DNA from: Megasphaera coli
Lineage (GTDB): Bacteria > Bacillota > Negativicutes > Veillonellales > Megasphaeraceae
Length of the DNA: 64,000 bases
Direction of reading: 5' to 3'
Assembly: GCF_900095855.1 (NCBI RefSeq)
Contig: NZ_FMIY01000002.1
Location: 859,322-923,321 of the forward strand
Shown: positions 1 to 64,000 of the stretch, one piece after another
How positions within the stretch are numbered: position 1 is the stretch's first letter
Layout of the letters: each line of letters opens with the position of its first letter
Position numbers and translations under genes: made by a program
Notes under the pieces: model-generated
Seen by the model: the letters and a program-made list of their open reading frames with translations, nothing else
Databases searched by the model: none
Told to the model about the DNA's origin: nothing

Positions 1-353
1 GTTACCGTTTCGTGCAGGAAGATAAATGCCAGCACGATGGTAATGACGAGACTGAATTTATCTATCGGAACCACCTTGGATGCATCGCCCAGTTGAAGGG
101 CCTTAAAGTAAAAGAGCCATGACGCGCCGGTGGCAAGACCGGAAAGGATTAAAAATATCCAGCTCTTTTTGGAAATGTCCGAAATCCCCTGCTGTGTTCC
201 TGCAAAAAATACCATGCCCCACGCCATGACGAGGACGACGGCCGTGCGAATGGCCGTCGCCAAGGTCGAATTGATTCCGTCGAGGCCGACCTTGGCCAAA
301 ACCGAGGTCAATGCCGCAAACAGGGCGGACAAAAGAGCATATACAAACCACAT
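1..353 (-). CDS. EamA/DMT-family small transporter, 3' end outside window
   Basis: This is the N-terminal part of a membrane transporter of the EamA (drug/metabolite transporter) superfamily, in the short single-domain form of about 140 residues. Reading from the ATG at 353, the product starts MWFVYALLSALFAALTS and continues with hydrophobic stretches (AVVLVMAWGMVFF, WIFLILSGLATGASW, FSLVITIVLAFIFL) and the typical KALQLGDASKVVPIDK segment. A ribosome site (AGGGG) precedes the start. The substrate cannot be told from sequence. The gene starts only 9 bp after the stop of the broken TerB_N-like gene, so it may share its transcript. The stop codon lies left of base 1. Confidence 0.8.
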   Translation of the reverse strand, partial: MWFVYALLSALFAALTSVLAKVGLDGINSTLATAIRTAVVLVMAWGMVFFAGTQQGISDISKKSWIFLILSGLATGASWLFYFKALQLGDASKVVPIDKFSLVITIVLAFIFLHETV

Positions 354-362
354 AGTATCCCC

Positions 363-1923
363 TCATTTATTTATAAAAATTTTCGTCCACTCATCGATAC
401 GCTGCTTCATTTCTTCTATATTGAGGACACCGCAGGCAAAGCCTTTCTTCACAAGATCCGGCGGCAAGTATTCGTCGTATTTGTCGAAGAGGGGCAGCTC
501 TTTCGGATATATGAGCTCCATCGGGTCCAAAGGCTTTTGTATTTCCTCGGTAAGGACCGCAAAAAATTCTTTTTCTCCCGCCTGCATGGTGAACTGCATG
601 TAAAAGGGCCGCGCCGAGTCGAAGGCGCGCAGGCCCAAGGAACCTGCACATCTTATGCGCAGGAATCGCTCCAACGCATAAAAGGAGTATGTCCCGAGCC
701 ACGGCAAAAGACAGTACATATTGCCGCCCAGATTGATGAGAGGCCTCTCGGCTGCTCCCGAATGAACTGCTGTATTTCTTGCCTGTGCCAGACGGACGAC
801 AGCGTTTTTCTTCGGCCTTGCGCCGTGCCTCTTCTTCTTTGCGCCGCCCTTCTTCTCGTGCATGAGTCATATTCCATTGGCGCGTCACTTCTTCTTCGAT
901 AAATTTTAAAATCCATTTTGTGCGAACGACGGGACGGACCGGATACTTACTCCCGTACACTTTCCGCATGAGTGAATCGACGGTACGAATCAAATCACCG
1001 GGCTTATGCTTCTTTAAACGATAAAAGTTAAAACACCGCAAACTCCAATGTCCATCCTTTACGCGATACACACGGGCCGGATTGACTTCGTATATCCGAT
1101 CCTGCGGTTTGCTCTTTTCATAAAAGGTTGCCGTATAGAAGGGATAGAACGGATTGTTGAAGAAGGATCCAAAGTAATCTTCGAGCCATGTTTTCGTCCG
1201 GCCGGCCTTATAATACGCACTCAGACGCCTGACAACATTTCCAAGGACGGTCAGCATATCATCCGGATACTGCTTATAAAAGCGATTTCTCTCTATTCTA
1301 AAGTCTGACGCGATAATAAGAGCCATGCCGACTTCCATATCATCAAATTGATCCAGGTTGCTCAAAGTGAAAATGGCCCCATCACGGAAATCTTCCTCAT
1401 CACGCAGTAAAAATGGCGGAAGATCATAGTAGATCACGTAGTCCGTCAGCCACTGACCTACATAGTAATAATAGCCGTTCGAGTGGCATACATTTATGTA
1501 ATTCAAGCAAAGATTAGCCAGCTTCTCATATCCGTCAAGGGGATCTTTACACCCGATTTGATTAATGAGTTCATACGCGTACAGGCAGACAAACGTAAAG
1601 GGCATTGTTTTCCATATATACTTGCGCGCTTGTGTACGCCACGTAAAATAACCGCGCAGTTCCGCATCCGTAAGGTCTCCGTAGGTCGGATAAAACTGTC
1701 TTACTTCTTTTGCATAGGGCTTATTGTCCTCATAGTTTTCCATGAGCTTCGCTTCCGCGACGAAGAGCTGCGCAGGCGATACTTTACGCCGATCCGCAGT
1801 ATTTTCGAGGTCGCGCAGTTGTTTAAAGGGCGGATATACTTTCCTCTGTTTTTTCCTCCCGTTACGGTAAGGAACGGATTCCGATGAATAGGTCTGTTCA
1901 AAAAAATGCTCAAGCCATGACAT
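363..1923 (-). pseudogene. Broken TerB_N-like gene with a helicase-like C-terminal segment
   Basis: From the ATG at 1923 (GGAG upstream) one frame encodes about 350 plausible residues resembling the TerB N-terminal domain: aromatic and charged, including WRTQARKYIWKTMPF and YAYELINQIGCKDP. It then enters a charged linker (EEGRRKEEEARRKAEEK) near base 800. Beyond that the frame turns into nonsense. Sensible protein resumes in other frames: a short piece with QEIQQFIREQP, then NLGGNMYCLLPWLGTYSF and KYDEYLPPDLVKKGF, ending at 363. That tail resembles the C-terminal region of large SF2 (Lhr-like) helicases, which are known neighbours of TerB_N proteins. At least one and probably two frame changes lie between about 730 and 820. 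Family assignments are from memory and moderate. The breaks could be real decay or sequencing error. Confidence 0.55.
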
Positions 1924-2212
1924 ATTGAAATTTCTCCATTATATATGACATTAAGGTATATTCTTCCTTTTCTTTTATATTATCAAGTAAAATACATCCG
2001 AATGCAAGAATAAATATTTTATATCTTTATGGAAAAGTATTTCAATTAATATAAATCCACATTATATATTTTTTCTATTAAACTCTTAATAAAGTGAAAT
2101 TAATAACTTTCTATTTTTTATAGTTTATACACTTTGTTCATTATAAATAAGCTGTTCCTAAAGTATTCTTTTTTAGTATTATTTTTATTTGAAACAGGCA
2201 ATATTGTAACTA

Positions 2213-2241
2213 TTGACAACATTCTCCATAAGATACATAAT
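2213..2241 (+). promoter_or_regulatory. Promoter of pflB
   Basis: TTGACA (2213-2218), a 17-bp spacer and CATAAT (2236-2241) make a near-consensus housekeeping promoter. Transcription would start near 2248, giving a leader of about 118 nt before pflB. Confidence 0.7.
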
Positions 2242-2302
2242 CAAGAAAACAAATCAGTTTGCCGGCGATATGAATGTATCGGGACAGGCATGATTCTCAT
2301 TG

Positions 2303-2330
2303 CCGGCAGCCTCAACAAGAGGCGTGCCGG
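2303..2330 (+). promoter_or_regulatory. Leader hairpin upstream of pflB
   Basis: CCGGCAGCCTC pairs with GAGGCGTGCCGG around an AACAA loop, with one bulged base. The stem ends about 20 nt before the AGGAGG ribosome site of pflB (2351-2356) and is followed by TATTTTAATA. It could be a weak terminator/attenuator, an mRNA stabiliser or a processing site. Sequence alone does not decide. Confidence 0.6.
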
Positions 2331-2365
2331 TATTTTAATATGATATTACAAGGAGGTTCATTATT

Positions 2366-4618
2366 ATGTTACAGAATGCAGCATGGAAGGATTTTGCAGG
2401 ACGTCTCTGGAGAGAAGAATGCAACGTCCGCGACTTTATTCAACGCAACTACAAGCCCTATGACGGTGACGAAAAATTTCTCGTCGCTCCTACGGACGCA
2501 ACGAATAAATTGTGGGACAAATTGCAGGAGCTGCAAAAGCAGGAACGTGAAAACGGCGGCGTTTTGAAAGAAGAAACGGATGTCGTTTCGGGCCTCACCG
2601 CATACGGCCCCGGCTATATCGATCCGGCTTTAAAGGATCTCGAAAAGGTTGTCGGCCTGCAGACGGACGAACCGCTTAAACGCGCTTTCATGCCTTACGG
2701 CGGCATTAAAATGGCTGAGGAAGCGCTGGAAATGTACGGTTACAAACCCAATCCGGAACTGCACAAGATTTTTACGGAATATCACAAAACTCACAACGAA
2801 GCCGTATTCGACGCATATACGGATGAAATGATGACGGCACGGCATACACACATCGTTACGGGCCTTCCCGATACGTATGGCCGCGGCCGTATTGTAGGCG
2901 ACTATCGCCGCGTAGCTTTATACGGCATCGACCAGCTCATCACCTGGAAAGAAGAAGACAAGAAAAATTGCGGCGACGGCCACATGACGGAAGAAATTAT
3001 TCGCCAGCGCGAAGAAATCTCCGAACAGATCAAGGCTCTCAAGGGCATGAAGAAGATGGCCGAAATTTACGGCTATGATATCTCTCAGCCCGCAACGAAC
3101 GCTAAAGAAGCCGTACAGTGGCTCTATTTCGGCTACTTGGCGGCTATTAAGACACAAAACGGTGCTGCCATGTCGGTCGGCCGTATTTCCACCTTCCTCG
3201 ACATCTACCTCCAACGGGACATGGACAACGGCACGCTCACGGAAGCGGAAGCGCAGGAATTAATCGACCACCTGACGATTAAGCTGCGTATGGTTAAGTT
3301 CGCGCGTATCCGTTCGTACAACGAGCTCTTCTCGGGTGACCCCATTTGGGCAACGTTGGAGTTGGCAGGCATCGGCATGGACGGCCGCTCCATGGTAACG
3401 AAGACGGATTTCCGTTTCCTCCACACGCTGGAAAACATGGGCCCTGCTCCGGAACCGAATCTGACGGTCCTCTACTCGTCCGCATTGCCTGAACCCTTCA
3501 AACGGTACGCTGCGGAAATCTCCGTAAAGACGAGTTCCATTCAGTACGAAAACGACGATGTCATGAAACCCGTATGGGGCGACGACTATTCTATTTGCTG
3601 CTGCGTATCGGCAACACAGACCGGCAAGGAAATTCAGTTCTTCGGTGCCCGCGCAAACCTGGCAAAGGCTCTGCTTTACGCTATTAACGGCGGCGTCGAT
3701 GAAAAGTTCAACATCCAGGCCGGCCCGGCTTACGCTCCCATCACCTCGGAATACCTCGACTACGACGAAGTCATGGAAAAATATAAGCTCATGCTCGACT
3801 GGTTGGCAGACATTTATGTCAACGTCCTCAACACGATTCATTACATGCACGACAAGTACTACTATGAAGCTGCCGAAATGGCGCTCATCGACACGGACGT
3901 ACGCCGCACGTTCGCAACGGGTATTGCCGGTTTCTCCCATGTAATCGATTCCCTGTCGGCTATTAAGTACGCAAAGGTCAAAGTCATCCGCAACGAAAAG
4001 GGGCTGGCTGAAAGCTTTGAAGTGGAAGGAGACTTCCCGAAATACGGCAACGACGATGACAGAGCCGACGATATCGGGGTATGGGTATTGCACGAATTTA
4101 TTACGGACATCAAAAAGAGACACACGTACCGCAACTCCGAACCGACAACGTCTATCCTGACGATTACGTCCAACGTCGTATACGGCCGCTTCACGGGCAT
4201 GCTGCCTGACGGCCGGGAAGCTTGGACACCGTTCGCACCGGGCGCAAACCCGAGCTACGGCGCTGAAACGCACGGCCTTCTCGCTTCGCTCAACTCCGTT
4301 GCCAAGATGCCTTATGAATGGTCGCTCGACGGTATTTCCAATACCCAGTCCATGAACCCGAGCGCATTGGGCCACGATGAAAGAGAACGTTCGGAAAACC
4401 TCGTTCACGTTATGGACGGTTACTTCGATCAGGGAGCACATCACCTGAACGTCAACGTCTTCGGCCGGGAAAAACTGGTCGACGCTATGGAACATCCGGA
4501 CAAACCGGAATATGCAAACTTCACTATCCGCGTTTCCGGCTACGCCGTCAAGTTCATCTCCCTTACCAGAGAACAGCAGCTCGACGTTATTGCCCGGACA
4601 TTCCACGATAAAATGTAA
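2366..4618 (+). CDS. pflB: Formate C-acetyltransferase (pyruvate formate-lyase)
   Basis: Converts pyruvate and CoA to acetyl-CoA and formate in the cytoplasm of anaerobically growing cells, using a glycyl radical. The 750-residue length is normal. The active-site cysteines lie in [14 protein letters not shown] (Cys411-413, a run of three where most members have two). The run [20 protein letters not shown] that follows is typical. The radical glycine is Gly725 in RVSGYAVKF near the C-terminus. The ATG at 2366 has a perfect AGGAGG ten bases upstream. The activating enzyme gene follows after 88 bp with a hairpin between them, which fits the usual excess of PflB over PflA. Confidence 0.97.
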
Positions 4619-4634
4619 GATTCAGGTTCTCATT

Positions 4635-4672
4635 GGGACAGCCCTGAGCAGCTCTTGCCCGGGGCTGTTCCC
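4635..4672 (+). terminator. Intercistronic hairpin between pflB and pflA
   Basis: GGGACAGCCC pairs with GGGCTGTTCCC with one bulge across a 17-nt loop. There is no good U-tract, so it is more likely a partial terminator or an mRNA-end stabiliser than a full stop. Confidence 0.5.
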
Positions 4673-4706
4673 TTATGTGGAACCTCGGATAAAGGAGGCG
4701 GCTCTT

Positions 4707-5501
4707 ATGACGCGGGAACAAAGAACAACGGACACAGCAGTCTGTCCTGCCAAGCCGAAAAACCCGATCATCGGCTATATACACTCGACGGAATCTTTCG
4801 GAGCCGTCGACGGCCCCGGTGTACGCTTCATCGTCTTCATGCAGGGCTGTCGCATGCGCTGCCGCTACTGTCACAACCCGGAAACGTGGGCCCTGACGGG
4901 AGGCACGCCGCGAACAGCCGAAGACGTGCTGGCACAGGCGCTGAAATACAAGTCCTACTGGAAGAACGGCGGCGGCATTACGATCAGCGGCGGCGAAGCG
5001 CTGCTGCAAATCGACTTCGTCATCGAGCTCTTCCGCCTGGCTAAAGAAAAGGGCATCAATACGGCTCTTGATACGTCGGGTAATCCGTTCACGCGGTCGG
5101 AGCCCTTTTTCCATAAGTTTCAACGCCTCTGTGCCGTAACGGATCTGTTTATCCTCGACATTAAGGAAATCAACGATATAAAACACCGCGATTTAACGGG
5201 ACAGACGAACGTCAATATCCTCGACATGGCCCGCTATCTGTCGGATACGGGCAAGGATATGTGGATTCGCCACGTCCTCGTGCCGGGTATTACGACGAAT
5301 ACGGATGACCTCAAGGGGTTGGCCGAATTTCTAAAAACCTTAAAAACTGTAAAGCGCACGGAAATCCTGCCCTACCACAAATTGGGCGTGCCCGAATGGG
5401 AACGGCTCGGCATTCCCTATACCCTAAAGGATACGGAACCGCCGACAACGGAAGAAATTGAAACGGCCGAATCCATCTTGGGCATACATAAAAATAAATA
5501 A
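4707..5501 (+). CDS. pflA: Pyruvate formate-lyase activating enzyme
   Basis: A radical SAM enzyme that abstracts the hydrogen from the glycine of PflB to form the glycyl radical. The [4Fe-4S] cysteines are Cys48, Cys52 and Cys55 in CRMRCRYC, followed by HNPETW as in other PflA proteins. GGGITISGGEALLQ is the SAM-binding GGE region. The ATG at 4707 is chosen because AAAGGAGG sits at 4691-4698; an in-frame upstream extension has no ribosome site and overlaps pflB. The product is 264 residues, a usual size. It lies directly after its substrate gene and ends at a strong terminator. Confidence 0.96.
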   Translation: MTREQRTTDTAVCPAKPKNPIIGYIHSTESFGAVDGPGVRFIVFMQGCRMRCRYCHNPETWALTGGTPRTAEDVLAQALKYKSYWKNGGGITISGGEALLQIDFVIELFRLAKEKGINTALDTSGNPFTRSEPFFHKFQRLCAVTDLFILDIKEINDIKHRDLTGQTNVNILDMARYLSDTGKDMWIRHVLVPGITTNTDDLKGLAEFLKTLKTVKRTEILPYHKLGVPEWERLGIPYTLKDTEPPTTEEIETAESILGIHKNK

Positions 5502-5506
5502 GGCAA

Positions 5507-5551
5507 AAAGCTCCCGGCAAAGTCGGTATATCCGCCTCTGCCGGGAGCTTT
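5507..5551. terminator. Bidirectional terminator between pflA and htpX
   Basis: AAAGCTCCCGGCA (5507-5519) pairs perfectly with TGCCGGGAGCTTT (5539-5551). A-tracts on the left and T-tracts on the right make it work for both converging genes. Confidence 0.9.
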
Positions 5552-5582
5552 TGTTATATGTGTGTAATGCGTAATATCGGTC

Positions 5583-6440
5583 TCAGCCGTGCAGTTCCCT
5601 GTCCAGTTTCTCCAGGCGTGCAATGCGATCGGCCGTACTCGGATGAGTACTGAATAAGCTTGCCATACCGCGCCGTACGCCGGAAAACGGATTGATAATG
5701 CACATGTGCGCCGTTGCTTCAGTCGCACCCGGAAGGACACGGTGACGAGCGTAGGCGTCAATCTTTTCCAAGGCCCTGGCCAACGCCAACGGTTCGTCCG
5801 TCATGCGGCCGCCTTCATCGTCAGCCATATACTCACGTGTCCGTGAAATGCTGAGCTGAATGAGCATAGCCGCAAGGGGGGCAACAATAATCGTCACAAG
5901 AAGCCCGATGATACCGCCATTATCGTCGTCACTATTTCTTCCGCCGCCAAAAATAGCCGACCACTGGGCAATATTGGCAAGCATGGAAATGGCGCCGGCA
6001 AAAGTGGCAACGATAGTGCTGATCAAAATATCACGGTGCAGAATGTGGGACAGCTCATGCCCCAGGACGCCGCGGATTTCATCGTCGTTCAACATGGCAA
6101 TAATTCCTTCCGTCGCCGCAACGGCCGCATGCGACGGACTGCGCCCTGTCGCAAAAGCGTTAGGCACGTCCGTCGGAATAATGTAAACCTTCGGCATGGG
6201 CATATCCGCCCGCTGTACGAGTTCCGCCACAATGCGGTAGAGGCGATGATCCGGTCCTACTTCTCCGGCATGATACATGCGCAGCACTATGGAATCGCTG
6301 AACCAGTAGGAAAAGAAATTCATCGCCATGGCAACCATAAACATGACGACAATACCCTGCCGGCCGCCGAAAACCGCACCGACAGCCATGAGAATCACTG
6401 CCATCAAAGTCATGAGAAATACGGTTTTTATACTGTTCAT
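5583..6440 (-). CDS. htpX: Membrane zinc metalloprotease HtpX (M48)
   Basis: A membrane-bound protease that takes part in quality control of membrane proteins. The 285-residue product has two N-terminal membrane segments (residues about 7-24 and 28-48), the zinc-binding HELSH motif at 128-132, then two further hydrophobic segments (about 140-160 and 175-195). The third zinc ligand is probably the Glu in SRTREYMADDEGG, which lies where the family has it. Length and order match the HtpX family. It is a single gene, converging on pflA, with its start at 6440 behind a modest GAGGG. Confidence 0.93.
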   Translation of the reverse strand: MNSIKTVFLMTLMAVILMAVGAVFGGRQGIVVMFMVAMAMNFFSYWFSDSIVLRMYHAGEVGPDHRLYRIVAELVQRADMPMPKVYIIPTDVPNAFATGRSPSHAAVAATEGIIAMLNDDEIRGVLGHELSHILHRDILISTIVATFAGAISMLANIAQWSAIFGGGRNSDDDNGGIIGLLVTIIVAPLAAMLIQLSISRTREYMADDEGGRMTDEPLALARALEKIDAYARHRVLPGATEATAHMCIINPFSGVRRGMASLFSTHPSTADRIARLEKLDRELHG

Positions 6441-6532
6441 ATATATCCCTCTTTTTCTTGCAAAGTAAAGGTCAAAAGGTAAAATAGTATGTCCATATTA
6501 TAAAAAATTTTCGCCCGAAAGTCAATTGCAAT

Positions 6533-6568
6533 CAAAAAAGGGGGAGTCCCGATATGTTCAGGACTCCC
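6533..6568 (-). terminator. Terminator of the aminotransferase gene
   Basis: On the minus strand GGGAGTCC pairs with GGACTCCC (6542-6549 with 6561-6568) and is followed by CCTTTTTTG. This is a standard intrinsic terminator downstream of the gene ending at 6602. Confidence 0.88.
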
Positions 6569-6601
6569 TATATATTAGGCATTAGATAGGGGGGAGTTTA
6601 T

Positions 6602-7786
6602 CTATTTGCCTAATTCACGATGCAAAACTTCACCTAAGCATTTGATACCTTCTTCAATGCGTTCAGGCGGCATATTGGAGTAATTCAGGCGGAAATGATT
6701 CGCATTGCCGCCGTTCGGATAAAACGGGCCGCCCGGTACGTAAGCCACATTTTGCTCCAACACTTTCGGCATTAATTCCTTCGCGTCGACACCTTCCGGC
6801 AAGGTCACCCAGGTGAAGAGCCCGCCTTCAGGATATGTAAAGGTTACGTTTTCAGGAAAGTACTTCTTCATGCAGTCGCACATGAGCGTGCGCCGTTCGC
6901 CGTAGAGTTTGCGAATCGTTTCCACATGTTTGTCCAAATCGAACATTTCCATGTAATACGCAGCCTGCCGCTGACCGAAAGAAGAGGTCTGCAAGTCGAC
7001 AGCCTGTTTTAATTTAACAACTTTGTCGATAATTTCCGGATTTGCAACCATCCATCCCAAACGGAAGCCGGGCATGAAAATCTTGGAGAATGAGCCGAGG
7101 AAAATAACATTCCCCTTCGTGTCCATTGACTTTAAGGTCGGCACCCGTTCGCCGTCATAGCGAAGTTCACCGTACGGGTTGTCTTCAATAATGGGAATTT
7201 CGTGTCTGTTCATGATTTCCATAACAGCTTTACGCCGTTCCAAAGGCCACGTAATGCCCGTGGGATTTTGGAATTCGGGAATGACGTACATCAGGCGAAC
7301 GCGGTCGTTTTCAGCGAGGATTTTTTCCAACGCTTCCGGTACAATTCCCTTGTCGTCCGTCGGTACTTCAATGAATTTCGGGAATGCCAGCTTGAATGCA
7401 TTAATGGCACCCAAATACGTCGGGCTTTCTACGAGAACTATGTCGTCTTTGTTCAGGAAGATTTGACCCAACATGGACAGGCCCTGCTGCGAACCGGCCG
7501 TGACGATCAAGTCTTCAAAGGAACAGTCCACGCCGAAAGCCGTCTTCATGCGGCCTGCAATTTTTTCGCGCAGCGGATTGTATCCTTCGGTCGTGCCGTA
7601 CTGAACAGCCTGACGGCCTTCTTTGCGCAGGATCTCCACGTCAACCTTTTCCATTTCTTTAAGGGGAAACAGTTCCGGTGCCGGTAAGCCGCCGGCAAAG
7701 GAAATTATTTCCGGCATGGTTGTGAGCTTAAGCAGCTCGCGGATTTCCGATGCTTTGAGGCTCATGGCAACATCAGAAAATTTCAT
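6602..7786 (-). CDS. PLP-dependent aminotransferase (class I/II, 2-aminoadipate-type)
   Basis: A fold-type I aminotransferase of about 394 residues. The start SFAGGLPAPELFPL, the VQYGTTEGYNPLRE segment and NPTG (EFQNPTGITW) place it with the LysN/AlaT-like 2-aminoadipate or multi-substrate aminotransferases. The PLP lysine lies in GSFSKIFMPGFRLGW. Substrate specificity cannot be read from the sequence. A TTG at 7792 is only 1 base after the AGGAGTG ribosome site, while the ATG at 7786 has a 7-base spacing, so the ATG is preferred. It is followed by its own terminator. A 17-bp perfect inverted repeat lies between it and ribF, over its probable promoter region. Confidence 0.9.
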   Translation of the reverse strand: MKFSDVAMSLKASEIRELLKLTTMPEIISFAGGLPAPELFPLKEMEKVDVEILRKEGRQAVQYGTTEGYNPLREKIAGRMKTAFGVDCSFEDLIVTAGSQQGLSMLGQIFLNKDDIVLVESPTYLGAINAFKLAFPKFIEVPTDDKGIVPEALEKILAENDRVRLMYVIPEFQNPTGITWPLERRKAVMEIMNRHEIPIIEDNPYGELRYDGERVPTLKSMDTKGNVIFLGSFSKIFMPGFRLGWMVANPEIIDKVVKLKQAVDLQTSSFGQRQAAYYMEMFDLDKHVETIRKLYGERRTLMCDCMKKYFPENVTFTYPEGGLFTWVTLPEGVDAKELMPKVLEQNVAYVPGGPFYPNGGNANHFRLNYSNMPPERIEEGIKCLGEVLHRELGK

Positions 7787-7814
7787 ATTCAATCACTCCT
7801 TTTGTAAGCAAAAT

Positions 7815-7856
7815 AAACGTATATCTATGATTTGAGTTTATCATAGATATACGTTT
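7815..7856. promoter_or_regulatory. 17-bp perfect inverted repeat between ribF and the aminotransferase
   Basis: AAACGTATATCTATGAT (7815-7831) is repeated perfectly inverted at 7840-7856 around an 8-nt loop. It is AT-rich, has no proper U-tract, and lies just upstream of the aminotransferase start. It may be an operator, or a weak terminator for ribF. Confidence 0.6.
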
Positions 7857-7866
7857 AACGCAATTT

Positions 7867-8796
7867 TTATTTGTCGAAAAATTGCAACAATGCGTTTTTC
7901 TCATCATTTTTCATGGCAGCCACCAATTCAGTAATAGAATCGAATTTCTTCTCGTCCCGCAGGCGCTTATAAAAACGAAGGCGCAGCTTCTTGCCATATA
8001 AATTTCCCGACCAGTTGATAATATGTGTCTCCACTCGCCTGTATTGGCGTGAGAAAGTCGGATTGCTGCCGATGTTCGTCATTGCCGGATACTCTTTGCC
8101 GTCCAAGGTAATCGTCGTGGCGTAAACGCCGTCCGGCGGCAGCGCTATGTGTACGGGAATAAGCATATTCGCCGTAGCGAAGCCGATCGCATTTCCCCTC
8201 CTGTCGCCCTTAACGACTTCACCGGTCATTTCAAAAGGGCGCCCCAGAAGGGATGCCGCTTCTTCCATGCGGCCCGAGGCGACGCATTCGCGAATGACCG
8301 TGCTGCTCACGGGGCGCTCCCGACCGGGTGCGCCGAGAAGTGCGAGGGCCTTGACGGGTACGCTTTCGGCCTTCATAAAGGCCGTTAAGGCAGCCGTGTT
8401 GCCGGCGGCCCCCCTGCCGTACGTAAAGTTCGTGCCTACGACGATTTCTGCCGGCTGTACATACGTCAAAAGAGAACGGCTGAAGTCTTCCGGCGATTCA
8501 CCGAGAAGCTCCCTCGTCACGGGCAGAATGAGCAGGCCGTCTACACCGAGCTGTTCAATGTATTCTATTTTCTGTTCCAATGTGGCCAGGCGCAGCGGTT
8601 CCTTCTCCGGCGCCAGGACGGACAGAGGATGGGCGGAAAAGGTAATGACCAGCGAAGTTACGCCGAGAGCGGCCGCCTCATCTATAGCCGTCTGAATGAC
8701 CTGCCTGTGCCCCGAATGAACGCCGTCAAAGGTGCCCAAGGCCACAACGGCATGACGGCATGCCTTGATTTCCGCAAAGGAATGATAAATCTCCAT
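7867..8796 (-). CDS. ribF: Bifunctional riboflavin kinase/FAD synthetase
   Basis: Makes FMN from riboflavin and then FAD from FMN. The N-terminal FAD synthetase half has the nucleotidyltransferase motif GTFDGVHSGHRQVI (residues about 22-35) and VVGTNFTYGRGAAGN. The C-terminal kinase half has KGDRRGNAIGFATANM and the conserved PAMTNIGSNPTF. The length, 309 residues, is standard. It lies 2 bp after truB at the end of the rimP-nusA-infB operon, the usual Firmicutes order. Confidence 0.95.
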   Translation of the reverse strand: MEIYHSFAEIKACRHAVVALGTFDGVHSGHRQVIQTAIDEAAALGVTSLVITFSAHPLSVLAPEKEPLRLATLEQKIEYIEQLGVDGLLILPVTRELLGESPEDFSRSLLTYVQPAEIVVGTNFTYGRGAAGNTAALTAFMKAESVPVKALALLGAPGRERPVSSTVIRECVASGRMEEAASLLGRPFEMTGEVVKGDRRGNAIGFATANMLIPVHIALPPDGVYATTITLDGKEYPAMTNIGSNPTFSRQYRRVETHIINWSGNLYGKKLRLRFYKRLRDEKKFDSITELVAAMKNDEKNALLQFFDK

Positions 8797-8798
8797 GC

Positions 8799-9680
8799 TT
8801 ACCTCTCTTGACTGAACATCTTATGCGGCCGTATGACATGATGCGCTTCATCAAAACGACCGATGCCGACCAGCCCGTTTTCGGCCACATAAAGCCTCAA
8901 TATGTCGCCGTCCCTCAGATCGGCCCGCGCAAAGGGTACCGCCCTGCCCTGCAACAGCGCCTCATAGCGGTCACGTGAAAAAAGGGTACGCCGCATATGT
9001 CCGAGAGCCGTATCGACGGGAAGGATGAAACGGTCTTTATTAAGTGCCAATTCTTCGATTGTCGCCGCCGCATCTATGGAAAAGTCGCCGACGCGGGAAC
9101 GGACCAAGTAAGTCATGGTCGCGAGCGTCCCCAAGCGCTCACCCATATCGCGGATAAGGGAGCGGATATACGTCCCCTTGGAGCAGCTCACTTCTATGAA
9201 AACGCGCCTGCCGACCATGGCGAGAAGGCGCAAAGAGTGAACCGTCACTTCCCGCTCGGGCAGCTCGAAGTCCGCCCGCTGCCGCGCCAGTTTATACGCT
9301 TTAACGCCGTTTACGTTGATGGCCGAATAGCGCGACGGCCGCTGCTTGATAGTACCCGTGAACTCCGGCAGAATGTCGAGAATATCGTTCTCCTCAAGGT
9401 CCGATACGGCGCGGGTCTCGACTACCGTTCCCGTGCCGTCTTCCGTATCCGTCGCAAAACCGGGAACAAATTCGGCGCGATATGTCTTATCTTCATCGCC
9501 GCAGTACTCGATGAGCCGCGTGGCCTGCCCCAAAAAAACGGGAAGTACTCCTGCCGCCAGGGGATCGAGCGTGCCGGAATGACCCACCTTTTTCATGCCG
9601 TATATGCGCCGGACTTGACCGATAATGTCGTGACTCGACATACCCGACGGTTTCAGGACGTTAATAATTCCCTGTATCAT
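8799..9680 (-). CDS. truB: tRNA pseudouridine(55) synthase
   Basis: Converts U55 in the T-arm of most tRNAs to pseudouridine. The product, 293 residues, starts MIQGIINVLKPSGMSSHD and has the catalytic Asp in GHSGTLDPLAAGVLP. CSKGTYIRSLIRDMGERLG is the conserved second motif. A long in-frame extension upstream is rejected because it runs through nrnA. The ATG at 9680 overlaps the nrnA stop by 4 bp (ATGA), pointing to translational coupling. Confidence 0.96.
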   Translation of the reverse strand: MIQGIINVLKPSGMSSHDIIGQVRRIYGMKKVGHSGTLDPLAAGVLPVFLGQATRLIEYCGDEDKTYRAEFVPGFATDTEDGTGTVVETRAVSDLEENDILDILPEFTGTIKQRPSRYSAINVNGVKAYKLARQRADFELPEREVTVHSLRLLAMVGRRVFIEVSCSKGTYIRSLIRDMGERLGTLATMTYLVRSRVGDFSIDAAATIEELALNKDRFILPVDTALGHMRRTLFSRDRYEALLQGRAVPFARADLRDGDILRLYVAENGLVGIGRFDEAHHVIRPHKMFSQER

Positions 9681-10621
9681 AGGTTCTTTTCTATTTCCTT
9701 TACGAGAACTTGCTTCGCTTCTTCCAAAGGCAATGCCAAGGTACAGCCGGCTGCGCGGACATGACCGCCGCCGCCGAAGGCGCCGGCAATAACATTGACG
9801 TCCACTTCCTTCGAACGCAAACTGACACGTGTTGTTTCCGGGCCCTGCCACTTGACCGTAAAGGCCACGTCAACGCCTTTCAGACGCCGTGCGTAGTCGA
9901 TATAACCGCCCGTGTGCTCGCCCGTATACTGCTGTACTTCCTGCGTAAAGGAAATGCCGGCCACGCGGCCGCCTGCAAAGAGCTCGATTTCCTGCAGAAC
10001 CTGCGCTAAGGCTTTAAGCTTATTCATCGTCGTCTCTTCGAGGCCTTCCGAAATACGGTTCGGCTCGGCACCGGCGTCCACAAGATACGATGCCATTTGT
10101 AAGGTATGCCCCGTCGTGTTGGCAAAACAGAAAAAGCCGCAGTCCGTAGCGATAGCCATATAGAGCGCGTTGGCCATGGCCGGCGTAATTGCCGCCTCCC
10201 ATATTCTGAAGAGCTCCGTCAGGATTTCGCCCGTTGCGGCGCAATCCGTACGTATATATTCCCAGTCGGCGAAATGACCGTTCGATACGTGGTGGTCAAT
10301 GTTCATGACCTTCCCCGTAATAAGAGCCGCCACCTTGCCGATGCGCTGCATATCTGTCGCGTCCAAGATTACGGAGAGGCGGTTGTCGTCGGCTTTTACC
10401 GCTTCAGGACGGACGATGCCCCTGCAGCCGTCATAGGCAAAGAACTTTTCTTCAATGCGGTCGTCAATGACAACGATTACCTTCTTGCCCAAAGAACGCA
10501 GCCATCCGGCCAGCGCCGACAAAGAGCCCAAGGCATCGCCATCGGGACTGACATGGGCCGTGAGCAGTATATCCGTATAGGACGTAAACACTTGCAGCAA
10601 ATCTTTAGGTGTACAATTCAT
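9677..10621 (-). CDS. nrnA: DHH-family oligoribonuclease/pAp phosphatase NrnA
   Basis: Degrades short RNA oligomers and dephosphorylates 3'-phosphoadenosine 5'-phosphate. The 314-residue protein has the metal-binding motifs HVSPDGDALGS (about 23-33), ILDATD, and the DHH signature in NIDHHVSNGHFAD. The C-terminal DHHA1 domain has FGGGGHVRAAG. It lies between rbfA (3 bp gap) and truB (4 bp overlap), as in many Firmicutes. Confidence 0.94.
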   Translation of the reverse strand: MNCTPKDLLQVFTSYTDILLTAHVSPDGDALGSLSALAGWLRSLGKKVIVVIDDRIEEKFFAYDGCRGIVRPEAVKADDNRLSVILDATDMQRIGKVAALITGKVMNIDHHVSNGHFADWEYIRTDCAATGEILTELFRIWEAAITPAMANALYMAIATDCGFFCFANTTGHTLQMASYLVDAGAEPNRISEGLEETTMNKLKALAQVLQEIELFAGGRVAGISFTQEVQQYTGEHTGGYIDYARRLKGVDVAFTVKWQGPETTRVSLRSKEVDVNVIAGAFGGGGHVRAAGCTLALPLEEAKQVLVKEIEKNL

Positions 10622-10624
10622 GAG

Positions 10625-10972
10625 CTAGTCCTTTTTTTCTATGTCCTGCAGCATTTTATCTATCTTCATACCGTAGTCGAGAGATGAATCTTCTTTGAAA
10701 GTGATTTGCGGTGAATAGCGAATGCCCAGGTGCCTGCCCACCTCGGAGCGAATGTAACCGCCGGCTTTTTTCAGAGCCGTCAGGGTATTCGCCTTTTCCT
10801 CATCGCTGCCGAAGAGGCTCACATAAACCGTAGCCTCGCGCAAGTCGCCCGTAATCCGTGCATCCGTAACGGTCACGAACCCGAGACCGGGATCCTTCAA
10901 TTCATGCAGGATAATACGAGATACTTCCTGCTTAATAAATTCCTGTATTTTCCGTACTCGTAATTCTCCCAT
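10625..10972 (-). CDS. rbfA: 30S ribosome-binding factor A
   Basis: A small KH-fold protein needed for late 30S subunit maturation and processing of the 16S rRNA 5' end. The product has 115 residues. It starts MGELRVRKIQEFIKQEVSRII, has LKDPGLGFVTVTDARITGDLREATVYVS, and ends with the RYSPQITFKEDSSLDYGMKI segment typical of RbfA. It follows infB by 14 bp and is part of the same operon. Confidence 0.95.
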   Translation of the reverse strand: MGELRVRKIQEFIKQEVSRIILHELKDPGLGFVTVTDARITGDLREATVYVSLFGSDEEKANTLTALKKAGGYIRSEVGRHLGIRYSPQITFKEDSSLDYGMKIDKMLQDIEKKD

Positions 10973-10986
10973 CGTTATGCCTCACT

Positions 10987-13524
10987 TTATTCTGGAGCGA
11001 CTTCCACCATTTCGTAGGCTTCCACTTCATCGCCTTCTTTAATGTCGCGGTATCCTTCAATGGTAATGCCGCATTCGTAGCCTTCGGCAACTTCTTTGAC
11101 GTCGTCCTTGAAGCGGCGCAGGCCGTCCAATTCGCCTTCATGAACGACGATGCCGTTGCGGATCAGGCGAATTTTGGAAGTGCTCGTAATCTTGCCTTCC
11201 CTGACATACGAACCGCCGACGATGACCTTTGGCGTCGTAATAACCTTGCGCACTTCCGCACGGCCGATAATGTGTTCTTCATATTTCTTGTCGAGCATCC
11301 CCTTAATGGCCGCTTCCACGTCGTTAATGGCGTCGTAAATAACGCGGTACGTACGCATGTCGACCGTTTCCTTTTCGGCCGCTTTGCGGGCGGACAGGTC
11401 GGGACGCACGTTGAAGCCGATGATGAGGGCATTCGACGCGGAGGCGAGCATAATATCCGATTCCGTAATGGCACCGACACCGGCGTGAACGATGGAAATA
11501 CGGACTTCGTCGCTCTTAATGGCGAGGAGCGACTGGCTGAGCGCTTCAACGGAGCCCTGTACGTCGCCCTTGACGATAAGGGACAGTTCTTTCAGCTCGC
11601 CCTGCTGAATCTGGCTGAACAGGTCGTCGAGCGTAACCTTCGTATTGACGTGCAGCTCGGAGGAGCGTTTCTTTTCCAAGCGTTTTTCCGCAACAAAACG
11701 GGCTGTCTTTTCATCCGTCACGTTAAGAATGTCCCCTGCTTCGGGAACATCGTTCAGGCCGAGGATTTCCACGGGCAGGGACGGTTCGGCCTTCTTCACC
11801 CGTTCGCCCCGCTCGTTGTTCATGGCGCGAATTTTGCCGTAACAATTGCCTACGAGGATGGAATCGCCTACGCGCAGCGTTCCCTTCTGAACGAGGACGG
11901 ACGCGACGGGACCGCGCCCCTTATCGAGCTTCGCCTCAATGACGACACCCTGGGCGGGGCGATCCGGATTGGCTTTAAAATCAGATACTTCCGCCAGAAC
12001 GAGGATATTTTCCAACAAATCGTCCAAGCCCTGCTTCGTATGCGCCGAGACGGGCACCATAATCGTGTCGCCGCCCCAATCCTCACTGATGAGTCCGTAT
12101 TCCGTCAGCTGCTGCATGACGTTGTTCGGATTGGCGCCTTCTTTATCGATCTTGTTAATTGCCACGATAACCGGCACGCCGGCAGATTTCGCATGATTGA
12201 TGGATTCAATCGTCTGCGGCATGACACCGTCATCGGCCGCTACAACGAGGACGGCAATATCCGTAACCTGGGCACCGCGGGCACGCATGGCCGTAAACGC
12301 TTCGTGACCGGGCGTATCCATGAAGGTAATACGCTTGCCTTCATAGCGAACCTGATAAGCACCGATATGCTGTGTAATACCGCCCGCTTCCTGGCCCGTG
12401 ACGTTTGTCTTGCGAATGGCGTCGAGGAGGCTCGTCTTGCCGTGATCGACGTGCCCCATAATGGTGACCACGGGCGGACGATGCTTGAGCGTTTCCGGCG
12501 CGTCCGCAATTTCTTCGATTTCCGTCGGATCTTCCGGCGGTGCCTCCATGGACACGGTTACACCGAATTCGTCGGCAATGAGCGCAGCCGTGTCGTAGTC
12601 GATTTCCTGATTAATAGTCGCCATGATGCCGCCGAGAAGAAGGCGTTTAATGACTTCGCCCACCTCGCGGCCGAGTCGTTCGGCAAAGTCCTTGACGGAG
12701 AGCGTCTCCGGCAATGTAACGGCTTCAGGATAATTTTTCTTCTTCGTCTGCTGTCCGTGGGGATCGTTTGAATTGTGTCCGCGATGGTCGTTACGGCGAT
12801 TGTTCTTGTTCTTGCCTTTATTGAGTACATTCGATAAAAGCGTATGCGGGCGGTTGGCCTGCTTGTTGCCGCCCTTATTGCTGCGGTCGTTCTTGTTGCG
12901 CTTGTTGTCGCCCTTCTGGGGACGATTGAAATACTTCGTCCGCTTTGCGGTACTGCCCTGACCGCTTTGACCGCCTTGGCCGTTTTGACGCTGCTGCCCG
13001 CTGCGGTCGGCACCATTCCTGTCGCTGTTGTTTCTTTCGGAACGGTTGCTGCGATTGCCGCCGTTTTGACGCTGCTGTCCGTTCGGCCGGCCGCCGCGGT
13101 TATCCGCGCGGCCGTCATGCCGTCTGTTTCGGTCCTGTTGCTGTGCTGCCCGGTCGCTTTGACGACTGCTGCCGCCATCTCCTGCAGGCCGTCTGTTTTG
13201 CTTCTGCTGACCGGATTGTTGTTGTCCGGCCTGCTGCCGGCCGCCGTGCTGAGGCCGGTCTTTTTTTGCGGCCTGCCCTTTGCTTTGTCCGTCCCGCCCG
13301 GCCGGTCGCTGCTGCGCTTTCTCGGGCTGCCGCTTTTCCGCCGGCTTGGAAGGCGCCGCTTCGGCACTGCCTGCGCCTTTAAACTTCTTATCCAAAATAA
13401 CCTGCATGGATGCATCTACACCCATAAAATTGCTCGCCTTGATATTATGTTCCGCCAAGGCTTGAATGACCGTCTTTGTCTGTACTCCGTATTCCCTTGC
13501 TGCTTCAAATACTCGTTTCGTCAT
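10987..13524 (-). CDS. infB: Translation initiation factor IF-2
   Basis: The GTPase that brings fMet-tRNA to the 30S subunit. The order is: a short IF2_N helix domain (residues 1-50), a long low-complexity linker (about 50-265) very rich in Arg, Asn, Gln and Gly with runs such as [15 protein letters not shown], a second IF2_N domain ([20 protein letters not shown]), then the G domain with [20 protein letters not shown] and NKID, followed by the beta-barrel and fMet-tRNA binding domains. Total 845 residues. The start at 13524 has GGAGGGGG upstream. The linker composition is more Asn/Gln-rich than the usual Glu/Ala/Lys linker. Confidence 0.97.
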
Positions 13525-13543
13525 CTGGTTACCCCCTCCGTAC

Positions 13544-13855
13544 TCAGTCCATCGCCTGTACCGCCTTACTCATCGCATCGGCAAATCCCTTATCCGTAAG
13601 CACGACGACTGCCGTCTGTGCTCTTCCCAGGACTTGGCCCAACTGTTCTTTCGTATACCTTCGTATAACGTTTATATCTTTTTGCGTGCTTAAACGCAAG
13701 TATTTTTCTTCATTATTCGGTCCGCAATCTTCAGCCAATAACAGGATGTATGCAGCCTGCTTTCTCAAGTGCTGCTCCGCCGCAGCCGCACCGCACACGG
13801 TCTTACCGGCCTTATAGGCGAGGCCCAACAAGTTCAGAACCTTATCGTTTCTCAT
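13544..13855 (-). CDS. ylxQ: L7Ae-family ribosomal protein-like RNA-binding protein YlxQ
   Basis: A small RNA-binding protein of the L7Ae/L30e/S12e/Gadd45 fold, probably binding kink-turns. The product has 103 residues: [24 protein letters not shown], then [11 protein letters not shown] and KGFADAM. Its role in bacteria is only partly known. It sits between ylxR (4-bp ATGA overlap) and infB, the invariant Firmicutes position. Confidence 0.9.
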
Positions 13856-14115
13856 GATTCCAACTCGCTGCGGAGTCCTGTATATATTTCTTCGGACACC
13901 TTCGTCTTCAAGGAGCGTTCAAGTCGATGCTCCTTATAGGCCTTTTCCAAACATTCGCTTGTTGCACAGACATATACGCCCCGTCCCGACTTCTTTCCGG
14001 TCCTGTCGATTTCAACGACGTCTTCCGGTGTTCGCACGATGCGCAGAAGCTCTTTTTTCGGTTTTTGCTCCTGACAGCCTACACAAACGCGCAGCGGAAT
14101 CTTTCTGACTTTCAC
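13852..14115 (-). CDS. ylxR: YlxR (DUF448) RNA-binding protein
   Basis: An 87-residue basic protein of the DUF448 family. The signature RVCVGCQEQKPKKELLRIV is at the N-terminus (about 9-27) and GRGVYVCATSECLEKA follows. The family is thought to bind RNA, and YlxR has been linked to RNase P and to regulation of gene expression. It lies between nusA and ylxQ in the conserved operon. Confidence 0.92.
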   Translation of the reverse strand: MKVRKIPLRVCVGCQEQKPKKELLRIVRTPEDVVEIDRTGKKSGRGVYVCATSECLEKAYKEHRLERSLKTKVSEEIYTGLRSELES

Positions 14116-14125
14116 GACGGGCCTC

Positions 14126-15286
14126 CTATTCTTCTCCGTTGACCGGTTCCGCCGGATCTTCGGCAGCCGGTACGGCGAGTTCGTTCATCATATCATCCGT
14201 ATCTGCAAGGTCTTCTGCAGCCGCAGTTTCAGCAACGCCTTCAAAACCCTCTTCTTCCGCCTGGCTTTCGCTCTTAATATCGATTTTCCAATTGGTCAGC
14301 TTCGCCGCGAGGCGGGCATTCTGGCCGGCCTTGCCGATAGCCAGGGACAGCTGATAGTCCGGCACGACAACGGCGGACGTCTTCTTGCTTTCGTCGACGG
14401 TCACGGAAATGACCTGTGACGGGCTCAAGGCGTTGGCAATGTACACGGCCGGGTCTTCATCCCATTTAACGATGTCGATTTTTTCATTCTGCAGTTCCAT
14501 GACGATGTTCTGCACGCGCGCCCCCTTGGGGCCCACACAGGCACCGACACAATCGACGTTCGGGTCACGCGAATAGACGGCAATTTTGGAGCGCCGTCCC
14601 GGCTCTCTCGCAACGGACTGCAATTCCACGACACCGTCATAAATTTCGGGAACCTCCAGTTCAAAGAGGCGCTTGAGCAGGCCCGGATGCGTACGGGACA
14701 GGAGAATCTGCGCTCCCTTCGTCGTCTTGCGCACTTCTACAACATAACACTTGATTCGTTCGCCGACAGCATATTCTTCCGTCGCAATTTGTTCAGCCTG
14801 CGGCAATACGGCTTCGGCCTTACCCAAATCGATATACACGTTTTTTTGCTCAACGCGGCGGATAATGCCTGTAATAATATCATCCGTGCGGTTGTAAAAC
14901 TCATCATAAATAATATTGCGTTCCGCTTCGCGCAGGCGCTGAATCATGACCTGCTTGGCCGCCTGTGCCGCAATTCGGCCGAAATTCGACGGCGTCACGT
15001 CAACCATAATTTCATCGTCCGCTTCATAGGCCGAGTCAATTTTTTTCGCCTCTTCCAGAGAAAGTTCCGTTTCTCCGTTTTCGACGACATCAACGACCTT
15101 TTTCGGCGCTACAATACTGTAATCACCCGTTGTTCTGTCAAGGCGCACGATCGCGTTCGGATTGGCGTCAAATTCTTTCTTATACGCCGTAATCAGAACG
15201 GCTTCCAGAGAATCGCAAATAACATCGACGGACACGCCCTTTTCTTTTGACAAATATTCAATCGCACTGAGTAACTCTTTATTCAC
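14126..15286 (-). CDS. nusA: Transcription termination/antitermination protein NusA
   Basis: Binds RNA polymerase and nascent RNA and modulates pausing, termination and antitermination. The 386-residue product has the NusA N-terminal domain (MNKELLSAIEYLSKEKGVS), an S1 domain (about 135-200) and KH domains with RSKIAVYSRDPNVDCVGACVGPKGARVQ and LSLAIGKAGQNARLAAKLTNWKIDI. The last 45 or so residues form a very acidic tail (EEEGFEG to EPVNGEE), which differs from the short C-terminus of Bacillus NusA. Confidence 0.96.
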   Translation of the reverse strand: MNKELLSAIEYLSKEKGVSVDVICDSLEAVLITAYKKEFDANPNAIVRLDRTTGDYSIVAPKKVVDVVENGETELSLEEAKKIDSAYEADDEIMVDVTPSNFGRIAAQAAKQVMIQRLREAERNIIYDEFYNRTDDIITGIIRRVEQKNVYIDLGKAEAVLPQAEQIATEEYAVGERIKCYVVEVRKTTKGAQILLSRTHPGLLKRLFELEVPEIYDGVVELQSVAREPGRRSKIAVYSRDPNVDCVGACVGPKGARVQNIVMELQNEKIDIVKWDEDPAVYIANALSPSQVISVTVDESKKTSAVVVPDYQLSLAIGKAGQNARLAAKLTNWKIDIKSESQAEEEGFEGVAETAAAEDLADTDDMMNELAVPAAEDPAEPVNGEE

Positions 15287-15301
15287 TTCGTATAACCTCC
15301 G

Positions 15302-15769
15302 TTAAAAATCTACGTGTAAGCGTATCTGCGCTATTTCTTTCCGCTCTATATCCGTCTCCGCACCGTCTACGGACAGGCGTACCGTATCGCCGCTCTTACC
15401 GACCAGAACGGCGACGATCATCTTCATGCCGTCGCGGGGCTTAAAAAAGTGAACATCTACGTCGCGCCCCTTATAGCGCACGAAATCGGCGTCTTTCTTC
15501 AGCACGCGATCCAATCCGGGCGACGATACTTCGAGGAGGTAATTGTCCGCAATCGGGTCTTTCGCGTCCAAAACCTTGCTGAGCTTCTCACTGACCGCCT
15601 GACAGTCCTCCAGGCCGACGCCTCCTTCTTTGTCGATAAAAACGCGCAAATACCAGTCCCGCTCACGCACGTACTCGACGTCTACGAGCTCAAGGTCCGT
15701 ACCGGCAATAATCTGTTCCGCTTCACGGGCTACCAAATTTTCAATGTCGCTTCGTTTCATTCTCTTCAC
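15302..15769 (-). CDS. rimP: Ribosome maturation factor RimP
   Basis: Needed for 30S subunit assembly. The product, 155 residues, has the N-terminal alpha/beta domain with ELVDVEYVRERDWYLRVFIDKEGGVGLEDCQAVSE and YLLEVSSPGLDRVLKK, and a C-terminal SH3-like domain. It is the first gene of the nusA-infB operon, behind the promoter at 15853-15881 and a leader hairpin. Confidence 0.95.
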   Translation of the reverse strand: MKRMKRSDIENLVAREAEQIIAGTDLELVDVEYVRERDWYLRVFIDKEGGVGLEDCQAVSEKLSKVLDAKDPIADNYLLEVSSPGLDRVLKKDADFVRYKGRDVDVHFFKPRDGMKMIVAVLVGKSGDTVRLSVDGAETDIERKEIAQIRLHVDF

Positions 15770-15800
15770 CCATTGTCCTTAATGCTGCTTCGCATAAAAT

Positions 15801-15828
15801 TTGAGAGCGGGCTCACACCCACTCTCAA
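15801..15828 (-). promoter_or_regulatory. Leader hairpin/attenuator of the rimP-nusA operon
   Basis: On the minus strand TTGAGAGTGGG pairs with CCCGCTCTCAA around TGTGAG, an 11-bp stem, followed by ATTTTATG. It looks like a weak intrinsic terminator between promoter and rimP, a place where NusA could regulate its own operon. The regulatory role is inferred. Confidence 0.6.
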
Positions 15829-15852
15829 CACAAAAACGCTCAAATTACAATA

Positions 15853-15881
15853 AGTATACCACCATTGCCGCGCCTTTACAA
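15853..15881 (-). promoter_or_regulatory. Promoter of the rimP-nusA-infB operon
   Basis: TTGTAA (15881-15876 on the minus strand), a 17-bp spacer and TATACT (15858-15853). It overlaps the stop codon of the upstream 226-residue ORF; no terminator separates them. Confidence 0.65.
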
Positions 15882-16556
15882 CGCTTTGTGTTCCGCCTTG
15901 TCTCTGATTTCATCCAGGACGGGACAGAGTCTTTCACGTAAAGCGCCGCGCAATTCATCGACAGACGTGCTGTCGAAATCATGGACGAGGTTCGGAAAGT
16001 TGTGTACCCGCCGTTCGGCGAAAAAATCGTCGCGCAGAAAATTATACATAACGGCCAGGCCGCTCTGCGTTACGCCGTCATAATAGGCGGCGACCATGTA
16101 GGAACCGTTGATGATACGCACGGCACAGGTCGGGTCGACGGTCCGCCTGAAGCCGGCATACGTCGCCGGCAGCAGACTCTCCCAATCGCCGTCGGGAACG
16201 CCTTTTTGCTTCATAATGACGTTGAAGTCCTTCTCCGCATGTACATAATGACTTTCTATGATGGCCGGCAACCGTTCTTCCGTCATGCCGCGAAAGGCAT
16301 CGAAGTCGTCCGTAATAAACTCGATGAGCGAAAATTCCAGCATGCCGATGTCAACGCGTACGGAAAAATCACCGGAACCGTCATTGTATAAAGCGCGAAC
16401 GGTCCACCCTTTTTTCTCATCCTTATACGCAAAAACCGTTTCTTCCCCTTTGCCGGCCGGCTCAAAAGAGAAAATTAACGTAAAATCTCCCACCTGAAGT
16501 GGGAGAGAGGCATCAATATTCCATTGTTTCACTGCTTCTATCAACGTCTCGTCCAT
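15876..16556 (-). CDS. Conserved-looking protein of unknown function (226 aa)
   Basis: I do not recognise this protein. It is soluble and acidic, with no signal peptide or membrane segment; features include GWTVRALYNDGSGDFSVRVDIGM, GDWESLLPATYAGFRRTVDPTC and a charged C-terminal helix (RGALRERLCPVLDEIRDKAE). An in-frame extension upstream would read through a tRNA and is rejected. The ATG at 16556 lies only 10 bases after the CCA end of tRNA-Leu and has no visible ribosome site, so translation may begin on a nearly leaderless RNA after tRNA processing. It is the last gene of the rnr-polA operon. Confidence 0.75.
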   Translation of the reverse strand: MDETLIEAVKQWNIDASLPLQVGDFTLIFSFEPAGKGEETVFAYKDEKKGWTVRALYNDGSGDFSVRVDIGMLEFSLIEFITDDFDAFRGMTEERLPAIIESHYVHAEKDFNVIMKQKGVPDGDWESLLPATYAGFRRTVDPTCAVRIINGSYMVAAYYDGVTQSGLAVMYNFLRDDFFAERRVHNFPNLVHDFDSTSVDELRGALRERLCPVLDEIRDKAEHKAL

Positions 16557-16566
16557 CAGAAATACA

Positions 16567-16651
16567 TGGTGCGGTTGGCGGGACTTGAACCCGCACGACC
16601 AAAGATCACTGCCGCCTGAAGACAGCGCGTCTGCCATTCCGCCACAACCGC
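16567..16651 (-). tRNA. tRNA-Leu (CAG)
   Basis: An 85-base class II tRNA with an encoded CCA end. The acceptor GCGGTTG pairs with CAACCGC. GGCGGAATGGCAGACGC is the D-arm, the anticodon stem is CTGTC/GGCAG with loop TTCAGGC (anticodon CAG at 16616-16618), then a variable arm and the T-arm with GGTTCAAGTCCC. It lies between two protein genes on the same strand, inside the operon. Confidence 0.95.
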
Positions 16652-16658
16652 ATGACAA

Positions 16659-17231
16659 CTAAAAATCATACAACGCATGATAGCGTTCTTCGTTTTGCAT
16701 TACTACTCTAACATATTCTCGCGTTTCTGAAAAGGGGATACTGTCTATTTCGGAAAAGTTTTTATCCCAGCCGTAATCACTCATCCACTTGTCCACATGG
16801 CCGCGGCCGGCATTATAAGCCGCCAAGGCGAGAATCGTATTGCCGTCGTACTCTTTTAAGAGATACGCCAAATACCACGTGCCCATGCGCAAATTCGTAC
16901 TTACGTCGTTTAACCTGTCAGGCGTAAAGTTATGCAGGCCCATTTCCTCGGCAATCCATTCGCCCGTTTCGGGCATGATCTGCATGAGGCCGCTTGCGCC
17001 GCGATGAGACGCTGCCTGCTGATTGAACTTGCTTTCCGCAAGGACTACCGCCGCCACGAGAGACGGGCGCACACCGTTCGTATACGCATACTGGCGAACC
17101 ATATAATCGTATTCCAGAGGGTATACGAATTTGCGCATAATCGTATGCCGCCACGCACCGAAGTAAAGGACACATAAGAGAAGTGTCAACACGGCTATAA
17201 CAACTGTACCGGTTTTGTTTTTCCTCTTCAC
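16659..17231 (-). CDS. Lytic transglycosylase, SLT domain
   Basis: Cleaves peptidoglycan glycan strands with formation of anhydro-muramic ends. The N-terminus has a single membrane anchor (VVIAVLTLLLCVLYFGAW) after a short basic stretch. The SLT domain has the catalytic Glu in LAESKFNQQAASHRGASGLMQIMP, then ALAAYNAGRGHVDKW. The start is set to the GTG at 17231 because GGGAGG lies 5 bases upstream and it clears the coaE stop; the longer frame has no ribosome site. The product has 190 residues. It sits 14 bp after coaE, as in several Negativicutes and clostridia. Confidence 0.9.
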   Translation of the reverse strand: MKRKNKTGTVVIAVLTLLLCVLYFGAWRHTIMRKFVYPLEYDYMVRQYAYTNGVRPSLVAAVVLAESKFNQQAASHRGASGLMQIMPETGEWIAEEMGLHNFTPDRLNDVSTNLRMGTWYLAYLLKEYDGNTILALAAYNAGRGHVDKWMSDYGWDKNFSEIDSIPFSETREYVRVVMQNEERYHALYDF

Positions 17232-17245
17232 CGTGTCCTCCCGTT

Positions 17246-17845
17246 TTATACTCGCGACTGCAAGGACCGCCACTGCTCCCAAACCTGTTTTTCAGTCTCT
17301 TCCCCGGAGCCCGAATTATCGATGACGACGGGAGACAGCCTTTTTTTTTCGTCCATCGCCATTTGTGAGTGTATACGGGCCAAGGCTTCTTCTTTCGTAT
17401 AGCCGTTGCGTTCCTGCAGGCGCTTGAGCTGTACTGCCGGCGGCACGTACACCAGCCACACTTCGTCGACGCATGCATTATATTTTACTTCATACAAAAG
17501 AGGCATGTCAAGAAAAGCTACGGACTCGCCGGTCTTTGCCAAATGCTCCAAGGCCTCGTCGATGCGCTTAAAAATAAGGGGATAAAGCAAGACTTCGAGA
17601 CGCTTTTTCGCCGTCTTGTCCGAAAAGACGAGATCACCCATATAATCCCTGTCCATGGCGCCATCCGCACCGACGGCGGCCGCACCGAAGGATGCCGCTA
17701 CAAGACGGGCCCCTTCCGACCCTGCCGCTACGACATCATGCGCGATGACATCACAGTCGATGACGGCTGCCCCCAAACGGCGGAGCATATTTGCAACCGT
17801 ACTCTTGCCGGACGCAATACCGCCTGTCAGGCCGATACGATACAT
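17246..17845 (-). CDS. coaE: Dephospho-CoA kinase
   Basis: The last step of coenzyme A synthesis, phosphorylating the ribose 3'-OH of dephospho-CoA. The 199-residue product has the P-loop GLTGGIASGKSTVANM (about 5-20), the following VIDCDVIAHDVV, and LDMPLLYE. It follows mutM by 9 bp, the common polA-mutM-coaE order of Firmicutes. Confidence 0.96.
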   Translation of the reverse strand: MYRIGLTGGIASGKSTVANMLRRLGAAVIDCDVIAHDVVAAGSEGARLVAASFGAAAVGADGAMDRDYMGDLVFSDKTAKKRLEVLLYPLIFKRIDEALEHLAKTGESVAFLDMPLLYEVKYNACVDEVWLVYVPPAVQLKRLQERNGYTKEEALARIHSQMAMDEKKRLSPVVIDNSGSGEETEKQVWEQWRSLQSRV

Positions 17846-17854
17846 AATTCCTCC

Positions 17855-18676
17855 TTATTTCTGACAATGCGGGCAGTAATGAGTCCCTCTGCCGCCCTGC
17901 TTGACATAGGCGATTTTCGTACTGCAGCGCAGGCACGGCCGTCCCTGCCTGCCGTAAACGGCAAGGTTTTCGCTGTTTTCGCCCTCTCTGCCGCTGCCGT
18001 TGACGAAATCGCGAATCGTCGTGCCGCCGTAAGCAATGCCATCGGCCAGAACGTCGTCAATAGCTTTTTTCAAGGCTATAAGTTCCCTTTTCGTAATTCC
18101 GTAACAGCGCCGCGAAGGCCTGATACCTGCCGCGAAGAGCGCTTCGTCGGCGTAAATATTGCCGAGACCGGCCACAACGGTCTGGTCGAGGAGAAAAGCT
18201 TTAACGGTTCGCCGCGACTTGTGCAGGATGGGCCAGGCGTAGTCAATCGTAAAAGCCGGATCCGTCGCGTCCGGGCCAAGTTCATCATATCCCTTAATAC
18301 CCGTTTTTCCCGTCTTCGGCACGAGCCAAAGGCAGCCGAAGGTGCGTACATCGCAGTAAACAAGTATCCCCATATCAAGTGTAAAGACGATGTGCGCCGT
18401 ACCGGGTATGCCGCTGCCGGCAGGCATATAAATGAGACTCCCCGTCATGCGCAAATGGATGAGAAGGTCCTTGTCGCCGTCAAGGACCAGGCGCAGGTAC
18501 TTGCCCCGCCGCACCACAGAAGTTATGACGCGGCCTGTCAGGGTATGTCCAAAGACCTGCGGTACCGCATTCTTCAAAAGGCGCGGCAAGAAAACCTGTA
18601 CGGCCGTAATCTTTCGCCCCGTCACTACATCCGCCAAGGTACGGCGTACTGTTTCCACTTCCGGTAATTCAGGCAT
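17855..18676 (-). CDS. mutM: Formamidopyrimidine-DNA glycosylase
   Basis: Removes 8-oxoguanine and formamidopyrimidines and nicks the abasic site. The N-terminus MPELPEVETVRRTL supplies the catalytic Pro and Glu; VRRGKYLRLVLDG carries the conserved Lys. GLGNIYADEALF and the helix-two-turn-helix follow, and the C-terminal zinc finger is CLRCSTKIAY...HYCPHC. The length, 273 residues, is normal. It lies between polA and coaE. Confidence 0.96.
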   Translation of the reverse strand: MPELPEVETVRRTLADVVTGRKITAVQVFLPRLLKNAVPQVFGHTLTGRVITSVVRRGKYLRLVLDGDKDLLIHLRMTGSLIYMPAGSGIPGTAHIVFTLDMGILVYCDVRTFGCLWLVPKTGKTGIKGYDELGPDATDPAFTIDYAWPILHKSRRTVKAFLLDQTVVAGLGNIYADEALFAAGIRPSRRCYGITKRELIALKKAIDDVLADGIAYGGTTIRDFVNGSGREGENSENLAVYGRQGRPCLRCSTKIAYVKQGGRGTHYCPHCQK

Positions 18677-18685
18677 GGTCCGCTC

Positions 18686-21259
18686 CTATTTCGCTTCTTC
18701 CCAATTCGCTCCGTGGTGAATATCTGCAATAAGAGGCACGGACAGGGAGACAATGTGTTCCATCGTTTCTTTTAAAAGCATTTCAACCACTTCCTTTTCC
18801 GCCGCCGGCACTTCCAGGACGAGTTCGTCGTGAACCTGCACGAGCATACGGCTCCGAAGCTTCCGTTTTTCCAATTCGCCCTGCACGGCGTTCATGGCCA
18901 TCTTAATGATATCGGCGGCGCTGCCCTGAATGGGCGTGTTCATAGCCGTCCGTTCCGCAAAGGAACGGCGCATGAAGTTCTTACTGTTTATTTCCGGCAA
19001 GTCGCGGAGGCGGCCGAACATGGTACGCGACTCGCCCGTTTCGCGAGCTTTTTCAATGAGACCGTTCATGTATTCGTGAATCGTGCCGTAACGGGCGAAG
19101 TAGGAATCAATATAGCGTTTAGCCTGCTGCCGCGTAATGCCGAGATTCCTGGCCAGTCCGAAATCGCTGATACCGTAAATAATGCCGAAGTTGACGGCCT
19201 TGGCATGCGAGCGCAGTTCGCCCGATACTTCATCCAGGGGTATGCCGAAGACTTCCGATGCCGTCCGCCTGTGAATATCCTGGTTCTTCCGAAAGCCGTC
19301 AACCATGGTCGGATCCTGCGACAGATGAGCCAAGAGGCGCAGCTCGATTTGCGAGTAATCGCCGGAGACGATGTAATCATAGCCCTCTCCGGGAACGAAG
19401 AAGGAACGAATTTTACGGCCCTGATCCGTGCGAACGGGGATGTTCTGTAAGTTCGGTTCCGAGCTGCTCAGGCGCCCCGTTGCCGTTACCATCTGGTTGA
19501 AGGAAGTATAAATCCGTCCCGTTTCGGGCATGATAAGCGGTTCCAGGCCGTCCAGGTAAGTGGAAATAAGCTTCTTCAAGGCTCGGAATTTTAAGATGGG
19601 CTCAATGATTTCGCTCTGCCCGGCCAATTCTTCCAGTACGGACGAGTCCGTAGAATATCCGGTCTTTGTCTTCTTAATGACGGGCAGGCCCATTTTTTCA
19701 AAGAGAATGACACCGAGCTGCTTGGTCGAATTGATGTTGAAGGACTCGCCGGCAAGGTCATAAATCTTGTTTTCCAGCCCGTCCGCTTCCTGCGACAACT
19801 CGCCTTTCATCTCTTCAAGCCGTTCTTTGTTTACGGCAAAGCCGTTCAGTTCCATTATCGCCAAGGTGCGTACGAGAGGTGCCTCAACGGATGTATACAA
19901 ATCCGTCAGGCCTTTCGCATCAAGGGCCGTCGATAAAGGCCCGCGCAGCGACAAAATAAAGGAGGCACAGCTGCCGAGGCGCCGCTCTTCACTGCTGCCG
20001 TCTTCATGAAAAGGCAGGCCGAAAGCCTCGGATAAATACGTCAGGCCGTACGCGGCGCGCGTCGGCTCGAGAAGATAGGCAGCCAAGGTGACGTCAAAAA
20101 CCGGAAGATCCGTACAGCCTGCGTATTTTGCCGCCTTATAAAGGGATTTCCCGTCTTCCGTGAGAACGGCCTTTGCCCGCGTCAAGGCTGCAAGCCAAAA
20201 GCCGATTTCATCGGCCGGCACGGCAAAGACGCCCGCTTCAACGGCAATACTCAGGGCCGCTGCGCGCAAATCCGACGCGACCCGTTCGTACGTGAAGGCG
20301 ACGGCGACGTATTTATCTTCAATATCATTTGCCGACAAGGTGTCCAGAACGGTAATATCCGCCGTTTCTTCGGCCTTGTCGAGACTTTCAAAGCGGTCGA
20401 AGGCGGCGAAGCGTTTCAAGAGATTGCGAAAACCGAGGCGTTTAAAGAGTTCCTTTACTTCCGCTTCCCGCGGCTGCGGCAAAAACGTGTTTTGATCAAA
20501 GGCCACGGGCACATGGCAGTTGATGGTAGCCAGCTTTTTCGAGAGTATGGCCTTCTCCTTATTGTCCGCCAGCTTTTCACGCAGTTTCGCGCCGCCCACT
20601 TCATCAATATGGGCATACACTCCTTCGACGGAGCCGAACTGACTGATAAGCTTTTGCGCCGTCTTTTCTCCGATGCCCGGCACACCGGGAATATTGTCGG
20701 ATGTATCGCCCATGAGAGCCTTCATGTCGATGACCTGCGCCGGTGTGTAACCGTACTCACGCACCATGACGTCAGGCGTCACGGCGAGCATCGTCGTAAT
20801 CCCCTTCTTCGTCAGGCAGACCGTGATTTTCTCGTCGACGAGCTGCAATGCGTCGCGATCGCCCGTAATGACGGATACATCCGTATCGCCGTCGCGGACA
20901 CTTTTGGCAACGGTGCCGATAATGTCGTCACCTTCATAACCGTCGATTTCCAGGACACGGATACCCAAACACGAGAGAACTTCGCGAATGAGGGCGAACT
21001 GGTGCCGCAGCTCATCGGGAGCCGGTTTTCTCGTCGCCTTGTAATCCGCATAGATGTCATTGCGGAACGTATGCCTGTCCTTGTCGAAAGCGACGGCCAC
21101 ATAGTCGGGGTGCAGTTCTCCATAGAGCTTGAGAAGCATGTTGAGGAAGCCGTAGACGGCATTCGTCGGATTACCCTGACTGTCGGACAGAGGCGGCATG
21201 GCATAAAAGGCTCTGTAGAGCAAACTGCTCCCGTCAATAATAAGTAATTTTTTTTTCAT
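18686..21259 (-). CDS. polA: DNA polymerase I
   Basis: Repairs DNA and removes Okazaki primers. The 857-residue protein has the N-terminal 5'-3' exonuclease (IDGSSLLYRAFYAMPPLS, EADDI-type motif YEGDDIIGTVA, GIGEKTAQKLI), a middle 3'-5' exonuclease-like domain and the C-terminal polymerase (SGDYSQIELRLLAHLS, RSHAKAVNFGIIYGIS, QVHDELVLEVP). In the middle domain I find no DxE metal-binding motif where the proofreading type has it, so it probably lacks proofreading, as in Bacillus and Thermus enzymes. Confidence 0.96.
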   Translation of the reverse strand: MKKKLLIIDGSSLLYRAFYAMPPLSDSQGNPTNAVYGFLNMLLKLYGELHPDYVAVAFDKDRHTFRNDIYADYKATRKPAPDELRHQFALIREVLSCLGIRVLEIDGYEGDDIIGTVAKSVRDGDTDVSVITGDRDALQLVDEKITVCLTKKGITTMLAVTPDVMVREYGYTPAQVIDMKALMGDTSDNIPGVPGIGEKTAQKLISQFGSVEGVYAHIDEVGGAKLREKLADNKEKAILSKKLATINCHVPVAFDQNTFLPQPREAEVKELFKRLGFRNLLKRFAAFDRFESLDKAEETADITVLDTLSANDIEDKYVAVAFTYERVASDLRAAALSIAVEAGVFAVPADEIGFWLAALTRAKAVLTEDGKSLYKAAKYAGCTDLPVFDVTLAAYLLEPTRAAYGLTYLSEAFGLPFHEDGSSEERRLGSCASFILSLRGPLSTALDAKGLTDLYTSVEAPLVRTLAIMELNGFAVNKERLEEMKGELSQEADGLENKIYDLAGESFNINSTKQLGVILFEKMGLPVIKKTKTGYSTDSSVLEELAGQSEIIEPILKFRALKKLISTYLDGLEPLIMPETGRIYTSFNQMVTATGRLSSSEPNLQNIPVRTDQGRKIRSFFVPGEGYDYIVSGDYSQIELRLLAHLSQDPTMVDGFRKNQDIHRRTASEVFGIPLDEVSGELRSHAKAVNFGIIYGISDFGLARNLGITRQQAKRYIDSYFARYGTIHEYMNGLIEKARETGESRTMFGRLRDLPEINSKNFMRRSFAERTAMNTPIQGSAADIIKMAMNAVQGELEKRKLRSRMLVQVHDELVLEVPAAEKEVVEMLLKETMEHIVSLSVPLIADIHHGANWEEAK

Positions 21260-21280
21260 CTTCTCTCCCGGTTACGTACA

Positions 21281-21661
21281 TTAACGCAAAAACGACTTAA
21301 TAACGGCATAAATAAAGTAAAGGACGGCGGCTCCCAATAAATAAGGGAGGGCAAATAAAAGCAACCCGAAAAAGCTGACAATGACGGCGATGACAAAGAA
21401 AAGAATGATGCCGACAGCAATCTTTATGCGTAAGGGCAAGCCGTTCACAGTATATATGCGCACGTGCTCCGATGCTCTTCGCGCTTCGTATCCGTCCCGG
21501 CTGATGCCGCTGTACACGTTACCTTCTTCGTCTATGGTCTGCCCGCGGAAGCCGTCCCTTTCTTCATCGGACAGAACCGTTGCTTCTTCCCGGTCGCTGT
21601 GGCAGCTCTCGCACAGCCCGTCATCATATACGGCATCCCTGTCACATTGACGACATTTCAT
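21281..21661 (-). CDS. Zinc-ribbon membrane protein of unknown function
   Basis: A 126-residue protein. The N-terminus has a probable zinc ribbon, MKCRQCDRDAVYDDGLCESCH (CxxC at 3-6 and 18-21). A charged middle follows, and about 55 C-terminal residues form two or three membrane segments (IAVGIILFFVIAVIVSFFG, ALPYLLGAAVLYFIYAV). Such proteins may couple a membrane site to a partner, but no function can be named. It lies between smpB and polA on the same strand with short gaps, so it is part of that operon. Confidence 0.8.
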   Translation of the reverse strand: MKCRQCDRDAVYDDGLCESCHSDREEATVLSDEERDGFRGQTIDEEGNVYSGISRDGYEARRASEHVRIYTVNGLPLRIKIAVGIILFFVIAVIVSFFGLLLFALPYLLGAAVLYFIYAVIKSFLR

Positions 21662-21679
21662 GGTTCATTCCTCCGTAAT

Positions 21680-22147
21680 TTAATAGTCTCTATTTTTCAT
21701 GCGCCGCTCAATATCGCGCTTCGCTTCTTTTTCAGCCAGTTCCTGCCGCTTATCGTAGAGCTTCTTGCCGCTGGCCAGGGCAACGGTTACTTTGACGCGC
21801 CCTTTTTTAAAATATAAATTGAGCGGAATAAAAGTGTAGCCCTTTTCCTTCGTTGCACCGATAAGTTTGCGTATTTCCTCCTTATGAAGCAGAAGCTTGC
21901 GCGTCCGCACGGGGTCAACGTTAAAGCGATTACCCTGTTCATACGGGCTGATATGCATGCCCACAATATACGCCTCTCCTTTGTCGATGCGGCAGAAGCT
22001 GTCCTTCAGGTTCACTTTTCCCCGGCGCAGGGACTTTACTTCCGTTCCCGTCAAGGCAAGTCCCGCTTCATACGTATCGTGAATAAAATAATCATGGCGA
22101 GCCTTGCGATTGTCTGTAATGTATTTTACGCCGTTCTTCTCAGCCAT
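21680..22147 (-). CDS. smpB: SsrA-binding protein SmpB
   Basis: Binds tmRNA and brings it to stalled ribosomes in trans-translation. The 155-residue product has [41 protein letters not shown] and the basic C-terminal tail [19 protein letters not shown] that mimics the mRNA in the decoding centre. It follows rnr by 3 bp, a common pairing. Its RNA partner ssrA is about 40 kb away at 62724-63072. Confidence 0.97.
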
Positions 22148-22150
22148 GTC

Positions 22151-24271
22151 TTACCTCCTGCCGCGCTTGCCGCGCTTTTTTCCTTTAGGCGATTTTTTCT
22201 TTCGCTTGGCCTTGCCGCCGAAGGTGAGCTTTTTACGTTCCGTCCCCGTCCGTTTCGGCACGGCCCGCTTTTTCTCCTTGCGGCTGTCCGGCCGCGCGGC
22301 CGTGAATTTTGTCAAATCGGCCAACGTTTCAAACGTACCGGGCACAAAGTCGATTTCACAACGTTCTTTATTGACGGCAGCCAGCGTGACCGTTATGGCA
22401 TCGCCGAGGCGATAGACCTTCCCGCCGCGGCGGCCTATGAGAGTATACGTCCCTTCGTCGAAATCGTAATCATCCTCCCTCAAATGAGAGATGTGGACAA
22501 GTCCTTCAATGCCGTTGTCCAAGGAAACGAAAAGCCCGAAGGACGTAATACCCGTCACGTGAGCCGCAAAAGCTTCGCCCACAAAGGGCGCCATATATTC
22601 GGTTTTCTTCAAATCGTCCGTATCCCGTTCCGCTTCGACGGCAATGCGTTCACGAATGCTCGCCTGCTCCGCCGCGGCGGCGAGAAAAGCCGTCCGTGCC
22701 GATATTTTCGCTTCGTTATACCGCTCATCATAGGCCCGTATGAGGCGATGAACGAGTAAATCGGGATAACGTCGAATAGGTGATGTAAAATGAGTATAAC
22801 AGGATGATGCCAAGCCGAAATGGCCGGCATTTACAGCGGCATATTTCGCCTGCTGCATGGCCCGCAGCGCAACGGTCTGCACAACCTGTTCCGCCGCCGT
22901 TCCCTTGGCCAACGACAGAAGGCGCTGAAATTCTTCGGGTTTTACGTCCGCCGCCGCAGGAACAGGTAAATCAAACACGGAAAGAATCGTCTCCATCAAT
23001 TTGACGCGTTCCGCGTCGGGGCATTCATGAATGCGGTAAATCGACGGATTATCGCCCTTTTCCAAATAAGCGGCGACGGTTTCATTGGCAATGAGCATCG
23101 CCTCTTCCACAATCTGCTCCGCTTCCGACCGTTGCCGTTCTTCCATGCGCAGCGGTTTGCCGTCGGGATCCAAAATAACCTTATATTCGGGAAAATCAAA
23201 ATCAACGGCGCCGCGGCGCAGACGCATGTCCTTTAAAGTCTGCGAAAGCTCCCGCAACGTACGGATCACGGGCATCAGTGGTGCCAAGTCGTCGGGTACG
23301 ATATCCTCGCCGAGAGCCTGCTTAATTTCCCTGTAACTGCAGCGCCGCTTCACGTTAATAATCGCCGGACCGATATCCGCATGAACGACTGTACCGGTCT
23401 TGTCAATTTCCATGACACAGGTCATGGCATACCGGTCTTCACCGGCCTGAAGGCTGCAGATATGATTGCTCAACACTTCGGGCAGCATGGGGATAACCCT
23501 GTCGACAAGATAAACGCTCGTACCGCGCTTATACGCTTCTTTATCAATGGCCGAGCCCGTCTTGACATAACGGCTCACGTCGGCAATATAGACGCCCAGG
23601 CGGCAGTTGCCGTTAGGCAGCCTTTCCGCGTCTACGGCATCATCCAAATCCTTCGCGTCTTCACCGTCTATGGTAATGAGCTGCCGGCTTCTGTAGTCAC
23701 GCAAACCCGCTTCGGGCGTGACGCTCTTATTGATGTGCTCCGCTTCTTTTTTTACGTCTTCAGGGAAATCGAAAGGTAAGTTATGGCGTGCCATAATGAC
23801 TTTAATATCCAAGTCCTTATCGCCCGTATAGCCGATGACTTCTTCAATTTCCCCTTCGGCCTTGTGCTTTCCTTCGGGCCACTTCGTAACCCGCACGAGA
23901 ACGCGGGCACCGCTGCGGGCACCGCCGTCCTGCCCCAAGGGGATATATATATCTTCTCTGAGCCGTTCATCATCGGGCGTGACAAAGCCGGCCGTCTTTT
24001 GCCGGTCGTACGTGCCGACGAGCGTCTCATTGGCTCTTTCATCGACAAAGAGAATTTCGCCTTCCCGTTTCCCCTTGCGCGTGCCCGGCAAAAACCGCGC
24101 CGTAACGGCATCGTTATTCATGGCACCGCAGCGATTTTCCTCGGCAATATAAATATCTTCTTCTCCGTCAGGTGTAATGACAAAGCCGAAAGATTTCGTA
24201 TAGCCCTTGTATATACCTGTTATGTTGGCGGCCTTTTGCGTTTCCTGCCGCTCTTTCGTCGTAAATTTCAC
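22151..24271 (-). CDS. rnr: Ribonuclease R
   Basis: A 3'-5' exoribonuclease of the RNB family that degrades structured RNA and acts with trans-translation. The order is cold-shock/OB domains at the N-terminus (GYTKSFGFVITPDGEEDIYIA), the RNB domain with the metal-binding DGEDAKDLDDAV (residues about 204-215), an S1 domain (AHVTGITSFGLFVSLDNGIEGLVHIS), then a very basic tail of about 30 residues. The product has 706 residues. The start is GTG at 24271 with AAGGAAG upstream. It opens a new transcription unit after the secG terminator. Confidence 0.96.
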   Translation of the reverse strand: MKFTTKERQETQKAANITGIYKGYTKSFGFVITPDGEEDIYIAEENRCGAMNNDAVTARFLPGTRKGKREGEILFVDERANETLVGTYDRQKTAGFVTPDDERLREDIYIPLGQDGGARSGARVLVRVTKWPEGKHKAEGEIEEVIGYTGDKDLDIKVIMARHNLPFDFPEDVKKEAEHINKSVTPEAGLRDYRSRQLITIDGEDAKDLDDAVDAERLPNGNCRLGVYIADVSRYVKTGSAIDKEAYKRGTSVYLVDRVIPMLPEVLSNHICSLQAGEDRYAMTCVMEIDKTGTVVHADIGPAIINVKRRCSYREIKQALGEDIVPDDLAPLMPVIRTLRELSQTLKDMRLRRGAVDFDFPEYKVILDPDGKPLRMEERQRSEAEQIVEEAMLIANETVAAYLEKGDNPSIYRIHECPDAERVKLMETILSVFDLPVPAAADVKPEEFQRLLSLAKGTAAEQVVQTVALRAMQQAKYAAVNAGHFGLASSCYTHFTSPIRRYPDLLVHRLIRAYDERYNEAKISARTAFLAAAAEQASIRERIAVEAERDTDDLKKTEYMAPFVGEAFAAHVTGITSFGLFVSLDNGIEGLVHISHLREDDYDFDEGTYTLIGRRGGKVYRLGDAITVTLAAVNKERCEIDFVPGTFETLADLTKFTAARPDSRKEKKRAVPKRTGTERKKLTFGGKAKRKKKSPKGKKRGKRGRR

Positions 24272-24321
24272 TGCATCAAACTTCCTTTTTACCTTCTCAG
24301 TCCACTATAAATTATGACTGT

Positions 24322-24330
24322 ATTATATCA
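24322..24330 (-). promoter_or_regulatory. Extended -10 promoter element before rnr
   Basis: The minus strand reads TGATATAAT (TGn plus TATAAT) about 50 bases before the rnr start; the -35 position is poor. The same nine bases precede the PIN/TRAM gene at 32780-32788. Confidence 0.5.
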
Positions 24331-24360
24331 CACATGCCGCCCGTAGCGGGCAGGCATCAA

Positions 24361-24390
24361 AAAACAAAAAACCTGCGGTATGACCGCAGG
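24361..24390 (-). terminator. Terminator after secG
   Basis: CCTGCGGT pairs with ACCGCAGG over a 3-nt loop and is followed on the minus strand by TTTTTTGTTTTTTG. Confidence 0.92.
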
Positions 24391-24406
24391 TTCCCGTACG
24401 AATACA

Positions 24407-24643
24407 TTAGAAAGTATGTAATAATCTGCCTAAGAGCATGGCTGTAAGGGCAAAGATGACGGACAGGATAATGGTCAGCTTTGACAACAACGCATCCATC
24501 CCTCTGGCACGGCTGCCGAAGAGGTCTTCCGCACCGCCGCCGAAACCGGCACCCATTCCCTGTGTCTTGCTCTTTTGCGCCACAACGACACCGATAAGCA
24601 AAACAGATACTATCGTTACGAGAACTTCCAATACGCTAATCAC
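24407..24643 (-). CDS. secG: Protein-export membrane protein SecG
   Basis: An auxiliary subunit of the SecYEG translocon. The 78-residue product has two membrane segments (VLEVLVTIVSVLLIGVVVA and LTIILSVIFALTAMLLGRLL) joined by the glycine-rich KSKTQGMGAGFGGGAEDLFGSR, typical of SecG. The GTG at 24643 is chosen because AAGGAGG lies 6 bases upstream; a longer frame adds eight unlikely residues. It ends the cysS-sigH operon, just before a strong terminator. Confidence 0.93.
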   Translation of the reverse strand: MISVLEVLVTIVSVLLIGVVVAQKSKTQGMGAGFGGGAEDLFGSRARGMDALLSKLTIILSVIFALTAMLLGRLLHTF

Positions 24644-24687
24644 TGTATTCCTCCTTACGGTCCACAATCAACGGTATTATTGTACAC

Positions 24688-25359
24688 TCATTTCTTTTTT
24701 TCGGCAACAGGCCGTTCCTTTTTCGCTTCGTCATCCCGTGCGGCCAAGTAATGCTCCACCTTTCGCTTAACCCGCTGCAAGGCATTGTCGATGGATTTTT
24801 CATGCCGTCCCAGCTGAACGGACATTTCGTGGTACGATTTGCCGTCGAGGTAGGCGACGAGCACTTGCCATTCCAAATCACTCAAGACCTCGTTCATCTT
24901 GATTTCAATGTCTTCATATGATTCGCGGCTAATGACCAGTTCTTCCGGATTCATCGCATTCAGCCCCGTCAGGACATCCTGCAGCGTTCTGTCCGAATCG
25001 CCGGCATAGACGGGCTTGTTAAAGGATATGTACGAATTGAGAGGAATATGCTTCTGTCTTGTTGCCGTCTTGATGGCCGTAATAATTTGACGGGTAATGC
25101 AAAGCTCCGCAAAGGCGCGAAACGAAACATGCCTACCCGCTTTGAAATCACGCGTAGCCTTATAAAGGCCGATCATCCCTTCCTGCACGATATCCTCTTT
25201 ATCGGCACCGACGAGAAAATAGGCATGAGCCCGCGCTTTTACGAGGTTGCGGTATTTCTGAATAATATAGTCCGCCGCCGCGCCGTCACCGCCCTGAGCC
25301 GCGCCGACAATTTCTTCGTCCGCCATGGCTTTAAAGGATGGGCCCTGTTCATTATTCAT
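24688..25359 (-). CDS. sigH: RNA polymerase sigma factor SigH family
   Basis: A 223-residue sigma-70 family factor. Region 2 contains ADKEDIVQEGMIGLYKATRDFK and FAELCITRQIITAIKTATRQKHIPLN, the SigH/Sigma30 signature. Region 4 has LSDLEWQVLVAYLDGKSYHEMSVQLGRHEKSIDNALQRVKRK as helix-turn-helix. In spore formers SigH controls early sporulation and competence; here its regulon is unknown. It follows rae1 by 9 bp and precedes secG, whereas rpmG-secE-nusG follow sigH in many Firmicutes. Confidence 0.92.
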   Translation of the reverse strand: MNNEQGPSFKAMADEEIVGAAQGGDGAAADYIIQKYRNLVKARAHAYFLVGADKEDIVQEGMIGLYKATRDFKAGRHVSFRAFAELCITRQIITAIKTATRQKHIPLNSYISFNKPVYAGDSDRTLQDVLTGLNAMNPEELVISRESYEDIEIKMNEVLSDLEWQVLVAYLDGKSYHEMSVQLGRHEKSIDNALQRVKRKVEHYLAARDDEAKKERPVAEKKK

Positions 25360-25368
25360 ATGTATCTC

Positions 25369-25896
25369 CTATTTGGAACGGCGCAGCTTTTCAAGCTTTT
25401 CCCAAACATCCCTGTTGCGCACGTGATTTGCCACTTCATTGCGATTTCGCGTCTCCAGGCGGCTGTTATCGTGTCCGTAGCGCTGCGCTTCCCGTTTCAT
25501 GCGCGCCACGTCTTCCGCAAGCTCCCGCGCCGGTACGCGGCAGGCACCGCTGCCGAGAATCTGATTCTGCTCCGTCCCGTCCGACGTGGCCACATATATG
25601 GTACGTCCGTCACCTTTATGCGCGTAAACAAGTCGTTCAATACAACTGTCCGCCGTCTCTTCTTTATCCGTGTAAATAACCGTACACTCTCTGCCGATTT
25701 GCTCTTCTTTCGCCGCTTCGTCGTTGTGCATGGCATCAAAGACAAGAACGAGCTCCACACCTTTGATTTTACCGTACGCCGCCATCATGTCGATAAGCCG
25801 CTGCCGTGCGTGTTCCAGCGACTGGCGCGCCAAAGTTTTCAAAGAATCCCACGTAAAAATAATATTGTATCCGTCTACAAAAAAGAGGTCCTTCAT
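25369..25896 (-). CDS. rae1: NYN-domain endoribonuclease Rae1 (YacP)
   Basis: A PIN-like NYN nuclease. In Bacillus its homologue cleaves mRNA in the ribosomal A site. The product has 175 residues, with MKDLFFVDGYNIIFTWDSL giving the first catalytic Asp, FDAMHNDEA the second region and VATSDGTEQNQILGSGA the third. The C-terminal tail is basic and helical. It overlaps the rlmB stop by 4 bp, in the usual cysS-mrnC-rlmB-yacP-sigH order. Confidence 0.9.
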   Translation of the reverse strand: MKDLFFVDGYNIIFTWDSLKTLARQSLEHARQRLIDMMAAYGKIKGVELVLVFDAMHNDEAAKEEQIGRECTVIYTDKEETADSCIERLVYAHKGDGRTIYVATSDGTEQNQILGSGACRVPARELAEDVARMKREAQRYGHDNSRLETRNRNEVANHVRNRDVWEKLEKLRRSK

Positions 25897-26633
25897 CGCG
25901 CATCTCCCCGCTGCCGCACGACTTCGTACATGAGCAGCGCCGCCGCGACGGAAGCATTTAAGGAATTAATTTGCCCGAACATGGGAATGCGTACGAGAAT
26001 ATCGCAGTTTTCCCGCACAAGCCGGGACATGCCCCTGCCTTCACTGCCGATGACGAGTACGACGGGCCCGGTCAGAGAGCTGTGAAAGTAATCGTTCTCC
26101 CCGTCCATGTGAGCACCGATAATCCAAAATCCCCGTTTCTTTAAGCTCTTTAAGAGGCTCGTCGTATTGCCGACTTGGACGATGGGCATATATTCAACCG
26201 CACCGGCCGACGTCTTGCCCACGGTCTCATTGACAGGTGCGCTGCGCCGCTTCGGCACAAGGACGGCATGAACGCCGGCGCATTCGGCCGTGCGGATGAC
26301 GGCACCCATATTGTGCACGTCCTCCACACCGTCGAGGAGAACGAGAAAAGGTATTTCCCTCTTTTCCTGCACCCGGGCCAGGACGTCATCCAAGACGGCG
26401 AAGGATACGGCCGCCGCAAAGGCGATGACATCCTGATGGCGCGTGTCCGGCGCATAACGCTGCATGGCTTCGGGCTTAACAAATTCCAAGGGCACGCCTT
26501 TTTCCCGGGCGAGAGCCTTGATTTGCCGCAGGGGCTGTGAAGCTTTATCGGCAGTCATATATATTTTTGTCAGCGAGCGTCCGGCTTTCAGCGCTTCGGC
26601 CACGCTGTTTCGACCTGCAATAATCGTTGCCAT
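25893..26633 (-). CDS. rlmB: 23S rRNA (guanosine-2'-O-)methyltransferase RlmB
   Basis: A SPOUT-class enzyme that 2'-O-methylates G2251 in the peptidyl-transferase loop. The product, 246 residues, has an N-terminal L30e-like substrate-binding domain and the C-terminal knotted domain with LLDGVEDVHNMGAVIRTAECAG, VIGSEGRGMSRLVRENCD and the closing IPMFGQINSLNASVAAALLMYE. It lies between mrnC and rae1. Confidence 0.95.
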   Translation of the reverse strand: MATIIAGRNSVAEALKAGRSLTKIYMTADKASQPLRQIKALAREKGVPLEFVKPEAMQRYAPDTRHQDVIAFAAAVSFAVLDDVLARVQEKREIPFLVLLDGVEDVHNMGAVIRTAECAGVHAVLVPKRRSAPVNETVGKTSAGAVEYMPIVQVGNTTSLLKSLKKRGFWIIGAHMDGENDYFHSSLTGPVVLVIGSEGRGMSRLVRENCDILVRIPMFGQINSLNASVAAALLMYEVVRQRGDAR

Positions 26634-26639
26634 CCGTTT

Positions 26640-27119
26640 CTACTCCCTGTGATGAAGGGCGCAATATTGCCGCGTCGCCTCACAGACGGCCGTCATAAGT
26701 TCCCGGAGGCGCTCCCTCCGTCCGCTCAGGACGAGGTAGCCCACCAAGGCTTCCAAAGCCGTACTTGCCCTGTATTCCGCAACGGACGCGCTCTTCGGCA
26801 CGGACGAATCCGTGTTGCGGGCACGGCGGCAAAGCGTTTCCTCTTCTTCCGTAAGACATTTTTTTATTTCTTCATACACAAAAGCCTGGGCCCGGGCGGA
26901 AACAAATTCCGCCGCCAAAGCGTGGAGGACACGCACATGGGGGATACCCAGTTTCAAAAGATGCCTGCGCATCATCAGGGCGTAGTATGCGTCGCCGACG
27001 AGTGCCAGGTTCAGCGAGTCCGACAAGGCCGCTTTCATGGTAGGGGAAGCTAAAGGAGCGTCCGCCATGAACGCATCATAGGCTGTCTGCTTTACGTGTT
27101 GGAACTGCTTGAATTTCAC
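26640..27119 (-). CDS. mrnC: Mini-ribonuclease III
   Basis: A dimeric RNase III catalytic domain without dsRNA-binding domain, which matures 23S rRNA ends in Firmicutes. The 159-residue product has LNLALVGDAYYALMMRRHLL with the catalytic Asp and NTDSSVPKSASVAEYRASTALEALVGYL, the family signature. It overlaps the end of cysS by 4 bp, the normal arrangement. Confidence 0.95.
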   Translation of the reverse strand: MKFKQFQHVKQTAYDAFMADAPLASPTMKAALSDSLNLALVGDAYYALMMRRHLLKLGIPHVRVLHALAAEFVSARAQAFVYEEIKKCLTEEEETLCRRARNTDSSVPKSASVAEYRASTALEALVGYLVLSGRRERLRELMTAVCEATRQYCALHHRE

Positions 27120-28561
27120 TTTTTCCAGCGCGCCCCCTGCGGTGAATCTTCAATGGTAATGCCGATGGCCGCGAGCTTATCGCGAATAGCATCGGCCAGG
27201 GCATACTGCTTTTGAGAGCGGCATTCCTGACGCAGCTCCAGGATTACCTCCATCAGTTCGGCATAGTCTTTATCGCTTGCACTGCCGTTTTTGCCGGTCC
27301 AGCGGTCTTCGAGGACACCGAGAATGTCGGTCATCATCTTGAAAATACGCTTTACTTCCGACAATACGGCCGAGTCCGCGGGAACATTGTTCGTCGCCAC
27401 GTCATTCTTGTAAATGTTGATCTTCTTGGCCAATTCAAACATGGCCGCACTGGCAAGAGCCGTATTGAAGTCGTCACACATGGCTTCTTCATACTCTTCT
27501 TTCGCCTGTTCCGCGTCGGCCAAAAGCTGTGCCGATGCGGCCGATTTGCCGCCTGACGGCAGTTCAAGAAGGTAGAGCGTGTTGTCGATAGCCGTGCCGA
27601 GCCGTTCGAGGCTGCGCGTCATTTCCGTAAGCCGTTCGTCACTGAAGTCCAAGGGGCTTCTGTAATGGTTGGAAATGAGGAAGTACCGGAGCGCGTCGGC
27701 GCTGTAATGTTCCAATACGTCCTTGACGAGGAAGAAGTTATTCAAAGACTTGCTCATCTTTTCCGAGTCGATCGTAATAAAGCCGTTGTGCACCCAATAA
27801 TTGACCATCGGGCCGTGGCCGCAGCACGCTTCGGTCTGGGCGATTTCGTTTTCGTGATGCGGGAAAATCAGGTCGCTGCCGCCGCCGTGAAAATCAAAGG
27901 GCTCGCCCAGGTATTTAAGGCTCATGGCGGAACATTCGATGTGCCAGCCCGGCCTGCCTTTGCCCCACGGGCTGTCCCAGGACGGTTCACCCGGCTTTGC
28001 GGCCTTCCAGAGAGCGAAATCCATGGGATTTTCCTTGCGGTCGTCCACTTCGATGCGGGCGCCGGCCATCATATCGTCCAAGGAACGGTGGCTCAATTTA
28101 CCGTAGTCTTTAAAGCTCGTTACGCGGTAATAAACGTCGCCGTCGAGCTCATAAGCGTGCTTTTTCCGAATCAGCCCGGCAATCATATCGATAATGTCGT
28201 CCATGTGCTCCGAAACGAGGGGATACTTGTCGGCACGCTGAACGTGCAGCTTGTCCATAACATCAAAATACGACGCAATGTAGCGGTTCGTAATGGTGTC
28301 CCACGACACTTCTTCACCGTTGGCCGCGTTAATAATCTTGTCGTCGACATCCGTAAAGTTCTGGATGTGCGTTACTTCATAGCCGAGGTGACGCAAATAC
28401 CGTTTAATGACATCCCATGTCACGAAGGGCCGCGCGTTGCCCATATGGGAATGGTTATACGGCGTAATGCCGCAGACATACATTTTCACCTGACCCGGCG
28501 TAACGGGTTTAAAAACTTCTTTTCTTCTCGTCAACGTATTGTATACTGTAAGTTCTCTCAT
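27116..28561 (-). CDS. cysS: Cysteinyl-tRNA synthetase
   Basis: Charges tRNA-Cys. The 481-residue class I enzyme has YVCGITPYNHSHMGNAR (zinc Cys and the HIGH-like motif), CSAMSLKYLGEPFDFHGGGSDLIFPHHENEIAQ (zinc ligands) and KMSKS (SEKMSKSLNN). The ATG at 28561 has GGGAGG 6 bases upstream; a longer in-frame start would run into the T-box terminator. It is controlled by the T-box leader before it and heads the mrnC-rlmB-rae1-sigH-secG operon. Confidence 0.97.
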   Translation of the reverse strand: MRELTVYNTLTRRKEVFKPVTPGQVKMYVCGITPYNHSHMGNARPFVTWDVIKRYLRHLGYEVTHIQNFTDVDDKIINAANGEEVSWDTITNRYIASYFDVMDKLHVQRADKYPLVSEHMDDIIDMIAGLIRKKHAYELDGDVYYRVTSFKDYGKLSHRSLDDMMAGARIEVDDRKENPMDFALWKAAKPGEPSWDSPWGKGRPGWHIECSAMSLKYLGEPFDFHGGGSDLIFPHHENEIAQTEACCGHGPMVNYWVHNGFITIDSEKMSKSLNNFFLVKDVLEHYSADALRYFLISNHYRSPLDFSDERLTEMTRSLERLGTAIDNTLYLLELPSGGKSAASAQLLADAEQAKEEYEEAMCDDFNTALASAAMFELAKKINIYKNDVATNNVPADSAVLSEVKRIFKMMTDILGVLEDRWTGKNGSASDKDYAELMEVILELRQECRSQKQYALADAIRDKLAAIGITIEDSPQGARWKK

Positions 28562-28582
28562 CGTGTCCTCCCATTTACACGC

Positions 28583-28842
28583 AAAAAGGGCCGCCATCCC
28601 TCTACAGAGACGGTGGCCCGCGGTTCCACTCTGCTTTACGGCAGATGCCGTAATCTTAAGGCCTCTAACGGCGGCAGCCGGGCCGGGGTACTTCAGTTCA
28701 CCCGACCTGCTCGCAAAGGCAGCTTCATCGTTTTGCCGTCTGAAAAAGCTCTCAGCAACCGCTCTTTCTCTCTGTAGCGCTCGACGACGAACATATTTCG
28801 GTCATCGCAGTTACTATTCTGTCTGAAGAGGCAATTTTATAA
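28583..28842 (-). promoter_or_regulatory. T-box riboswitch controlling cysS
   Basis: The minus strand carries the T-box sequence AGAGTGGAACCGCGG (28618-28632), the antiterminator partner that pairs with the acceptor end of uncharged tRNA. It is followed by a terminator: GGGCCACCG...(loop)...GGCGGCCC over 28588-28619, then TTTTT (28587-28583). Upstream is the stem I region with the AG-bulge-like CAGAGAGAAAG and GGTTGCTGAGAGC. A TGC triplet at 28719-28721 is a candidate cysteine specifier, but this needs folding to confirm. Starvation for charged tRNA-Cys would open the operon. Confidence 0.93.
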
Positions 28843-28848
28843 TATACT

Positions 28849-28877
28849 ATAGTATATGACAGTTTCGCGCCTGTCAA
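28849..28877 (-). promoter_or_regulatory. Promoter of the cysS operon
   Basis: TTGACA (28877-28872), a 17-bp spacer and TACTAT (28854-28849) just before the T-box leader. The -35 lies only 8 bases from the gltX stop. Confidence 0.8.
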
Positions 28878-28884
28878 GACGGAA

Positions 28885-30345
28885 CTATTGCAAGAGGCCG
28901 CTTTTTTGCAGGCGCGCCATTACCTTTTTCCGTCCCATCAGGGCAATGATTACGTTCAAATCCGGCCCGTGCATAACACCTGTCAGGGCCACGCGAATCG
29001 GCATGTATACGAACTTGCCTTTTACGCCGAGTCCCTTTTGCACCTTTTTGAAGAGGGGCTGTACTGTGTCGGCCGTCACCTCCGGAAGGGCCTCAAGTTC
29101 CTGCACGAACGCGGACAATACTGCCGGCGCCGTTTCTTCCCGGAGGACTGCCGCCGTTTCTTCATTTTCCGGCGCGTAATCGTCCGTAAAGAAAATTTTC
29201 GCCGCTTCCACGACCTGCGCGCCGTACTGAATGTGTTCACGCAAAGCCCAAACCATTTCCTTCGCCCAGGTGAGCGTTGCCGCGTCGGCATCTTTTGCAA
29301 TCCGGCCGGCCTGCTGCAGATGCGGCAGGCATACTTCAAAAAGCCGGTCCGCGTCGAGCTGTTTCATGTATTGGAAGTTAATCCAGTTGAGCTTTTCAAT
29401 GTCGAAGACGGCCGGATTTTTTGCAACCCGTTCAAGTGTGAACCGGCTGCAAATTTCATCGTGCGAAAGAATTTCTTCATCTCCCTCCGGGGTCCAGCCG
29501 AGGAGCGCCAGAAAGTTAAAGAGCGCTTCGGGCAAATACCCCATATCCCGATACTGCTGCACCGATGTGGCGCCGTGACGTTTACTCATCTTCTTCCTGT
29601 CCGCACCGAGTATGAGCGACACGTGGGCGAACCGCGGCGGTTCAAAGCCGAGAGCCCGGTAGATGACGAGCTGGCGCGGCGTGTTGGAAAGGTGTTCTTC
29701 CGCACGAATAACGTGCGTAATCTTCATAAGGGCGTCGTCAAGGACGACGCAGTAGTTGTACACGGGCACGCCGTCCGACTTGACGATGACAAAGTCGCCG
29801 ATATTGGCCGCTTCAAAAGGAACCTTGCCGCGAACGATATCATCCACTTCGACCAAGCCTTCCTTCGGTGCTCTGATACGTACGACATGAGGACGGCCCT
29901 CCTTTAAATATTCTTCCACTCTGTCATGCGAAAGACAGCTGCACTTGCCGCTGTACACGGGTGTTTCACCGTCAGCCAGCTGCTTTTCCTTTTCCGCTTC
30001 CAGTTCTTCCGGCGTGCAGAAGCAGTAGTACGCCTTGTCTTCGGCAATGAGCTTTTCCGTATATTTTTTGTACAGGTCGAGACGTTCCATTTGACGGTAC
30101 GGACCGTAGTCACCGCCCACGTCAATGCCTTCATCCCAGTTGATGCCCAACCAGCGCAGAGCTGCTTTAATATTTATTTCCGATTCGGCCGTAGAGCGCT
30201 TCAAATCCGTATCTTCCACACGCACGACGAAGGTTCCCCCTTCGTGCCTGGCAAGAAGATAATTGAACAGAGCCGAACGGGCCCCGCCGATATGAAAAGG
30301 ACCGGTCGGACTGGGCGCAAAACGTACGCGAACTCTTTCAGACAT
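28885..30345 (-). CDS. gltX: Glutamyl-tRNA synthetase
   Basis: Charges tRNA-Glu, and in organisms without GlnRS usually also tRNA-Gln for later amidation. The 486-residue class I enzyme starts MSERVRVRFAPSPTGPFHIGGAR, with the HIGH-like HIGG, and has ILGADRKKMSKRHG (KMSKR). The ATG at 30345 follows AGGAGG by 9 bases; the longer frame is rejected. It follows ispDF by 13 bp in the PIN/TRAM-ispDF-gltX unit. Confidence 0.96.
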   Translation of the reverse strand: MSERVRVRFAPSPTGPFHIGGARSALFNYLLARHEGGTFVVRVEDTDLKRSTAESEINIKAALRWLGINWDEGIDVGGDYGPYRQMERLDLYKKYTEKLIAEDKAYYCFCTPEELEAEKEKQLADGETPVYSGKCSCLSHDRVEEYLKEGRPHVVRIRAPKEGLVEVDDIVRGKVPFEAANIGDFVIVKSDGVPVYNYCVVLDDALMKITHVIRAEEHLSNTPRQLVIYRALGFEPPRFAHVSLILGADRKKMSKRHGATSVQQYRDMGYLPEALFNFLALLGWTPEGDEEILSHDEICSRFTLERVAKNPAVFDIEKLNWINFQYMKQLDADRLFEVCLPHLQQAGRIAKDADAATLTWAKEMVWALREHIQYGAQVVEAAKIFFTDDYAPENEETAAVLREETAPAVLSAFVQELEALPEVTADTVQPLFKKVQKGLGVKGKFVYMPIRVALTGVMHGPDLNVIIALMGRKKVMARLQKSGLLQ

Positions 30346-30358
30346 AACTAAACGCCTC

Positions 30359-31540
30359 CTACAACGCATTGTATTTCAAAATCATAGCAGCCGCCTGGGC
30401 GGCCATCCCCTCTTCTCTGCCGACGAAGCCCAGGTCTTCCGACGTCGTCGCCTTGACGGACACATCGGCCGTGCCGATTTCCAGAGCCGAGGCTATATTT
30501 TGTATCATTTCGGGAACATAAGGCCTGATCTTCGGCCGCTGGGCCAGAAGTGTCGCATCCACGTTGATAATGCGGCAACCGTTCTCAACGAGAAGCTGCT
30601 TCACTTTACGGAGCAAATGCAGGCTGGAAATCCCCTTAAACGCCTTGTCCGTATCGGGAAAATACGTGCCTATATCCTTCAGGCCCGCCGCCCCCAGGAG
30701 AGCGTCCATGACGGCATGAGTGAGGACGTCCGCATCGGAATGACCGTCAAGCCCTTTCTCGAAGGGAATTGCCACGCCGCCCAAGACAAGGCGCCTGCCT
30801 TCTTTCAGGCGGTGGACGTCATAGCCGCTGCCGACACAGTACTTCGTAGGCCCGTTCAAGTAAAACTCCAGGACCGGAATATCGTCCGGCGTCGTCACCT
30901 TGCGGTTACGTTCGTCTCCTTTGAGAACGACGATATCTTCGCCGAGAGCCTCGACGAGGGCGGCATCATCCGTCGCCTCTATACCGTTGTCTTTGGCGTA
31001 TTTATATGCTGCCAGCAAGGTTTTTCGCCGAAAGATTTGGGGTGTCTGCACGGCGATAAGACGACTCCGCTCCAGTGTTTTCAGCTGCTCCGGCCCGTAG
31101 TGCTCCTCCGTCCCGCACAGCTTTACCGTGTCTTTGACGGGTACGGCGTAAATGGCGGCTACGGCCTTTTCCATGACGGCCGCGGCATTATCGTACCATT
31201 CCGGCCCCGCCCAGGGCCGCGAACCGTCGTGAACCATGACGACGTCACAGTCGCCTGCCGTCTCCATGAGGCCGTTATATACAGACTCGCCCCGCTCGGC
31301 ACCGCCTAAGGCGAACTTGACCGGCACGGCCGGGCGCAGAGAAAAGACGAGTTGCTCCGCCTCTCGCCGGTCCCGCTCCGAGATGACCAGGATTACTTCA
31401 TTTACCTTTCGCGCCGCGAAGACGCGGGACAGTGTGTGTTCCAATACGGGTTTACCGCAAAGAGGATAAAACAGCTTATTTCGTTCATAACCAAACCGCC
31501 GACCGGAGCCGGCGGCTACGACAATAACGGATACGTTCAA
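30359..31540 (-). CDS. ispDF: Bifunctional IspD/IspF isoprenoid enzyme
   Basis: A fusion of two steps of the MEP isoprenoid pathway: MEP cytidylyltransferase (IspD) and MECDP synthase (IspF). The N-terminal half (about 1-228) has VSVIVVAAGSGRRFG and VMVHDGSRPW. The C-terminal half (about 235-393) has SGYDVHRLKEGRRLVLGG, GHSDADVLTHAVMDALLGAA and TSEDLGFVGREEG. The start is set at the TTG at 31540, with AGGTGG five bases upstream, rather than a TTG further up inside the preceding gene. The missing IspE step makes the fusion non-sequential, as in other IspDF proteins. Confidence 0.94.
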   Translation of the reverse strand: MNVSVIVVAAGSGRRFGYERNKLFYPLCGKPVLEHTLSRVFAARKVNEVILVISERDRREAEQLVFSLRPAVPVKFALGGAERGESVYNGLMETAGDCDVVMVHDGSRPWAGPEWYDNAAAVMEKAVAAIYAVPVKDTVKLCGTEEHYGPEQLKTLERSRLIAVQTPQIFRRKTLLAAYKYAKDNGIEATDDAALVEALGEDIVVLKGDERNRKVTTPDDIPVLEFYLNGPTKYCVGSGYDVHRLKEGRRLVLGGVAIPFEKGLDGHSDADVLTHAVMDALLGAAGLKDIGTYFPDTDKAFKGISSLHLLRKVKQLLVENGCRIINVDATLLAQRPKIRPYVPEMIQNIASALEIGTADVSVKATTSEDLGFVGREEGMAAQAAAMILKYNAL

Positions 31541-31556
31541 AAAATCCACCTGTTTC

Positions 31557-32741
31557 TTATTCAGATACTTTAACAAAAATCATACGCCCTGCAGAGGTCT
31601 GCAAGACCGACGTAACCGTGACGGGGATATTCATACCGATGTACTTTTCCCCGTTTTCCACGACGATCATCGTGCCGTCGTCAAGATAGGCGACGCCCTG
31701 ATTTTCTTCTTTACCGGCCTTGACGACGAGAACGTTCATCTCTTCGCCGGGAACGCGCGCCGGCTTCAACGCATTGGCCAGATCGTTGATATTGAGAACA
31801 ACGACACCCTGAAGTTCCGCAACCTTATTAAGATTATAATCGTTTGTAATGACCTTGGCATTGAGCTTTTTGCCCAAGCGCACCAGTTTGGAATCAACGC
31901 CCTGAACATCGTCGAAATCGTCGTTAATGACATCAACCTGCACATGCCGGTCCTCCTGCATGCGCTTTAAAATATCAAGTCCGCGCCGGCCCTTCGTACG
32001 CTTCAGCAGATCTGCCGAATCGGCAATCAGCTGTAATTCTTCAAGGACGAAGACAGGGACGAGCAAGGGGCCTTCCAAAAATCCCGTCGCGCACAGTTCC
32101 GCAATACGTCCGTCAATAATCGTACTCGTGTCGAGGAGTTTTCCGGCCCCCGCACCGCCCGGTTTTGTATTCTTCTCTTTACTCTGCTTACTTACGCGCA
32201 AGGTGGAAATAAGAGTGGAAACTTCCGTCTTTTTGCGAACGGCGATACTCATACCGGCGTAACCGAAGACGAGGTTGAATACAATCGGCCCGTACGCGCC
32301 GATAATGGGAAGCCGGGAAAAAGCAAATCCGATTAAATTAGCAATAATAAGTCCAATAAGCAACCCTACAGTCCCGGCGAGCAGATCCTGTCCGGACAAA
32401 CCGCTCAAGCTGTATTCAATGCGATGAATAGCCGCCCAAATGAGGCGCAAAATAAAATGTGACAAAATGTACCCAGTCACGGCACCGATAACCGCACCGA
32501 CCGCGTAAGCGATAACCGTGAGCACGGTCAGGCCGAGTATACCGCCCGACGCGGCTTCACCTTCCAGTTCGGCACTGAAGAAAGGTGTCGTCAAAAGTTC
32601 GTCCGCAAGAACGACAAAAATAAGGGCCACGACGAGGACGATGAGCCATCGCATGAGATTATCGGCCAGCTTGTGCACCTTGGCACGGCGCGCTTTTCCT
32701 GCATCACGTTCATTGGCGGGCGACATGTTTTGTGTTGTCAT
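31557..32741 (-). CDS. Membrane PIN/TRAM-domain protein (YacL-like)
   Basis: A 394-residue protein with four probable membrane segments in the first 150 residues (LIVLVVALIFVVLADELL, ILGLTVLTVIAYAVGAVIG, LLAGTVGLLIGLIIANLIGFA, AYGPIVFNLVFGYAGMSIA). A PIN nuclease domain follows (LLDTSTIIDGRIAELCATGFL, DINDLANALK) and a C-terminal TRAM RNA-binding domain. This matches Bacillus YacL, whose cellular role is unclear. It is the first gene of the unit with ispDF and gltX, with an extended -10 element (TGATATAAT, 32780-32788) upstream and GGGAGGTGA as ribosome site. Confidence 0.92.
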   Translation of the reverse strand: MTTQNMSPANERDAGKARRAKVHKLADNLMRWLIVLVVALIFVVLADELLTTPFFSAELEGEAASGGILGLTVLTVIAYAVGAVIGAVTGYILSHFILRLIWAAIHRIEYSLSGLSGQDLLAGTVGLLIGLIIANLIGFAFSRLPIIGAYGPIVFNLVFGYAGMSIAVRKKTEVSTLISTLRVSKQSKEKNTKPGGAGAGKLLDTSTIIDGRIAELCATGFLEGPLLVPVFVLEELQLIADSADLLKRTKGRRGLDILKRMQEDRHVQVDVINDDFDDVQGVDSKLVRLGKKLNAKVITNDYNLNKVAELQGVVVLNINDLANALKPARVPGEEMNVLVVKAGKEENQGVAYLDDGTMIVVENGEKYIGMNIPVTVTSVLQTSAGRMIFVKVSE

Positions 32742-32779
32742 ATTCGTTCACCTCCCATATACGACCGGGAAACTGATTA

Positions 32780-32788
32780 ATTATATCA
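32780..32788 (-). promoter_or_regulatory. Extended -10 promoter element before the PIN/TRAM gene
   Basis: TGATATAAT on the minus strand, 39 bases before the start codon; no good -35 box. It would separate this unit from the radA end of the clp operon. Confidence 0.5.
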
Positions 32789-32822
32789 TGTATAACCGGA
32801 CATGAACAGAAAGAAACTTAAA

Positions 32823-34193
32823 TCACTCCTCTTTAAACGCCGCACGAAGCGCTTCGCCGAGATTCTTGACGTAAACAACGTCATACGTATGCCTGCCCAT
32901 GTCGTCCTTATTGCCCCGCGGCAGAATAAAACGTGTAAAGCCGAGCTTGGCCGCTTCCTGTACACGCCGCCTGACATGGGGCACGCGGCGGATGTCACCT
33001 GTAAGACCGATTTCACCCATAAGGGCCGTGTTTTTGTCCACGACGACATCGCGCAGGGACGAGACGATCGCCAAGGCTACGGGCAAATCGGCGGCAGGCT
33101 CATTCAGCTTCAATCCGCCCGCAATATTGATATACACGTCCTGTGTCGACAAATTCAGGCCGACACGTTTTTCAAGAACCGCCAGAAGGAGGATGAGGCG
33201 GTTATAGTCCATACCGACAACAGTACGCCGCGGCACGGCAAAAACGGAACGCGACGTGAGGGCCTGCACTTCTCCCAGGAGCGGACGCAAACCGTCCATG
33301 ACGGCGGCCACGGCGGATCCGGCTTCGCCTGCGGACCGTTCCGCCAGGAGCAGAGCCGACGGATTTAAAAGTTCTTTGAGGCCCGTTTCGGACATGGTAA
33401 AAATACCGGCTTCGTTCGTCGAGCCGAAACGGTTTTTCATGCTGCGCAGAATACGGAACTGATACTGCCGCTCCCCTTCCAAATAGAGAACGACGTCGAC
33501 GAGGTGTTCCATGAGGCGCGGACCGGCGATGGCGCCGTCTTTCGTAACATGGCCGATGACGACGACAGGCATACCCGTCGACTTGGCAAAGTTCATGAGT
33601 TTGTTCGTTCCTTCGCGAATCTGCCCCTGACTGCCCGGCGCGCCGTCACAGTCGCTCGTATACATAGTCTGGATAGAATCGACAATGAGAAGGCCCGCTT
33701 TTTCATTTTCCGCCGTCTTCAAGACCGCATCCAAATACGTGTCGGCCTGAATAAGAAGTTCCGGTGCGTCTATACCCAGGCGCCGGGCACGCAGCTTAAT
33801 CTGTCCAGCCGACTCTTCCCCTGTCGCGTAAAGGACCGTTCCGGCCGCCCCGCAAACGGCTGAAGCCAGCTGCAGAACAAGCGTCGACTTGCCGATGCCC
33901 GGATCGCCGCTCAAGAGAATGAGAGCACCCGGCACGATACCGCCGCCCAAGACGGCGTCGAGCTCGCCGATACCCGTGACGAGGCGGGCCGTCTCTTCCG
34001 ATTTAATATCCTTAAGCGCTGCCGGCGATTTCCCGGCCCGGCGCACGACTGAACGGGCCGCGACCGGGGCGGGCGGCGCCTCTATTTCTTCGTGCAGTGT
34101 ATTCCACTGACCGCACTGCGGACAGCACCCCAGCCATTTGGCGGAAACGCTGCCGCACTCCGTGCAGACATAGCGGCTTTTTATCTTTGCCAT
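32823..34193 (-). CDS. radA: DNA repair protein RadA (Sms)
   Basis: A RecA-like ATPase that promotes branch migration in recombination. The 456-residue product has the N-terminal zinc finger CTECGSVSAKWLGCCPQCGQW, Walker A GDPGIGKST, the RadA-specific KNRFG motif (MKNRFGSTNEAGIFTM) and a C-terminal Lon-protease-like domain (TSRSVFAVPRRTVVGMDYNRLILLLAVLEKR). It follows clpC by 9 bp, the normal Firmicutes order. Confidence 0.96.
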   Translation of the reverse strand: MAKIKSRYVCTECGSVSAKWLGCCPQCGQWNTLHEEIEAPPAPVAARSVVRRAGKSPAALKDIKSEETARLVTGIGELDAVLGGGIVPGALILLSGDPGIGKSTLVLQLASAVCGAAGTVLYATGEESAGQIKLRARRLGIDAPELLIQADTYLDAVLKTAENEKAGLLIVDSIQTMYTSDCDGAPGSQGQIREGTNKLMNFAKSTGMPVVVIGHVTKDGAIAGPRLMEHLVDVVLYLEGERQYQFRILRSMKNRFGSTNEAGIFTMSETGLKELLNPSALLLAERSAGEAGSAVAAVMDGLRPLLGEVQALTSRSVFAVPRRTVVGMDYNRLILLLAVLEKRVGLNLSTQDVYINIAGGLKLNEPAADLPVALAIVSSLRDVVVDKNTALMGEIGLTGDIRRVPHVRRRVQEAAKLGFTRFILPRGNKDDMGRHTYDVVYVKNLGEALRAAFKEE

Positions 34194-34202
34194 CCCTTCT
34201 CC

Positions 34203-36671
34203 TTATGTGACATCAATAACGGTAAAGGTCAAATTCTTGCCGTCCGTGCTGTCGGCGCGGACAGTCTGTCCTTCCGTCAGGCTGCCGGCAAGAAGCAGCT
34301 CGGAAACGGGATCTTCCACCTGCTTCTGAACGGCTCTGCGCAGGGGCCTCGCACCGTAAGCGAAGTCCGTGCCCTCGCCGACGAGAACGTCCACGGCGGC
34401 AGCCGTCTTTTCAAAGTGAACGCCCTTTTCTTCCAGCCGCTTTTCAAGGTCCGTCAACATGATGCCCACAATATGCCGCAAGTCCGCCTTTTCCAAAGGC
34501 TTGAAGACGAGCATTTCATCCAGCCGATTAATAAACTCGGGTTTAAAGAAGCGCCGCACGTCGGCGAGGATTTCCTTTTTCGCCCCTTCAAAAGCGGCCA
34601 TGCCTGCCGGTTCTCTGTCGGTGTCGAAACCCATGGTCGGCGTTTCCGGCCGCAAGTGAGACGCGCCGAGGTTACTCGTCATGATGATGACCGTATTTCG
34701 AAAATCCACGCTGCGGCCCTTGGAGTCGGTCAGTTTGCCGTCGTCCAGGACCTGCAGGAGAAGGTTGAAGAAATCGCCGCTCGCCTTTTCCACTTCGTCA
34801 AAAAGGATGACGCTGTACGGCTTCTCCCGCACCTTATCCGTAAGTTCGCCCCCTTCTTCATGGCCCACATAGCCGGGAGGAGAACCGATGAGACGGGAAA
34901 CATTGTGGCGCTCCATGAACTCGCTCATGTCGATACGAATAAGGGCGTCGTCGCTGCCGAAGAGCTGCTTTGCCAGCGCGCGGGCCAACTCGGTCTTGCC
35001 TACGCCGCTCGGTCCGAGGAAGAGGAAGGATCCGACAGGGCGGCGTTCATCTTTAAGACCAGCCCGGGCGCGGCGTATAGCCTTGGAAACGGCAGTAACC
35101 GCTTCGTCCTGGCTGATGACGCGTTTGTGCAGGTCTTCTTCCAAATGCAGCAGCCGATGCGCTTCCGTTTCCGTAAGCTGCCGCACGGGTACCCCCGTCC
35201 AGACGGACACGACATCGGCTACGTCGGCCGCGGTAACAACAGGCGCCGTTTCTTCTGCCGCCTTTTTGCCGCCGCGCAGATGCCGGAGCTTTTCTTCAAG
35301 AATCTTGCACTTGTCGCGCAGGGCTGCGCAGGCTTCAAAATCTTCCGCCGCGAGAAGCGCTTTCTTCTCTTTCGCAAGCTGTGCCAATTCCCGTTCCAAA
35401 CTCTTTATTTCCGTTGTCGGCGCAGTGGCGCAAATGCGTACCTTCGCGGCCGCTTCGTCAATGACGTCTATCGCCTTGTCGGGTAAAAAGCGGTCCGAAA
35501 TATACCGTGCCGACAGGAATACGGCTTCGGCAACGGCCTCGTCTTCGAGACGGACGTGATGAAATTCTTCGTACCGCTCCTTCAGGCCCGTTAAAATCTG
35601 TACGGCTTCTTCCCGCGACGGTTCTTCCACGCGAATAGGCTGAAACCGCCGTGCCAAGGCCGAATCCTTTTCAAGGTATTTCTTGTATTCTTCCGTCGTC
35701 GTCGCACCGATACATTGTAATTCGCCGCGCGCCAACGCGGGCTTTAATATATCGGCCGCATCCATCGCCCCGTCTGCCGAACCTGCGCCGATGAGCTGGT
35801 GCAGTTCATCAATAAAAAGGATGACGGAACGGTCGTTTTTCACCGTATCTACAAGACGTTTAATACGTTCTTCAAACTCGCCGCGGAACTTCGTACCCGC
35901 AACAAGGCTTGCCAAATTAAGAGAAAAGACCTTTTTGTCCGCCAAAATATAGGGCACTTCGCCATCGACAATTCGCTGCGCCAATCCTTCGGCAATGGCC
36001 GTCTTACCGACACCGGGCTGCCCCAGGAGAACAGGATTGTTCTTTGTGCGGCGGCAAAGGATTTGAATAACCCGTTCAATTTCTTTAGCCCTGCCGATGA
36101 CCGGATCGATTTTTCCCTTGCGTGCTTCTTCATTTAAATCCCTGCCGTAAGCGGACAAGCCGTCGTCCTCAAGGGGTTCTTCATTAGCCGCCGTTTCCGC
36201 CCCGTCATCTGGTCCTTCATCATGTCGCGACGAAGAGGACATGCCCTGCTCGAAGGCGTAAATCCGTTCGGCAATTTCCTGCGGCGCAATATCCATGCTT
36301 TCCAAAATTTGCGCCGCCATGCTGTCATCTTTCTGCAAGAGGCCGAGCAATATATGCTCCGTCCCTACATAGGACTGTTTGAGGCGTTTCGATTCTTCAA
36401 CGGCGAACTCCATAGCCTCTTTCATGCCCGTCGTCAGGACGAGATGTGCGTTCGGCGTCATCCCGAGACCGACAATATTCTCTACGGCACGAGTCACGTT
36501 TGTGGGCGTCAGGCCCATATCTCTGAGCATCTGCCCGGCCGTCCCTTCTTCGTTGAGCACGAGGCCCAAGAGTATATGTTCCGTCCCCACGTAATTATGA
36601 GCCAACCGCTGTGCCGCATTGCGCGCATAGCGGAGAACTTTTTTAGAATCATCAGTAAACCGATTATACAT
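34203..36671 (-). CDS. clpC: ATP-dependent Clp protease ATPase subunit ClpC
   Basis: A Hsp100 unfoldase that feeds proteins to ClpP. The order is: ClpN repeats (residues 1-140), AAA1 with GQPGVGKTA, a middle UVR-like coiled coil ([21 protein letters not shown]), then AAA2 with [14 protein letters not shown]. Each ClpN repeat keeps GTEHILLG, whose Glu binds phosphoarginine in Bacillus ClpC. The ATG at 36671 is chosen since AAGGAGG is 10 bases upstream; an ATG at 36677 is too close. The product has 822 residues. It sits in the ctsR-mcsA-mcsB-clpC-radA operon. Confidence 0.96.
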
Positions 36672-36703
36672 GCACATCCCCTCCTTACAGGTTATATACA
36701 TTC

Positions 36704-37759
36704 TTACAAAAGGTATTCGCGAAGTGTATGCTGCAATATACGCGCCCGCACTTTTTCTTCCGTGTCGAGAACGCCTCCGCCGGCAACATGAATATAGGCG
36801 GGCTCACTGACGCTCATCAACGCCGCATAAGCATGAGTCCTCAACGAAAGATATCCCAGCGCAGCGGCCAGCTGCACGTCGCTTAGGAGCGACAGAGCCT
36901 CTTCATAATCGACGAGCCAGGCCTGTGAAAGAAGGCCGTAACTGCGCATTAAGCGATCGTGCAGCGTATCGGGCTCGTTTTTCAGTAAAAGTGTCCGACA
37001 CTCCCGTTCTTCTTTTACAACATGCGTGACAATTTCTTCCAAACGACTGATAATATCTTTTTCCGTTACGCCGAGCATAACTTGATTGCTGATTTGAAAA
37101 ATATTGCCTACATACATATTGCGGCTGCTGTACAGACCGCCGAAGACAAAGCCGAATTTTGTAATATCCTGCGTAATCCGCCGCAATCGATTCATGGCGG
37201 CCAGAGCCGGCAAGTGAAGCGTTACACCGGTGGAAAAGCCGGTCCCCGTCAGGGACGGAACGGACGTAAGGTAACCGAAGTCTTCATGAAAAGCAAAATC
37301 CAGTTTTTCTTCCAACGCATCATCTATACGAAAAGCATCATAAGCAGCCTTATGAAGAGCAAATCCGTTTCCGACCGTTCTGATGACAAGATGATCCGCC
37401 CCGTTCACCATAAGTGCTGCCGCACCGTCCTCGCGAATCGCCAGTCCTCTGTTTTCAGGCTCATCCACAAAGGCACCTGAAATAAACCGCTTTGCCGCGG
37501 CAAGCTCCCTTTCCCTCCTCGTTAAATTTTCAAGAGCCGTATATTCAAAGCCGCAACGGCAGGCTGCATCAAGCTGCGGCAAGGACTTACTTACCTCTGC
37601 CGTGACGGCCTGCAGCTCTTCTGCAGACGCGCGGGCAGGAAAAAGATGCTGCTTGATGTTGCGCGCCAAGCGCACGCGGCTGTCCAGAACTATATCACCG
37701 TCCATGGTCGGATCATGCTGCCACGGCAGGAGAACGGCCCCGACCATTTCCTTAATCAC
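36704..37759 (-). CDS. mcsB: McsB-like protein, probably a catalytically dead arginine kinase
   Basis: McsB normally phosphorylates protein arginines and marks substrates for ClpCP. This 351-residue protein keeps the fold: DSRVRLARN (27-35), FGYLTSVP, LHLPAL, VGNIFQISNQ and the MRSYGLL helix. Every catalytic position I can align to Bacillus McsB is changed. NEEDH reads NGADH (119-123), the SCP cysteine is Val167, the RAS arginine is Ser176, Arg207 is Gly207, and the GEGSE loop with Glu212 reads SSRNM (211-215). The C-terminal RDxxRA site reads EEKVRA. The DNA at these points is unambiguous and the frame is intact. The start is GTG at 37759 (GGAGG 6 bases upstream), overlapping mcsA by 8 bp. 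Confidence 0.9.
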   Translation of the reverse strand: MIKEMVGAVLLPWQHDPTMDGDIVLDSRVRLARNIKQHLFPARASAEELQAVTAEVSKSLPQLDAACRCGFEYTALENLTRRERELAAAKRFISGAFVDEPENRGLAIREDGAAALMVNGADHLVIRTVGNGFALHKAAYDAFRIDDALEEKLDFAFHEDFGYLTSVPSLTGTGFSTGVTLHLPALAAMNRLRRITQDITKFGFVFGGLYSSRNMYVGNIFQISNQVMLGVTEKDIISRLEEIVTHVVKEERECRTLLLKNEPDTLHDRLMRSYGLLSQAWLVDYEEALSLLSDVQLAAALGYLSLRTHAYAALMSVSEPAYIHVAGGGVLDTEEKVRARILQHTLREYLL

Positions 37760-38276
37760 GGCTGCCCTCCCCGTCCTTTTGAAGACGCTGCCGTTCAAGC
37801 ACCTTAATTTCATCGCGCACCTTAGCGGCTTCTTCATACGCTTCCCGGTCCACGAGCTTTTGCAAATGCTGCTTCAACCGCTTAATGTGCGTAGCCGTAC
37901 GAAAAACGCCGCTGCCCCGTTCGGGTACCTTGCCGACATGACGGGCATGACCGTGAATACGGCGCATGAGCGGCTCAATTTCTTCGGCAAAGGCATCATA
38001 GCAGAAGGGACAGCCGAACCTGCCGTCACGGGCAAACTCGCTGTACGTCATACCGCAACGGCTGCACTGCGGTTCATCTATAGGTTCGCCGGTGTAACCG
38101 GGATAAATCATTTTACGAAAAAAATCGTTATCCATATTGTTCATTTCACGTTCTCCGCCCAAAGCCCCCTGCTTATTGGCGCAGACTGCGCAAAGATGCA
38201 GTTCCGTACGTTTACCGTTTTCTATCTTTGTAATGTGTACGACCGCATCCTCGCGTTTACACATTTGACATAACAT
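37752..38276 (-). CDS. mcsA: McsA, zinc-finger partner of McsB and CtsR
   Basis: McsA activates McsB and helps control CtsR in Firmicutes. The 174-residue product has two zinc-binding CxxC pairs at the N-terminus (CQMC at 3-6, CAVC), a second set in CSRCGMTYSEFARDGRFGCPFC, and a C-terminal UVR domain (LVDREAYEEAAKVRDEIKVLE). All cysteines are present, so McsA appears intact although its partner looks inactive. It lies 13 bp after ctsR with AAAGGAG as ribosome site. Confidence 0.93.
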   Translation of the reverse strand: MLCQMCKREDAVVHITKIENGKRTELHLCAVCANKQGALGGEREMNNMDNDFFRKMIYPGYTGEPIDEPQCSRCGMTYSEFARDGRFGCPFCYDAFAEEIEPLMRRIHGHARHVGKVPERGSGVFRTATHIKRLKQHLQKLVDREAYEEAAKVRDEIKVLERQRLQKDGEGSRD

Positions 38277-38289
38277 AAGACTTCTCCTT

Positions 38290-38757
38290 TCACATATTCG
38301 GGCGCAGGTTGAGACTCTTTAAAATGCGCGTAATGACGGCAATGCGCTTCGGCTCATCGTCGATTTCCGCAAAGAGCGCACGAAACGTATGGTGCAGCAT
38401 AATGGCTTCCCCGTTGGTAACCGCCTTGTGTTTCAACAAACTGAAAAGGAGACCGTCCAAATCGTCCAGAGAGATACTGACGGCAGGACGTCGCTCGGAC
38501 AGCATGACGGGCATGCGGTCCGCTTTCTTCTTGCGGGCAATCCGCACGATGCGCACAAAGCCGCCGGAACCGCGGCGCGATTCGACAATAAACCCCTTGT
38601 CATTGGAAAAACGCGTGCTCAGGACATAGCTGATTTGTGACGGTGCGCAATCAAGTTCGTCCGCCAATTCGTTGCGGCGCAAGACGATATTTTCTTCCTC
38701 TTCCGCAAGGAGTTTGTGAAGAATAAATTTTTCTATTTTATCAGCGAGAATGCTCAT
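38290..38757 (-). CDS. ctsR: Transcriptional repressor CtsR
   Basis: Represses class III heat-shock genes (clp operons). The 155-residue product has an N-terminal winged helix with LADELDCAPSQISYVLSTRFS and the glycine-rich wing ESRRGSGGFVRIVRI that senses heat in Bacillus CtsR. It is the first gene of its own operon, preceded by a promoter and TCAAA-type repeats that are candidate autoregulatory operators. Confidence 0.95.
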   Translation of the reverse strand: MSILADKIEKFILHKLLAEEEENIVLRRNELADELDCAPSQISYVLSTRFSNDKGFIVESRRGSGGFVRIVRIARKKKADRMPVMLSERRPAVSISLDDLDGLLFSLLKHKAVTNGEAIMLHHTFRALFAEIDDEPKRIAVITRILKSLNLRPNM

Positions 38758-38789
38758 AGTATCACCTCATGAAAAGATAAAAATGACGG

Positions 38790-38849
38790 GTCAAAACATG
38801 AAATTTTGACTTTATGTCTTATTATATTAGACTTTTTGACTTTTTGCAA
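38790..38849 (-). promoter_or_regulatory. ctsR promoter with candidate CtsR operators
   Basis: On the minus strand TTGCAA (38849-38844), a 17-bp spacer and TATAAT (38826-38821). AGTCAAA heptads occur in the spacer and again downstream of the -10, and GTCAAAA/TTTTGAC form an inverted repeat at 38790-38796 and 38804-38810. The known CtsR box is a direct repeat of RGTCAAA spaced by 3; the spacing here is not canonical, so the operator call is tentative. Confidence 0.6.
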
Positions 38850-38881
38850 GAAAAGGCGCGATTCACGTTCCCTGAAAAAGG

Positions 38882-38911
38882 TTGACAGGCCAAAAAACTT
38901 ACTCCTATAAT
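38882..38911 (+). promoter_or_regulatory. Promoter of the DUF535 gene
   Basis: TTGACA (38882-38887), an 18-bp spacer and TATAAT (38906-38911), divergent from the ctsR promoter. Confidence 0.75.
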
Positions 38912-38947
38912 ATATGTACTGTTTTAATTTTGATTCGGGAGGCAGCT

Positions 38948-39949
38948 ATGCTCAGTACATCCTATTTTTGGAACCTGTCGCGCCTTATTTATAAACACCG
39001 TAATATCAGAGAAGATAAACGGGCCTTCGTTTTCTTCTGCAAAGCCGTGACCAATAAACCGCTGTTCCGGGAATTATATGATTTTTTGGATGCCTGCAAG
39101 CCCATGAAGGGGTTTCTCACCGAAAAGGACCGCGACTTCCACGAAGTGATGACGCGCGTTTTTCTCTTTAAAAACTCGACCATGCGCAATCGCCTCGATG
39201 CATTGGAGCACCACTTTACTATTCTCCGCACCATGTTTACGGATGAGGTTATTCACAACCTTTACTGGGGCACGGACTATACGCTGTGGAAATCACCTGA
39301 CGCCGACCTGCCCTTGGAGTGCAGTCTCCGCTTCGATACGGGCCAGCGCAAAGAAGGCTTTCTCTCCCTCTACCTCTATTATGCCGGACAAATGATGTAC
39401 CACTTCAACTTCCGCTTCGACTACAATGCGGAGGGGATGCCGTCCGTCTATGTCGGCACCCTGCAAGGCTCCAAGGAAGGGCTGGAGCAGACGAAAGTCT
39501 TAACGAAAAAACTCTTCGGTTACAGGCCGAAAAACTTTATACTCTACTTGCTGCGCATCTTCACACAGACCTTGGGAATCAAAAATCTTTACGTCATTAC
39601 GGACGAAGGCTTCTACACGAACAGCCACCTTCTGCGCGGCAACCGCTCCAAGAAGACGGAATTTAATACCTTCTGGCTCGAAGAAGGAGCGACGAAAGCA
39701 CCGGGCGAGAAACACTTCTTCGCCCTGCCCATCGAAGAAAAACGCCGCAAATACGGCGAAATCAAATCACAGAAGAGAAACCTCTTCCGCAAGCGCTACC
39801 TTCTCATGGACACGATCGTACCGCCTTATATGGACGCAATCCGGATACTGTGCCGCCCGGAATTTGCACCCGTACCGTCGGCTGTCGACGAAGCGGCCAT
39901 TACGGACAAGCCGGCAGACTACGACCCCATCGAAGCGCCGCAGAACTGA
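38948..39949 (+). CDS. DUF535 (VirK/YbjX-like) protein
   Basis: A 333-residue protein resembling the VirK/YbjX (DUF535) family: RNRLDALEHHFTILRTMF near residue 80, YYAGQMMYHFNFRF, YVGTLQGSKEGLEQTKVLTKKLFGYRPKNFILYLLR and YVITDEGFYTNSHLLRGN. In enterobacteria relatives are tied to envelope or virulence functions, but no reaction is established. The ATG at 38948 follows GGGAGG. It is a single gene with its own strong promoter and a terminator shared with the converging HigA-like gene. Confidence 0.8.
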   Translation: MLSTSYFWNLSRLIYKHRNIREDKRAFVFFCKAVTNKPLFRELYDFLDACKPMKGFLTEKDRDFHEVMTRVFLFKNSTMRNRLDALEHHFTILRTMFTDEVIHNLYWGTDYTLWKSPDADLPLECSLRFDTGQRKEGFLSLYLYYAGQMMYHFNFRFDYNAEGMPSVYVGTLQGSKEGLEQTKVLTKKLFGYRPKNFILYLLRIFTQTLGIKNLYVITDEGFYTNSHLLRGNRSKKTEFNTFWLEEGATKAPGEKHFFALPIEEKRRKYGEIKSQKRNLFRKRYLLMDTIVPPYMDAIRILCRPEFAPVPSAVDEAAITDKPADYDPIEAPQN

Positions 39950-39959
39950 AATATATGAC

Positions 39960-39999
39960 AACCCCGCTCAATCCGACAAAAGCCGAATCAAGCGGGGTT
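39960..39999. terminator. Terminator shared by the DUF535 gene and the HigA-like gene
   Basis: AACCCCGCT (39960-39968) pairs with AGCGGGGTT (39991-39999), followed by AATTT on the plus strand. Confidence 0.8.
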
Positions 40000-40014
40000 A
40001 ATTTGTATATAAAT

Positions 40015-40926
40015 TTATACCGATTTTCTTAACTTTCCGTAGGGCTGCAAGTATGCTTCAGCTACGGTACCTGCAACGCTCCTCGCCTCATCCGATATAC
40101 CGTCCTTCAAACAGATATGCTCCTTCAAAATGTGCGCAATTTCATGAAAGAGGCTGAAGCGAAATTTATCTAAATCATCTGTGCCGCTCCTTGTAATCCC
40201 TACTATAATTTTATCCGTATTGCGATCGTAAAAGGTTATGCCGTGTAAAAAAGAGTTCTTCAAGGCCGGCAAAAGCACCAGCGCTATACCACAAGACCTG
40301 AGCATATCCGACAACGGTTCCTCAAAATCTCCCGTTTCGCCACTCGTTATATTGCGTATTTCCTCTATTTTACCTGCCAAATTATTGGCGGAAAAAGACT
40401 TGACTTCTATATTTTTTGCCTTAATTTTTGCATATTGTGCCAAAGCCCGCATAATATACGCATTTTTTTTCGTCACGGGCAAATTTCGACATACAGAAGG
40501 CATCAATCCCTTATTGTTAAGAAGCTTTAAATCACTGACCTCAAAAAATTTACATAAATTAATGTATTTTTCCAATCGGTTATCAGTGTTCGGAACCATA
40601 CCCCATTGAGCCATTTCACTATATGGATACTTACTTACCAGCTTCTTTTGCTCAGCCCATTCATTTTCCCGCTTTACTCGAATTAGCTTCTCCTGATAAA
40701 CAGCTTCCAGCTTATTCCAAAATCCGGCCGGTATCCCTAAGACCAGCTCCAGCCTTCCGGCCATGTCAGGTGTTAAATGAACATCCCCGTTAACAAGCTT
40801 GCTGATATGTTTTTCAGACATTCCCATCCGCGCGGCAAATTCCTTTTGTGTCATGCCGCGGTCTTTAAGCTGTTCCCTAATCATAGCACCCGGTGGTGTA
40901 GCAATATAAGTTTTACTCTCCAACAT
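40015..40926 (-). CDS. HigA-like antitoxin with ImmA/IrrE peptidase domain
   Basis: A two-domain protein of 303 residues. An N-terminal XRE helix-turn-helix (MTQKEFAARMGMSEKHISKL, about 25-45) begins like HigA antitoxins (PPGAMIREQLKDRGMTQ). A C-terminal zinc peptidase domain has HEIAH at about 262-266. The C-terminus ends about 35 residues after the zinc motif and lacks the usual EADxFA segment, so the domain may be truncated. The ATG at 40926 has AAGGGAG 8 bases upstream; a GTG at 40935 is too close. It follows the toxin gene by about 20 bp and probably represses it by binding the operators upstream. Confidence 0.85.
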   Translation of the reverse strand: MLESKTYIATPPGAMIREQLKDRGMTQKEFAARMGMSEKHISKLVNGDVHLTPDMAGRLELVLGIPAGFWNKLEAVYQEKLIRVKRENEWAEQKKLVSKYPYSEMAQWGMVPNTDNRLEKYINLCKFFEVSDLKLLNNKGLMPSVCRNLPVTKKNAYIMRALAQYAKIKAKNIEVKSFSANNLAGKIEEIRNITSGETGDFEEPLSDMLRSCGIALVLLPALKNSFLHGITFYDRNTDKIIVGITRSGTDDLDKFRFSLFHEIAHILKEHICLKDGISDEARSVAGTVAEAYLQPYGKLRKSV

Positions 40927-40945
40927 AATTTTCACTCCCTTTGCT

Positions 40946-41245
40946 TTACCGGTGATAATCGATAATTCCCTGTATCCGGGCGATTTGTATTTCCTGCCCT
41001 ATTTTAATAAAAACCAACCGGTACGGATGAACTAAATCCATTGCATATTGACCGGCCCTATTTCCCGTTAATAAATGACATCGCCCGATGTGTCCTTGAA
41101 CCAAAATTTCAACTGTGTCAGCTGCTTTAATTACATCAATCCGCTGATGAATTTTCCGGGCCATTTCATCGCCATATTCCTTACGAGCAACATTTGCATC
41201 TGTACACACTTTACACAACTTTTTACTCCTATATAGGATTTCCAA
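40946..41245 (-). CDS. HigB/RelE-type toxin
   Basis: A 99-residue protein of the RelE/HigB family (ribosome-dependent mRNA interferases). It starts EILYRSKKLCKVCTDANVARKEYGDEMARKIHQRID and ends RLVFIKIGQEIQIARIQGIIDYHR, the pattern of HigB relatives in Firmicutes. The start is TTG at 41245 behind GAGGTG. Toxin first and antitoxin second is the HigBA order. Confidence 0.85.
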   Translation of the reverse strand: MEILYRSKKLCKVCTDANVARKEYGDEMARKIHQRIDVIKAADTVEILVQGHIGRCHLLTGNRAGQYAMDLVHPYRLVFIKIGQEIQIARIQGIIDYHR

Positions 41246-41260
41246 CGCCGCACCTCATTT

Positions 41261-41329
41261 ACCTATAAGGTTAATATTATTTTATGTCAAACTGCGAAAT
41301 AAATCAACTATTTTATTTACCTTATAGGT
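41261..41329 (-). promoter_or_regulatory. higBA-type promoter flanked by two palindromic operators
   Basis: ACCTATAAGGT (41261-41271) and its exact reverse complement ACCTTATAGGT (41319-41329) are each near-palindromes. Between them on the minus strand are TTGATT (41307-41302), a 17-bp spacer and TAAAAT (41284-41279). Two identical sites bracketing the promoter fit autorepression by the HigA-like protein. Confidence 0.75.
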
Positions 41330-41407
41330 TAATTCAAATTATCCCGTTCTTTAAAATACCTGGCAAGTGTGTTATAGTCTAAACATTTTTATCTTATAGA
41401 ACGGCCG

Positions 41408-41554
41408 TTACATTTCTGTTTCCATAGGATACCCGACCTGGCGAACAGAAAAAGGCAAATGCTTCGTAAAGGGGCCGTTGAACCGCCGTTCATATTCAGC
41501 TTCATAGGCATCCGGATACTTATAATACAGCTCGGTTAATCCCTGATATGTCAT
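41408..41554 (-). CDS. Small ORF (48 aa), possible Fic N-terminal fragment
   Basis: Reads MTYQGLTELYYKYPDAYEAE, then YERRFNGPFTKHLPF and ends GYPMETEM. A strong GGAGGAG ribosome site precedes the ATG at 41554. The YY...YExEYxxRFN...HLxF pattern resembles the N-terminus of Fic proteins from Firmicutes, but the expected rest of the protein (with the Fic HPFxxGNG motif) is absent, so it is either a truncated remnant or an independent small protein. A TATAAT at 41591-41586 and the large palindrome lie upstream. The resemblance is from memory and weak. Confidence 0.5.
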   Translation of the reverse strand: MTYQGLTELYYKYPDAYEAEYERRFNGPFTKHLPFSVRQVGYPMETEM

Positions 41555-41564
41555 AAGGCTCCTC

Positions 41565-41641
41565 CAAATAGTAAAATCGTTGCTTATTATAATAAAAAAA
41601 TAGTGAAATAGTAAAAAACGCGTTTTTTACTATTTCACTAT
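41565..41641. promoter_or_regulatory. Perfect 42-bp palindrome plus extra half-site (operator candidate)
   Basis: Bases 41600-41641 form a perfect palindrome with no loop, centred on ACGCGT at 41618-41623. Each arm contains TAGTGAAATAGTAAAA, itself a tandem of two similar 8-mers (TAGTGAAA, TAGTAAAA). A further AAATAGTAAAA copy is at 41565-41575, next to the ribosome site of the 48-residue ORF. It overlaps the -35 region of the promoter reading into that ORF. No matching regulator gene is in view. Confidence 0.75.
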
Positions 41642-41799
41642 AGTTATATATTGAAATCCTAATTATATTGCAAATCGGATTGACAACACCATTCCCTAAA
41701 CAATGGTGACGCCAATCCCATTATATTCCTCGTTTATCCGGTCTCTACAACCGAAACATATTAAGTAAAATGAAAGTCCTTAATACTGGAGCATGTATT

Positions 41800-42369
41800 T
41801 TATGTCAGAATTGAATCTATACCAATATAATAACGGAGTAGATGATCGGTTTTATCTTTATCCACCCATTGGAAACCTTGTTCTTCATAAAATCGTTTTA
41901 AATAACCTATATCTTCACACTCGACAACAACTGCCCGACCACCAATAATTCGATGAACCACCATAATCTTATCAATTGCCAATTGTAACAGTTGACGTCC
42001 AGTGATTAAATGAGCTTGATCAATTCTGTCTTTATAATTCTTTGCTAGTTGCCCCACCAAATATACTGCACAGTCTTTTCTGCCGGAATACCCGGAAATT
42101 ATTTTTCGAATCCTATTTGATACCCCATTAACCATACTTAGATGTTTAACTGCAATGGCATAGTATCCTAGAAGTTTCTTCTCACCCTTATACTGCCCGA
42201 AGATAAAATAAGTACGAGATAACCCCAATCTTTCAAATTCAATGGATTTATCTCGTAAGAAAGTCTCTACTTCCGGATTTAACGGGCAAGAAAAACTATC
42301 AATAATAAATTGTACGATTTCTTCATCATCAATGACTTCACTAAGCGCAATAGTATTATAATCTATCAT
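41800..42369 (-). CDS. GNAT-fold acetyltransferase-like protein, possible toxin
   Basis: A 189-residue protein with GNAT character: RTYFIFGQYKGEKKLLGYYAIAVKHL, then IYLVGQLAKNYKD-like (VYLVGQLAKNYKDRI) and VVECEDIGYLKRFYEEQGFQWV at the C-terminus, the usual acetyl-CoA site layout. It overlaps a 58-residue upstream gene by 14 bp. Small-protein/GNAT pairs of this kind act as toxin-antitoxin systems that acetylate aminoacyl-tRNA, but the substrate here is unknown. Base composition is AT-richer than the flanking housekeeping operons. Confidence 0.7.
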   Translation of the reverse strand: MIDYNTIALSEVIDDEEIVQFIIDSFSCPLNPEVETFLRDKSIEFERLGLSRTYFIFGQYKGEKKLLGYYAIAVKHLSMVNGVSNRIRKIISGYSGRKDCAVYLVGQLAKNYKDRIDQAHLITGRQLLQLAIDKIMVVHRIIGGRAVVVECEDIGYLKRFYEEQGFQWVDKDKTDHLLRYYIGIDSILT

Positions 42370-42532
42370 TCAGTTTCATACCCAAAAATGCACGAACATG
42401 CTCTTTTTTTACTTCTTCTTCAGTGAAGTCTTTCTCGAAAGAAACTTTCTTATTTGAGTTAATAATTCTGATCAGTTTTTGCGTATCTCGTTTACGTATC
42501 GAAAAATTTTTCATAAAACTTTGAGTCGCCAT
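42356..42532 (-). CDS. Small protein paired with GNAT protein, possible antitoxin
   Basis: A 58-residue basic protein, starting MATQSFMKNFSIRKRDTQKL and ending with the helix EEEVKKEHVRAFLGMKLND. It could be a DNA-binding or toxin-binding antitoxin, but I cannot assign a fold. The ATG at 42532 is preferred over a GTG at 42541. Its stop overlaps the start of the GNAT gene, indicating coupling. Confidence 0.65.
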   Translation of the reverse strand: MATQSFMKNFSIRKRDTQKLIRIINSNKKVSFEKDFTEEEVKKEHVRAFLGMKLNDRL

Positions 42533-42657
42533 ACCCCTCACCTCTCACACGTACTACAGCAACCAAAACTCTTAGTTTATTATGACACAATTCTTTTTAT
42601 GAAGTCAATGAACCTATATAAAAGGACAGTGTCAAGTTGTTGTGGAAAATAGATTGA

Positions 42658-42804
42658 CAAGGACTCCTTGGAAATAGAATTAATTTAGATAATGATACCA
42701 TCCATTTTGTATGTCGCGCATTTGTTCTTGCTCATGAGTTAGAACATATTTTTCTTCATAACAAAGGTAGAACCCAACTTGTTCTTCCTTCAACGATTTT
42801 TTAA
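42658..42804 (+). pseudogene. ImmA/IrrE metallopeptidase remnant
   Basis: A short plus-strand frame between two stops reads NRINLDNDTIHFVCRAFVLA, then HELEHIFLHNKG. HELEH is the zinc motif of ImmA/IrrE peptidases, with the usual preceding F-x-LA. There is no start codon, no N-terminal domain and the frame stops soon after. It is therefore a fragment of a former phage- or island-type regulator. The surrounding 470 bases (42533-43002) hold no other gene. Confidence 0.65.
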
Positions 42805-42834
42805 CATATGTCTGACCAACCTAATCACATATAG

Positions 42835-42915
42835 CAAGAAGCCATGTTACTCAAAATAGAATAACATGACTTCTTGTTTAGGCGTGGTCTAAAACCACTT
42901 ATAAAAATTTTAATG
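42835..42915. repeat. Cluster of three hairpins
   Basis: A 15-bp stem with one mismatch (CAAGAAGCCATGTTA at 42835-42849 with 42862-42876), then GTGGT/ACCAC (42884-42898), then GAGG/CCTC near 42915. They lie between the ImmA remnant and the 566-residue gene, and may terminate the latter. Confidence 0.5.
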
Positions 42916-43002
42916 CGAGGCTAAACCTCTTTGTTATTCTATTGTATAAATCGTTCAGCTGTTAAATAAAGGTATTAATGCCGCACAGAGCGGAACTCCT
43001 CG

Positions 43003-44691
43003 CTATATGTCCTTCAGTTCTTCTATAATATGCTCGTTAATCTCCGTCTTTTTCAGCTTTTTTATCGCTTTTTTCAGGGCCGGGGACAACATGCCGCCTT
43101 GTTCCCGCCAGCTTTTAACGACATTAAGCGCCATATGCCTGTTATTGACAACCGGGGACTGCAGCGCGCAAATAACGAGTTTCTCACCTAAGCCGTCATA
43201 ACCGTGCAAATGTTGTAACACCTGCGACAGGATTAAAAACGATTTTGACAGTTCATGGCCGAAAGCGAATAACTCGTCCGGCCCTGTCGCAATTTCATAC
43301 AAAGGCAGAGCCTTTTCATAAAGGCCGATGAGCCGTTCATTTATCTGCCTGTCATCACCCAAAGCATATTCCAGCACGTGTATATTCTCCAAAGGATCAC
43401 GTTCAATACAGTTAACAGCTGCCTGCCGACATTCCATATTCATGGCGGCTGCCAAGTAAAATCCCCGGCCCGTTTTAAATGCTGCCTCTACCGTATCCCT
43501 GCATTCGGGCGTAACCAAAATATCACCGCACATCTGCTTTATCCGGTACTGCGCCGGACTTTCCTCCCATGGGTGAACATACTGCAATATATGTAATACC
43601 AGCTCAAAATGCTCTACGGTTCTCGTATGCTTTACCATTTCCCGGAGAAAGGCTTCCAAAATAACTTCTTTATTTTCTATATCCGACAGCCCCGGTGCCT
43701 CATCTTCTAAAAGTAAGGTACCTATAATTTCACCTACGCCTTTATACTCATCTTCCGGCAGTGAACCGCGTTGCAGCAAGTCTGCCAAATCGACGGTCTT
43801 GGCAATTCGCAGAGCCGGATATTCCTGCTCCCAATTACAACGGTACCCCTCCGTCAGCAGCCACCGCTTTATTTCTTCCGTTTCCGGTTCCAACCATTCA
43901 AGCGCCAGGACACGGCCCCAACCGAATACATGCTTGACCATTTCAAAAATCAACTCGTTCTCATTAGGCCAATCCTGTACGGCAAATACACAAAACAGAG
44001 TAAACTCATCACACCTTGCCAAATCTTGTATACAGGCAGCCAGCTCGTCTATACCGCCTAAGTCACAAGATCCCAATAGAGCCAGTGAAAATTTAATTAC
44101 TTCCACATTCCGCGAAAAAGTAATCATATTGGCCGTAAAATACGCTAAATTATTGGCATCCAGCTCTTCTTCATGCTCTATCAACCACTCGGAAATATCG
44201 TCAATAATAGATAACATGTTGGCATTCCGCATATCAAAGAAATATGAATTAAGCCCGTCTATAGCCGCTTCATAATCAGCTTGCGAAATCAGTCTGAGTA
44301 CTTCATATATCGGTTCCGGATCCTGTTCATCAGGGGCTACGTGATATGTTATGGTGCCGTCCCAAAAACCGTCAACAAAAGAAATACCGTGCCTGCCGCT
44401 TTCATAGACCGCATTGATGCTGAAATCAGGCGGCAACGTGCCGTCATCCTGAATATGTTCTCTAATATAATCCAGTATGGGCGGAGCTATATTTTGTACC
44501 GCTTCAGCCTCTTCCTTCTCCAAGTCTTCCGTAATATCCGTCCAGCTGCTGAGATTCGGGAGCCGCCCTTCCAGCAAATATGCTTCAACCCACCCCTTCA
44601 CTTTATCCAAATCATCCGTAGTAATCGCGTATTGGCGGAACGCATCCATCATATTCAAGGCGCATTTCCGCATCATAGGACTCAATAACAT
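43003..44691 (-). CDS. Unrecognised large helical protein (about 560 aa)
   Basis: I do not recognise this family. The protein is acidic, mostly helical, and looks like a repeat solenoid in its second half (EVILEAFLREMVKHTRTVEHF, ERDPLENIHVLEYALGDDRQ, NNRHMALNVVKSWREQGGML). It ends with a charged helix. There is no signal peptide, membrane segment or known catalytic motif. The start is uncertain: ATG at 44691 has GAGGA 5 bases upstream but overlaps the 96-residue gene by 80 bp; ATG at 44652 (MMDAFRQY) overlaps less but has no ribosome site. The tight pairing with the small gene suggests a joint function. Confidence 0.7.
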   Translation of the reverse strand: MLLSPMMRKCALNMMDAFRQYAITTDDLDKVKGWVEAYLLEGRLPNLSSWTDITEDLEKEEAEAVQNIAPPILDYIREHIQDDGTLPPDFSINAVYESGRHGISFVDGFWDGTITYHVAPDEQDPEPIYEVLRLISQADYEAAIDGLNSYFFDMRNANMLSIIDDISEWLIEHEEELDANNLAYFTANMITFSRNVEVIKFSLALLGSCDLGGIDELAACIQDLARCDEFTLFCVFAVQDWPNENELIFEMVKHVFGWGRVLALEWLEPETEEIKRWLLTEGYRCNWEQEYPALRIAKTVDLADLLQRGSLPEDEYKGVGEIIGTLLLEDEAPGLSDIENKEVILEAFLREMVKHTRTVEHFELVLHILQYVHPWEESPAQYRIKQMCGDILVTPECRDTVEAAFKTGRGFYLAAAMNMECRQAAVNCIERDPLENIHVLEYALGDDRQINERLIGLYEKALPLYEIATGPDELFAFGHELSKSFLILSQVLQHLHGYDGLGEKLVICALQSPVVNNRHMALNVVKSWREQGGMLSPALKKAIKKLKKTEINEHIIEELKDI

Positions 44692-44902
44692 TGCCGTCCT
44701 CATCCCGCCTGCAGCACGTGCCTACCAGCAGATACACACTGTTGTCAATAGGCTCCGTCGGCTCCAGCACTATATAATTCCACTTATTAAAGTCAAAGGC
44801 ATCCAAGGCCTTACATATATCCTTTACGCTCGGATTCTGGATCCGTGTTTCTCCTTTGCCTTCCATATTGGTTATTAACGTAAATAAGAGAGAATTTTTC
44901 AT
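44612..44902 (-). CDS. Unrecognised small protein (96 aa) upstream of the large gene
   Basis: A 96-residue acidic protein with DICKALDAFDFNKWNYIVLE, EPIDNSVYLLVGTCCRRDE and an ending YDGCVPPIRDYYG. The alpha/beta pattern and the strongly conserved-looking C-terminus recall immunity proteins of polymorphic toxin systems, but that is only a resemblance. It overlaps the start of the 566-residue gene. The ribosome site is weak. Confidence 0.65.
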   Translation of the reverse strand: MKNSLLFTLITNMEGKGETRIQNPSVKDICKALDAFDFNKWNYIVLEPTEPIDNSVYLLVGTCCRRDEDGNVIESYDAEMRLEYDGCVPPIRDYYG

Positions 44903-44941
44903 TTCGCCACCGCCTTTGGTAGTATCGAGGTATCCAACAAG

Positions 44942-45447
44942 CTAGTAATTTTCCTCAACTAATTCACAAATAATATGGCCCGCCAATATATGCATCTCCT
45001 AAACACGGGCCGTCGTTTTAGTCGGTACGGCTAAAGTCAAATCGCAAAGCTCCTTCAACTTGCCGCCGCCGTCTCCGGTGAATGCAAAGGTTTGTATACC
45101 CATAGTCTTGGCAAACTCAACAGCCTTCACTACGTTAGCACTGTTGCCGGATGTGGAAATACCGATAAGCACATCACCCGCTTGCCCTAATCCCTCTACT
45201 TGGCGCAAAAATATTTGCTCGTACCCGTAATCATTCCCTACGGCTGTCAAAATCGACGTATCCGTAGTGAGTGCTATGGCCGGCAACGAGCACCGTTCTT
45301 TTACAAAACGTCCCACAAATTCGGCTGCAATATGCTGCGAATCCGCTGCAGAACCGCCATTTCCATAGAGCAAAATTTTATGGCCCTTTTCTTGTACCTT
45401 TGCAATGCAGAAAATCAAATATATATAACAGTTTTCTTGTAATTTCT
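44942..45447 (-). pseudogene. gmhA: gmhA (sedoheptulose-7-phosphate isomerase) pseudogene
   Basis: GmhA starts the ADP-heptose pathway for LPS core. The SIS domain is clear: [37 protein letters not shown] and [11 protein letters not shown]. An in-frame TAG at 44999-45001 interrupts the gene exactly where Gln is conserved; after it the same frame continues EMHILAGHIICELVEENY to a true stop at 44942. The N-terminus is also missing: the frame is closed by a TAG at 45446-45448, and no start codon with a ribosome site precedes the domain. Two independent lesions point to real decay. Confidence 0.85.
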
Positions 45448-45528
45448 ATGCAACAAAAATGAAAAACTCTCTTGCAATATATTTTCAGTAATCAAAGCAT
45501 CAAATAATCCTCATATCAAGCAGAGCAT

Positions 45529-45558
45529 ATGCAGCACTATATGTGTATAGTGCTGCAT
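45529..45558 (-). terminator. 13-bp perfect hairpin over the end of the first mutase gene
   Basis: ATGCAGCACTATA (45529-45541) pairs perfectly with 45546-45558 over a TGTG loop. It spans the stop codon of the mutase gene at the end of the sugar cluster. There is no U-tract; it may stabilise the 3' end or act as a weak terminator. Confidence 0.55.
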
Positions 45559-46685
45559 ACATATAAAGCTCTTTCTAAGGCTTGATCCATATTATAATAT
45601 TTAAAATCAGCTAATCTTCCACATACATACAAATTAGTGATCTTACTGGCTCTCTTTTTATACTGATTAGATAACGCAATGCTTGCATCTGTTAAAATAG
45701 GATAATACGGCTCTTGCTTAACGTTAGGCTTATATTGAACAGGATATTCTACAGCATACGATGTGCCAACGACATTTTGTATTGGCAATTTTTTGAATTC
45801 CGTGATTCTTGTATATCCTCTGGCTTGAGGATAGGCTACAACTGCTGCAGTCTGTTTTTCTTCTATTTCTTCATAATACCATTTAAATGTTAAAGAACGG
45901 TATGGAAGAGCACCTTCATCCATACCAAATAGTTCATCTAATGCACCGGTATAAATAACGGGAATATCAAGAACACTGCCATCCACTAAAACACTCCCCG
46001 TCTTTTCAGAAATACACACTGATTCCAGGGCATCTTTCCCTGTCACAACGGTAATATTAGGATGATTCAGCAAGGTCTCAAAAAAGCTGGTATACCCTTC
46101 ATACGGCACGGCTTGATATATATCATCAAAAAATCTGTTACTGTAAGATAGTTTGATTTTAACCCGTTCTAAAATACTGGGATCTATCTCATTCGCAGGA
46201 ATTCCCCACTGTTTGCTTGTATAAGGTTTATAATCCTTTTCATATAGAAACTCTGCGTATTCTTTAATAAGAATATCCGTAGACTCCAATAATTCTAATA
46301 TAGAGACTTCTGATTTATTACCAAAATATTTCCGAATACGTTCTTTCAAAATTTGAGCATCCGACTTCGTATAAAAATCATCTATTGTTTTAAAATTGAA
46401 AGGCGTATCTGTATATATTCCCTCCATATACGTATTGTAGGTAAGATCAAAAGGTGTCATTTCCACATATTGCTGCATATATGAAAATAAGTCTTTGCTA
46501 TTGGTATGGAATATATGTGGTCCATATTTTTGTACCCGTATATGATGTTTATCAACGTAATCATACATATTTCCACCAATATGCGCTCTACGCTCCCATA
46601 CACATACCTGTTTTTTATGGTTTTCTGCTAAATATCTGGCAATCACGGAACCGGATAGGCCGGCACCAATTACAAGACAGTCCAT
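45537..46685 (-). CDS. glf: UDP-galactopyranose mutase (first copy, divergent)
   Basis: Converts UDP-galactopyranose to UDP-galactofuranose with reduced FAD. The 382-residue product has the N-terminal FAD-binding CLVIGAGLSGSVIARYLAE, RRAHIGGNMYDY, the VQKYGPHIFHTNSK motif and C-terminal NLYVCGRLADFKYYNMDQAL. It is only distantly like the second copy at 54465-55565, which matches the common bacterial type better. The ATG follows the stop of the epimerase gene directly (TAAATG). Confidence 0.92.
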   Translation of the reverse strand: MDCLVIGAGLSGSVIARYLAENHKKQVCVWERRAHIGGNMYDYVDKHHIRVQKYGPHIFHTNSKDLFSYMQQYVEMTPFDLTYNTYMEGIYTDTPFNFKTIDDFYTKSDAQILKERIRKYFGNKSEVSILELLESTDILIKEYAEFLYEKDYKPYTSKQWGIPANEIDPSILERVKIKLSYSNRFFDDIYQAVPYEGYTSFFETLLNHPNITVVTGKDALESVCISEKTGSVLVDGSVLDIPVIYTGALDELFGMDEGALPYRSLTFKWYYEEIEEKQTAAVVAYPQARGYTRITEFKKLPIQNVVGTSYAVEYPVQYKPNVKQEPYYPILTDASIALSNQYKKRASKITNLYVCGRLADFKYYNMDQALERALYVCSTIHI

Positions 46686-47261
46686 TTAAAATGCCCCAAA
46701 TTCATTAATAAACTCTTTCAAATATGGTAATTCTTTATCCTTATCAGCTAAAATCAGCTTCTCACCGCTACCGATTTTATCTAATGGCCACTCTACATTA
46801 ATATCCGGATCATTCCAACGAATGCCGCCATCGTATTCGCCGTAAAATTTCTCAGCACATTTATATGAGACAATAGACTCTTCCAACACTAAATAACCAT
46901 GCGCACACCCGGCAGGAATTAAAACTTCCGTATAACTGTCTCCTTTTAAATTAAAAGCCAGCCATTTTTTAAATGTTTGGCTATTTTTACGCAGGTCAAC
47001 AACTACGTCATATATATGCCCGTAAATACAACGAACCAATTTTGGTTGCTGTTTTACACGTTGGAAATGAAGTGCCCGAATGACGCCTTTATGAGAAGTA
47101 GTATAGAAAACTTCCGCTAAGTTATAATTAATCCCATTTTTTTCAAAAATTCCCTGCGAATAATCTTTTGTAAAACAGCCTCTAATATCCGGCGCATTAA
47201 ATACTTTAATTAAATATGTTCCACTAATCTCAGTCTCTACAAATTCAAAATTCTGATTCAT
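46686..47261 (-). CDS. RmlC-like nucleotide-sugar 3,5-epimerase
   Basis: A 191-residue cupin of the dTDP-4-dehydrorhamnose 3,5-epimerase family. It has DIRGCFTKDYSQGIFEKNGI, the catalytic His in VIRALHFQ, IYDVVVDLRKNSQTF and the C-terminal GGIRWNDPDINVEWP. It stands among rfbF and rfbG rather than rmlA, rmlB and rmlD, so its substrate is probably the CDP-4-keto-6-deoxyglucose made by RfbG, not a dTDP sugar. Confidence 0.85.
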   Translation of the reverse strand: MNQNFEFVETEISGTYLIKVFNAPDIRGCFTKDYSQGIFEKNGINYNLAEVFYTTSHKGVIRALHFQRVKQQPKLVRCIYGHIYDVVVDLRKNSQTFKKWLAFNLKGDSYTEVLIPAGCAHGYLVLEESIVSYKCAEKFYGEYDGGIRWNDPDINVEWPLDKIGSGEKLILADKDKELPYLKEFINEFGAF

Positions 47262-47264
47262 ATT

Positions 47265-48182
47265 TTACTTACCTGCCTTTTCTAACCAAGCTCTCGTTCG
47301 TTTCGTTCCCTCAGCAAAGCTAACTTCAGCTTTAAACGTGGTATCTTTTTCTGTTTGTGTACAATCAAACACATTTAACGACAGATTAGTACCTGTAAAA
47401 GGAATATCACCAAAAATAAAGTCCAAATCCGGAGCAATGGATTTTTTCATTTCCAGCAAAAATGACTTTAACGGTTTAGCTTCTGAACTGCCAATAATAT
47501 ATTCATGGAAAGGTTTGCCATTTTTGCCGATCAGATAAAATGCTCTGGCAACATCGTCAATATATACAAAATCATAATTTTGCGTACCGGCAGTAAATTG
47601 CGGTGCTTCTCCATTGATACATTTTCTAATCGTTGTATTAACAAGCCTCGGACTGATCTCTCCTACACCATAGGCGTTTGTAATTTCCGCCCATACAAAA
47701 TCAATCCCCAACTTTGCTGCTACAGATTTACTCATGACATGGGCAATCAATTTACCGCCGCCATAAATATAACCGAGTCCGGGCCTATTGCCTTGAGTAT
47801 ATGCAGCAGCCATTGTTTCATGTTCCATAATACTGCCGGCACCAACAAAGCGGGCACACCCTAATGTATGAGCCAAAGTTAAAGCATCAACAGTCCATTG
47901 GGCATTTTGTAGCTGTAATCGCGTATCGGCGCGTGCCTCTCCAGAGGTTCCAGCCCAAGCAAAATGGTAAAAGGCATCATACTTTTCCTTTGGAATATCT
48001 TCAGCTACTGCAGCTATATTTTCAATAGAAAAAGGAACATGTATCACTAAGTCCGATACAGGTATATTATTATAATGATCTACTCGATGTAATGCAAGGA
48101 CATGAATTTGTTTCGATACTAAATATCTAACAACAGCACTACCTATAAAACCGTTAGCACCACTGACGATAACTCGCTTCAT
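47265..48182 (-). CDS. NAD(P)-dependent sugar epimerase/reductase
   Basis: A 305-residue extended short-chain dehydrogenase. The N-terminal Rossmann motif is VSGANGFIGSAVVRYLV; the catalytic Tyr/Lys pair is in YIYGGGKLIAHVMSK (YxxxK-like). It probably reduces the 4-keto sugar produced by the two preceding steps. The ATG at 48182 lies 4 bp after the rfbG stop, with GGCGGTGA upstream. Confidence 0.85.
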   Translation of the reverse strand: MKRVIVSGANGFIGSAVVRYLVSKQIHVLALHRVDHYNNIPVSDLVIHVPFSIENIAAVAEDIPKEKYDAFYHFAWAGTSGEARADTRLQLQNAQWTVDALTLAHTLGCARFVGAGSIMEHETMAAAYTQGNRPGLGYIYGGGKLIAHVMSKSVAAKLGIDFVWAEITNAYGVGEISPRLVNTTIRKCINGEAPQFTAGTQNYDFVYIDDVARAFYLIGKNGKPFHEYIIGSSEAKPLKSFLLEMKKSIAPDLDFIFGDIPFTGTNLSLNVFDCTQTEKDTTFKAEVSFAEGTKRTRAWLEKAGK

Positions 48183-48186
48183 TATT

Positions 48187-49242
48187 TCACCGCCCAACAT
48201 TTATAAATGCTTCTATTTGATAATCCATTTCTTCAGTAATATTACCTTTCCCCAAATACACCCGTGTCCATTCCACAATTTTTTGAACAGCTTCTTCTAT
48301 ATGCCATTGAGATTTCCAGCCAAATGTATTTTTGATTTTAGAAGAATCCAGTTTTAAGAAATTGGCTTCATGCGGGCCATTATCTGATTCATCAATCCAA
48401 TTTAAGTCTCCCCAATATTTACAAAAAAGACTCACCAATTCACCGGTAGTTAAACAATCGCAATCATCCGGACCTACATTATACCAGCCCGATAATGACT
48501 TGTTATCATATTGCTTAGCACAAATCAATAGGTATGCAAATAAGGGCTCTAATACGTGTTGATACGGCCGAGTTGAAAACGGGTTTCTGACAATTACATT
48601 CTTCCCCATTTCAATAGCGCGAACACAATCAGGTATAATACGATCCTCCGCAAAATCGCCGCCGCCGATCACGTTACCGGCTCTGGCAGTAGAAATAGAA
48701 GCATGACCATCAGTAAAATAGCTGCTCTTATAACTATGAGTTACAAGTTCAGAACAGCTTTTAGAATTAGAATAGGGATCGAATCCATCTAACGGTTCAT
48801 TTTCACGATAACCCCATTCCCACTCATTATTTTTGTACACCTTATCAGTTGTTACATTTAGAAATGACTTCACCGTATCACTATGACGAGCACATTCTAA
48901 TATGTTTACTGTCCCCATAACATTGGTCTCGTAAGTATATACCGGATTAATATACCCTTCTCTAACTAACGGCTGTGCCGCCAAATGCAGTACAATCTCC
49001 GGCTGGCTGGAATCAAATGCGTCCTGCAGTGCTTCTTTATCTCGAATATCGCCAATTATATGATGAATATGATTCGAGATATCGACTAATTCAAATAAGC
49101 TGGGATTAGTTGGCGCCGGTAAACTATAGCCTGTTACGTTAGCCCCGGCATTAATTAATATACGGCTTAACCATGCACCTTTGAACCCGGTATGTCCTGT
49201 AATAAATATATTTTTACCTTTAAAAAATCCTAAATCAACCAT
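48187..49242 (-). CDS. rfbG: CDP-glucose 4,6-dehydratase
   Basis: Makes CDP-4-keto-6-deoxyglucose. The 351-residue protein has the NAD-binding NIFITGHTGFKGAWLSRILI, the HLAAQPLVREGY segment and FDPYSNSKSCSELVTHSY with the catalytic Tyr/Lys. The ATG at 49242 shares its A with the TAA stop of rfbF (TAATG). A longer frame is rejected because it runs back into rfbF. The neighbours define a CDP-deoxysugar route. Confidence 0.93.
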   Translation of the reverse strand: MVDLGFFKGKNIFITGHTGFKGAWLSRILINAGANVTGYSLPAPTNPSLFELVDISNHIHHIIGDIRDKEALQDAFDSSQPEIVLHLAAQPLVREGYINPVYTYETNVMGTVNILECARHSDTVKSFLNVTTDKVYKNNEWEWGYRENEPLDGFDPYSNSKSCSELVTHSYKSSYFTDGHASISTARAGNVIGGGDFAEDRIIPDCVRAIEMGKNVIVRNPFSTRPYQHVLEPLFAYLLICAKQYDNKSLSGWYNVGPDDCDCLTTGELVSLFCKYWGDLNWIDESDNGPHEANFLKLDSSKIKNTFGWKSQWHIEEAVQKIVEWTRVYLGKGNITEEMDYQIEAFINVGR

Positions 49243-50018
49243 TATTTCCCCCAAACTTTCCATGCAGCTTGGCCTCTGTTCCATAAGCCTTCTAATTTCT
49301 CACGATCGCGTAATGTATCCATACATTGCCAAAATCCATTATGTTTAAATGCCATTAACTGTCCTTCTGAAGCAATATTTTCCAACGGTTCCCGTTCAAA
49401 GGTTGTCTCATCATCTCTGATATAATTAAAAATCTCCGGCTCCAATACCATATATCCGCCGTTAATATAGCCTACATCGTTTTGACTTTTTTCACGGAAT
49501 GATTTGATCGCTGTATCATCAATGTCCAAAATACCAAATCGTCCTTCAGGCTTTACGGCAGTCATTGTACAGATCTTACCATGACTTTTATGAAATTCGA
49601 CTAGTTTATTAATGGGAACATCGCTGACACCATCACCATATGTTAACATAAATGTGTTGTTTTCAACATATGATTCGATTCTTTTAATCCGCCCTCCTGT
49701 CATTGTTTCTAAACCGGTATCAACAACAGTCACTTTCCAAGGCTCAGCACTACGATGATGTACGATCGTATCATTGCCCTTTGTAAAATCAAAAGTAATA
49801 TCGGACGTATGAAGAAAATAATCAGCAAAATATTTTTTTATATAATCTTGTTTATATCCGGCACAAATAATAAATTCATTGAATCCATAGTAAGCATATT
49901 CTTTCATAATATGCCATAAAATAGGCATACCTCCAATTTCAATCATAGGTTTAGGCTTAAATTGAGATTCTTCACTAATACGAGTACCAAATCCACCTGC
50001 TAATAAAACGACTTTCAT
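49242..50018 (-). CDS. rfbF: Glucose-1-phosphate cytidylyltransferase
   Basis: Makes CDP-glucose from CTP and glucose-1-phosphate. The 258-residue nucleotidyltransferase has VVLLAGGFGTRISEESQFKPKPMIEIGG, EFIICAGYKQDYIKKYF and TYGDGVSDVPI, as in RfbF of Salmonella and Yersinia. First gene of the CDP-sugar block in transcription order. Confidence 0.95.
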   Translation of the reverse strand: MKVVLLAGGFGTRISEESQFKPKPMIEIGGMPILWHIMKEYAYYGFNEFIICAGYKQDYIKKYFADYFLHTSDITFDFTKGNDTIVHHRSAEPWKVTVVDTGLETMTGGRIKRIESYVENNTFMLTYGDGVSDVPINKLVEFHKSHGKICTMTAVKPEGRFGILDIDDTAIKSFREKSQNDVGYINGGYMVLEPEIFNYIRDDETTFEREPLENIASEGQLMAFKHNGFWQCMDTLRDREKLEGLWNRGQAAWKVWGK

Positions 50019-50043
50019 ATCAGAACACTCCTTATCTGACTAT

Positions 50044-51015
50044 TTATTTACCAATTAATTTGAAATAATATTTCTTAACAAAATTTCTTCGTTTTGATGC
50101 TTTAGGCAATACCATATAACATAAGGGCTCTGATATATGCTTAATTGTAAATAGTATCTGTTTTTTCATATGGTCAAACCATCTACTAGTTTCAGTATCT
50201 TCAAAATAGACCATTTGCAACTCTTTTATCTTACATGAGTCCTGTATGGATAAATAATAAATATATATGCCGTATAAAATCTCACCTAAATACCCTATAG
50301 TTCGTTCACAGTTTCCTATATATCCTGATTTACTCAGTTTATCTTCCAATACCGTCAAGACACCGAATTGGAATTCACACATATTATAGAATAATTTTCG
50401 TTTCATAATATAACAATTATATCCCCTATGCCATCGTCCGTATAAATACTCTTGTGTAGCGGCATAATATTCCGGAAATCTATCTTGTATAACACTTATC
50501 AAAATAGGCAAAACCCGCTTATCTATAAAAACCTTATCGTGAGCAGCCCAATGGCCATAGACTGTTGCTTGTTTTCCTTGAGGTGTCGGTACATTAGTAA
50601 TATCTATCGCTTTATTAACAACAACATCATTTTCTTCTATGAGCTGTTTCATACGTTTACTATCCAATAAATTATATTTTTTTTCTGACCGCTCGTCCAA
50701 AAAATTTTCATTAACTTGGCCCAGCATGTCTGTAGTAAATATTTCTTTACTGAAAGATAGATACCGCCGATAATGACACAACCCATAATACCTAGACTCA
50801 ATATTTTTCCAAGCCCAATATTGTACCGTAAACTCACAATAAGAATTCCGTTTATTGGAAATATTATCCCCTGTATTATCCCCTACAATTCCTGTTGCAA
50901 AAGGCGATTCTCTAAAAATTGCCCCGCAATATACAGGTATATATAGAGAGTTTGGGATCTGTACACTATTTAAATCAATACGATTCGATACAAAAATATT
51001 AATGGCCTGGCTCAT
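50044..51015 (-). CDS. DUF4422 glycosyltransferase-like protein (first copy)
   Basis: A 323-residue protein of the DUF4422 family common in capsule and O-antigen clusters: FATGIVGDNTGDNISNKRNS, QYWAWKNIESRYYGLCHYRRYLSF and a C-terminal RTIGYLGEILYGIYIYYL. The family is believed to contain glycosyltransferases, but donor and acceptor are unknown. It is paralogous to 53707-54465. AT-rich, with rare-codon flavour unlike the housekeeping genes. Confidence 0.8.
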   Translation of the reverse strand: MSQAINIFVSNRIDLNSVQIPNSLYIPVYCGAIFRESPFATGIVGDNTGDNISNKRNSYCEFTVQYWAWKNIESRYYGLCHYRRYLSFSKEIFTTDMLGQVNENFLDERSEKKYNLLDSKRMKQLIEENDVVVNKAIDITNVPTPQGKQATVYGHWAAHDKVFIDKRVLPILISVIQDRFPEYYAATQEYLYGRWHRGYNCYIMKRKLFYNMCEFQFGVLTVLEDKLSKSGYIGNCERTIGYLGEILYGIYIYYLSIQDSCKIKELQMVYFEDTETSRWFDHMKKQILFTIKHISEPLCYMVLPKASKRRNFVKKYYFKLIGK

Positions 51016-51019
51016 AATA

Positions 51020-52135
51020 TTACTCCCTATATGTTTTGCCTCTTATTGCAAAATACATTCTGCGTAACGCATAATATCGTTTTGTACCAACCGGAAAAAT
51101 AAGCTTTACAATATTTTTCAGTTTATTTATCCTATAAGGGTTAAAAACTCGTCTGATCAATCCTGCCGTATGAACTGCTTGGTGTCTTAAAATAGAATCA
51201 TTGACCTCCTTATTTACCATTTTATATAAAATTCTTTCATAAAAAGCGGTTTGTCTGGCTACCTCCCAGAAATCATTACCAAATTCTACAAAGGGATTAT
51301 TCCACGGCTTGTGATCCCCGGCGTAATGAATAATATACGGCGCTTTTCTTGATTGTTGGAATGCTGCTCTAACGTCTTCCGGAGCATCATTTATAGCTTT
51401 TTCAATAACCTCGCCTTCACAAATCATATGATTCCATCTAAAATCAATTAATTTGCTTTTTCCTTCTAACAAAATATTAAATATATCTTGATCTACAACA
51501 CGTAACTGATATTTATTAATATATTCAACAATAGTAGCCACATTAACGTAATCTCTGTATTTCTCAAAATCCAATAACACCAAACCGCCATTAAAACATT
51601 TATATGGGTCAGTAATACGAAGATAATCTATATAATAATAATAAGTATCGTTCATCTGTCGATCATTCAACCACCCCTGAAGAACGATATCATTTACGCC
51701 GCCGATAATTTTATCTCCCAAGTCATCAAAGTATAAATCTGCCAAATCATGTTTTGCAATCATATCACAATCCATGATAATAGCACGTTTAAAGTTCGAT
51801 AATACATAAGGGGCTAACAACCCATAATAAGTTTCCTGAGACAGTCTGGTGCTATTAAGATAAAAATTTAATCCTTTCATGGTCTCAGTTACATTAAAAA
51901 ATCTAATGGACACATTGCGCTTATCTTGTATCATCTTTAAAATATTAGACTTATTAATATCCGCAATCTCTCGTTCAAGAACAATGATATCATAATTATA
52001 TTGATTTGACGCATATAACAAGATCGATTTAATACATACGCCTAAGTATATAGAAAATTCATCACTTGAAGATAATATAATAACGATATTATTTTGTTTA
52101 AATGCAGGTATTATCGTATTTCCTTTTATAGCCAT
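51020..52135 (-). CDS. Glycosyltransferase family 8
   Basis: A 371-residue GT-A fold glycosyltransferase. It has NIVIILSSSDEFSIYLGVCI near the N-terminus, the metal-binding DxD in AIIMDCDMIAKHDL, CFNGGLVLLDFEKYR, and the family's IIHYAGDHKPWNNP. GT8 enzymes transfer galactose or glucose with retention. The donor here is unknown. It is followed after 4 bp by the DUF4422 gene. Confidence 0.88.
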   Translation of the reverse strand: MAIKGNTIIPAFKQNNIVIILSSSDEFSIYLGVCIKSILLYASNQYNYDIIVLEREIADINKSNILKMIQDKRNVSIRFFNVTETMKGLNFYLNSTRLSQETYYGLLAPYVLSNFKRAIIMDCDMIAKHDLADLYFDDLGDKIIGGVNDIVLQGWLNDRQMNDTYYYYIDYLRITDPYKCFNGGLVLLDFEKYRDYVNVATIVEYINKYQLRVVDQDIFNILLEGKSKLIDFRWNHMICEGEVIEKAINDAPEDVRAAFQQSRKAPYIIHYAGDHKPWNNPFVEFGNDFWEVARQTAFYERILYKMVNKEVNDSILRHQAVHTAGLIRRVFNPYRINKLKNIVKLIFPVGTKRYYALRRMYFAIRGKTYRE

Positions 52136-52160
52136 GCTTTCAACTCCATTAGTAATTAAT

Positions 52161-52892
52161 TTATACTTCTTTCATGTATTCCATATACTGTTCAATAACT
52201 GCAGGTGGCAAATCATCCATAACTAAATGCCCATCTCTGATCCATAATGCCCGATCACAAAAAGCTCTAATTTGTTCCATGGAATGGGAAACAATAACAA
52301 TTGTCGTACCTTCTGACTTTATTTCTTGTAATTTTTTAAAACATTTCTCTTGAAAATGAATATCGCCAACCGCTAAAATTTCATCAATTAATAATATATC
52401 AGCCCTTACATTTATAGCAACAGCAAAAGCTAATCTCATGTACATACCGCTGGAATACACTCGAACCGGTTCATCGATATATTGTTCTAATTCAGAAAAA
52501 CTAATAATACGTTGAAGCTTAACATCTATTTCTCTTCTCGTTAACCCGAAGATAGAAGCATTAATATATATGTTTTCCCGGCCGGTCATATCTGGATGAA
52601 AACCTGCTCCCAATTCTATTAAGCTGGCGACTCTGCCTTTCATTGAGATGCGTCCAGTATTAGGAAACATAATCCTGCTCAGCAGCTTTAACATTGTACT
52701 TTTCCCGGAACCATTCGTACCAATAAGACCGACAGCCTCTCCTTTTCTTACGGTGAAGTTGATATCATCAAGTACAACACGTCTATCATATTTATTCCGC
52801 TGCCAAAACAAGGCCCTTTCCTTTAAACTATGCCCTTTATCTTTATATACTTTAAAACTTTTACCAACATGATTGACGATTATAGAATTCAT
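52161..52892 (-). CDS. wzt: Polysaccharide ABC exporter ATPase (Wzt/TagH-like)
   Basis: The ATPase of a polysaccharide export ABC transporter. The 243-residue product has Walker A GLIGTNGSGKSTMLKLL, the polysaccharide-exporter GAGFHPDMTGRENIYINA, signature VRVYSSGMYMRLAFA and Walker B ILLIDEILAVGD. It has no C-terminal carbohydrate-binding domain, so it is the short type that does not read a chain-end modification. It overlaps the permease stop by one base. Confidence 0.93.
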   Translation of the reverse strand: MNSIIVNHVGKSFKVYKDKGHSLKERALFWQRNKYDRRVVLDDINFTVRKGEAVGLIGTNGSGKSTMLKLLSRIMFPNTGRISMKGRVASLIELGAGFHPDMTGRENIYINASIFGLTRREIDVKLQRIISFSELEQYIDEPVRVYSSGMYMRLAFAVAINVRADILLIDEILAVGDIHFQEKCFKKLQEIKSEGTTIVIVSHSMEQIRAFCDRALWIRDGHLVMDDLPPAVIEQYMEYMKEV

Positions 52893-53671
52893 TATAATTC
52901 CTCCGCAAAGTTTCTTTTAAGTTTTGTAAAGGTATATACGCCAATGCAAAAAATAATAATGCAGAATACAAGCGAATGTGCAAGCAGCATCATGTCTGGC
53001 AATCGACCATAATATAAGATATCTCTATACGAAATAATAATAGGTGCCATCGGATTCAACGAAAATAGAAAACTATATTTTTCCGGAATCAACGATTCCG
53101 GATACATGACGGGCGTTAAGAATTGCCAGCCAAACACAATAATACTTAGAATGTGCTCCATATCGCGAATATATACAGTAACTGCCGAAATAATGAAAGC
53201 AAACCCTAATGCCAATATATACTCCATTATTGCTACAACAGGCAAAGTTAGCCAGGCAATCAAGTTAAGATTATAATTATAAAAAACAACGACAGCCAAA
53301 ACGATCACAAAACAATACAGCATATTGATAAAATGACTAGTTACGACCGATAACGGCAGTACTTCTCTCGGAAAATATATTTTAGTCACTAAGTTCTGAT
53401 TATAAACAATGCTCCCAATAGCGCCTAGTAAACTATTAGCAAAAAATATCCAAGGAATTAATGTTACAAACAGGAATACTTCATAGTGCTCAATTCCCAT
53501 TCGCATAATACTGGAAAACACGACAGTATAAATCAACAGCTGTAGCAACGGATTAATGAAAGTCCACAAAAACCCCAACATAGACCCTTTATATCTGCCG
53601 CGTAAATCCCGTTTGACCATACTGCTGATCATTTCACGATACTGATATAATTCTTTTATCGTATCAATCAT
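52892..53671 (-). CDS. wzm: Polysaccharide ABC exporter permease (Wzm/TagG-like)
   Basis: The membrane part of the exporter. The 259-residue product has six probable membrane segments, the N-terminal YREMISSMVKRDLRGRYKGSMLGFLWTFINPL motif of ABC-2 polysaccharide permeases, and EYILALGFAFIISAVTVYIRD. With the Wzt-like ATPase it would move undecaprenyl-linked chains across the inner membrane. GAGGT precedes the ATG at 53671. Confidence 0.92.
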   Translation of the reverse strand: MIDTIKELYQYREMISSMVKRDLRGRYKGSMLGFLWTFINPLLQLLIYTVVFSSIMRMGIEHYEVFLFVTLIPWIFFANSLLGAIGSIVYNQNLVTKIYFPREVLPLSVVTSHFINMLYCFVIVLAVVVFYNYNLNLIAWLTLPVVAIMEYILALGFAFIISAVTVYIRDMEHILSIIVFGWQFLTPVMYPESLIPEKYSFLFSLNPMAPIIISYRDILYYGRLPDMMLLAHSLVFCIIIFCIGVYTFTKLKRNFAEEL

Positions 53672-53706
53672 ACCTCAATTTTCCCCCACTATTGTAATAT
53701 TTATGA

Positions 53707-54465
53707 CTATCTCACAACTTTTCTAACCAAAAAATATGTTATCTTTTTCAGCCAATTTTGCGGTTCTATAAAAGACACATTCTGCTCGGCATAATCAATC
53801 TTATTTTTTTCAAGCCACACGTCAAGCAGTATTTCGCTGACAAACCCGAAAACACGGGCTTCATAGGAATTGTAAGCGGATATATCTATTCGCTCTTCCA
53901 ACTCCGTCAAGACCGAAAACAACCACGTACAATAAGAATCAAATAAATCCTTGCGCATGACAAACATATTAAACATATGTGCCCATGTACGGCTGCATAC
54001 TAGCTCAAACGCTTCACTATAATCCGGGTACAGCATCCAAATAATACGCTCCGTCTCATCCAGTCCTTCCCTATGGTGAGCGTGGTTATAATGAGACCGG
54101 TTCGACTCGATGTAATAGTTTCGTTTATCCGCTACTACTACAGGATGCAGGGTCAAGAGATTCCGCCAATCGGCTGTCGTCAGGATCTGTGCTTTTTTGC
54201 CTTCAATACCGTGCACTTCTTTGCGTGTAAAGTAGCGGCGGTAATGTACCAGACCGAGGTAATCCGCATCAAGATTTTTCCATGCCCAATACAATCCTGT
54301 CAATTCACAATAGCCAGCATTTTTGGAAGAAATATTCTCTCCCGTATCATCGCCCGCATACCCCAGATCGCTTTTACCCGTACGCCCCACATGTATGGGG
54401 AAATATGCGGGATCATCAGGCATCCAATAGCGTTTATGCGTTGCCACCAATATATTAATATCCAC
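53707..54465 (-). CDS. DUF4422 glycosyltransferase-like protein (second copy)
   Basis: A 252-residue DUF4422 protein: NILVATHKRYWMPDDPAYFPIHVG, then YAGDDTGENISSKNAGYCELTGLYWAWKN and YLGLVHYRRYF. It is shorter than the copy at 50044-51015 and shares the HYRRY and DNTGxNIS-type motifs. It overlaps the second mutase gene by one base, so it may act on galactofuranose, but that is inference. Confidence 0.82.
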   Translation of the reverse strand: MDINILVATHKRYWMPDDPAYFPIHVGRTGKSDLGYAGDDTGENISSKNAGYCELTGLYWAWKNLDADYLGLVHYRRYFTRKEVHGIEGKKAQILTTADWRNLLTLHPVVVADKRNYYIESNRSHYNHAHHREGLDETERIIWMLYPDYSEAFELVCSRTWAHMFNMFVMRKDLFDSYCTWLFSVLTELEERIDISAYNSYEARVFGFVSEILLDVWLEKNKIDYAEQNVSFIEPQNWLKKITYFLVRKVVR

Positions 54466-55565
54466 TAGCTGCTCCCTAATTCTCGTTCCGCCAGATCCAA
54501 TGCACCCGCAATCACTTTATCCATATCATAATACTTATATTCCGCCAAGCGTCCTCCGAAAACAGTCTTTGTTTCCGCATCGGCCAAGGCAGCATACCGT
54601 TCGTACAAAGCTCGGTTTTTATCATCATTCACCGGATAATAAGCTTCGTCACCGACCTGCCACTTTTTCGGATATTCTTTAGTCACATATGTAACGGGCT
54701 GCCGGCCGAATTCAAAATGTTTATGCTCAATGCTGCGCGTATAGGGAATATCTCCTGCCGTATAATTCACTACGGCGACGCCCTGATAATTTTCCTCGTT
54801 CAATCGTACCGTTTCAAAATGCAGCCCTCTATACTCCAAATTGCCGAAGCGATACTCAAAATATTCATCAATAGGCCCCGTATAGATAATTTTTTCCGCC
54901 AGCCCATTATATATATCACGTTCCTTTATATAGTCAACACCAAGCCGGACTTCAACATTCTCCAGCAGGCGCTCAATTAACTTGGTATATCCGCCTACGG
55001 GAATTCCCTGGTAGGGATCATCAAAATAATTATTATCATACGTATACCGAACGGGCAGGCGTTTGATAATAAAAGCCGGCAATTCCGTACATTTCCGTCC
55101 CCACTGTTTTTCCGTATACCCTTTAATGAGCTGCTCGTAAATATCCGTTCCCACCAGACTGATCGCCTGCTCTTCCAAGTTTTTCGGTTCACCCTTTATA
55201 CACTGCCGCTGCCTGGTAATAATCGCTTTCGCTTCTTCGGGAGTTCGAATCCCCCACATCCGGGAAAATGTATTCATATTAAAGGGCAAATTATAGATTT
55301 TCCCCTTGTAGTTGGCAATGGGGCTGTTTATATAGTGATTGAATGAGGCGAATCGATTGACATAGTCCCATACATGCTTCATGGAGGTGTGAAAAATATG
55401 AGCACCGTAAACATGAATAGTAATGCCGTCCTTATTTTCACAGTATACATTGCCGCCTATATGATTACGTCGCTCAATTACATGACATCGTTTCCCCCGT
55501 CTGGTTATTTCATGAGCAACTATACTGCCAAACAATCCACTTCCTACAATTAGGTAGTCATACAT
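54465..55565 (-). CDS. glf: UDP-galactopyranose mutase (second copy, canonical)
   Basis: A 366-residue enzyme with all usual motifs: YLIVGSGLFGSIVAHEITRRGK, ERRNHIGGNVYCENKDGITI, HVYGAHIFHTS and the C-terminal VFGGRLAEYKYYDMDKVI. It makes UDP-Galf for the O-chain. A second, diverged copy lies 8 kb away at 45537-46685; one may have a different substrate. The gene starts 23 bp after the initiating transferase gene. Confidence 0.95.
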   Translation of the reverse strand: MYDYLIVGSGLFGSIVAHEITRRGKRCHVIERRNHIGGNVYCENKDGITIHVYGAHIFHTSMKHVWDYVNRFASFNHYINSPIANYKGKIYNLPFNMNTFSRMWGIRTPEEAKAIITRQRQCIKGEPKNLEEQAISLVGTDIYEQLIKGYTEKQWGRKCTELPAFIIKRLPVRYTYDNNYFDDPYQGIPVGGYTKLIERLLENVEVRLGVDYIKERDIYNGLAEKIIYTGPIDEYFEYRFGNLEYRGLHFETVRLNEENYQGVAVVNYTAGDIPYTRSIEHKHFEFGRQPVTYVTKEYPKKWQVGDEAYYPVNDDKNRALYERYAALADAETKTVFGGRLAEYKYYDMDKVIAGALDLAERELGSS

Positions 55566-55588
55566 CTAGGCTTCCATCTCCCCAACTG

Positions 55589-57037
55589 TTAATAAGCCCC
55601 TTTTTTATTCAACACGATAGCTATAGTCCGCCAAATCAATACAATATCAAACCATACGTTCCAATTACGAACATACCATGTATCCATTTGCACCCGTTCG
55701 TCATAGGAGACATCACTGCGACCGCTGGTCTGCCACATGCCCGTAATGCCGGGTCGAACCATGTAAAAGTCTTCAATATATTTGCCGTAACGGGAAACTT
55801 CCGCATCAATAATAGGCCGAGGGCCGACGAGGCTCATTTCTCCTTTAAGCACGTTAAAAAGCTGCGGCAACTCATCCAAGCTTGTTCTGCGTAAAAATGC
55901 CCCGCTGCTGGTAATGCGCGGATCGTTCTTTAGTTTGAATTCTTTTTCCCATTCCGCTTTTGCCTCTGCATCCTTTTCGAGGAGTTCTTTCAGTTTTACA
56001 TCCGCATCAACACACATGCTGCGGAATTTATAACACGGAAATTTCTTGCCGTTGCGCCCGACTCGATAGTGTTTAAAAACAACAGGCCCCGGCGAATCTT
56101 TATATATCCAAATGGATATTAACAGAAACACCGGTAACAAGCAAATAATGCCGATACTCGTCAAAGCCAGATCTACTGCCCGTTTAATTAAGCGGTTATA
56201 CCAGTGGTCTAAGTTATTCCGGATTGTAAATGTAACAATATGTCCGTCAATAAGGCTTTCCATATCCATAGTAGCCAACGGCATGGTCCCCATGTCGGGA
56301 ATAAAGGAGATACGCCTTACTAAGGGCTGCAGCCGATAAACTATATTTTGAATGCCTTCGTTATTCAGTCCCGGAGCGATGACCATGATCTGCTGTACCC
56401 CCGTTGCTTTAATAACGGTTTCCGCATCGGAAAATTTCCCTAAATGAGGCATCATGGAGATAACCTTTTGTTCGGCTTTATTATCCTCCAAGTAACCTAT
56501 AAAATCATAACCCAAGCCGGCATCGGTCTTTAAATAATCGAGAATAAGAGACGCCGTCTTGCCTGCACCCATAACAAGAACAGGTATCTGAAGCATATGG
56601 GTATATAAAAATATTTTTTTCATAATATACCGCATCGCCACAAGCAAGAAGAAAGACGATATCGCCATGAAAATCACAAACAGACGTGACGTAGACGCCG
56701 CCACTTGGTTCAGGTACATCAGAAAGACAAGTGAGACGACAGCATAGACATTGACATTGAATATTTTAGAAATGACCCGCCAAAACTGCATCCGCCGCGT
56801 ATACAGCCCGCTAATTTGCATAAATACGATATATACGAAGGGGATAATGACGTGAAAGCTTAACCACGAAAGACGAAAATATGTCGACGAAATGAGACAA
56901 TTACGCAGTGCTTCCGAAAAAAAGGCAGCCAATAAAATGGCAAAATAGTCTCCTGCAGCCAAAACTATCGGCAAAATAGTCGTGCTGTATTTATTTTTAA
57001 TGGAAATTTCGGAATGTCCCTGCTGTTCCCCGGCCAT
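55589..57037 (-). CDS. Undecaprenyl-phosphate sugar transferase (WbaP/EpsE-like)
   Basis: The initiating transferase that puts the first sugar-phosphate on undecaprenyl phosphate. The 482-residue protein has four or five N-terminal membrane segments, a central Rossmann-like domain ([33 protein letters not shown]) and the C-terminal bacterial sugar transferase domain with [46 protein letters not shown] and [19 protein letters not shown]. It is the first gene of the cluster in transcription order. Confidence 0.93.
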
Positions 57038-57098
57038 ATATCCTCCGATTCATCAGATTCCAAAATACTGTTACCGCAAGCTCATATACTCTGTTCTT

Positions 57099-57596
57099 TT
57101 AAGTCGGTTTCCATGCTCCTTCCAGCGCAAGCAGATACCTTTTCCTGTTCATACCGCCTGCATAGCCGGTCAGGCTGCCGTCACTGCCGATAACACGGTG
57201 ACACGGCACGATAATGGAGATCGGGTTGTGGCCGACGGCGCCGCCGACGGCTTGGGCAGCCATCCGTTTTCCCGTCTGTGCAGCGATTTTTGCTGTAATT
57301 TCACCGTATGTAACGGTTTTTCCATACGGGATGGTACGCAAAATGTCCCACACGGCACGGCGAAAAGCCGTGCCTTCCATTTGCAGCGGTATATCCCACT
57401 GCGGTCTGCGGCCGGCGAAGTATGTGTCCAGTTGCCCGGAAACGTTTTTCAATAAAGCCGTCTCTTTTTTTACATAATCTTTGCCGAAATCGGGCGTATA
57501 TGTACCGGTCTCAAACCATAAGCCCGTAAGAGCGGCGTCATTGGCAGTCAAGGTCAACGGACCGACGGGTGAATGATAAATATGTATGTATTGCAC
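57099..57596 (-). CDS. ogt: Methylated-DNA-protein-cysteine methyltransferase
   Basis: Removes O6-alkyl groups from guanine by transfer to its own cysteine. The 165-residue product has the active site IVPCHRVIGSDGSLTGYAGG and RTIPYGKTVTYGEI (arginine-finger helix). The GTG at 57596 is chosen because AAAGGAG lies 7 bases upstream; a longer frame lacks a ribosome site and overlaps the next gene. Base composition returns to that of the housekeeping genes here, marking the edge of the sugar cluster. Confidence 0.93.
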   Translation of the reverse strand: MQYIHIYHSPVGPLTLTANDAALTGLWFETGTYTPDFGKDYVKKETALLKNVSGQLDTYFAGRRPQWDIPLQMEGTAFRRAVWDILRTIPYGKTVTYGEITAKIAAQTGKRMAAQAVGGAVGHNPISIIVPCHRVIGSDGSLTGYAGGMNRKRYLLALEGAWKPT

Positions 57597-57613
57597 GGGG
57601 GTCTCCTTTCTCT

Positions 57614-59122
57614 CTACAGTAAGGCCGTCGAGTCCAAATGTTCCCATGCTTTCAACAGATCGTAAACGGCAGCTTTAATCTTCGCACAACCGCCTGCTTC
57701 CCTGCTCTCTATGTTAAGCGGCATATCGGGATCGTGCAGAGACATGCGCAGGAGTGCCCACCCTTGAGAAAAGCACAGGCGTACGCCTTCATATGACGGT
57801 GTCGCAATGGGTATGCGCGCGTCCAAGGCCGCTTTTTCCAGGCCGTCGAGGACACCGGCACCGTAAGCCTGCACGTCCGTCGTGCCCGATATGGCCAGCC
57901 TGTATTCGCACGCTTCCGCCGGCTCGCGCAGCTTCTCAATGAGGCTTGCCAGCGTTTTGCCTCTGCGCCGCGCCTTTGCCGCCGCCGTAAGAAGCTTCAC
58001 CGCCAAATACGCACCGTCATCGAGGTAATAGTTTTCACTGAGCGCACCGTGACCTGACGTTTCGATGGCCAGCGGCGACATGACGAGGCTCTTATTGAGA
58101 CGCATACATTCATTAATGACATTTTTGTAGCCGCGCATATAGCGATGATGTACGAGGTGAAGCTCTTCTTCCAAAAACTCCGTCAATTCGTCGGACGTAA
58201 CCGAGTCCGTCACAATCGTACTCTTCGGGTAGTCCGGCGCCAAAATGGCCGCCATCATGGCGATGAGAGCATTACGGTTCACTTCCGTGCCGTCTGCAAG
58301 AACGGCGCTCATGCGGTCCACGTCGGTGTCGAAAATAAGGCCCAAATCGGCACGGTTCTTGAGGACCGCTTCTTTAACGGACGCCATGGCGGCCTTGTCC
58401 TCCGGGTTGGGAACGTGATTGGGAAACATGCCGTCAGGCTCCAAAAAGCGGCTGCCCGCCGTATCGGCACCGAGAGGCCGGAGAATGTCGGTCACAAAAA
58501 ATCCGCCGGCGCCGTTACCCGCGTCAACTACGATGTGCATGCCTTCAAACGGCCGTGCCGTTTCGGGCATATTCAGTTCTTTGCAAATAAGCCGCCGCAA
58601 GTGAGCCGTATAGAGGCCCATGAGGTTATATTCCTTTACGTCGGCCGCGCCGCCCGGAACGGTCTCTTCTTTGGCGGCAATATCCAAAATTTTGGCAATA
58701 TCCGCTTTTTCCAGACCTCCGTCAGGCGTAAAAAACTTCAGGCCGTTGCGGTTATATGGCAAATGGCTGGCCGTGAGCATGACGGCACCGTCCGTCTGCA
58801 TTTCTTCAAAGACCGTGGACATAAACATGGCCGGCGTCGAGGCGAGACCGCAATCCATGGCCGCTACACCCTGCCCCGCCAGGCCCTGCAGAAAGGCCTC
58901 TTTCAGTTCGGGGGCGGAAATACGCGAATCGTGACCGACGGCGATTTTTAAATCGCCTGCCGCCCTGCCGCTTCTCTCCGCTAAAAAGGTCACAAAGGCA
59001 CCGCCGATTTGAGCGACCCGCCGCGCCGTCAGGTTCACGGCTTCTCCCTTGACGCCTGCAACGGCTACACCGCGTATATCGCTGCCGTTCTGTAATTTTT
59101 TGTATACAGCATTATCCGTCAT
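57614..59122 (-). CDS. Phosphomannomutase/phosphoglucomutase
   Basis: An alpha-D-phosphohexomutase of 502 residues. The active-site phosphoserine is in MLTASHLPYNRNGLKFF (about residue 128), the metal loop is IFDTDVDRMSAV, and the sugar-binding segment is IETSGHGALSENYYLDDGAY. It interconverts hexose-1- and -6-phosphates, supplying glucose-1-P or mannose-1-P for the sugar cluster upstream. The ATG at 59122 (MTDNAV) is favoured over an earlier frame start. Confidence 0.92.
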   Translation of the reverse strand: MTDNAVYKKLQNGSDIRGVAVAGVKGEAVNLTARRVAQIGGAFVTFLAERSGRAAGDLKIAVGHDSRISAPELKEAFLQGLAGQGVAAMDCGLASTPAMFMSTVFEEMQTDGAVMLTASHLPYNRNGLKFFTPDGGLEKADIAKILDIAAKEETVPGGAADVKEYNLMGLYTAHLRRLICKELNMPETARPFEGMHIVVDAGNGAGGFFVTDILRPLGADTAGSRFLEPDGMFPNHVPNPEDKAAMASVKEAVLKNRADLGLIFDTDVDRMSAVLADGTEVNRNALIAMMAAILAPDYPKSTIVTDSVTSDELTEFLEEELHLVHHRYMRGYKNVINECMRLNKSLVMSPLAIETSGHGALSENYYLDDGAYLAVKLLTAAAKARRRGKTLASLIEKLREPAEACEYRLAISGTTDVQAYGAGVLDGLEKAALDARIPIATPSYEGVRLCFSQGWALLRMSLHDPDMPLNIESREAGGCAKIKAAVYDLLKAWEHLDSTALL

Positions 59123-59168
59123 GGCCTCATCTCCCTTTACAGTCAAAAGGACTTCCTGTCGCACAGAT

Positions 59169-60089
59169 CTATAATACCTTGGCCGCTTTGACTATGGCTT
59201 CCGCAGTCAGGCCGTATTTTTCCAATAAATCCTCGGGTGATCCCGATTCGCCGAAGGTATCCTGAATCCCGACAAAAGCCTGCTTTGTCGGACAGCTCCG
59301 CGCCAATACTTCGGCAACTGCCGAACCGAGACCGCCGATAACGCTGTGTTCTTCCGCCGTTATGACCTTGCCCGTCTTTCTCGCCGATGCGATGACGAGT
59401 TCTTCATCCAAGGGCTTGATCGTATGTATATTGACGACGCGCGCACTTATACCGGCGGCAGCCAATTCCCCTGCAGCCGCCAAAGCCTTGGCAACCATGA
59501 TCCCCGTCGCGAAAATCGTCACGTCGCCGCCGTCGCGCAGAAGTTCACCTTTCCCCCATTTAAAAGCATAGTCGTCGCCGTGAATATCTTCCACTTCGGC
59601 ACGGCCGAGGCGCACATAGACGGGACCGGCATGATCGACAGCCGCACAAACGGCGGCTGCCGCTTCTTTGGCATCGGCCGGATTGATGACCGTCATATTC
59701 GGCAAGGTCCGCATGAGCGATATATCTTCTACAGCCTGATGACTGCCCCCGTCGGCACCGACCGTAAGGCCTGCATGGGTGGCGCAGATTTTTACATTCA
59801 AATTAGGATAGCATATGGAATTGCGTATCTGCTCAAAGGCTCTGCCCGCAGCAAAAACGGCGAAGGTGCTGGCAACAGGAATTTTACCGGCTGCCGCAAA
59901 GCCTGCGGCCGTACCCATCATGTCCTGTTCGGAAATTCCCATGTTAAAATACCGTTCCGGCGCCACCTCTTTAAAGGCTGCGGACTTCGTGGCATTGCCA
60001 AGATCCGCTTCCAGGACGACGACATTCGGATTCTTATATAAAGTCGACTTCAGCACCTGACCGTATGCCGCTCTCGTTGCCGTTCCCAT
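59169..60089 (-). CDS. Transketolase, C-terminal subunit
   Basis: The C-terminal half of a split transketolase (306 residues): pyrimidine-binding domain with VVLEADLGNATKSAAF, YFNMGISEQDMMGTAAGFAA, THAGLTVGADGGSHQAVEDI, and the C-terminal domain (EEHSVIGGLGSAVAEVL). It overlaps the N-terminal subunit gene by one base. Together they make the thiamine-diphosphate enzyme of the pentose phosphate pathway. Split forms are common in anaerobic Firmicutes. Confidence 0.95.
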   Translation of the reverse strand: MGTATRAAYGQVLKSTLYKNPNVVVLEADLGNATKSAAFKEVAPERYFNMGISEQDMMGTAAGFAAAGKIPVASTFAVFAAGRAFEQIRNSICYPNLNVKICATHAGLTVGADGGSHQAVEDISLMRTLPNMTVINPADAKEAAAAVCAAVDHAGPVYVRLGRAEVEDIHGDDYAFKWGKGELLRDGGDVTIFATGIMVAKALAAAGELAAAGISARVVNIHTIKPLDEELVIASARKTGKVITAEEHSVIGGLGSAVAEVLARSCPTKQAFVGIQDTFGESGSPEDLLEKYGLTAEAIVKAAKVL

Positions 60090-60907
60090 TACGCTTCACC
60101 TCCCAATTCACGAACCGCCAGAGCGCATTGCTCCTCATTCGGCGCCTTGCCGTGCCAACCGACCTGATTTTCCATAAAGGAAACGCCCTTCCCCTTCACC
60201 GTTTCCGCAACAATGACCGTCGGTTTGCCCACGGCCGCCTTGGCTGCCGTCAAAGCGCCGCGAATGGCGTCATAGTCGTGCCCGTCGATTTCAACGGTGT
60301 TCCAGCCGAAGGCCCTGAATTTTTCCGCAATGGGCATGACCGACATAACCTCATCATTCGTGCCGTCAATCTGCAATTTATTATGATCTACAAAGACGGT
60401 CAAATTATCCAACTTATAATGACCTGCCGACATGGCGGCTTCCCAAATCTGCCCTTCCTGGAGCTCACCGTCACCGCAGACGGCATAAACGCGCCGCGCA
60501 GACTTGTCCAACTTGGCTGCCAAAGCCATGCCGTTTGCCGCTGAAAGCCCCTGTCCCAGAGAGCCCGTAGACATGTCGACGCCGGGTGTATGTTTCATAT
60601 CGGGATGGCCTTGGAGCATGGCACCGCACTGCCGCAAATGCCACAGCTCTTCTTCCGGAAAATATCCTTTCTCCGCAAGCGTCGCGTAAAGAGCCGGCGC
60701 CGCGTGTCCCTTGGAGAGGACAAACCGGTCTCTGTCGGGCGCATCGGGCCGGGCGGCATCCACATTCATCGTCTCAAAGTAAAGGACCTGCAATATATCC
60801 GTAACCGACAAAGACCCGCCGGGATGGCCGGACTTCGCTACGGTCAGCATTTTCACTATATTTCGGCGCACATGGGCCGCATGCTTTGCCAAATCTTCGT
60901 TTTTCAT
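60089..60907 (-). CDS. Transketolase, N-terminal subunit
   Basis: The thiamine-diphosphate binding half (272 residues): [55 protein letters not shown] and the [15 protein letters not shown] cofactor loop. A promoter candidate (TTTACG, 17 bp, TATGCT at 60972-60944 on the minus strand) lies upstream, so the pair need not depend on the SorC operon promoter. Confidence 0.95.
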
Positions 60908-60943
60908 TTTCTTCTCCCCTTTTTATGGCCTGCCGCATATTAC

Positions 60944-60972
60944 AGCATACAGAAAAATAACCGTGCCGTAAA
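60944..60972 (-). promoter_or_regulatory. Candidate promoter of the split transketolase genes
   Basis: TTTACG (60972-60967), a 17-bp spacer and TATGCT (60949-60944) in the 95-bp gap before the N-terminal subunit gene. Confidence 0.45.
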
Positions 60973-61002
60973 GAAAAGATCTATGCCGTTTTCTAATGCG
61001 CC

Positions 61003-61374
61003 CTAATATATTTCTATAGTCTTGCCGGCTTGTACATCTCGGGGCAATAATTTTTCTTCACCTGCCGCCATAATGCAGCCGGGCCGCTGCGCTTCACTGC
61101 CGCCCGTAAAGCACAGCGTACAGTGTCCCAGTTCGCTCAAAGACTGCAACGCCGTGCTGCCGACAGCCGTAACGGTAAATACTTTGCCGCAAATGACAAG
61201 CATATCGCCGGCGGCGATCGTCGGGGAACAGACTTTTTGTTTTTGCAGCACTGCGATTTCCGAAAGCTCCGGCGGTACATGCTTGTCAAACAAAATAAGG
61301 GACTCTGAACCGGGATCGGTCAAAAAACGCAGCGCTTCCGTCCCGAAGCCGACTATTTCGGCATAATATTTCAT
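61003..61374 (-). CDS. PTS glucitol/sorbitol-specific IIA-like protein
   Basis: A 123-residue protein of the PTS GutA/SrlB (IIA-Gut) family: YAEIVGFGTEALRFL, ILFDKHVPPELSEIAVL, GDMLVICGKVFTVTAVGSTALQSLSELGHCTL and RPGCIMAAG. No IIB or IIC genes are in the window, so it may be regulatory or work with a distant transporter. The His for phosphorylation is probably in FDKHVPPEL. ATG 61374 has GAGGAG 8 bases upstream. It follows the SorC regulator by 12 bp. Confidence 0.85.
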   Translation of the reverse strand: MKYYAEIVGFGTEALRFLTDPGSESLILFDKHVPPELSEIAVLQKQKVCSPTIAAGDMLVICGKVFTVTAVGSTALQSLSELGHCTLCFTGGSEAQRPGCIMAAGEEKLLPRDVQAGKTIEIY

Positions 61375-61386
61375 TCTCAAGACTCC

Positions 61387-62376
61387 TCAGTCATCGTTTT
61401 CCGGCGTTTCCTCATAGGCAAGAAGCCCCGTCGCACAGGAAACATCCGTAATGAGCGTATTGATGTAACCGCCCCGAACGGCGCCGATAACGGCTTCCAC
61501 CTTGCCGCTGCCGCCGACGACGCCGATGCGCCGCGGCACGTTGCGCAAATCCGCCAGTGTCATGCCCGCCACGTGCTCGTTGTGCGATGTGAACCGCTCC
61601 GTCCGGCCGTGTATGTCAAAATATTGCAGGCCGATGTCGCCGACGGCGCCGCGGGCCGAGAAATCTTGTAAAATGGTTTCGTCAATATACTTCATCTTAA
61701 TGACCGTCGAGTAGTCGCCCTGCGGTACGCCTATACTCATGACGACGGCGTCCAAGTGCTCAAAGAGCGAGAATATACGGGCAATGGACGGCTCCCGTTT
61801 AAAGCCGCGCAGAACATTGGCGTCCGAAAAGACGGCCGGTGCGTAAAAGGGCACGTAGTCGGCACGAAAACGCTTGGCAAATTCCGCGGCCAAGCTGTTG
61901 GCGTGAAGTTCCAAATAAGTTTCGCCGACGCCGCCCAAAACGGGAATAAAACGGCAGTGTACGGCCTTATCAACAGTATAGTCCGCGTGCGCAATATTAT
62001 GCAGCGTAAGGCCCAGGGTCACGCCCACATCATCGCCGTCCTTGAGGACCCGTTCCAAGTAGGACAGCGCCGTCGTGCCCATGAGGCTGCTGATGTGTTC
62101 CGTTGCGACCGCAACGGGCCGATCTTCCACGACGATGACCTCCTGCAGGCCGAAGCGCGCCTCCAGCCGCCGTTCCAAATCGCCGTATTCCGGCGCAAAG
62201 GGGTCGACCACTTCAATTTTGACAATTCCCCGGTCCCGTCCCATTTTCAATAAGCGTGAAACCGTCGGCCTGGACACGCCCAATATATCACAAATTTCCT
62301 GCTGGCCGAGATTCTCCCTGTAGTATAAAATACAGCTTTTGACGAGAAGTCTCTTGTCGTCAATGATTTTTCTCAC
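61387..62376 (-). CDS. SorC-family transcriptional regulator
   Basis: A 329-residue sugar-phosphate-responsive regulator. The N-terminal helix-turn-helix is LGQQEICDILGVSRPTVSRLL (about 26-46); the C-terminal effector domain has ISSLMGTTALSYLERVLKDGDDVGVTLG and RRIGVVGGSGKVEAVIGAVRGGYINTLITD, the SorC/DeoR sugar-binding pattern. The start is GTG at 62376 with AGAGGTG upstream. It probably controls the adjoining IIA gene in response to a phosphorylated polyol. Confidence 0.92.
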   Translation of the reverse strand: MRKIIDDKRLLVKSCILYYRENLGQQEICDILGVSRPTVSRLLKMGRDRGIVKIEVVDPFAPEYGDLERRLEARFGLQEVIVVEDRPVAVATEHISSLMGTTALSYLERVLKDGDDVGVTLGLTLHNIAHADYTVDKAVHCRFIPVLGGVGETYLELHANSLAAEFAKRFRADYVPFYAPAVFSDANVLRGFKREPSIARIFSLFEHLDAVVMSIGVPQGDYSTVIKMKYIDETILQDFSARGAVGDIGLQYFDIHGRTERFTSHNEHVAGMTLADLRNVPRRIGVVGGSGKVEAVIGAVRGGYINTLITDVSCATGLLAYEETPENDD

Positions 62377-62454
62377 GAGGACACCTCTTTTGCATAAGTA
62401 AGATAGTTTTATTATACACCGCTTGCACGGATAACACCATGTATGCCGCATATC

Positions 62455-62483
62455 TTTACAATTCCGAAAATGTATGATAATCT
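62455..62483 (+). promoter_or_regulatory. Promoter before the 51-aa protein and tmRNA
   Basis: TTTACA (62455-62460), a 17-bp spacer and TAATCT (62478-62483) on the plus strand, divergent from the SorC gene. Confidence 0.55.
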
Positions 62484-62563
62484 GACGATACCGGTTGTTC
62501 GGTAATAAGGTATTATTTCAGGTGTACTCATGGAGGACATCTGTCTTTAACAAGGATAAGGCT

Positions 62564-62719
62564 ATGGCAGATATAAAGAAAGTAATCAACGAAAAGAAAG
62601 AGGCGCTCCGCCAAATATGCAAGGGATTCACATCAAACAACACGGGCGGATGCTGCGGCGTCAGCCTGCCGCCGGAAGAGCAGGCCGAATTGAAGCGCCT
62701 GAAAGAAGGCAAAACGTAA
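62564..62719 (+). CDS. Small Cys-containing protein of unknown function (51 aa)
   Basis: A 51-residue protein: MADIKKVINEKKEALRQICK, then SNNTGGCCGVSLPPEEQAEL and a basic end. Three cysteines (ICK and GCC) could bind metal or form a redox pair. The ATG at 62564 has AAGGA 7 bases upstream. It ends 4 bp before ssrA, on the same strand, so it may be co-transcribed with tmRNA. I do not recognise the family. Confidence 0.65.
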   Translation: MADIKKVINEKKEALRQICKGFTSNNTGGCCGVSLPPEEQAELKRLKEGKT

Positions 62720-62723
62720 GCAC

Positions 62724-63072
62724 GGGGATGTAAAGGTTTCGACGTGCGCAGTTGTATCATGAACAGCGAGCCGGGGTTTCATCTGCCCGTAAAACGGTGA
62801 ACCTTAAATTAAACGCAAAAGAAAATAATTTTGCTTTAGCCGCCTAAGGGCAGCTAACGTCTCTTACCGTTATTCCTGCGGGCAGTAGGAGACGTCACTA
62901 AGCAGGATACCGAGCGGTTGTGCCCGACAACCGCTTTGGGAACTCGACGGGCTGGATCGGTCCGGTTTGTCCTTGTACGAAAACCGATTGAGACGCCGAA
63001 CAAGGTCTGCGCTCGGAGAGGTTCATGGGGCAGTGCGTACGGACAGGAGTTCGACTCTCCTCATCTCCACCA
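62724..63072 (+). ncRNA. ssrA: Transfer-messenger RNA (tmRNA)
   Basis: The 349-nt RNA that rescues stalled ribosomes with SmpB. The 5' end GGGGATGTAAAGG pairs with the 3' acceptor strand CATCTCC, with ACCA encoded at 63069-63072; GTTCGACTC is the T-loop. The tag reading frame starts at GCA 62815-62817 and reads AKENNFALAA to the TAA at 62845-62847, so the full tag is AAKENNFALAA with the charged Ala. Pseudoknot regions lie between. Followed by a terminator. Confidence 0.97.
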
Positions 63073-63082
63073 AAATATAAAG

Positions 63083-63120
63083 GGGACATCAGGAAAAACG
63101 TCTTGATGTCCCTTATTTTT
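63083..63120 (+). terminator. Terminator of ssrA
   Basis: GGGACATCA (63083-63091) pairs with TGATGTCCC (63104-63112), followed by TTATTTTT. It may also serve the converging FAD oxidase gene. Confidence 0.88.
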
Positions 63121-63137
63121 ATGTTTACCGGTACATT

Positions 63138-64000
63138 TTACATTTCTTTTGACGACTCAAAATCCATTACCTTGCCGGGATTTAAAATCCGGTTCGGATC
63201 GATGGCTCTTTTTATGGTCTTCATCAATTCCAGTTCGACCGGGTCCGTATATTTTTCCATATATTTGAGCCGCTTCAGGCCGATGCCGTGCTCGCCGGAT
63301 AACCGGCCGCCCAGGCTGTAGACATACGGGTATGCGACGGCGCGGAAAGCCTCCGTCTGTCTTTCCCATTCGTCATCGCTCATATCACCCTTGAGGATTT
63401 GGAAGTGCAGGTTGCCGTCACCTGCATGGGCAAGGCAGAAGATGCGAAAATCGTACTTTCGGCTTTCCGCCGCTAAGTGCCGAATACACTCGGCGATGCG
63501 CACGACCGGTACGACCAGGTCTTCCGACGTGGCGACTTTGGAAAAGGCACGCGTACTTTCGAGGCAATTGCGCCTCACCTTCCAGACGCGCTCGTCCGCT
63601 TCGACCACGTCCGTTGCGCCGCAGGCCTCACAAATAGAAGCGAGCTTTTCCATTTTTTCGTCAAGCTCCGCCTCGTTAAAAGTTTCAATCGTAATAATAT
63701 CGTAAAACCCGTCTTCATAATGAGGCAGGCGCACTTCACTGTAATCGGAAGCGCTGCGCACGAAATTATTATCCATAAATTCGACGGATGTCGGATTTAT
63801 ACCTGCCTTGACGAGCGGCGGCACGAGAGCCGTCGCCGCCGCAAGGTTCGTAAAGACGGCGAGCACGTCGATGTGATACGGGCAGAGGGGAACGAGCTTT
63901 ACGGTCGCCTTCGTAATGATGCCGAGTGTCCCTTCACTGCCGATGATCAGCTGTTCGAGGCAAAAGCCGGTGGAACACTTTTTGAGGACGCCGCCGAGAT
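63138..64000 (-). CDS. GlcD-type FAD-linked oxidase (glycolate/D-lactate), N-terminus outside window
   Basis: The C-terminal part of a flavoprotein oxidising a 2-hydroxy acid. The visible part (about 287 residues) has the end of the FAD-binding PCMH domain (LIIGSEGTLGIITKATVKLVPLC), then the FAD-linked oxidase C domain with FCLAHAGDGNLHFQIL and LSGEHGIGLKRLKYM near the end. Substrate may be glycolate or D-lactate. The start lies right of base 64000; ATG 63866 is internal. Confidence 0.9.
   Translation of the reverse strand, partial: LGGVLKKCSTGFCLEQLIIGSEGTLGIITKATVKLVPLCPYHIDVLAVFTNLAAATALVPPLVKAGINPTSVEFMDNNFVRSASDYSEVRLPHYEDGFYDIITIETFNEAELDEKMEKLASICEACGATDVVEADERVWKVRRNCLESTRAFSKVATSEDLVVPVVRIAECIRHLAAESRKYDFRIFCLAHAGDGNLHFQILKGDMSDDEWERQTEAFRAVAYPYVYSLGGRLSGEHGIGLKRLKYMEKYTDPVELELMKTIKRAIDPNRILNPGKVMDFESSKEM

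Follow-up and report, generated by a model that had tools for sequence, protein, structure and literature searches.

The stretch of DNA analysed here, 64,000 nucleotides of Megasphaera coli contig NZ_FMIY01000002.1 (the window), carries on its minus strand an intact ctsR-mcsA-mcsB-clpC-radA operon. The class III heat-shock repressor CtsR, with a conserved helix-turn-helix (HTH) and RRGSGG wing, is encoded at 38290..38757, behind a promoter (38789..38849) that contains TTGCAA (38844-38849), TATAAT (38821-38826), CtsR half-site-like AGTCAAA sequences at 38835-38841 and 38805-38811, and an inverted TTTGACC at 38789-38795. The next gene, mcsA (37752..38276), encodes the activator and partner of McsB and has a UVR motif and both zinc-finger cysteine quartets (8 of 8 cysteines). 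Its stop is overlapped by the GTG start, at 37759, of mcsB (36704..37759), which has the ribosome site GGGGAGGG upstream and encodes a McsB homologue without catalytic residues, a putative pseudokinase, in a frame uninterrupted over 351 aa. The AAA+ unfoldase gene clpC (34203..36701) follows, with both N-terminal GTEH motifs present, and then radA (32823..34193), identified from its translation without a family search and standing in the usual clpC-radA order. The intact mcsB frame, the otherwise normal operon, the McsA cysteines and the two GTEH motifs of ClpC that had been described in an earlier note on this DNA were all found as stated.

McsB is normally a stress-response enzyme that marks damaged proteins through arginine phosphorylation. 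The best PDB hits of McsB in a phmmer search were full-length matches to the B. subtilis (6tv6) and G. stearothermophilus (6fh1) proteins, with E ~1e-57; the NCBIfam arginine-kinase models match it at 292 bits, under every cut-off (385 or more). Adjoining the ctsR operon, a minus-strand gene (40015-40935) encodes a protein of 306 aa that has an HTH at its N-terminus and, at its C-terminus, an apparent metallopeptidase motif (HEIAH), of the HigA/ImmA type. Downstream of the clpC-radA block lies an apparent IspD-IspF fusion (30359-31576, minus strand), after which come gltX and cysS, all read from translation only.

Loss of catalytic residues from McsB

When the window protein is aligned with Bacillus McsB, with the cysteine of SCP set as residue 167, NEEDH is replaced by NGADH, SCP by SVP, RAS by STG, Arg207 by Gly and GEGSE by SSRNM, and the RDxxRA phosphoarginine allosteric motif reads EEKVRA, in which RA is kept and RD is gone. 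These are the replacements named in the earlier note, which had proposed such an alignment with studied McsB proteins as a check; the alignment upheld each of them and added one that was absent from its list, HIRIQ to HLVIR, by which Arg125 becomes Val. From the aligned family motifs and from established knowledge, Arg125, Arg176 and Arg207 are the counterparts of the phosphate-binding arginines of phosphagen kinases, and the protein has also lost the acidic guanidino-pocket residues (NEEDH, GEGSE). The two SRxR arginines, Arg28 and Arg30, are retained, as is Asp122-His123. Across 107 canonical McsB proteins the positions replaced here vary little or not at all, and canonical invariants have been lost more often from the pocket (10/26) than elsewhere (6/40, p 0.04). 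A concentration of loss in the phosphotransferase domain (15/55) relative to the dimer domain (1/11) was not significant (p 0.27) and is not claimed.

In the window's own family (f1, two genera), 15 of 16 relatives yielded a McsB protein, including 11/11 genomes more than 90% complete. None of the 16 family proteins, window included, keeps Cys167, Arg125, Arg176 or Arg207, and residue 167 is Ser in 13 of them; a survey of relatives had been suggested in the earlier note. Since all family relatives share losses in McsB, a sequencing error or a one-off quirk is ruled out. NEEDH is kept by some relatives, and several keep Glu120 together with the GER lid motif; because of this, and because a Cys-to-Ser change does not inactivate every phosphagen kinase, a low level of remaining activity cannot be excluded for some members of the family. 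Judged by its sequence, the window protein is a genuine member of the McsB family without its catalytic residues, and its catalytic death, for which there is no activity assay, is well supported.

In the other families of the same order that were read, McsB is canonical in every sequence from f3 and f4 and degenerate in f2, by a different pattern: Cys167 is replaced by Ser (9/9), Glu120 is lost (9/9) and His182 is replaced by Phe (9/9), with Arg176 retained in 4/9 and Arg207 in 5/9. The differing residue patterns therefore suggest that f1 and f2 took partly separate routes of degeneration, possibly with a common first step from Cys to Ser. Two f2 genomes (G020 and G021) lack mcsB altogether. 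Two otherwise complete f4 genomes, G046 and G053, are also without McsB, and at best match ClpC partially (open frames of 719 and 621 aa). Erosion is graded in f14, a further family of the class (loci L068-L084, L087, L174-L177 and L183-L185), in that the whole core is kept in some members, GEGSE is altered in most, Cys167 is lost in 9/25, and one genus carries His at position 207. Isolated degenerate McsB proteins were seen in unrelated families at L206 (G129) and L205 (G615), with a partly degenerate one at L201 (G633); the core residues are retained in the other low-scoring McsB proteins sampled across the phylum. In a McsB protein tree, f2, f14, f3 and f4 each form one clade, and f1 is supported as a single group at only 79/32, because of the long branch of one member, G005.

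Phosphoarginine phosphatase and alternative kinases

The signature of the phosphoarginine eraser YwlE, CTGNTCR, was searched as degenerate DNA, with a backward control pattern that gave no matches. It was found once each in 31/32 f3/f4 genomes and in 0/29 f1/f2 genomes, counts in which relatives are not independent. The sole exception among f4 genomes is G046, which is also one of the two without McsB; the other, G053, keeps the signature. That YwlE is present in f1 and f2 and was merely missed by the motif was rejected, as PF01451 matches with readable P-loops in these families gave only the CHGNICRS or the ArsC type, never CTGNTCRS (two loci had no readable loop), and no PF01451 match exists in the window's own genome. 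With catalytic residues and YwlE both lost, the family is inferred, from sequence alone and without an activity assay, to have lost the arginine phosphorylation write-and-erase circuit, McsB itself remaining under purifying selection.

The signature was likewise missing from all sampled f14 genomes, for which no PF01451 or P-loop check was made, and was not found in G129, G615 or G633. Since several f14 members whose catalytic core is intact (G120, G204, G212) lack it, it is suggested that in f14 the loss of the eraser preceded full catalytic decay. Outside the order, some genomes with canonical McsB are also without the signature (f29, f35, f43, f83), which limits its value as a marker there. 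The possibility raised in the earlier note that another arginine kinase exists gained no support, as PF00217 matches only McsB in the window genome, which is ~90% complete.

Selection, predicted fold and partners of McsB

No inside stop occurs in any f1 or f2 mcsB copy, and dN/dS is 0.03-0.07 in three close f1 pairs (dS is saturated in the fourth), 0.10-0.18 in f2 pairs and 0.06-0.08 in canonical pairs. With frames unbroken and selection not relaxed in most close pairs, mcsB does not behave as a pseudogene. The predicted structure of the window protein (pLDDT 94.9, pTM 0.91) matches the solved structures of B. subtilis and Geobacillus McsB with TM 0.90-0.92 on superposition, so that the modelling proposed in the earlier note returned an intact McsB fold. 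All f1 proteins compared (15/15) are identical in GYLT of the McsA-contact loop and in the dimer-domain residues D268, R272, G275, L277 and E287.

Gene order from ctsR to clpC is kept in the f1 and f2 loci read, and McsA retains both zinc fingers, in each case except in G005; in the window both McsA-binding features, the contact loop and an intact McsA finger, are present. AGTCAAA half-sites and TATAAT upstream of ctsR are conserved in readable f1 loci; these separate half-sites were seen by promoter reading, and the strict CtsR box GGTCAAANNNRGTCAAA was matched only by chance. The GTEH motifs of ClpC were considered as a sign of phosphoarginine reading and set aside as weak, unspecific evidence of phosphoarginine docking, because most relatives retain at least one motif in ClpC, as does the ClpC of an f2 genome that has no McsB. 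In G005 (L033, 1445-4797), a relative of the same genus as the window and the single f1 species lacking clpC, only ClpB-like matches remain, and radA, read from its translation, comes directly after mcsB; its McsA is without the first (N-terminal) zinc finger and its McsB is hyperdivergent, the longest branch in the tree. This co-occurrence hints, in one lineage only, that the retained role of McsB depends on ClpC.

Proposed role and relation to known systems

The family-wide residue loss, the co-loss of YwlE, purifying selection, and conservation of the operon and of the interaction surfaces together bear out the view, put forward in the earlier note, that this McsB is a pseudokinase; its further reading of the protein as a non-catalytic adaptor or CtsR/ClpC regulator remains an inference and is the best available. 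The form of it that we consider fairly probable, with function inferred and no assay performed, is an McsA-gated, non-catalytic regulator of CtsR and ClpC. The protein would be a scaffold in the form of a dimer, bound by the C-terminal zinc finger of McsA at the conserved F-x-x-x-x-G-Y-L-T loop and kept in check by ClpC; on proteotoxic or thiol stress it would be released and bind CtsR, removing it from AGTCAAA operators and/or passing it to ClpCP, without a phosphoarginine mark. In B. subtilis, according to a review (PMC5506225), oxidised McsA frees McsB, which takes CtsR off DNA while incapable of kinase activity, and this kinase-independent branch would have become the sole one. The same review states that the ClpC-adaptor function of McsB needs kinase activity, which counts against the proposed mechanism.

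An alternative, which we regard as unlikely though not negligible, is that the pocket has been re-purposed, f1 McsB binding another ligand or catalysing another reaction through newly fixed residues. Several former catalytic columns do carry new conserved residues in f1 (Gly213 to Arg and Ser26 to Asp, each 14/15; Ser178 to Gly and Met180 to Thr, each 13/15; Cys167 to Ser, 12/15), and conservation within f1 at the lost columns (0.64) is lower than the average over the protein (0.70), but not significantly so (p 0.26); however, position 125 varies among Cys, Val and Ile, 176 among Ile, Thr, Ser and Leu, 207 among Cys, Ser, Gly and Met, and the Glu121 position among Asp, Thr, Glu and Ala, variation unlike that of one new active site and greatest in the window's own subclade. 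It is also possible, but improbable in our judgement, that McsB has been retained not for CtsR control but as a scaffold with a chaperone-like or ClpC-inhibiting function. The dimer domain is the best-kept part, McsB has diverged extremely in the lineage that lost clpC, and in B. subtilis ClpC and McsB are described as binding each other, with ClpC inhibiting McsB (PMC5506225); against this, CtsR, its HTH wing and the operator-like sites are kept equally, which makes control of CtsR no less likely.

An arginine kinase that is still active, divergent and served by displaced catalytic residues would agree with the intact predicted fold, the kept Arg28, Arg30 and Asp122-His123, and the NEEDH and GER of some relatives, but it is very hard to reconcile with the loss from every family member of a cysteine and three arginines invariant in the canonical set, and with the lack of a YwlE counterpart in an order in which canonical McsB almost always comes with the eraser. 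That mcsB is a dying gene, with translational coupling to its operon neighbours as the sole reason for its retention, has next to nothing to recommend it: two f2 genomes have lost it and the G005 copy is hyperdivergent, but the copies have no inside stops, dN/dS is 0.03-0.10 in most close pairs, recovery extends to every relative more than 90% complete, and the structure model is of very high confidence. Beyond the McsA-gated regulator itself, we suggest only tentatively, and rather doubt that it can yet be maintained, that the writer-eraser pair has been repeatedly dismantled in several Bacillota lineages, by loss of YwlE and erosion of the McsB site, and that McsB, gated by McsA and independent of ATP, persists as a stress regulator; in f1 its site may also have been refitted for another ligand.

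The kinase and ClpC-adaptor activities of B. subtilis McsB have been described as hard to dissect from each other (PMC5506225). A clade in which McsB is kept and catalysis removed would be a natural separation-of-function mutant for these two activities, making testable a long-standing question, the role of McsB without phosphorylating anything. It also follows that, in this order and to some extent in f14, an annotated CtsR-McsA-McsB-ClpC operon is no proof of arginine phosphorylation; the partly eroded f14 sites offer a stepwise series for the study of how a kinase turns into a pseudokinase. No earlier report of McsB pseudokinases was found in the open-licence literature, subscription papers being mostly outside its scope, and novelty is unproven.

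Bacterial Ser/Thr pseudokinases share the concept of a kinase fold without catalysis (PMC12599244, a review in which the passages naming McsB are only items of its reference list), but the window McsB has a phosphagen-kinase-type fold, and a different residue is modified. The other half of the known circuit, the phosphoarginine phosphatase YwlE/PtpB, appears absent in f1 and f2, where only CHGNICRS tyrosine-phosphatase-like or ArsC-like proteins were seen. With the McsB kinases of B. subtilis, G. stearothermophilus and S. aureus (6tv6, 6fh1-6fh3, 8gqd) the window protein shares family, predicted fold (TM ~0.9), operon, McsA partner, McsA-contact loop and dimer domain; it differs in being without Cys167, Arg125, Arg176, Arg207, NEEDH, GEGSE and the RD of RDxxRA, and in that no YwlE was found in its genome. 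In S. aureus the McsB loop Y147-Y153 takes the C-terminal zinc finger of McsA and positions the catalytic cysteine (PMC12467219); f1 keeps the contact loop and the McsA finger, but has no catalytic cysteine for them to position.
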